Virus record (IMG/VR): IMGVR_UViG_3300044547_000115
Span: 1-25,220 of that record
Length of the DNA: 25,220 nt
Strand: one strand, 5' to 3'
Source of the DNA: a virus
Below the pieces are notes generated by a model that was given only the letters and a program-made list of their open reading frames with translations, searched no databases and was not told where the DNA came from. The position numbers and the translations under genes are program-made. Below are positions 1 through 25,220 of the stretch, one piece after another (within the stretch, counting starts at the first letter, position 1; the number at the start of each line of letters is the position of its first letter).

Positions 1-42
1 AATAATTTTAAGATTAGCTAATGACTTGGGATTATATGGCAT
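1..42 (-). CDS. Start of a leftward gene, truncated by window edge (candidate)
   Basis: An ATG on the minus strand opens a frame that stays open to the window edge (14 codons, MPYNPKSLANLKII). A GAGGAG Shine-Dalgarno sequence lies 3 bases before the ATG, slightly closer than usual. The NPKSLANLK string resembles the N-termini of some phage small-terminase and DNA-binding proteins, but 14 residues cannot support a family call. It would be the first gene downstream of the minus-strand promoter-like element at 183-211, with a leader of about 140 bases. Confidence 0.35.
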   Translation of the reverse strand, partial: MPYNPKSLANLKII

Positions 43-106
43 AATCTCCTCTCATGATGTTATGACTATGAACTCTCATTAGTATAGTCATTGGTTGATA
101 GGTCTA

Positions 107-154
107 TTAATTAATCTCTTAATTAACCTCTTTAAGATATTCTTTAAAGAATAT
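107..154. repeat. AT-rich tandem 12-mer plus 18-bp palindrome
   Basis: Two near-identical 12-mers, TTAATTAATCTC (107-118) and TTAATTAACCTC (119-130), stand head to tail. They are followed by a perfect 18-bp palindrome at 137-154, ATATTCTTTAAAGAATAT. The stretch lies in the untranslated leader between the promoter-like element at 183-211 and the first leftward ATG at 42. It could be a regulator binding site, a duplex-unwinding element or an RNA hairpin. Nothing identifies the binding partner. Confidence 0.5.
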
Positions 155-182
155 AATATATAATAGGAATAACCCCCTAAAG

Positions 183-211
183 GGAAGGATACTCCCTTAG
201 AGCAGAGCTAA
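183..211 (-). promoter_or_regulatory. Phage-type promoter-like element, copy 3 (leftward)
   Basis: Read on the minus strand this is one of three copies of a 29-base element, TTAGCYCWGCTCTAWRGGAG then six variable bases and TCC. It matches copy 2 (20835-20863) at 25 of 29 positions. The GCTCTAAGGGAG core resembles the CACTAAAGGGAG core of T3/T7-class promoters. It points left, out of the small-gene cluster, toward the truncated gene at 1-42. Promoter function is inferred from copy number, intergenic placement and resemblance. A conserved RNA element or protein-binding site is the alternative. Confidence 0.55.
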
Positions 212-228
212 ATAGCGAGACTTTAGCT
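206..228 (-). terminator. Hairpin after the leftward small-gene cluster
   Basis: A perfect 7-bp inverted repeat, AGCTAAA (206-212) and TTTAGCT (222-228) with a 9-base loop, begins 4 bases after the stop codon of the 233-415 gene. Its distal arm overlaps the first bases of promoter-like copy 3. No U-run follows on the minus strand, so intrinsic termination is uncertain. It may act as an mRNA 3' end, an operator or an attenuator. Confidence 0.35.
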
Positions 229-232
229 AGAT

Positions 233-415
233 TCAAGGTTTATAGCCTGAACTTCTCTCGTAAAGGTCAATACGGAGGTCACGAAGGAAGTTCATTTTAA
301 TATCGCTTGAGTAGTCGCTTAGGTCATATAGCATAGAAGATAGCATATCGACTTCTTCTTGGGTTTCTAGAGTGATGATTATTGGGTTAAAGGCTGGTTT
401 AGTTGTGACGTTCAT
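233..415 (-). CDS. Small acidic phage protein of unknown function, 60 aa
   Basis: This is the last complete gene of the leftward cluster. A GAGGA sequence lies 9 bases before the ATG. The soluble 60-residue product has a beta-like start (PIIITLETQEEVDMLSSML) and then a helical segment. Short proteins with an ITLETQEEVD-like string are common among phage hypotheticals, but I know of no function. The stop codon is followed at once by the hairpin at 206-228. It is separated from the preceding gene by 200 bases of structured DNA, so it may be expressed at a different level from the rest of the cluster. Confidence 0.65.
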   Translation of the reverse strand: MNVTTKPAFNPIIITLETQEEVDMLSSMLYDLSDYSSDIKMNFLRDLRIDLYERSSGYKP

Positions 416-542
416 GATTGTATATCCTCGCTATGGTTTGGTTAAAAGAATGTCAAGAAGGTATGTTTATGGTGGTCTGTGGTGGTTCTTTTGGTGTTAC
501 TTCCGACACACCGAAAAAACTCCTCTCCGACCCCGATTTCCT

Positions 543-566
543 GTGAGATTCTCCGCAGAATCCCAC
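543..566 (-). terminator. Strong 10-bp hairpin (terminator or RNA processing site)
   Basis: On the minus strand GTGGGATTCT and AGAATCTCAC pair over 10 positions around a GCGG loop, with one G.U pair. On the plus strand that pair becomes an A/C mismatch, so the structure is better formed by leftward RNA, in keeping with the gene direction. No U-tract follows directly. It could be a factor-assisted terminator, an RNase site or a stability element for the transcript of the 618-959 gene. Confidence 0.45.
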
Positions 567-590
567 TTTTTCCCACATTTTCCCACTAAC
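561..590. repeat. Three tandem 10-bp repeats
   Basis: Three consecutive 10-mers read TCCCACTTTT, TCCCACATTT and TCCCACTAAC. The invariant TCCCAC recurs exactly every 10 bases, about one helical turn, so all copies face the same side of the DNA. This suits cooperative protein binding. The first unit overlaps the hairpin at 543-566 and the last overlaps the foldback at 584-623. Confidence 0.6.
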
Positions 591-623
591 GAGCTAGGGC
601 TCGCCAGCGTAGGCTGGTTAGTG
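584..623 (-). other. Three-way-junction foldback at a gene 3' end
   Basis: CACTAAC (584-590) pairs with GTTAGTG (617-623). Between them lie two further hairpins: GAGC/GCTC (591-602, loop TAGG) and CAGC/GCTG (605-616, loop GTAG). Together they could form a closed three-way junction of 40 bases. The stop codon of the leftward 618-959 gene is inside the closing stem. The fold is drawn by eye and the two inner stems are only 4 bp. Confidence 0.4.
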
Positions 624-959
624 TAGCCACTTCGGTTGGTCATCTGGTAGAACCTGCTCATCAGTGACTGTCCGAGCTAGCACGAGTAGCTCATTTTCTG
701 ATAATCCTGGAGAGAATTCCATTAGTTCTTCCTCGAGTATCTCCTCGGTTACAGTCATTGAGGTGATTCCCAGGGATTCTCTGATGAGATCGATCATTTC
801 TGGTTGTTCACTCACCCAAACTAGTGTACAAATGTCTGGAGTACTGTTATACAGGCATGTTTGTAGTAGTTCTCCTGAGCATTTTTGTGTTAAGATGATG
901 GTTTTCCATAGTTTTGGTTGAATCTTCTCTATGTCTAACCCTATGTTAATAGTATACAT
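618..959 (-). CDS. Acidic phage protein of unknown function, 113 aa
   Basis: I place the start at the ATG at 959 (MYTINIGLDIEK), with GGGA about 7 bases upstream, rather than at an earlier TTG. The product is soluble, acidic and probably alternates strands and helices, with an E-rich stretch (TEEILEEELMEF) near residues 72-83. No family is recognised. It overlaps the end of the upstream 946-1179 gene by 14 bases, so the two are probably translationally coupled. Its stop codon lies in the foldback at 584-623. Confidence 0.65.
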   Translation of the reverse strand: MYTINIGLDIEKIQPKLWKTIILTQKCSGELLQTCLYNSTPDICTLVWVSEQPEMIDLIRESLGITSMTVTEEILEEELMEFSPGLSENELLVLARTVTDEQVLPDDQPKWLH

Positions 960-1179
960 GTGCAATTCCCATATATTTAGCCCTCTTTGGGTAAGAATCC
1001 TCTAGCAGAAAGCAATAAACTATACCACCTTGTACTGATCTGTGTGTAGTCCAGTGTTTCTGCTGAGGACAGTCTCTTAATGGTACTTCCTCATGGTAGA
1101 TTGCTGTGGAAATGATGATTGTTACAGCAAGAGCTACCATGGAGAGTACTACTATGACTGCATTAAGGGTAGATTTCAC
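946..1179 (-). CDS. Small single-pass membrane protein, 77 aa
   Basis: It starts with GTG, preceded by GAGGG at 5 bases. Residues 6-27 form a clear N-terminal membrane segment (AVIVVLSMVALAVTIIISTA), followed by about 50 hydrophilic residues with two cysteines (37 and 56) that could form a disulfide if the domain is periplasmic. No family is recognised. Small one-pass proteins of leftward phage clusters may act on host membrane functions or exclusion. A spanin-like role is possible, but no partner gene or lipobox is seen. It overlaps both neighbouring genes. Confidence 0.6.
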   Translation of the reverse strand: MKSTLNAVIVVLSMVALAVTIIISTAIYHEEVPLRDCPQQKHWTTHRSVQGGIVYCFLLEDSYPKRAKYMGIAHVYY

Positions 1180-1399
1180 CGTAACCCTCGTGAAGTACTG
1201 GGTAGATCTCTGTGTATTCTATAATCTTGCCTGGAATACATGCTTCGATGGCTACCCACTTGAGTGCCTCGATGTTATGTGCACAAAGATACCCATCGAT
1301 GGACCAAATACCGTGTTCTTTGAGTACATCTTGGTATTCGTTCTCGGTTAGGAAGAAATCCTTAGCGGATACTGGGTTAAGTAGCATAAATGTATGCAT
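1163..1399 (-). CDS. Phage protein of unknown function, 78 aa (or 95 aa from an upstream start)
   Basis: Two starts are plausible. ATG at 1399 (MHTFMLLNPVSAKD) has AAGGAG about 6 bases upstream. ATG at 1450 (MNKCYLTNPN) has AGGAG 7 bases upstream and overlaps the previous stop as TAATG. I give the downstream start because its SD is better, but both may be used. The product is soluble and mixed alpha/beta, with an aromatic C-terminus (YTEIYPVLHEGYGEIYP). No family is recognised. It overlaps the following 946-1179 gene by 17 bases. Confidence 0.6.
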   Translation of the reverse strand: MHTFMLLNPVSAKDFFLTENEYQDVLKEHGIWSIDGYLCAHNIEALKWVAIEACIPGKIIEYTEIYPVLHEGYGEIYP

Positions 1400-1449
1400 G
1401 GTTGACTCCTTTGGTTGACTATTTGGGTTGGTTAGGTAACATTTATTCA

Positions 1450-1761
1450 TTATTCCACTCCTATGATATCGCAGAACCAGTTAGTATTTTTCCACTTGCG
1501 GATATTACCGAATCTATCGATAGTATCTCTTGTTAGGAATACTACTGGTTGATTGATTAGTGATTTAGCTTTAGCAAAGACAATCCGTGCTTCTGTCTTG
1601 TCGTCTTTCTCGATCTTCATCTTGCGAATGAAGTTCTCTTGATCGACAGCGTAGATGTATTCTTTCTTACTATCTACGTACACGGTTTGTAAGACTGTTA
1701 CTTCTGACTTAGTTGTTTCTAACTCTGTTGAAGAGAATGAACGAACGATTGCTTGACTCAT
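1450..1761 (-). CDS. Phage protein of unknown function, 103 aa
   Basis: The start ATG has AAGGAG 7 bases upstream. The product is soluble, with a beta-rich middle (VTVLQTVYVDSKKEYIYAV), a basic helical part (RKMKIEKDDKTEARIVFAKAK) and a C-terminal WKNTNWFCDIIGVE tail. No domain is recognised. It sits in the leftward cluster with a 20-base gap to the upstream gene. Its stop overlaps the alternative upstream start of the following gene. Confidence 0.65.
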   Translation of the reverse strand: MSQAIVRSFSSTELETTKSEVTVLQTVYVDSKKEYIYAVDQENFIRKMKIEKDDKTEARIVFAKAKSLINQPVVFLTRDTIDRFGNIRKWKNTNWFCDIIGVE

Positions 1762-1781
1762 GATATTACTCCTTGTTAAAA

Positions 1782-1901
1782 TTAAACTACGAATTGAATT
1801 GCTACTGCACCATCATAATTGCTACGTGCTAGATTAGCCACATAGTAACTATAATACCTACCTACTACTACTTGTGATTCTTTATCGATTAGATAATACA
1901 T
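1782..1901 (-). CDS. Very small protein, 39 aa
   Basis: ATG at 1901 follows the stop of the upstream gene by one base, and its GAGGTG SD lies inside the upstream coding sequence, so translation is probably coupled. The 39 residues (MYYLIDKESQVVVGRYYS then YYVANLARSNYDGAVAIQ) are tyrosine-rich and look like a small beta protein. A longer version starting at 1976 would overlap the upstream gene fully and lacks a better SD. Function is unknown. Confidence 0.55.
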   Translation of the reverse strand: MYYLIDKESQVVVGRYYSYYVANLARSNYDGAVAIQFVV

Positions 1902-1902
1902 A

Positions 1903-2070
1903 TTACACCTCATAATTATAGCAATGGTCAATGAAAGCAATAACCAAGCCGATGGTTGAAATAACCAATATACCAATGTATAGTGGTGCTGGGTTCTCTG
2001 ATACTATTGATATAGACCAGATGAATGCTCCGAAGAAGAACAAGTTACCGAAATAGATTAATGACTTCAT
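1903..2070 (-). CDS. Small two-TM membrane protein, 55 aa
   Basis: AAGGAG lies 7 bases before the ATG at 2070. Earlier in-frame starts lack such a site. The product is almost wholly hydrophobic with two membrane segments (about residues 3-23 and 29-47), a short loop (SENPAP) and a short polar tail. No family is recognised. A two-TM topology is compatible with a holin-like or host-membrane-interfering protein, but its place in the leftward cluster, far from the lysis genes, argues against the main holin. Confidence 0.6.
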   Translation of the reverse strand: MKSLIYFGNLFFFGAFIWSISIVSENPAPLYIGILVISTIGLVIAFIDHCYNYEV

Positions 2071-2112
2071 TGTATTACTCCTTGAGTTGGTTGGACAAAC
2101 TGGTCTCATCAG

Positions 2113-2144
2113 TGTACGCATAACGTACAGACACCCGAAGGTGT
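2113..2144 (-). terminator. Two tandem hairpins, one with a UUCG loop
   Basis: After the stop of the 2152-2343 gene, minus-strand RNA would form ACACC-UUCG-GGUGU (2131-2144), the stable UUCG tetraloop class. Immediately beyond lies a 6-bp hairpin, TGTACG/CGTACA with a 5-base loop (2113-2129). No U-run follows. The pair probably protects the 3' end of the highly expressed upstream message or partly terminates it before the weaker downstream genes. Confidence 0.5.
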
Positions 2145-2151
2145 TTCGACC

Positions 2152-2343
2152 TTACTTAGTAATAGTAACATCTTTATCGTAGTCTGGGCGATAATACACA
2201 GACATGTAGGTAACACCATCCTTAGTGTACTCAGAGTACCAAGAGTGGTGAACCACATCAGGGAAAGAAGAAAGCTGGGAACGACGTTCAGCACGACAAG
2301 AAACGAACAAGGCACGAGCCTCAGCAAGAGAAAGAACAACCAT
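2152..2343 (-). CDS. Small, probably highly expressed phage protein, 63 aa
   Basis: A near-perfect SD (AAGGAGGTG) overlaps the stop codon of the preceding gene and lies 4 bases before the ATG. Codons are strongly biased to GTT, CTT, TCT, GCT and CGT, as in highly expressed bacterial genes and unlike most of the window. The product has a basic helical N-half (LAEARALFVSCRAERRSQL) and a tyrosine-rich beta C-half (YTKDGVTYMSVYYRPDY). No family is recognised. Being near the front of the leftward cluster, it may be an early host-takeover protein, but that is inference. Confidence 0.65.
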   Translation of the reverse strand: MVVLSLAEARALFVSCRAERRSQLSSFPDVVHHSWYSEYTKDGVTYMSVYYRPDYDKDVTITK

Positions 2344-2354
2344 GATACACCTCC

Positions 2355-2489
2355 TTAGAAAGAAACAGGAACACGACGAAGACGACGGTTCAAAAGGGTT
2401 TTAACAAAACGCTTAGAGCGACCGCCACGAGCAAGAACATCAACGAAAGCCCAAGAAGAAGAAGAACGACGAACAGAACGAGAACCCAC
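2355..2489 (-). CDS. Very small, strongly basic protein with GTG start, 44 aa
   Basis: GTG at 2489 is preceded by GGAGGT at 5 bases. The frame runs 44 codons to a TAA that is embedded in the SD of the next gene. Codons are almost all of the highly expressed type (CGT, TCT, GTT, CTT). The product, beginning MGSRSVRRSSSSWAFVDVLA and ending in an arginine-rich tail, could bind nucleic acid. The frame extends upstream to a GTG at 2606, but no SD supports that start. Function is unknown. Confidence 0.5.
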   Translation of the reverse strand: MGSRSVRRSSSSWAFVDVLARGGRSKRFVKTLLNRRLRRVPVSF

Positions 2490-2610
2490 AGGACACCTCC
2501 AGAAAGAGAAAGAAGAGAAGAGACCAACCACGAACCACCCGAAAGCAAACGAGGGGGACCACGAAAGCAAACAGGGGTACAAGGAACGAAGGAAGGAACT
2601 TTTCACTCAC
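2440..2610 (-). CDS. Possible small hydrophobic membrane protein, 56 aa (doubtful)
   Basis: A frame from GTG at 2610, with GGGAG 9 bases upstream, encodes a very hydrophobic peptide (FLPSFLVPLFAFVVPLVCF, then SLLFFLFLEV) that would span the membrane twice. It overlaps the 2355-2489 gene by 50 bases in another frame. The minus strand here has almost no A, so any frame looks hydrophobic, and stop codons are rare by composition. I therefore give it low confidence. Confidence 0.22.
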   Translation of the reverse strand: MSEKFLPSFLVPLFAFVVPLVCFRVVRGWSLLFFLFLEVSCGFSFCSSFFFFLGFR

Positions 2611-2660
2611 AAAGAAAGACTCCCATAAAACTCCCAAGGGGGACCCCCAAAAACCCCCCG
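2461..2660. other. T-depleted (plus strand) region with direct repeats and G-runs
   Basis: From 2461 to 2580 I count only 2 T in 120 plus-strand bases. The stretch includes an 11-base direct repeat, CGAAAGCAAAC, at 2540-2550 and 2562-2572 (22 bases apart). GGGGGACC also recurs at 2553-2560 and 2638-2645. The minus strand carries four G-runs of at least three between about 2623 and 2658, including G5 and G6, with a GGGGGACCCCC palindrome at 2638-2648. It is the upstream part of the leftward cluster and probably its leader or control region. Confidence 0.5.
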
Positions 2661-2667
2661 CAACTCC

Positions 2668-2695
2668 TTGATTTCTAAGAAAAAATATATATAAA
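2668..2695 (+). promoter_or_regulatory. Candidate sigma70-type promoter
   Basis: TTGATT (2668-2673) and TATAAA (2690-2695) are separated by 16 bases in the AT-rich part of the divergent intergenic region, pointing toward the terminase. It is one of few good -35/-10 pairs outside genes. The same AT-rich tract could also serve leftward transcription, but I see no better-spaced pair on that strand. Confidence 0.35.
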
Positions 2696-2728
2696 TCTAC
2701 GAAATCAATACCTATATAAATCATACAC

Positions 2729-2757
2729 TTAGCCCTGCTCTATAGGAGAGATGCTCC
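2729..2757 (+). promoter_or_regulatory. Phage-type promoter-like element, copy 1 (before terminase)
   Basis: This copy carries GCTCTATAGGAGA, which closely resembles the CACTATAGGGAGA core of T7 promoters. The element ends 16 bases before the terminase ATG, so the transcript would have a leader of about 29 bases starting near G2745. Nineteen of 29 positions are invariant across the three copies. It would be the main late promoter for the packaging, head, fibre and lysis genes to 20838. Function is inferred. Confidence 0.6.
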
Positions 2758-2773
2758 ACGAGGATGAGGACAT

Positions 2774-4408
2774 ATGAATAATAATCAAAAATTATTACTT
2801 GCTAGAGAAGCACTTAAAAGAAAGAAACTCAAAGAATACAAAGGGAATTTCGAATTGTTCGCTAAAGAACAAATCAAGATTCTCCCTAAAGATTCTTCTA
2901 AAGGGTTTATTCCTTTTGAGTTTAATGCTGCACAAAGGATTGTACACGAGAAGTTAGAAGAACAATCCCAAAAGATGGGTAAAGTAAGAGCTATCATTCT
3001 TAAGTCTCGGCAACAAGGTTTGTCTACTTATGCTACTGCTAGGGTGTATTGGAAGTCCTACTTTAATGCTTTCAACAAGTCTGTAGTTATGGCTCATGAT
3101 TCAGCCACTTCTGATGCTTTGTTTACCATGAGTAGGAATACTATTCAGTACATGAGTGATGAGTACAGACCCGAATTTAAGAAATCAAATGCTAAAGAAA
3201 TTATGTTCGAGCATAACGACTCAGGTTATCGCTTATATACTGCGGGTTCGCCAGAAGCTGGTCGTGGTACGACTCCTACTATTGCTCATCTGTCTGAGGT
3301 TGCGTTTTGGACGCATGACGAGAAAATACTTGCTGGTTTATTTCAAGGTATTTCTGAGGCTGATGGTACGGAAGTAATCCTTGAGAGCACAGCTAACGGT
3401 GTAGGTAATGCTTTCCACAGGTTATGGCTAGGGGCTATGAAAGGTGAGAATGAGTATATTCCTATTTTTATTCCGTGGTTTTTAACTCCTGAATATAGAA
3501 GGAAGACCTACGAAGGTTTCGAATGTACCGAAGAAGAAACAGCATTAAAAGAAAAATATGAATTAGATGATGAACAAATCTATTGGAGAAGGCTCAAAGT
3601 AGCTGAATCTGGTGGTGATAAGTTCCGACAAGAATATCCCTCCACACCTGAGGAAGCGTTTATTGTCAGTGGTAGTAACGTATTCGATATAGAGAAATTA
3701 AACAATCTTGTTCCCCAGCCTATTCTGGCTCAAAGGGAATTTGATTATGAGTCGTGTCTCTTTGATGATGCTCCAAGGGGTTCCTTGGAAATATATAAGT
3801 ATCCTACATTTGAGGATGCTTTTGTTATTGCTGGCGATGTTAGTCTGGGTGTTGGACAGGATTACTCCTGTGGAGTAGTTTTAAATAGTAATAGAGAAGT
3901 ATGTGCTGTCTATAGGAATAATACAATCGATCCAAGTAAATATGGAGACCTTTTGTTTTACTTAGGTAGATACTACAATAATGCTTTGTTAGGTGTAGAA
4001 TCTAACAGTATGGGTATTGCTACTCTTAACAGATTAAAACAGATGAATTACCAGAACTTATATCATCAAACGAAAGTAGCTAATGTATCCGAAGAGGAAG
4101 GACAAAGGTTAGGTTGGAGAACTACTTCTCAGACTAAACCTATGATTATCGGATTCCTAAAGAATGCTATTGAGAATGAAGATGTATGGATTCCATCTAG
4201 AGTTATGATAGATGAACTTATGAATTATGTAGCTGATACTAATGGTAAGACTAATGCGATTACGGGTCATCATGATGATACTGTAGTAGCTCTTGCTATT
4301 GCTTTAGAGATACTAAGAACTCATGGTCATAAATTGACTAATACAAGAGTTCCGTGGTCTCAACAAATAGGCAGCTATACTAACGTAGAGAAAGGACAGT
4401 GGTTATGA
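2774..4408 (+). CDS. terL: Terminase large subunit (DNA-packaging ATPase and nuclease)
   Basis: The 544-residue protein has the full two-domain terminase plan. ATPase motor: a Walker A variant KSRQQGLS (77-84), a Walker B-like HLSEVAFW (172-179, with SE in place of DE, as in several phage terminases) and the coupling motif ESTANG (204-209). RNase H-like nuclease: AGDVSLG (D356), GVESNSMG (E410) and GHHDDTVVAL (D502/D503). It would cut concatemeric DNA and drive it through the portal encoded downstream. GAGG lies 4 bases before the ATG. The next small gene overlaps its stop as ATGA. No small terminase is evident nearby. Confidence 0.95.
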   Translation: MNNNQKLLLAREALKRKKLKEYKGNFELFAKEQIKILPKDSSKGFIPFEFNAAQRIVHEKLEEQSQKMGKVRAIILKSRQQGLSTYATARVYWKSYFNAFNKSVVMAHDSATSDALFTMSRNTIQYMSDEYRPEFKKSNAKEIMFEHNDSGYRLYTAGSPEAGRGTTPTIAHLSEVAFWTHDEKILAGLFQGISEADGTEVILESTANGVGNAFHRLWLGAMKGENEYIPIFIPWFLTPEYRRKTYEGFECTEEETALKEKYELDDEQIYWRRLKVAESGGDKFRQEYPSTPEEAFIVSGSNVFDIEKLNNLVPQPILAQREFDYESCLFDDAPRGSLEIYKYPTFEDAFVIAGDVSLGVGQDYSCGVVLNSNREVCAVYRNNTIDPSKYGDLLFYLGRYYNNALLGVESNSMGIATLNRLKQMNYQNLYHQTKVANVSEEEGQRLGWRTTSQTKPMIIGFLKNAIENEDVWIPSRVMIDELMNYVADTNGKTNAITGHHDDTVVALAIALEILRTHGHKLTNTRVPWSQQIGSYTNVEKGQWL

Positions 4409-4557
4409 TTAATTTCCCCTTGTCTAAAGAAGAAAAAGAGAATCTGAAGAAACTAATTAAACCTCATAAAGAAGTTAAATTAGTAAATAAGGAAGATAAA
4501 AAGATTGCTAAAGGTGAATTTAAAAATTTACCTATTCGCTCCTCGGAGAAGAAGTAA
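4405..4557 (+). CDS. Small lysine-rich protein, 50 aa, coupled to terminase
   Basis: ATG overlaps the terminase stop (ATGA), so translation is probably coupled. The 50 residues begin MINFPLSKEEKENLKKLIK and are about one third lysine, with many glutamates, mostly helical and without a membrane segment. No family is recognised. Its position suggests a packaging accessory, but a small terminase would normally be larger and carry a helix-turn-helix, which I do not see. Confidence 0.6.
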   Translation: MINFPLSKEEKENLKKLIKPHKEVKLVNKEDKKIAKGEFKNLPIRSSEKK

Positions 4558-4724
4558 TCAAGATTTCCCCTTGTGTCCTCAGATGCTGTCCACTCGTGTC
4601 TGGGAAGTAAGAAGTGGAACTAATTAAAATTTTTACTGATACTCTAACTTACTTCGAGTGTTCGGATAAAATTAAATATGGTCATTGTGACCTTGACAGA
4701 TAGATTGAACCATGAGAGGTTACA
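4558..4724 (+). other. Intergenic gap between terminase unit and portal
   Basis: About 165 bases. ATTTCCCCTTGT at 4563-4574 repeats 4412-4423, inside the start of the preceding small gene. A 5-bp hairpin, GGTCA-TTG-TGACC, lies at 4680-4692, and TCCACT/AGTGGA (4589-4618) could pair around an 18-base loop just before an AT-rich stretch. No copy of the 29-base element is present. A low-confidence small ORF (4614-4703) is listed separately. Confidence 0.5.
4614..4703 (+). CDS. Possible micro-ORF before portal, 29 aa (doubtful)
   Basis: A GTG-started frame encodes VELIKIFTDTLTYFECSDKI and then KYGHCDLDR. The composition looks protein-like rather than random, but the SD is poor (GGAAG at about 6 bases), and the ORF overlaps possible hairpins. 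It could be the remnant of a gene or a leader peptide. Without conservation data it is only a candidate. Confidence 0.22.
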   Translation: MELIKIFTDTLTYFECSDKIKYGHCDLDR

Positions 4725-6968
4725 ATGAGTGTAATAAAATATAATATGGATTATAAGCAAAAAGTATCTGATGAAGAACTAGTTGCTATGATCGAACAAG
4801 GAGTTATGAACTCTGTAGGAGATTTCCTAAATAGTTCATCTCTGGCTAAAGAAAGACAAAAGGCTACCTATGAGTATGCCATGCAACCATGGGGTCATTT
4901 AGAACCTAATGGAGTATCTAAGATTGTTTCTTCTGACACAGTAGAAGCAGTTGAAGGGTATAGTGCAGTACTTTCTGAACTAATGTTTAACAATAATAAG
5001 ATTGCTAGATTTATTCCTTTAGGCACAGGTCCTAAGGCTTATTCAGATGCCCGTAAAGCTTCTGACCTAGTAAACTACTGTATCTTCAAACAGAATCCTG
5101 GATGGCAAGTACTTAACACATGGGTTAAAAGCTCTTTGTTATGGAAGAATGCAATCATTGAATGGGAATATATTGAAGACTTTGAATATGATTTCGAAGA
5201 ATATGATGAGATTAGTCAAGCTAATCTAGATATTATTCTGGCTGATCCTGATGTTGAGATTGTAGGAGAATTAGCTTATGACCAAGAATTAGCAACCAAT
5301 GAAGAAACTGGTCAAGCTGAATATCAGATGGTTTATAAAGATGTACGTCTAAAAAGGTCACATGATAAATCTAGGGTCAAACTTACAAATATACCTCCAG
5401 AGTCGTTCCGTATTACTCGGGATGCAGACTCTCTTGATCAATGCGCTTTTGTGGGTATTCAATTCACTTCTACTCGTAGTGACATTCGTAAAGAATATCC
5501 TGATATTGCTGACACTATCGATTGGGATAGCATTGGGGATGGTTCTTCTGATTGGGCAACTAAGTATACAGAAGAAGAATCGGCACGTAAGAACGTAGTA
5601 GGCGAAGAATACTGGATAGGCGGTAACGCTAAAGAATTATTCCCGCTAGAAGCTAACCAAGAAATTACTATTGTAAAGTGTTGGTTAAGAGTAGACCGTG
5701 ATGGTGATGGTATTGCAGAACTTAAAAAGTTCATGATTGCAGGTAACGTTATTCTTTCCGAAGAAGACGTAGATGAAGTACAATTAGCTTCATTATGCCC
5801 ATTTGAGATTCCACATGAGTTTCATGGTTTATCTATGGCAGATATGGCTCGACCATCTACATTAGCTACTACAGCTATCCTTCGTGGATTCGTAGAGAAT
5901 ACTTATTTAACTAACTATTCTCCTAAGCTAGCTGATCCTAACGTTGTAGACTTTAGTGCTCTACAAAATATGAAACCAAAACAGATTATTGCCACAAACG
6001 GTAATCCTATGAATGCTGTATCTGCTTTAACTCCTGACACTATCAGTACTGGTACTGTACCTTTGTTAGAGTATTTACAGAAACACAAAGAACAAGCAAC
6101 TGGTTTAAGTAAAGCTGCTCAAGGTTTAAATGATACATTATACGTATCAGGTAACTCTGAAGCAAAAGTAAGTCAAGTGCAATCTGCTGCACAGATTCGT
6201 ATTCAACATATTGCAAGAAGATATGCTGAAACAGGTCTTAAGCGCCTCATCGAAGGTGTTTATAAGTGCATGAAGAAGAATCTTAGAGGCAAAAAGTTTA
6301 AATACTCTGATGCTAATAGCTTCTTCCAAAGTATTGACTTAGCTACTTTACCAGATAATATGATGGTTATTGCTGACGTGGATGTTGGAGAACATTCTAA
6401 TCAGAATACCCTAAAGAAAATGACTGTCGTTGGTCAACAGATTCTTCCTGCTTTAATGCAGGCAGGAGCTGGTGCAGTGGTTAATCCTGCTGCCGCTGCT
6501 GTTATTGCAGCTAAGACCATTGAAGCACTCGACTTAGATCCCTTAGATTTTATTGTTGACTTCACCGATCCGAAGTTTGTTGAGCAGGCTACTCAGTCTC
6601 GCCAACAAGAACAACAAGAAGCCCAAGAACAAAAGACATTAGCTAAACAACTTCAGCAAATGGAGATGGCGCTTAAGCAAGCTAATATCGACTTTACCAA
6701 CACACAGACTAAAAATGCGTTACAAGATAATACTAAACAGCTTATGGTGGCACTCGATAAGAGCTACCAAGAGTGGTCTAAACTTTATATTGAAGCGGCA
6801 AAGGAGGGGATCGATCTTCCTGAAAGACCTAGTGCAGAACAACTGCTACAAATAGCTGGGAAGCTAGTTGGACTAGAAGACGAATCAGGAGAGACAGAAG
6901 AAGCTCCAGGGCAACCTGAGCAACCTGAAGCAAATGAGCAACAGATGCCTCAGCAACAAATGATGTAA
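4725..6968 (+). CDS. Portal protein
   Basis: The 747-residue protein follows the terminase and precedes scaffold and capsid, the usual portal position. GAGAGG lies about 6 bases before the ATG. The N-terminal third, with SSDTVEAVEGYSAVLSELMF (about residues 69-88) and GPKAYSDARKASDLVNYCIF, matches the P22/SU10-like class of large portals. The middle is a beta-rich wing and the C-terminal 120 residues are a glutamine-rich helical barrel and tail. It would form the dodecameric ring through which DNA enters and to which the adaptor binds. The family is inferred from motif memory and synteny. The role is well supported. Confidence 0.85.
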   Translation: MSVIKYNMDYKQKVSDEELVAMIEQGVMNSVGDFLNSSSLAKERQKATYEYAMQPWGHLEPNGVSKIVSSDTVEAVEGYSAVLSELMFNNNKIARFIPLGTGPKAYSDARKASDLVNYCIFKQNPGWQVLNTWVKSSLLWKNAIIEWEYIEDFEYDFEEYDEISQANLDIILADPDVEIVGELAYDQELATNEETGQAEYQMVYKDVRLKRSHDKSRVKLTNIPPESFRITRDADSLDQCAFVGIQFTSTRSDIRKEYPDIADTIDWDSIGDGSSDWATKYTEEESARKNVVGEEYWIGGNAKELFPLEANQEITIVKCWLRVDRDGDGIAELKKFMIAGNVILSEEDVDEVQLASLCPFEIPHEFHGLSMADMARPSTLATTAILRGFVENTYLTNYSPKLADPNVVDFSALQNMKPKQIIATNGNPMNAVSALTPDTISTGTVPLLEYLQKHKEQATGLSKAAQGLNDTLYVSGNSEAKVSQVQSAAQIRIQHIARRYAETGLKRLIEGVYKCMKKNLRGKKFKYSDANSFFQSIDLATLPDNMMVIADVDVGEHSNQNTLKKMTVVGQQILPALMQAGAGAVVNPAAAAVIAAKTIEALDLDPLDFIVDFTDPKFVEQATQSRQQEQQEAQEQKTLAKQLQQMEMALKQANIDFTNTQTKNALQDNTKQLMVALDKSYQEWSKLYIEAAKEGIDLPERPSAEQLLQIAGKLVGLEDESGETEEAPGQPEQPEANEQQMPQQQMM

Positions 6969-6972
6969 TAGA

Positions 6973-6996
6973 ATAGGGAGTGAAATACCTCCCTAT
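6973..6996 (+). terminator. Perfect 8-bp hairpin after portal
   Basis: ATAGGGAG (6973-6980) pairs with CTCCCTAT (6989-6996) around an 8-base loop, directly after the portal stop. No U-run follows and the downstream gene starts 29 bases later, so partial termination or RNA processing to lower portal relative to capsid expression is more likely than a full stop. Confidence 0.45.
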
Positions 6997-7024
6997 ACTT
7001 ATACGATAACTCAAGAAGAGGATT

Positions 7025-7378
7025 ATGGAAAAGTATAAGAAGCGGTTTGAAGAAAAGATCAAACCAAAATTAGACCATGAAGATGGTGAAATGAAAGTAA
7101 ACCCGTTTAGAGATGCACAATTTGCTTTAACAAAAGCAACATTCGCTAAACAAGATAGAGAGCAGTTTTTCTCTGATGCATATGCAGATATCTTAACTCA
7201 GCTGTTTACACAGTGGTTAGTTACAGAACCTCATTGCACAAAAGAACGTGAGTACTTATACCATGTAGCTATGGCATTAGGTAGTGTCAAAGAAAGATTA
7301 GTTCAGATCGAGCAATTCGGTAAGAACGCTGCTTACATCAATTCTAAAGAAGAGAACGAAGATGACGATGAACAATAA
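7025..7378 (+). CDS. Helical head-module protein of unknown function, 117 aa
   Basis: GAGG lies 3-4 bases before the ATG. The product is almost wholly helical and charged, with an acidic tail (EENEDDDEQ). It lies between portal and scaffold, a position used in related phages by small packaging or head-assembly factors. I recognise no domain. The end overlaps the next gene by 17 bases. Confidence 0.7.
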   Translation: MEKYKKRFEEKIKPKLDHEDGEMKVNPFRDAQFALTKATFAKQDREQFFSDAYADILTQLFTQWLVTEPHCTKEREYLYHVAMALGSVKERLVQIEQFGKNAAYINSKEENEDDDEQ

Positions 7379-7598
7379 AGATGTATACACGAAGGCTATC
7401 GAAAGCTTGAGTAAAACACAATTAGCATTATTGAATGAAATTAGTATTGCGGATGGTCGAGCACGACTCCATGCCCCTACTTTCTTCTACGTAAGTAAAG
7501 CTATTGCTGAAATCAAAGCATTACAAGATCAAAATAAACCCAAGGAGACTGTTAAAGAAGTAGCTCCTAAGGTTACCGCAGCTAAAAAAGCTGCTTAA
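7362..7598 (+). CDS. Small head-module protein, 78 aa
   Basis: It starts within the end of the previous gene at ATG 7362 (MTMNNKDVYTK). ATG 7368 is an equally possible start because neither has a strong SD. The first 60 residues are helical (AIESLSKTQLALLNEISIAD), followed by a lysine/alanine-rich tail (KEVAPKVTAAKKAA) that could bind DNA or an acidic partner such as the scaffold encoded next. Function is unknown. Confidence 0.6.
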   Translation: MTMNNKDVYTKAIESLSKTQLALLNEISIADGRARLHAPTFFYVSKAIAEIKALQDQNKPKETVKEVAPKVTAAKKAA

Positions 7599-7622
7599 TA
7601 GGACACAAAGGATAAACAAATT

Positions 7623-8765
7623 ATGAGTACAGTACCAGATCTCTCTACCCGAACTGACATCACGGATTCAAACCCTGAAGTCATGGATGACGGATATGCT
7701 AACTCAGAGTCACAAGCGAAGAGTCTAGATGACATTTTACGTAAATCCCCTATGGCTGAAAAGCTAGGATTAGGCGAAGAATCTCTACCAGAAGAAGACG
7801 ATAGTAGCGACCCGACTCCAGATGATTCATCGGAAGACGAAGTCCCCGAAGAGAACGATGAAGAGTCTGATGATGTAGATGAGGAAGAAAACGAAGAAGA
7901 TGATTCAGAAGAAGATGCAGATGAGGATGATAAGTCTACCCAAGATGCTGACATGCCTTCCGAAGAAGATATCGACTGGGAATATAGAATTCCTATCAAG
8001 GTTGATGGTAAGATTGAATACGTAACTCTTGAAGAAGTACGTAAAGGTTATTCCACTGATCAACATCTATCTCAAAAAGGGCGAGAACTTGGAGAGCTTA
8101 AAAAGCAAATCGAAGTTGAAAGAACAGAAAAACTTAATGAACTAGTTCAATTAGGTACTTCCCTACATGACACACTAACAAGTGAAGAAACCAAACTAGC
8201 AAGTGAATACCATAGAATTAATGCCGAACTGCAGAAGGCTAGAGATGATGGTGACACGTATACCGCTCGTGAACTACGAGATCAATTAGAAGATGCACAA
8301 GGGAAGTACTGGGAAGTACGTAACCAACGTGAGTCACAAGTAAAAGCAGTTGCTGAGAAGCTTCGCCAAGAGCAAGCACAAGTACAGCAACAACTACTGA
8401 GTAAATTTCAAGAAGACATTACTACTTATGTTCCTGACTTTAATGAAAAAGTCGCTAAAGACATTAGAGAGTTTGCTCTTAATGAAGGCTTACCAGAAGA
8501 ATTACTTAACCAAATCTATGATGCACGAGTAGTAAAAGTTCTTGATGATTATCGTAAGCTGAAAACAGCTAAAGATAAAGGCGCTGAGAAGCGTAAGCAA
8601 GCAGTAACTAAGAAATCGATTCCTGTAAAGAAAGGTAAATCTATTGACGAGGTTAAGGCTGGTAAAACAAAATCAACAAGAGCTAAAGTTTTAACTGGTG
8701 AAGGTTCAGAGAGAGATCAATTAGATTTCTTAAGGAACATTTCTTCGATATCCAAGAAACTATAA
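7623..8765 (+). CDS. Capsid scaffolding protein
   Basis: The 380-residue protein has the typical layout of a phage scaffold and lies directly before the capsid gene. There is an acidic, disordered N-terminal region (about 54-119, mostly D, E and S), a short beta motif (IPIKVDGKIEYVTLEEVRKGY, 123-143), a long coiled coil (about 150-265) and a basic lysine-rich C-terminus that would contact the capsid shell. It would guide procapsid assembly and then leave. The SD is weak (AAAGGA at 11 bases). Identity rests on architecture and synteny, since scaffolds have little sequence conservation. Confidence 0.8.
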   Translation: MSTVPDLSTRTDITDSNPEVMDDGYANSESQAKSLDDILRKSPMAEKLGLGEESLPEEDDSSDPTPDDSSEDEVPEENDEESDDVDEEENEEDDSEEDADEDDKSTQDADMPSEEDIDWEYRIPIKVDGKIEYVTLEEVRKGYSTDQHLSQKGRELGELKKQIEVERTEKLNELVQLGTSLHDTLTSEETKLASEYHRINAELQKARDDGDTYTARELRDQLEDAQGKYWEVRNQRESQVKAVAEKLRQEQAQVQQQLLSKFQEDITTYVPDFNEKVAKDIREFALNEGLPEELLNQIYDARVVKVLDDYRKLKTAKDKGAEKRKQAVTKKSIPVKKGKSIDEVKAGKTKSTRAKVLTGEGSERDQLDFLRNISSISKKL

Positions 8766-8806
8766 AACAATTTTAATAAACAAATTTCTTTTGGAGAAAA
8801 AATAAT

Positions 8807-9832
8807 ATGGCTGGACGTACATTCGCAACAGGCGGTCCTAAAGCTGCCGCTGGTGCTGCATCAGTAAACGCTTCTGAGCGTGAAGATTTAGCAAACTTTA
8901 TTTCAATGATTAGCCGTGACGAGACTCCGTTCTTGTCTTCTATTGGCAAAACAAAAGCAACTGCTGTATTGCACGAGTGGCAAACAGACGAGTTGGCTAC
9001 ACCTGCATCAGCTCCAGTAGCTGAAGGCGTAAGCTACTCAACAGTGGCAGGCGCACAAGCCGCAGAACCTCTACGTACTCGTTTAGGTAACTACACACAA
9101 ATCAACTCAAAATCAGTTACAGTTACTGGCACTAAGCGTGCTGTTGACCAAGCTGGTGTTGCTGATGAATATGCTTACCAGCTCAAGAAGCGTGGTACAG
9201 AACTTCGTCGTGACGTTGAGTTCGACATGGTTGGTTCATGGAACGATTCAAACGGTTCAGGTACTCGCACATTCGGTGGCTACCAAGCTTGGGCTAACCA
9301 AGTAGTAGTTAACGCTGGTGCAACTGCTGCTTACACAGCACCAACAACTAAAGGTATTGGCGATGCTGGTACAATCACTCGTGGCACTACCGATGCAAAC
9401 TTAGGTTCACTAGAGCTATCTCATGTTGACCAAGTAATGCAAGAGATCTACCAGAACGGTGGTAAAGCAACTAAACTAATGGCTTCACCAAAAGTGCGTC
9501 GTCAGTTTTCTGCTAAGGCACAAGCTGCTGGCTCAAACGTACGTCGTAACATCGACGAGAGCGGCAAGCTACGTCAATCAGTAGAAATCTACGAATCAGA
9601 TTTCGGTGACGTAATGGTTGTTCCTAACTACATCATGGGTCTTGGTGCTAATGCTGATACATCAGTATTGGTTTACGATCCAATGTGGTTCAACTATGCT
9701 TCTTTGCGCCCAATGCAAGAAGTAGACTTAGGTCAACTAGGTGACTCAATCATCGGTCAGTTGATCGAAGAAGGTACTTTAGAGTGCCGCAATCCAAAAG
9801 GTTGTGGTCTAATCGTAGGTACAGGCGCTTAA
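8807..9832 (+). CDS. Major capsid protein (DUF5309 / SU10 type)
   Basis: The 341-residue protein follows the scaffold. Its N-terminal half has the pattern of the DUF5309/SU10 capsid family: EREDLANFISMISRDETPFL (24-43), then ALHEWQ-like and APVAEG strings, and TGTKRAVDQAGVADEYAYQL. The fold is expected to be HK97-like. Codon use differs from its neighbours: many AAC, TAC, TTC and CGT codons, and 28 G+C in 60 bases at 9121-9180. This fits the most abundant virion protein. GGAG lies about 10 bases before the ATG, and a hairpin follows the stop. Confidence 0.88.
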   Translation: MAGRTFATGGPKAAAGAASVNASEREDLANFISMISRDETPFLSSIGKTKATAVLHEWQTDELATPASAPVAEGVSYSTVAGAQAAEPLRTRLGNYTQINSKSVTVTGTKRAVDQAGVADEYAYQLKKRGTELRRDVEFDMVGSWNDSNGSGTRTFGGYQAWANQVVVNAGATAAYTAPTTKGIGDAGTITRGTTDANLGSLELSHVDQVMQEIYQNGGKATKLMASPKVRRQFSAKAQAAGSNVRRNIDESGKLRQSVEIYESDFGDVMVVPNYIMGLGANADTSVLVYDPMWFNYASLRPMQEVDLGQLGDSIIGQLIEEGTLECRNPKGCGLIVGTGA

Positions 9833-9851
9833 TTAAAAGTTAAGTAAACCT

Positions 9852-9879
9852 ATAAGGGGAGAGTTAATTCTCTCTCCTT
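9852..9879 (+). terminator. Hairpin after the capsid gene
   Basis: ATAAG (9852-9856) and CTTAT (9875-9879) enclose GAGAG/CTCTC with a TTAATT loop and a two-G bulge; alternatively GGAGAG pairs with CTCTCC. No U-run follows. It lies 20 bases after the capsid stop, where a partial terminator would keep capsid RNA in excess over tail genes. Confidence 0.5.
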
Positions 9880-9898
9880 ATTAAATTCGAGGAAAAAT

Positions 9899-10147
9899 AT
9901 GTCTTATTTGAGAATCACTGCTGCTAATAAAGATATTACGCTCGTATCTGAAAACACGGAAATTATTATTTATACAACACCTTATACTACTACAAATAGT
10001 ATTCTACAACAAGGTCGTATTACTCGTGTTGATTATGCTGGTACTAGTATCACAAGCATTCCGCAATATAATGGAACAAACATTCTATACGAATATGGTC
10101 GTTTATCTGACCATGGAGAGTTACAAGTTATCTTTTCAAACAGGTAA
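9899..10147 (+). CDS. Small beta-rich protein after capsid, 82 aa
   Basis: GAGG lies 7 bases before the ATG. The sequence is threonine- and isoleucine-rich and predicted all-beta (DITLVSENTEIIIYTTPYTT, then GELQVIFSNR). Its place just after the capsid would suit a decoration or cement protein, but size and position are the only arguments. No family is recognised. Confidence 0.6.
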   Translation: MSYLRITAANKDITLVSENTEIIIYTTPYTTTNSILQQGRITRVDYAGTSITSIPQYNGTNILYEYGRLSDHGELQVIFSNR

Positions 10148-10171
10148 GAAACAACAGAGGACACACTAATC

Positions 10172-10507
10172 ATGGAATATAAATCACAAGAATATAACCC
10201 GTATAGTTTTACGGTTAAAGAATCTAATGATGATTTCCGCTTGGAACAAGATATCCAAGCATACAAAGACTTTGCGGCTGAAAGCCGTGAAGCTAATCAA
10301 TACTTCGGAGGAAGTAAACAATATAGATCATTCTGTATTATCCCCGATATTGTAGCAATCGATATATTAACTAAATATCAAATTGATATTCACAGTGCAC
10401 AATTCATGGATAATCCTGCTCTCATTAAAAAAGTAAAGCAAATTATAAAAACAGAGTATCCTGAATTGTTAACAAACACTATTACAAATAGTAAAACATT
10501 TTATTAA
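10172..10507 (+). CDS. Conserved phage head-module protein, 111 aa
   Basis: A GAGGA sequence lies about 11 bases before the ATG. The C-terminal half, with FCIIPDIVAIDILTKYQIDI (about 54-73) followed by KVKQIIKTEYPELL, looks like a small conserved protein often found next to SU10-type capsid genes; I recall the pattern but no established function. It sits between the capsid and adaptor genes, so a role in head completion is plausible. Confidence 0.65.
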   Translation: MEYKSQEYNPYSFTVKESNDDFRLEQDIQAYKDFAAESREANQYFGGSKQYRSFCIIPDIVAIDILTKYQIDIHSAQFMDNPALIKKVKQIIKTEYPELLTNTITNSKTFY

Positions 10508-10516
10508 GGAATTATT

Positions 10517-11377
10517 ATGGCAGCTAAATATGATGCTCTCGTAGCGAAAGTACGTGACTGGAGTAATAAGCCAGAGGAAGCAACCGTTCCGACAAGCGTC
10601 ATCCAAGACTGCTTAGATTATTCAACCGATGAAGCCTATAGAAACTTGCGTATTCCTCCTTTAGAGTTTACAACAGAGTATACTATTACTTCTTTTGATA
10701 ACCCTGTAGGAGATACTTATACTGCTCAGGCTTATACAGTAATTCCTATTCCTGCTGACTTAACACAGTTCATTTATATTAGAACTATAGAGCAGTCACC
10801 TGGAGTAGCAAGCAAAGTATTCCATGAACATACAGACGAAAGAACTTTCTTTGATATGTATGCTCATAAGTATAGCAGAAATAATTGGATTAGAAAAGGT
10901 AATGATATTTATCTTCATCCACAATTACCTGTTGGCACAGAAGTAGAAATTCACTATTATCGTAGATTACCTGCTTTAAATACAGCATACAGTGTTGTTC
11001 CAGCTAACTACGAGATGGGTGTTGCTGATGCTAGCCAATATTATTTAGATGTAAGTAATTCTACTTTAGGTATTCCTTTGTATGTAACTGCTACAGCAGC
11101 TTATAGCACAATTGCTCAAGTACCTTCAGGAACTTCTTATGTAACTAAGTATTTCTTAGGTAAAGAAGTACCTAACTGGTTAAGAGATAATAACGAAAGA
11201 TTAATTGTTTGGGGTGCATTAGCAAACTTAGGTTCATACTTGAATGATCAAGTAATGGAACAAAGATATATGACTAAGTTTATTACAGATATTGCATCAT
11301 TAAATAAAGAAGAGAAATTCCGTAGAGCCTCTGGCGGTAACGTACAGATAAGCTTTAACAGTAATGATTTAATTTAA
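10517..11377 (+). CDS. Head-tail adaptor protein (SU10-like)
   Basis: The 286-residue protein starts with a helical [20 protein letters not shown] segment and continues [20 protein letters not shown], the pattern of phage adaptor (gp11/SU10 adaptor-like) proteins. A beta-rich middle and a C-terminal helical bundle ([20 protein letters not shown]) follow. It would form the ring under the portal that receives the nozzle and fibres. AAGGA lies 7 bases before the ATG. Notably the nozzle-like gene is not next to it but 9.5 kb further on. Confidence 0.75.
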
Positions 11378-11387
11378 GGAGAGAAGT

Positions 11388-14300
11388 ATGGGATACAATA
11401 CTGGACCTGGCGTATATGACCAGCCTTCCCAGAATGACTCAGCTAATGGTGTTTATCCACTTGGTGGTCAAGGTGGTGTATATGAAGATGAGAATACTTC
11501 TCAACAAACAGTAGCCGCTACAAGAGCTGAACAAGCCGCTTTAGCCGCACAAGCTGCTAGAGATGCTGCTCAATTAGCAGAAGTTAATGCTGAAACAGCA
11601 GAGACTAACGCAGAGACAGCAGAAACAAATGCTGAAACTGCTGCGACTCAGGCTGCTACTTCTGCAACTAATGCTGCTGCTAGTGCTACCAGCGCTGCTA
11701 ATAGTTTAACAAGTATTGGTACATCAGTAAGTGATGCTTCTGCTTCAGCTGCTGCTGCTGCAGTGAGCGCTGGTCAAGCATCTACCTCAGCAACTAATGC
11801 TGCTGGTTCTGCTACAAGCGCTTCTACAAGTGCTGACACAGCTACTACTAAAGCTACTCAAGCTACAACAGCTGCAACTAATGCTGCTGCAAGCGCAACA
11901 TCAGCAAGTGGTTCAGCTACTTCTGCTGCTAGTTCTGCTTCAAGTGCCGCTGCAACTTTAGTATCAGTACAACAAGTATTCGATAACTTTGATGATATCT
12001 ATTTAGGTGCTAAAGCTAGCGATCCTACAGTAGATAACGATGGTAACCCTTTGGTTGCTGGTCAGTTATACTGGAATACTGTATCAAATGATTTAAAATT
12101 TTATAATGGTAGTGCATGGGAAAACCCAGAGCAAACAACAACTCAAGCAGCTATAAACGCTTCTAATAGTGCAACTGCTGCTGCAACATCTGCAACCACA
12201 GCAACAACTCAAGCTGCAAATGCTTCTACATCAGCTTTAGCAAGTGCTGCTTCAGCAACTAGTGCAAGCTCTTCAGCTTCTAGCGCAAGTACTTCTGCTT
12301 CTACTGCAACTACTAAAGCTACTGAGGCTAGTGCTTCTGCTTCTCAAGCAGCCTCAGATGCTGTATCTGCTTCTGGTTCTGCCTTATCTGCAAGCGGTTC
12401 TGCTACTTCAGCTGGTACATCAGCTTCTAGTGCTTCAACTAGTGCAACTAATGCGGCTAGTTCAGCAACTGCATCAGCTAACTCAGCAACTGCTGCTTCT
12501 GGTTCTGCTACTACTGCTTCTTCAGCAGCATCAACAGCAACTACTAAAGCAAGTGAAGCCTTAGCGAGTGCTCAAGCCGCTGCAACCAGCGAAACAAATG
12601 CTGCTACGAGTGCAACAAGTGCTTCTGGTTCTGCTTCAAGTGCTTCGACTAGTGCTTCTACAGCTACAACTAAAGCTACAGAAGCTGCTACTTCAGCCAG
12701 TAATGCTAATAGTGCTAAGTTAGATGCTCAAGGTTATGCAACGGATGCTGCTGGTCATGCTACGGATGCAAGTAACTCAGCATCAGATTCCAGCGACTCA
12801 GCTGTAGCTTCTGCTACGTCAGCTACTAACGCTGCTACATCAGCTACTAATGCTGCTGCTTCTGCGGCTACAGCTACAACTAAAGCAACACAAGCGAGTA
12901 CTAGTGCTACTAATGCTGCTACTTCCGCAAGCCAAGCAGCTAGTTATCGAAATAGTGCTTTTGAATACGCTGACGATGCTATGCTTTCTGCTAATGCTGC
13001 AGCTGCTTCTTATGATTCATTTGATGATAGATACTTAGGTGCTAAATCAGCTGTACCAACAACAGATAATGATGGTAATACTTTATTAACAGGTGCTTTA
13101 TATTTCCATATTGGTACAGGAATGAAAGTATGGAACGGTACTGTTTGGTTAGATGCTTATGCTTCTCTCTCAGGTGCTTTAACAGCAACCAATAACTTAT
13201 CAGATCTTACTGATGTATCTATCGCAAGAACTAATCTTGGATTAGGTACAGCAGCTACAACTAATGCTAGTGCTTATGCTACTGCTGCCCAAGGAACTCT
13301 TGCTGGTACAGCTGTGCAGCCTGGTTCTAACTACACAGTAGAAGCCACAGTAACCAATGCTGAGACAGTAACTATCAGTAAAGGTGCTGCTGTTTATTTA
13401 CACCAAGCACAAGGTGACAGAGCAACAGTTAAATTAGCCTTTAATACAAGCGATGCTACATCAGCTAAAGTATTAGGTGTTGCAATCAATGATATCGCTG
13501 CTGGACAAGTAGGCTATATTCGTTGCCAAGGCTATGTAACAGGTTTAAATTTAGCTAGCTTTAATGAAGGGGATACTCTTTATTTAGGTGCCTCTGCAGG
13601 TTCGCTAACAAGCACTAAGCCACAAGCTCCTAATCATTTAGTATACATTGGTGTAGTAGCTCGTAATAATGCAGGTGGTGGTATTCTTTATGTAAGACCA
13701 CAGAACGGTTATGAGTTAGACGAGATCCATGATGTAAGAATTGTATCACCTACTACTGGTGATGTTATCGTAAGAGGATCTACTGGTCTATGGGAAAATA
13801 AACCTCAGTCAGATATTAATGCTGGAACAGTAACTAACGGTGTATACACAACAGGTTCTTATAGTGATCCTACATGGTTAACTATTAGCAAAGCTAAAGT
13901 TGGTTTAGGTAACGTTACTAACGAATCTAAAGCAACAATGTTTACAACACCTACATTTACTGGTTTATCTACATTTAATGATAGTGTACAAATTGATGGT
14001 AACTTAACTGTATCAGGTACAACTGTTACAATTAATACATCTAACCTTGCTGTTGAAGATAACATGATTTATCTTAACAATGGGTCAACAACAGCTAACC
14101 CAGACTTAGGTATTGCTGGTAACTATAATGATGGTACTTATGCTCATGCTGGCTTCTTTAGAGATGCTTCTGATGGATACTGGAAAGTATACAAAGGTTA
14201 TACTCCTGAGCCTGATGCTTCTGCTTATATCGATACAAGCCATGCTTCATTTGCTTTGGCAGATATTCAAGCAGCTAACTTCAGAGGTGCTTTAGTAGGT

Positions 14301-15620
14301 AATGCTTCTACTGCTTCTAAGTGGGCTACTCCTCGTGATATCTCTGCTTCAGGAGACTTCTCTTGGACAGTATCTGTTGATGGTTCTGCTAATGCTACTG
14401 CATCAGCTACATTACAACCAGCTGCTATTAGTGATAAAACATTAGTAACTTCTATTAGTGGTACAAGTAAACTTCTTGTATTAGATTCTGCTGATAATAC
14501 TTTAAAACAGGTATCTATTGCTAATGCTGCTTTGGTTGGTCCTGCTGGACCGACAGGATTAACAGGAGCTACAGGAGCAACTGGACCAGCTGGTGCTACA
14601 GGAGCCACAGGACCGCAAGGACCTACAGGGGCTACTGGACCTGCGGGTGCGGATGGTGCTGCTGGTGCTACTGGTACTGCTGCTACTATTACATTAGGAA
14701 CAGTTACAACTGGTGCTGCTGGTAGTACTGCTACTATTACTAATAGTGGTACATCTAGTGCAGCTACGTTTAACTTTACTATTCCTAGAGGTGATACAGG
14801 AGCTACTGGACCAGCTGGTGCTGATGGTGCAACAGGCGCTACAGGACCACAAGGACCAACAGGACCCGCAGGACCTACGGGGGCTACTGGACCAACTGGA
14901 CCAACAGGACCTGCAGGACCTACAGTGTACCCTGCTGCTGGTATTGCAAATTCAACTGGAACAGCTTGGGGAACATCTTATTCTGCTAGTAATACAATCC
15001 CTGCAAACTTTATACCAACACTTAATCAGAATACTACTGGTAATGCGGCTACTGCTACAACATTAATAACAAATGCTTATCAAACAGGTTTAAACTTTAC
15101 TGGTGTTTTAGCACTTGCAGGCAGCGGGGCAACTACAGCAAATTCAATAGGTGCAAGACTTAGTGAAAGTTATGGACCATATTGGAATTTAGGTGATAGT
15201 GCTACTTGGCATTACCAAATTATGAATGGTTCTTTACTTGTTGGTATTGCTGCTGGTGGAACAAATCACGGAAGCGGTAATATCAAATGCTCTGGAAGTA
15301 TAACAGCTTCTGGCAACATAACAGCTTACTCTGATGAACGCTTAAAGAAAGACTGGTCTAGTTTATCACCAACATTCTTAGAAGATTTAGCTAAAGTTAA
15401 ATACGGTACTTATACACGTATTGATACAGGTGAACGTCAGGTTGGTGCTTCAGCTCAAGACATGCAAAAGGTTTTATCTGAAGCTGTTTTGGTAAATCAA
15501 GATGATGACAAAACATTATCATTAGCATACGGTAACGCTGCTCTTGTAGCGGCTATTGAATTAGCAAAAGAAGTACAGTTACTTAAAGAAGAAATTAAAC
15601 AATTAAAACTTAAGATTTAA
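11388..15620 (+). CDS. Large trimeric tail fibre with collagen repeats and S74 chaperone
   Basis: The 1410 residues show, in order: a short N-terminal attachment segment; long Ala/Ser/Thr-rich heptad-like repeats; two copies of a module (about 198-246 and 541-590) with FDDxYLGAK, DNDGN and a W; a beta domain (about 640-770); collagen-like Gly-X-Y blocks (1051-1179) split by a 40-residue beta insert; and a C-terminal intramolecular chaperone. The last has the S74 dyad SDERLKK, S1315 and K1320, as in endosialidase-type tailspikes, so it should self-cleave before S1315 after trimerisation. It would be the main host-binding fibre or its shaft. AAGGAG lies 7 bases before the ATG. Confidence 0.9.
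11500..13010 (+). repeat. Low-complexity Ala/Ser/Thr coding repeats in the fibre gene
   Basis: The DNA is built from short shuffled units of GCT, TCT, ACT and AGT codons. At protein level TATTKA recurs five times, usually followed by (T/S)(E/Q)A, and SATSASGSA-like strings recur between. Such arrays are predicted to form a long trimeric coiled coil and are prone to expansion or contraction by recombination, which can change fibre length. Confidence 0.8.
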
Positions 15621-15632
15621 ATAGGAGGTAAT

Positions 15633-16544
15633 ATGCCATTACCAGCATCAGGTACAATTACGATGGCTCAGATTAACGCTGAGTTTGGTCGTGGTAATGA
15701 TTTAAACTCTTACCGAGGAACCCAGTGGTATACTGCCGCTGGGGGTTCGGGTACATTCTCTACTGGTTCTATCAGTATGAGTGATTTTTATGGTAAACAA
15801 TTAGCTTCTCCTACCTTTAGCTTTACTATAACGTCTCATCAAGACAGAGCCAACTTAAGAACTCTTGCATTAAATGCTGGATGGAACGGCTCATCTGCTG
15901 TTGTTGCTACACTTGCTGCTGGCTATTGGATTTACTCATCTACTACAGCAACTGCTGCATTAACAATTGATGGTTCATTCCCTAATGGTGTTACATTCAT
16001 TAACAACCAATATGTTGCTGGTATGGGCGGTAACGGTGGTGCGGGTAATAGTCAGGTTGGTCTTGCTGGTGGTCCTGCTTTAGCTGTAAGCACTTATGTA
16101 ACAATCTATAACTACGGTTATATTGCTGGTGGTGGTGGGGGTGGCGGTGGCGGTGGACTAGGCGGTGCTAACACATATACATTTTCAGGTGGTGGTGGTG
16201 GTGGAGCTGGGGGTACTGGTTTAGGCACATCTATTGGTGGAGCGGGCGGTGGCGGTTCTACTGGTTCAGCGGGGTCACCTGGCGGTAATAACTACGCTAA
16301 TAGTGGCGGTGCGGGTGGCGGTGCTGGTGGAGCTGGGGGTACAAACGGTACTGGTGGTGCAGGTGGCTCTGGCGGAGGTTGGGGTGCAGCTGGTAATACT
16401 GGCGGAACAGGAATTGCACCAGCTGGTTCTACCACCCCACAAGCAGTCGTAGGTGGTGTAGGTGGAGCGGCTGGCTATTGCACTAACGGTAATGGCTATA
16501 TAACATGGGCATACGCTGGAAATAGATATGGACCTTTAGGATGA
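15633..16544 (+). CDS. Glycine-rich tail adhesin
   Basis: The 303-residue protein has a conserved-looking N-terminal segment (PASGTITMAQINAEFGRGND, 5-24) found at the start of several phage tail proteins, a beta domain (about 58-160), and a glycine-dominated C-terminal half (about 130-280) with ten glycines in a row at 166-175 and many GGAGG strings. The pattern is like T-even-type gp38 adhesins and related tips, where glycine motifs pack as polyglycine-II helices between variable receptor loops. It therefore likely caps the fibre encoded just upstream. AGGAGG lies 4 bases before the ATG. Confidence 0.75.
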   Translation: MPLPASGTITMAQINAEFGRGNDLNSYRGTQWYTAAGGSGTFSTGSISMSDFYGKQLASPTFSFTITSHQDRANLRTLALNAGWNGSSAVVATLAAGYWIYSSTTATAALTIDGSFPNGVTFINNQYVAGMGGNGGAGNSQVGLAGGPALAVSTYVTIYNYGYIAGGGGGGGGGGLGGANTYTFSGGGGGGAGGTGLGTSIGGAGGGGSTGSAGSPGGNNYANSGGAGGGAGGAGGTNGTGGAGGSGGGWGAAGNTGGTGIAPAGSTTPQAVVGGVGGAAGYCTNGNGYITWAYAGNRYGPLG

Positions 16545-16798
16545 TTACAAAAAAACATTTAGTACTTAATGCCTTAACAGGGCAATATACATATTTAGAA
16601 AATAAAGAAGATGTTGCACCATTAGTAGTGCAATATGCTCTCGAGTTATATTATGCTCAGACAAGAAACTTGTATTATAGAGCTGCTTTCGTTGACGAGC
16701 ATAACCATGAGTTTATGGACGAATCTGGTGAAAATGGAACTGAAATACCTCCTGAATTATTAGCTCAAGCTATAGGTAAAATAAATGAGGACTTATAA
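16541..16798 (+). CDS. Small protein coupled to the adhesin, 85 aa
   Basis: ATG overlaps the adhesin stop (ATGA) and the gene ends inside the start of the next. The product begins MITKKHLVLNALTGQYTYLE, then a helical YALELYYAQTRNLYYRAAF and an acidic C-terminal part. No family is recognised. Small genes directly after fibre or adhesin genes often encode assembly chaperones, and that is the first guess here, without direct evidence. Confidence 0.6.
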   Translation: MITKKHLVLNALTGQYTYLENKEDVAPLVVQYALELYYAQTRNLYYRAAFVDEHNHEFMDESGENGTEIPPELLAQAIGKINEDL

Positions 16799-17330
16799 CC
16801 TACCAGAATTACAGATTCCAGATTCTTGGGATAATGTAGATTCTTTTTTAAATTGGTATATGGAAAAAAATATGCCAATACGGTTTGGTGAAAATCAAGA
16901 AGTTTTTATGTCCGATGATGCTACTGCCGTTTGCTTGTTTAGACATGGACAATTTCAAGTTGAATTGTATAGTATTCATCCAGGACCTTTAGTACAGAAA
17001 CATGAACACCCAGGTGTAGAAGTTATTAAAGTTAGGTTTAATGAAGGTATTGCAGTAGGATTTCCTACACTTCGTAAAGGTCAATCACACGGTGATGGTT
17101 TTAGACTAGAAGGTGAAGAAGTAGGTTTTCCTTTATTAGCTGTTCAGCATTGGGTAAATGGAGAAAAACCAACAACAGTTGCTGCTCAATGGCGAGGTAA
17201 AACAGTTGGTCCATTGCATGAGAAGCTTATAAAACGTTTTCATCCAAATGCTCTTGTAATTGATGGGTATGCTGATGTTACTAAAACAATGGACTACCTT
17301 AAGGAGTTTAAAAATGTGGCAAACAGTTGA
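16785..17330 (+). CDS. Cupin-like protein A, 181 aa
   Basis: The central part has the cupin metal pattern HxHxxxE: HEHPGVE at 73-79, preceded by the strand FRHGQFQVELY (52-62), with a further histidine in GQSHGD (H102). These would give a 3-His/1-Glu site for Fe or another divalent metal. The protein aligns along most of its length with cupin B. An extra C-terminal region (about 155-181) includes HPNALVIDGYADVTKTMDYL. Enzyme or sensor cannot be told; substrate unknown. It overlaps both neighbouring genes. Confidence 0.7.
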   Translation: MRTYNLPELQIPDSWDNVDSFLNWYMEKNMPIRFGENQEVFMSDDATAVCLFRHGQFQVELYSIHPGPLVQKHEHPGVEVIKVRFNEGIAVGFPTLRKGQSHGDGFRLEGEEVGFPLLAVQHWVNGEKPTTVAAQWRGKTVGPLHEKLIKRFHPNALVIDGYADVTKTMDYLKEFKNVANS

Positions 17331-17769
17331 AGAATTTGCAGATTGGTATAAAGCTAATGGATATCCTATTAGCCCACCACCTAATGAAAAAGTATATGTA
17401 ACAGATATTAGTTATAGCTACGTATTGTTTAGAGAAGGTCAATTTCAAGTTGAGTTGTATCTTGTAAAACCAAATACATTTTCACCAGAGCATAGTCATC
17501 CAGGTGTAGAAAATATCGTTTTAGTATGGGGTGGAGATATAGGAGCTAATGCTGCTTCAATATCTACTCCTCCTTTTGGTGTTCAAGCGCCTACTATTAA
17601 AAACGGATCGTCACACGAATTACATGCTGGTAATAACGGTTGTGCTGTATTAAGCATTGAAAAATGGTTAGACAATATTAAACCAACGAGTGTATCAATT
17701 AACTGGGCTGGCGATACTTGTGGTGACGCACACTCTAGGTTGATAACAAATGAACAAAATATCATTTAA
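17314..17769 (+). CDS. Cupin-like protein B (paralogue of A), 151 aa
   Basis: The start is ATG 17314, with AAGGAG 7 bases upstream, rather than an ATG at 17260 deep in the previous gene. FREGQFQVELY (39-49) and HSHPGVE (60-66) repeat the cupin A motif almost unchanged, H101 follows in GSSHELH, and KPTSVSINWAGDT parallels KPTTVAAQWRGKT of A. Tandem duplication is the simplest origin. Metal ligands H60, H62, E66 and H101 all remain, so both copies may be active. It overlaps the following Fe-S gene by 20 bases. Confidence 0.7.
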   Translation: MWQTVEEFADWYKANGYPISPPPNEKVYVTDISYSYVLFREGQFQVELYLVKPNTFSPEHSHPGVENIVLVWGGDIGANAASISTPPFGVQAPTIKNGSSHELHAGNNGCAVLSIEKWLDNIKPTSVSINWAGDTCGDAHSRLITNEQNII

Positions 17770-18571
17770 TACTATTAAAGAATTATTTCCAAAAGATATG
17801 TGGGATGTTAGTTATTTATCGGCAGATAGATTATTACAAGCGGCATTATCACCTATTAAACATAAATGGAATTATGTTGGAGAAGACTTAACTAACAATA
17901 CTATATTTAATAATATGACTAATGCTATTGTTTTAATTAAGAAAAGTCATACATGGGATTATACGTTGTATACTGAAGCCGAAGAAATAATGAAGGCTAG
18001 TGGTATAATTGGTTGGCATCCTGTATACACTAATTATAAGGAAGCGGCAATACTATCAGGTCTTGGTGTTAGAGCTAGAAATTCTTTAGTATATACTTAT
18101 AAGTTTGGTTTTGATTGTCATATAACGGTTATGAGGTTTGATCAAGAAATTATTGATATACCCACTAATAAACGTGTTAATGCTAAAATGTGGAGCCGCT
18201 GTAAGGGATGTGATGATTGTGCTAAGGCTTGTCCTGTTGGTGCTATTAATAATAAAGAAGAACCCTATTGGCTAAATTCAACTAAATGCGAAACTTTTAT
18301 TGGTAGTGGTCAACATCCAGTAATACCTTCAATACAAAAGTTTATTATTAAAAAAGTGTATGCTGATAAACCACCTGTATTTACTCAACCTGTAATTCAT
18401 GATAAACCTGAAACTTATATAATTGGAAATGGTTATTCCTATGATGGTACAGTAGTTCGAAAAGAAGGCAAAGCAGTTCATGTGCCTTTTTGTAGAGAAT
18501 GTACATCACAACCTAGATGCAGTAAGTGGGATGGTAAATATCCATATATACAAATGGAGCAAGATTTATGA
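17750..18571 (+). CDS. QueG / reductive-dehalogenase-like iron-sulfur protein, 273 aa
   Basis: CKGCDDCAKACPVGAI (151-166) is a classical [4Fe-4S] motif (C151, C154, C157, C161). Before it, YKEAAILSGLGVRARNSLVY (96-115) matches the KAAxxAGLGxxGxNxLL segment of epoxyqueuosine reductase QueG and reductive dehalogenases. C180 and CRECTSQPRC (C248, C251, C257) supply four more cysteines, enough for two clusters as in QueG. QueG is usually about 350-390 residues; this one is shorter and lacks the C-terminal repeats. In QueG the clusters pass electrons to cobalamin; whether B12 is bound here is not visible. Substrate unknown. Confidence 0.7.
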   Translation: MNKISFNTIKELFPKDMWDVSYLSADRLLQAALSPIKHKWNYVGEDLTNNTIFNNMTNAIVLIKKSHTWDYTLYTEAEEIMKASGIIGWHPVYTNYKEAAILSGLGVRARNSLVYTYKFGFDCHITVMRFDQEIIDIPTNKRVNAKMWSRCKGCDDCAKACPVGAINNKEEPYWLNSTKCETFIGSGQHPVIPSIQKFIIKKVYADKPPVFTQPVIHDKPETYIIGNGYSYDGTVVRKEGKAVHVPFCRECTSQPRCSKWDGKYPYIQMEQDL

Positions 18572-19179
18572 TTAAAGAAATATTTCCTATTAAAATTTAT
18601 ACAGCTCAGTTTCCTGATTATGAAAATATACAAGAAAGTTTAGAAAAGGAAATAAGAGAATTCTTTGGGGAAGATAAAGAAAAGTTTAGTAATCATAGAC
18701 TCTTTAATAATTCTTTTACGTTAGAAGGTACAAGGGATTTTGAAACAAGAAATTTGCATAATCTAACTAAACATCAAGAAGTTATCTCTTTTATTAGGAC
18801 ACACATTAAAGCTTATTGGAAAGAGTTAGGATATGTTAATTACATTATGCCTGATATAAAGCATATGTGGGCTAACCTTACACCTAAGGGTGGAAATATT
18901 ATTCAACATAATCATAATCCTTTTGAAATAGCAGGATCATTCTATGTTAATGCTACTCCAGAAATGGGTAGTATTGCCATGGTAGATCCTTTAGAGATTT
19001 TAAAAGGAAGATTACCAATATATACAGAAGGCGAATCTAAGCAAGGAAGATATTTCTTTGACCATATAGAGCCACCTGCCCCAGGAAAATTAGTTTTATT
19101 TCCTGGTTGGTTGTATCATAAGACACAACCTAATCCAAGTGATAAAGAAAGAATTGTTATGGGAATGAATATATCATGA
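18568..19179 (+). CDS. 2OG-Fe(II) oxygenase, TIGR02466 / 2OG-FeII_Oxy_5 type
   Basis: The 203-residue protein shows the pattern of the TIGR02466 putative 2OG-Fe(II) oxygenases: WANLTPKGGNIIQHNHNPFE (101-120) with histidines H114 and H116, a SFYVNATPEMG strand, MVDP (D140), the signature PPAPGKLVLFPGWLYHKTQP (169-188) with H184, and ERIVMGMNIS with R195 as likely 2-oxoglutarate anchor. It would hydroxylate a substrate using Fe(II), 2-oxoglutarate and O2. The family is common in marine phages, with no established substrate. ATGA overlaps tie it to both neighbouring genes. Confidence 0.85.
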   Translation: MIKEIFPIKIYTAQFPDYENIQESLEKEIREFFGEDKEKFSNHRLFNNSFTLEGTRDFETRNLHNLTKHQEVISFIRTHIKAYWKELGYVNYIMPDIKHMWANLTPKGGNIIQHNHNPFEIAGSFYVNATPEMGSIAMVDPLEILKGRLPIYTEGESKQGRYFFDHIEPPAPGKLVLFPGWLYHKTQPNPSDKERIVMGMNIS

Positions 19180-19571
19180 TTGATTTTCCTTTAGAAAAAA
19201 TAATATTAGAAGTAAGTGGTATTGTTACAGAAATACATACAGAAAATAATTTAATTTGTATGGGATATGAATTCCATATTAATAAAAAACAAATTAATGC
19301 TACTATTTGGTATAGTCCCGTTATTCCAGATAATTACATATTACTATATGATAATAATACATATGAATCTTTTAAAACAAATGATAACAAAAAATGTGTT
19401 GGCATTAATAATGAAAGAATTGTTTTTAGAACAGAAGGTTCATACGATACTATGCCAACAGAATTTAAAAATCAAGTAAATGATTTATCTTTTAAAGATA
19501 GAATTATTGGCTGGTATGAAGAAAATAATAATTTAATTTTAAATATAATAGGAGAACCCGATGTCAGATGA
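19176..19571 (+). CDS. AT-rich unknown gene, 131 aa
   Basis: ATG overlaps the oxygenase stop by 4 bases. The product is predicted beta-rich (EKIILEVSGIVTEIHTENNL, then ICMGYEFHINKKQINATIWY) and rich in asparagine and isoleucine. Base composition is more AT-rich than the structural genes: I count 12 G+C in 60 bases at 19201-19260. This suggests more recent transfer or weaker codon selection. No family is recognised. It closes the accessory block before the lysis genes, overlapping the next by 11 bases. Confidence 0.65.
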   Translation: MIDFPLEKIILEVSGIVTEIHTENNLICMGYEFHINKKQINATIWYSPVIPDNYILLYDNNTYESFKTNDNKKCVGINNERIVFRTEGSYDTMPTEFKNQVNDLSFKDRIIGWYEENNNLILNIIGEPDVR

Positions 19572-19770
19572 AGTAACAGGTAAGGATATTGGCGCTCTCG
19601 AAGCACAAGTATCTATATTAGTTAATGAAGTACACTTGCTACGCAAAGAAATGGCGCAAGTAAACGCAGTAATTAACCAAGGCAAAGGTGGGCTGTATGT
19701 CCTCTTGCTAACAGCAGGTGTATTAGGATCAGGTATTACTCTATTAATTAAAAAATTCTTTGGAGGATAA
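19561..19770 (+). CDS. Holin-like small membrane protein, one TM, 69 aa
   Basis: AGGAG lies 6 bases before the ATG. The first 40 residues are a coiled-coil-like amphipathic helix (ALEAQVSILVNEVHLLRKEM), followed by a single membrane segment (about 44-63, LYVLLLTAGVLGSGITLLI) and a basic end (KKFFGG). The design resembles XhlA-like and other small one-TM lysis proteins. Beside the 3TM holin it may be a pinholin, antiholin or auxiliary. The role rests on topology and context. Confidence 0.6.
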   Translation: MSDEVTGKDIGALEAQVSILVNEVHLLRKEMAQVNAVINQGKGGLYVLLLTAGVLGSGITLLIKKFFGG

Positions 19771-19771
19771 C

Positions 19772-20023
19772 ATGATCAAAAAAGGTAAAGAAACATTTTC
19801 AGGTTTTAATAAACCAAAGAAAACACCTAATCACCCAACTAAATCACATGCAGTATTAGCTAAGTCAGGTGATACAGAAAAATTAATTCGCTTTGGCGCT
19901 CAAGGGGTTCAAGGTAGTCCTGATGGTTCTAAGCGTAATGAAGCTTGGAAAGCTAGACATGCTAAAAATATTGCTAAGGGTCCACTCTCAGCAGCTTATT
20001 GGGCTAATAAAGTTAAGTGGTAA
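19772..20023 (+). CDS. Small basic phage protein, 83 aa
   Basis: GGAGG lies 5 bases before ATG 19772, better than an upstream in-frame ATG at 19760 inside the previous gene. The sequence is basic and glycine/lysine-rich, with TPNHPTKSHAVLAKSGDTEK, IRFGAQGVQGSP and KARHAKNIAKG near the end. I recognise a widespread phage protein pattern (lysine-rich, ending ARHAKNI...AAYWANKVKW) but no established function. Nucleic acid or capsid binding is possible. It is wedged between two holin-like genes. Confidence 0.65.
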   Translation: MIKKGKETFSGFNKPKKTPNHPTKSHAVLAKSGDTEKLIRFGAQGVQGSPDGSKRNEAWKARHAKNIAKGPLSAAYWANKVKW

Positions 20024-20038
20024 CTAAAAGGATATTTT

Positions 20039-20434
20039 ATGATACCTGTATTATCTATACTAGAAATAGGTGCTAAGTTATTAGACAAAGTAATTCCTGA
20101 CAAAGATGCTAGAGAGAAAGCACAAGCAGAGTTAATCAAGGCTGCTCAAGATCAAGACTTCCAACTAGCATTAGCACAGATCAAAGTTAATGAAGAAGAA
20201 GCTAAGTCAGAAAACATCTTTAAGTCTGGCTGGAGACCGTCTATTGGATGGACTTGCAGTGTATCTTTCATGTTACACTTTGTAATCTTTCCTATCGTTG
20301 ATAAGATTATGGTTGCTCTAGGTCATCAAGCTTTAGCTATTCCTTTCGATATGGCTACATTAATGACTGTCTTAGGTGGTTTGCTAGGTATCGGTGGCTT
20401 ACGCACGTATGAAAAAGTAAAAGGTATTCAATGA
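20039..20434 (+). CDS. Holin of the 3TM type (PF11351-like)
   Basis: The 131-residue protein has an amphipathic charged helix (about 24-60) followed by SGWRPSIGWTC (63-73), a hallmark of the family named holin of 3TMs, first described in gene-transfer-agent and phage release. Hydrophobic segments lie at about 70-90 and 105-122. It would permeabilise the inner membrane at lysis. AAAGGA lies about 8 bases upstream of the ATG, and the stop overlaps the next gene as ATGA. Confidence 0.8.
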   Translation: MIPVLSILEIGAKLLDKVIPDKDAREKAQAELIKAAQDQDFQLALAQIKVNEEEAKSENIFKSGWRPSIGWTCSVSFMLHFVIFPIVDKIMVALGHQALAIPFDMATLMTVLGGLLGIGGLRTYEKVKGIQ

Positions 20435-20838
20435 ACCTGATACTAAAACGTATACATTTTGGTGATACATTTACTGTTGGTAAATTATATTGTAATGACA
20501 AGTTTATTTGTTATACACTAGAAGACAAGGTAAGAGAAATAGAAGGTCAACCAGTTAGTTCATGGAAGGTACAAAATGAAACAGCAATCCCCACAGGAAC
20601 TTATGATGTTTCTATTACCTTCTCCAACAGATTTCAAACTAGATTACCTTTACTCGCTGATGTTCCTGGGTTTACAGGTATACGAATACACACTGGTAAC
20701 TCTTCCAAGAACACTGAGGGCTGCTTACTCGTTGGCATGACATGGGATGGTAAGTCTGATTGGATTGGTTCTAGCAAAGTAGCGTATAGTATTCTAGAAC
20801 CATTGATTCAAGAACCTTGTTCTATATCAATAAGTTAG
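20431..20838 (+). CDS. DUF5675-like protein, candidate cell-wall enzyme
   Basis: The 135-residue protein has the DUF5675 pattern: CYTLEDKVRE (27-36), TAIPTGTYDVSITFSNRF (51-68), VPGFTGIRIHTGN (78-90) and NTEGCLLVG (94-102). The H87/C98 pair in a HxGN...GC frame recalls the active site of YkuD-type L,D-transpeptidases, and the family is often placed with them, but activity is unproven as far as I know. Being coupled to a holin and with no other endolysin in the window, it is the best lysin candidate. Its TAG stop lies inside promoter-like copy 2. Confidence 0.7.
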   Translation: MNLILKRIHFGDTFTVGKLYCNDKFICYTLEDKVREIEGQPVSSWKVQNETAIPTGTYDVSITFSNRFQTRLPLLADVPGFTGIRIHTGNSSKNTEGCLLVGMTWDGKSDWIGSSKVAYSILEPLIQEPCSISIS

Positions 20839-20863
20839 CCCAGCTCTAAGGGAGAATCCCTCC
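20835..20863 (+). promoter_or_regulatory. Phage-type promoter-like element, copy 2 (before nozzle)
   Basis: This copy contains GCTCTAAGGGAGA, close to the CACTAAAGGGAGA core of T3 promoters, and begins inside the stop codon of the lysis gene. It also folds: AGGGA-GAA-TCCCT inside a CCCA/TGGG outer stem. The nozzle-like gene starts 43 bases downstream. It would give the second tail block its own late promoter. An RNA processing site is the alternative reading. Confidence 0.6.
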
Positions 20864-20906
20864 GTTGGGTATATTAATAATAAGATTAATTTAAGGAGGT
20901 AGGTTG

Positions 20907-22451
20907 ATGCCTATTCAACAAATAAAAGACTTAGGTACTGCTGGGGTAATTAAAGATATGCCTCCAGTAAGCTTAGCTCCTAATGTATTCACAGATGTAA
21001 ATAACGTTAGATTCGATAATAGTGCTATTCAGACTATTACAGGAGAAATTCTTTATTCTCCTTCTATTTCTATTGCTCCTGATTTTGGTATTCATTGGAG
21101 AAGACCAGATCAAGGGTATAATATCTTTGCTAAGAACGGTAATATTGTTCGAGTAGATGCTGCAGGCAATTCCTCAGCAATGCTTACTAGCACAGCTACA
21201 AAATATAATAACAGTAAGTGGGATGCTTGTACATTCAATGGTGGCTACGCTGTTATCATGAACAATGGCAAGTCAACTCCTTTGTTCTGTTTGTATGGTG
21301 ACAATACTGCTGGTTCTGCTTTTGTAGAACTTCCAGGATGGAACTATTCAGCAGGATTAACTGTTACTGCTAAAGTTATTCGTCAATTAGGTTATGCTCT
21401 TGTAGCTTGTAATTTAACTATCGACAACAATGGTGTGATTACTAGTGCACCAAATACAATAAGAATTTCTGTTCAAGCCGCTCCAGGAAACATTCCTGCT
21501 ATATGGCAACCAGGAACTACTACAGATACTGCTGATGAATTTGAGTTAAGTACCACATCACCTATTCTTGATGCAGGTGAACTTAGAGGTAATCTCTATG
21601 TGTATTCTTCTGATGCTATTAACGTAGTAACCATTGGTCAATCAATCACTAGAGTACAACCTTATGCTAAAGGTTATGGTATCCTTAATACTCGTTGTTT
21701 AGCTGAGTTTGATGGTCAACACTTTGTAGTTGATCGTAATGATATTTATGTGCATGGCGGTTCAGGTGGTATTAAGTCTATTGCTAACTTTAAAGTTAGA
21801 GATTATTTCTTTTCACAAGTAAATCAGTCAGCAATCGATAAAGTATATGTACAACGTAATTCTCGTAATGATGAGATCTGGGTACACTATCCTTCTGGCT
21901 CTAGCACAGTATGTAACAAGGTAATGATTTACCAGTACCGATTAGATAACTGGACATTCAGAGATGCTCCTGGGACTACTAGTTCTTTTGAAGGACCTAG
22001 TCCAGAAAGTAATTCTTTCCTTTACGGTAAAGAAACTATTTATTCTACCACAGGAACTACACGAGTATTCCTTATGGATCGTGGATATCAAATGTGGAAT
22101 GGTACTGCTCTTGCTAGCTATGTTTCTTATGTAGAACGTACTAAATATGTTGCAGGAGATATTGGTTCTTCAACTATTATTAATTCTTTATATCCTGTAT
22201 TTGATAGTGTTCCTTCTGATTCCTCAATTAATATTGCTATTACAGGTCAGAATAACTACATTGAACCAGCTGATTATTCTAATGCAGATGGCAGAGATAT
22301 ATTTGAGTTTGAACCAAACAATGAACGATCACAAGGATATAAAGTAGATCCTAGAGCTACTGGTCGATTGCTTAATTATAAAATTTATTCAAGTGGGTAT
22401 TGGCGATTAGCCTTACTAGGTGTAGATGCTGGTCCTATAGATAGGAGATAA
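20907..22451 (+). CDS. Tail nozzle / tail tubular protein B-like
   Basis: ATG 20907 has AAGGAGGT 6 bases upstream, better than the TTG one codon earlier. The 514-residue protein begins with TAGVIKDMPPVSLAPNVFTD and NNVRFDN, a start pattern I associate with podovirus tail nozzle proteins (T7 gp12 and SU10 nozzle-like), and is beta-rich throughout, as expected for a propeller-like ring, with ITRVQPYAKGYGILN and DNWTFRD-type strings. It would bind under the adaptor as the tail tip channel. Assignment is from pattern and context, without a search. Confidence 0.72.
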   Translation: MPIQQIKDLGTAGVIKDMPPVSLAPNVFTDVNNVRFDNSAIQTITGEILYSPSISIAPDFGIHWRRPDQGYNIFAKNGNIVRVDAAGNSSAMLTSTATKYNNSKWDACTFNGGYAVIMNNGKSTPLFCLYGDNTAGSAFVELPGWNYSAGLTVTAKVIRQLGYALVACNLTIDNNGVITSAPNTIRISVQAAPGNIPAIWQPGTTTDTADEFELSTTSPILDAGELRGNLYVYSSDAINVVTIGQSITRVQPYAKGYGILNTRCLAEFDGQHFVVDRNDIYVHGGSGGIKSIANFKVRDYFFSQVNQSAIDKVYVQRNSRNDEIWVHYPSGSSTVCNKVMIYQYRLDNWTFRDAPGTTSSFEGPSPESNSFLYGKETIYSTTGTTRVFLMDRGYQMWNGTALASYVSYVERTKYVAGDIGSSTIINSLYPVFDSVPSDSSINIAITGQNNYIEPADYSNADGRDIFEFEPNNERSQGYKVDPRATGRLLNYKIYSSGYWRLALLGVDAGPIDRR

Positions 22452-22452
22452 T

Positions 22453-23715
22453 ATGAGTAGTCCTCCGATTACAGGCAACAATGATTTAGATGCTTATCTC
22501 TACAGTCTTCAATTAGGTATTGAAGCAACTGGTACGGGTACTGGCACAGCAGCACCTACTACTATTAATGCAAATGATATTGTAGCTGACTACTATCCTA
22601 ATCAATATATGCAAGTTAGATATGCTGACGATAACGTTGGCACTAACATAAGTGTTGACCAAGCTAACAAAAAGTTTTATGGATTATATAATTCTAATTC
22701 TTTCTTAGCTTCAAACAACCCAGCAGACTATACTTGGTTTGAATTAACAGATACCTTTGGTACTGATAAGTCTTTGTTCTTTACAGTATTACGTGGTAGA
22801 AACATTAAACTAATAGTTAGCACTGTTATACCTACTGTTTACTGGGCTGAATGTCCTACTACCTATATTGACTTAGATATTATTAGTGAAGGCTTTTTGG
22901 ATAATACTGATTTCCAAGATGGATATGAACCAGTAGCTATTGTTAATGGTTTACCTAATGCTTCAGCTTATACAGGTCCTAATATTGTTTATGATACCAT
23001 CACTAATAAGATGTATCGCTGGCAATCAGGTCAATGGTGGAGCAACGTATTAGCAGCTGATATTGAAGGTGCTTTAGGTTATGCTAACTTTAGTAACTCA
23101 TTGAGACCTGTTGAGGTAGTCTCAGTACTACCTACTGTAGGTAACTTTATTGGTCGAGTAGCTTTATTAATCTCTGATGGAAAAGTTTATAGATACACTG
23201 ATACTGGTTGGTCTAGTAATGTTCCTGCTGTAGATTTAACAGGACAGATAACAACCACTCAAATTACTGATGGTGCTATTCAAACAGCTAAACTAGCTGC
23301 TAATGCTGTTACTGCAAACGAAATAGCGGCTAATGCTATTACTGCGGGTAAGATTGCTACTGATGCAGTTACTGCTGGAACTATTGCAGCAGGTGCTATA
23401 TCAGCAGATAAGCTAGCTGCTAACTCGGTTATTGCAGGTAAGATTGCTGCTGGTGCTGTTAGTGCTACTACAATTGCAGCTGGAGCAGTATCAGCAGATA
23501 AAATATCTGTTACTAATTTATCAGCTATTAGTGCTAACTTAGGAACAATTACTGGTGGCAGTTTAAATATCGCTAGTAAATTTATTGTTGATTCTTCTGG
23601 TAATGCAACTATTAAATCATCTACAACAGGTGAACGTTTAGAAATTACTAATAGTACTATCAGGGTATATGATGCGGCTGGTGTTGTTAGAGTAAAGATT
23701 GGTAACTTAGCTTAA
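22453..23715 (+). CDS. Tail fibre / tip protein with decapeptide repeats, 420 aa
   Basis: AGGAG lies 5 bases before the ATG, one base after the nozzle stop. Residues 1-250 form beta modules, including DTITNKMYRWQSGQWWSN and VALLISDGKVYRYTDTGWSS, carbohydrate-module-like repeats common in fibres. Residues 271-350 are eight decapeptide repeats, followed by SNLGTITGG-like and GERLEITNSTIRVYDAAG strings typical of phage tail protein C-termini. It is probably a second fibre or a tip subunit near the nozzle. Confidence 0.7.
   Translation: MSSPPITGNNDLDAYLYSLQLGIEATGTGTGTAAPTTINANDIVADYYPNQYMQVRYADDNVGTNISVDQANKKFYGLYNSNSFLASNNPADYTWFELTDTFGTDKSLFFTVLRGRNIKLIVSTVIPTVYWAECPTTYIDLDIISEGFLDNTDFQDGYEPVAIVNGLPNASAYTGPNIVYDTITNKMYRWQSGQWWSNVLAADIEGALGYANFSNSLRPVEVVSVLPTVGNFIGRVALLISDGKVYRYTDTGWSSNVPAVDLTGQITTTQITDGAIQTAKLAANAVTANEIAANAITAGKIATDAVTAGTIAAGAISADKLAANSVIAGKIAAGAVSATTIAAGAVSADKISVTNLSAISANLGTITGGSLNIASKFIVDSSGNATIKSSTTGERLEITNSTIRVYDAAGVVRVKIGNLA
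23263..23502 (+). repeat. Eight 30-bp coding repeats (decapeptides)
   Basis: Eight back-to-back decapeptides share the consensus (I/L)AAxA(V/I)xAxK: for example LAANAVTANE, IAANAITAGK, IATDAVTAGT, IAAGAISADK and LAANSVIAGK. The period is exactly 10 residues without insertions. Such short-period repeats suggest a fibrous trimeric shaft or beta-helix-like stalk. Confidence 0.85.
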
Positions 23716-23723
23716 GGAATAAT

Positions 23724-24071
23724 ATGGCTTATGGAATTCAGATATTAGGACCTGATAGCACTATTGCTATTCAAATTGATTCTAAGTTACCAAGGATTAT
23801 TACAGGCGGTTCTTTTAGTATGCCAGCGGGACAGTACCCAAACGGTTATGCTATAGCTATACCTGCTACAGCTGATATTGTTAATTCTACTTTAAACTTA
23901 ATGATACAACCATCTTATCTTGATGATATTGCTTATGGTTGGCATTTTTCTTTTTCAAAATATTTAGATACATCTACAAGCCAATGGTACCTTATAATAA
24001 ATGCTATGACAGCTACAGCAGTTAATCATGTAGCACATTCAGTAATATATAATATAGTGGAGTGGAGATAA
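23724..24071 (+). CDS. Small tail protein, 115 aa, related to the next gene
   Basis: AAGGA lies 7 bases before the ATG. The N-terminus MAYGIQILGPDSTIAIQIDS parallels MSYGIEITNTDGSILIGEMP of the following gene, so the two share an N-terminal beta module. The rest is beta-rich (WHFSFSKYLDTSTSQWYLII) and shorter than its neighbour. Such MxYGIxI proteins occur near fibre genes in several phages as small tail or tip components. The exact role is unknown. Confidence 0.6.
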   Translation: MAYGIQILGPDSTIAIQIDSKLPRIITGGSFSMPAGQYPNGYAIAIPATADIVNSTLNLMIQPSYLDDIAYGWHFSFSKYLDTSTSQWYLIINAMTATAVNHVAHSVIYNIVEWR

Positions 24072-24877
24072 TGTCATATGGAATAGAAATAACAAATACC
24101 GATGGTTCTATTTTAATTGGGGAGATGCCTCCTTTATTACAAGTAATAGAGCAAGGAACAATAACAATTGTTGATGCTACAGGTATTGCTGGTACAGGTT
24201 CTTATCCTACAGATTTTTTCTCTACTTATTTTGGTGTAGCAAAGATGCCTGCTTCTGCTGCAGGAAAGCAATGGGCTTTTAGTTTCTCAGGAGATTCTAC
24301 TACTAATTATGGTGGTCTTTTGTATGGTACTTTTGCTGTGCAAGTTACAGTAGGCGCAGTACAAGTTCCTGGTATTTTATTCCCTAAAGCATGGGTTGGT
24401 CAATCTATTGATTATGCTATTTTAGATTACCCTACTAATTCAACTTCAGGTTATGGTTTGCAAGTTAATAATGCAAGTGGTGTTCCTATTCTTTCAACTG
24501 GAAATCCAATGTTTGTGTTTTCAAATAGGCATGTTAATCCAAGAAGTTATAGTACTTATGCTCCTGATTTCTTTAATCCAGGTATACCAGCAGGTAATGG
24601 TAGTGTTGTAAATTTTGCTAATACTGTTCCTTCAGGTAAAAAACCATATATTGTAGGATCAAATTATTTAAGAGATTGTTGGCTTGATTTTTATCCAAAT
24701 ACTGATTACAGTAATAATTGGGCAGTTATTCACAATATACATAGTGTAACAAATACCAACACAGCTATTAGATCCCGTATAACAATTTATTATAATAATT
24801 ATTATGGATATGAATTTCAAAAATGGGATAGTCCTAATTTTCTTCATAATCCAGTTCAAATAGGTTATATTGTATGA
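24071..24877 (+). CDS. Tail-associated protein with MSYGI module, 268 aa
   Basis: I take ATG 24071, overlapping the previous TAA as TAATG with GGAG 3 bases upstream, rather than the ATG 9 bases earlier. The N-terminal 35 residues match the preceding protein. The rest is aromatic and glycine-rich with no known motif (FSNRHVNPRSYSTYAPDF, YLRDCWLDFYPNTDYSNNW). It is probably a virion surface or receptor-binding protein, inferred from composition and neighbours. Confidence 0.6.
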   Translation: MSYGIEITNTDGSILIGEMPPLLQVIEQGTITIVDATGIAGTGSYPTDFFSTYFGVAKMPASAAGKQWAFSFSGDSTTNYGGLLYGTFAVQVTVGAVQVPGILFPKAWVGQSIDYAILDYPTNSTSGYGLQVNNASGVPILSTGNPMFVFSNRHVNPRSYSTYAPDFFNPGIPAGNGSVVNFANTVPSGKKPYIVGSNYLRDCWLDFYPNTDYSNNWAVIHNIHSVTNTNTAIRSRITIYYNNYYGYEFQKWDSPNFLHNPVQIGYIV

Positions 24878-25220
24878 CACATAAAAGATATGGTTTGTTT
24901 AATGACCAAAGAGTACTTATGCAAACTCAAGAAGATCTGATGGGTAATGGGTTTCCTGCTCCTTGGGTTTTATTACCAGAAGATTTTGATATTAGAAAAC
25001 CTACTGCTCTTAGCAAAGAAGGAGAGCTACTTATTGCTCCTTCTTATGACTACAAATTTAACAGTGAACAAGATTTGTGGGAGATTGATTTAGATACAAA
25101 GAAAAACGGATTATTAGCTGTTGTTAAAAGATTAATGAGTGTTAATTTATTTTCTGATATATCTTATAATGGGTATAAATATAACGCAGATCCTATATCT
25201 TTAGAAAACATTTTTCAATG
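24874..25220 (+). CDS. Partial gene at right edge, unknown, at least 115 aa
   Basis: ATG overlaps the previous stop (ATGA) and the frame is open to the window end. The visible part begins MTHKRYGLFNDQRVLMQTQE and continues with PAPWVLLPEDFDIRKPTALS and IDLDTKKNGLLAVVKRLMS. It is soluble, with no membrane segment or recognised motif. Coupling to the tail genes suggests a further tail or virion component. The C-terminus is outside the window. Confidence 0.6.
   Translation, partial: MTHKRYGLFNDQRVLMQTQEDLMGNGFPAPWVLLPEDFDIRKPTALSKEGELLIAPSYDYKFNSEQDLWEIDLDTKKNGLLAVVKRLMSVNLFSDISYNGYKYNADPISLENIFQ

Follow-up and report, generated by a model that had tools for sequence, protein, structure and literature searches.

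A cupin, Fe–S and oxygenase-family gene cassette linked to a tail adhesin in an uncultured phage

Two cupin genes, a gene for a two-cluster Fe–S protein and a gene of a 2OG-Fe(II) oxygenase family follow a tail adhesin in an uncultured bacterial virus (IMG/VR virus record IMGVR_UViG_3300044547_000115; the window is the whole 25,220 nt stretch analysed). We propose, with a probability of roughly 0.4, that they form an adhesin-linked tailoring cassette within a host-recognition module, the substrate most likely being the adhesin or tail tip of the phage itself. Linkage to receptor binding, late position, small overlapping genes and tailoring partners together suggest that the enzymes carry out a chemical modification connected with host recognition.

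The gene run and its setting

The four focal ORFs lie head to tail on the + strand, with successive overlaps of 17, 20 and 4 bases. The cupin paralogues cup1 (16785..17330, +; motif HEHPGVE) and cup2 (17314..17769, +; HSHPGVE) are followed by the Fe–S gene (17750..18571, +), an optional insert whose product has two predicted 4Fe-4S clusters and a fold like that of reductive dehalogenases (RDH), QueG and MMACHC, and by the 2OG gene (18568..19179, +), which encodes a TIGR02466/PF13759/phrog_81 2OG-Fe(II) oxygenase-family protein. Coordinates, strand and overlaps agree with the original prediction of four genes with overlapping ends between the adhesin and holin genes. The overlapping run extends further than had been marked. 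ORF85 (16541..16798, +), a small adhesin-linked protein, shares 4 bases with the adhesin gene and 14 with cup1. At the other end u131 (19176..19571, +), a protein without an assigned family, shares 4 with 2OG and closes the run; it is AT-rich (23% GC), is also found in the related phage L004 (61%) and is absent from the other cassettes. The holin, with three TM segments, lies at 20039-20434 (PF11351, E 5.7e-22).

The portal of the phage is podovirus-like. All four genes carry the mark of purifying selection, with non-synonymous proportions of 0.15-0.33 against synonymous proportions of 0.52-0.79 when the window is compared with L004 and L002, synonymous sites being near saturation in these comparisons. 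At the left end of the window (1-2724, upstream of the terminase) the longer ORFs are small, most of them being encoded on the minus strand.

The tail fibre ORF (11388-15620) contains two collagen-like GXY runs of 16 and 15 triplets (14538..14924, +), which, of the cassette phages checked, only the window phage and L004, its close relative, possess. Next to it lies a Gly-rich, Gp38-like adhesin (15633..16544, +) that matches PF05268 (GP38) with E 5.7e-4 and 20.2 bits, below the cut-off of 25, and phrog_2056 (tail fibre/host specificity) with E 6.8e-5. It resembles the Gp38-type polyglycine tail adhesins of phages in its C-terminal half, which is 43% Gly, and in adjoining the tail fibre, but differs from them in the sub-threshold match to PF05268 and in being followed by ORF85 and genes for modifying enzymes. 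ORF85 is an adhesin companion outside the enzyme set, since four contigs that lack cup, three of them near-identical, also have it behind a Gp38-like or another tail gene. These were added by a profile search; a single-sequence search had returned cup-bearing relatives only. In two phages without cup1 (L198:5481-5825 and L200:2507-2851) a different small cupin-like gene lies soon after the adhesin and ORF85.

Exchange of the module between backbones

Blastn aligns the window with the phage L018 over 15303-17732 (78%) and 18565-19174 (75%). The gap between the two matches comprises the Fe–S gene plus the last bases of cup2 and falls at the cup2/2OG overlap point. Beyond 15303-19174 the DNA shared with L018 is restricted to short matches, one of 58 bases in the fibre and one at 19799-20023. 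The left boundary is a recurrent one: the C-terminal end of the tail fibre (15303..15620, +) is the start of DNA common to L018, L017, L002, L022 and L023 (blastn). With the match limited to the stretch from the fibre end through the oxygenase and the flanks largely unrelated, the module sits in different backbones, and from these alignments it evidently moves between phage backbones together with the receptor-binding gene. The link to the virion in the original prediction is thereby supported, the cassette being exchanged as DNA with the adhesin and fibre end between unrelated backbones.

Judged against L017 and L018, the Fe–S gene is a clean insertion between cup2 and 2OG. In the cup1 tree the window groups with these two, which lack the Fe–S gene, while L002 and L004, which carry it, belong to another clade; cup1 therefore travels with its adhesin and the Fe–S gene moves separately. 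The stable unit is adhesin-ORF85-cup1, after which comes a variable slot: it holds cup2 and 2OG, with or without the Fe–S gene between them, or a methyltransferase. In other phages the slot after cup is occupied by sulfotransferase-like and class I methyltransferase genes (L142:8501-9229 and L104:8500-9162), and what appears by eye to be a ThyX gene stands behind cup2 in the slot of L042.

Occurrence in other phages

The exact order cup1-cup2-FeS-2OG recurs in two other distinct groups (L002/L003 and L004), and L005 preserves the FeS-2OG end on a truncated contig. The order cup1-cup2-2OG without the Fe–S gene is found in L017, L018, L022 and others. We counted the partners of cup within 3 kb in 59 distinct groups, drawn from at most 80 of the 121 cup loci of a profile scan together with loci from single-sequence scans, so that the figures are sampled proportions: the adhesin was present in 20, a TIGR02466-like 2OG gene in 19, ORF85 in 18 and a methyltransferase of one family in 17. 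A sulfotransferase-like gene was near cup in seven of the 59 and the Fe–S gene in three, the window included; in 13 groups a pair of cupins stood without any of the partners tested for. The four genes are thus not an obligate set, and to this extent the original prediction is not supported. Unlinked cargo in relatives, named beforehand as the outcome that would count against a cassette, half describes the Fe–S gene but does not describe the cup-2OG-methyltransferase grouping, which recurs in two phage contexts.

The second context consists of islands in L029-L035, L109, L116, L122 and L165. These hold two cupins (one in L165), a 2OG gene and an SDR-like gene, along with radical SAM, B12-binding radical SAM, aspartyl-hydroxylase-like and QueC-like genes, and four of them include a methyltransferase of the same family. 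In L109, L116, L122 and L165 the same cupin, 2OG and methyltransferase families occur together, with cross-context E values for the methyltransferase down to 8.7e-45.

The Fe–S gene has a range of its own, comprising 27 distinct viral groups and five bacterial MAGs; it was not found in the plasmids searched. The bacterial copies (L055-L059) are full-length close relatives in Deltaproteobacteria and Nitrospirota MAGs, where by eye each is a lone chromosomal gene with housekeeping neighbours. In 11 of the 24 viral groups tested the gene lies at most 100 bases from a 2OG-type oxygenase on the same strand, against 2.3 expected from other genes of the same loci, three of the 11 being the window's own lineage. 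The oxygenases so paired belong to several families and stand on either side of the Fe–S gene, which favours a functional Fe–S/2OG pairing.

The protein families

The cupins are 34-35% identical to one another. Neither scores above cut-off in Pfam, PHROGs, NCBIfam or PADLOC; the idea that each family of the set is known does not hold for them, as Pfam, PHROGs and NCBIfam yielded no named family. There was likewise no match in 50,697 cultured-phage records, a cupin profile gave only chance-level matches to the sequences of solved structures, and it found none in 198 genomes of one phylum, a weakly informative search. The HxHxxxE site described as intact is indeed present in both window proteins; family-wide, only H73, H75, H102, G55 and E60 are invariant across 104 cupins, and the Glu of the motif is E in 75, D in 19 and N in seven. 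The model of cup1 is confident (pLDDT 88), with generic cupins at low TM-score as its PDB fold matches. These invariant His residues and the modelled double-stranded beta barrel, which supply the HxH and third His of the cupin superfamily, place the proteins within it, and they would be expected to bind metal. DMSP lyase, thiol dioxygenase and quercetinase cupins share the fold and the metal-type His residues but differ from cup1 and cup2, which are tandem paralogues with no family-level match and with generic fold matches of low TM-score.

The oxygenase is a member of TIGR02466 (78.4 bits against a cut-off of 62.5) and matches PF13759 (60.4 against 27) and phrog_81 (E 4.5e-32). The predicted family assignment thus stands, while the canonical Fe/2OG motif is altered: in place of the HxD/E...H triad of the superfamily the protein has H-x-H...H...R, with H114 in 72/72 sequences, H116 in 70/72 (D in two), H184 in 72/72 and R195 in 69/72. 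Two solved, uncharacterised relatives (3bvc and 2rg4) have HxH too. Given this iron motif, it is the family name from which a putative 2OG dependence would be deduced. The window protein shares the TIGR02466/phrog_81 family, in which it scores above cut-off, with oxygenases of cyanophages; it differs in being about 24-30% identical to the copies in cultured cyanophages, in recurring as a partner of cupins and in its place next to an adhesin.

The Fe–S protein is compact, at 273 residues in a family of about 270. Eight Cys residues (C151, C154, C157, C161, C180, C248, C251 and C257), invariant in 35 sequences, align with those of the two clusters of E. coli QueG. The model has a pLDDT of 85, and its best 50 PDB fold matches are RDH, QueG and MMACHC structures, at modest similarity (E 1.9e-4 to 2.5e-2, TM about 0.3-0.4). 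RDH, QueG and MMACHC are cobalamin superfamily proteins, and it is plausible from the model that the phage protein binds cobalamin as well. The assignment to a two-cluster QueG/reductive dehalogenase type thus holds for the fold and the Cys pattern, including the GLG...C-x2-C-x2-C-x3-CP core common to QueG and respiratory reductive dehalogenases, but not for membership of either family. The protein scores 25.6 bits against a cut-off of 200 for TIGR00276 (QueG equivalog) and 46 bits, over residues 98-178, against 160.35 for TIGR02486 (reductive dehalogenase). It also differs from both in its length, in the absence of the N-terminal QueG_DUF1730 domain among Pfam matches up to E 1 and in an invariant ECxxQxRCSK motif of its own. 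The catalytic Asp of QueG is Asp134 in B. subtilis; the Fe–S family has no conserved Asp before GLG, a stretch not reliably alignable to E. coli QueG.

Proposed function and alternatives

We favour the adhesin or tail tip as substrate because the DNA boundaries of the module enclose the adhesin; the choice thus follows from linkage. The adhesin or tail tip, made late, would be modified before assembly. The oxygenase and the three-His cupins might oxidise side chains or sugars, by hydroxylation or by cleavage or rearrangement, a B12-type Fe–S protein could then reduce the oxidised product, as QueG reduces an epoxide, and the methyltransferase, where encoded, would finish the product. A swap of enzymes would then alter binding or stability along with the adhesin. 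The pairing of 2OG and reductase resembles the making and reduction of an epoxide in logic only, and the binding of iron, Fe–S clusters, cobalamin and 2OG, like the redox pathway itself, is predicted from sequence. Several observations tell against adhesin tailoring. Firstly, collagen-like repeats, an obvious target for hydroxylation, are missing from the other cup+2OG phages checked, and we rejected collagen prolyl hydroxylation as a general role of the oxygenase for this reason. Secondly, many cup loci lie away from adhesins. Thirdly, similar islands of pelagimyophages have been taken for modifiers of the host surface (PMC7029224), and 2OG genes are widespread in marine phages (PMC3037559). 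A more elaborate version, in which tandem three-His cupins, an HxH oxygenase, a B12/Fe–S reductase and a methyltransferase would constitute an exchangeable post-translational pathway on the adhesin, with recognition set by chemistry as well as sequence, is doubtful.

Alternatively, the enzymes might alter the host surface recognised by the adhesin (O-antigen, lipid or another receptor), blocking superinfection or the sticking of progeny to debris. Pelagimyophage host recognition clusters (HRCs), in which tail fibres accompany sugar and radical SAM genes, have been interpreted in this manner (PMC7029224). By eye, L013-L016 and their relatives carry the Fe–S gene amid what look like heptose and sugar-synthesis genes, and some cup or Fe–S loci have a desaturase, a P450 or sulfotransferases close by. 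Against this, we noticed no glycosyltransferase or sugar gene in the window or beside the cup1-cup2-2OG modules, and the module is a set of overlapping late genes exchanged with the adhesin; we regard a host-surface role as unlikely. Production of a small molecule or natural-product-like compound in the dying cell, such as an oxidised metabolite, a signal or a siderophore-like substance unrelated to the virion, would suit the L029-L035 islands, where cupin, 2OG, B12-radical SAM, aspartyl-hydroxylase-like, QueC-like and SDR-like genes cluster, and the tryptophan halogenase-family genes close to the Fe–S gene (L006:8913-10520 and L012:9403-11822). It is quite unlikely, given that we noticed no carrier protein, synthetase or transporter and that the genes of the window lineage lie inside a tail-adhesin module.

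The variability of the slot after cup1 and the optional Fe–S gene could also be taken to mean that unrelated accessory genes accumulate after the adhesin at a hypervariable hotspot, without joint function. This is improbable: the same partners meet again in the second, unrelated genomic context, the Fe–S–2OG adjacency exceeds background whichever gene comes first and involves several 2OG families, and overlaps and selective constraint are kept. Modification of nucleic acid, of queuosine or 7-deazaguanine-like type with the Fe–S protein as a substitute for QueG, draws on the QueG-like fold with its eight Cys and on the QueC-like genes near cup or Fe–S in other phages. The score for TIGR00276 and the missing DUF1730 match speak against it, and no tRNA or Que gene was found in the window. 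Furthermore, all five bacterial carriers have QueA and QueH, with no QueG over cut-off, and already complete queuosine, so that the Fe–S protein is not needed there for that purpose. We consider nucleic-acid modification highly improbable, and a QueG function for the protein was rejected on the TIGR00276 cut-off and the five carriers. Anti-phage defence was likewise rejected, PADLOC having given only two weak matches (E at least 0.004).

Relation to known phage islands

Islands that combine tail genes with enzymes are already known, as are phage 2OG genes (PMC3037559, PMC9599517), which are common in marine phages with no function assigned (PMC3037559). The cupins and the compact Fe–S protein form coherent families that carry no curated name, and we found no description of either as an island partner in the literature, with subscription journals sparsely covered. 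Like the HRCs of pelagimyophages and cyanomyophages, where the passages of PMC7029224 describe tail fibres and enzymes, including radical SAM cassettes, in a variable island of the structural region, the window has an adhesin and enzymes in a variable island among structural genes. The HRC phages are T4-like myophages with glycosyltransferases, and a cupin-FeS-2OG cassette is not reported in those passages. The window phage differs in its podovirus-like portal and in the short run of overlapping oxygenase and cupin genes that is linked to its Gp38-like adhesin.

Among the accessory genes of marine phages that lack an explanation, those for 2OG oxygenases rank with the commonest. In this analysis they are reproducibly partnered by cupins, an RDH/QueG-like Fe–S protein and a methyltransferase and move as DNA with a receptor-binding gene, and a vague 'auxiliary metabolic gene' becomes a testable claim on the chemistry of adhesin or receptor. 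B12 radical SAM enzymes of KedN5-like and lipid type, a Tes/TrsS-like radical SAM enzyme and several 2OG genes occur in the islands of the second context, some of which adjoin a tail-fibre-like gene.
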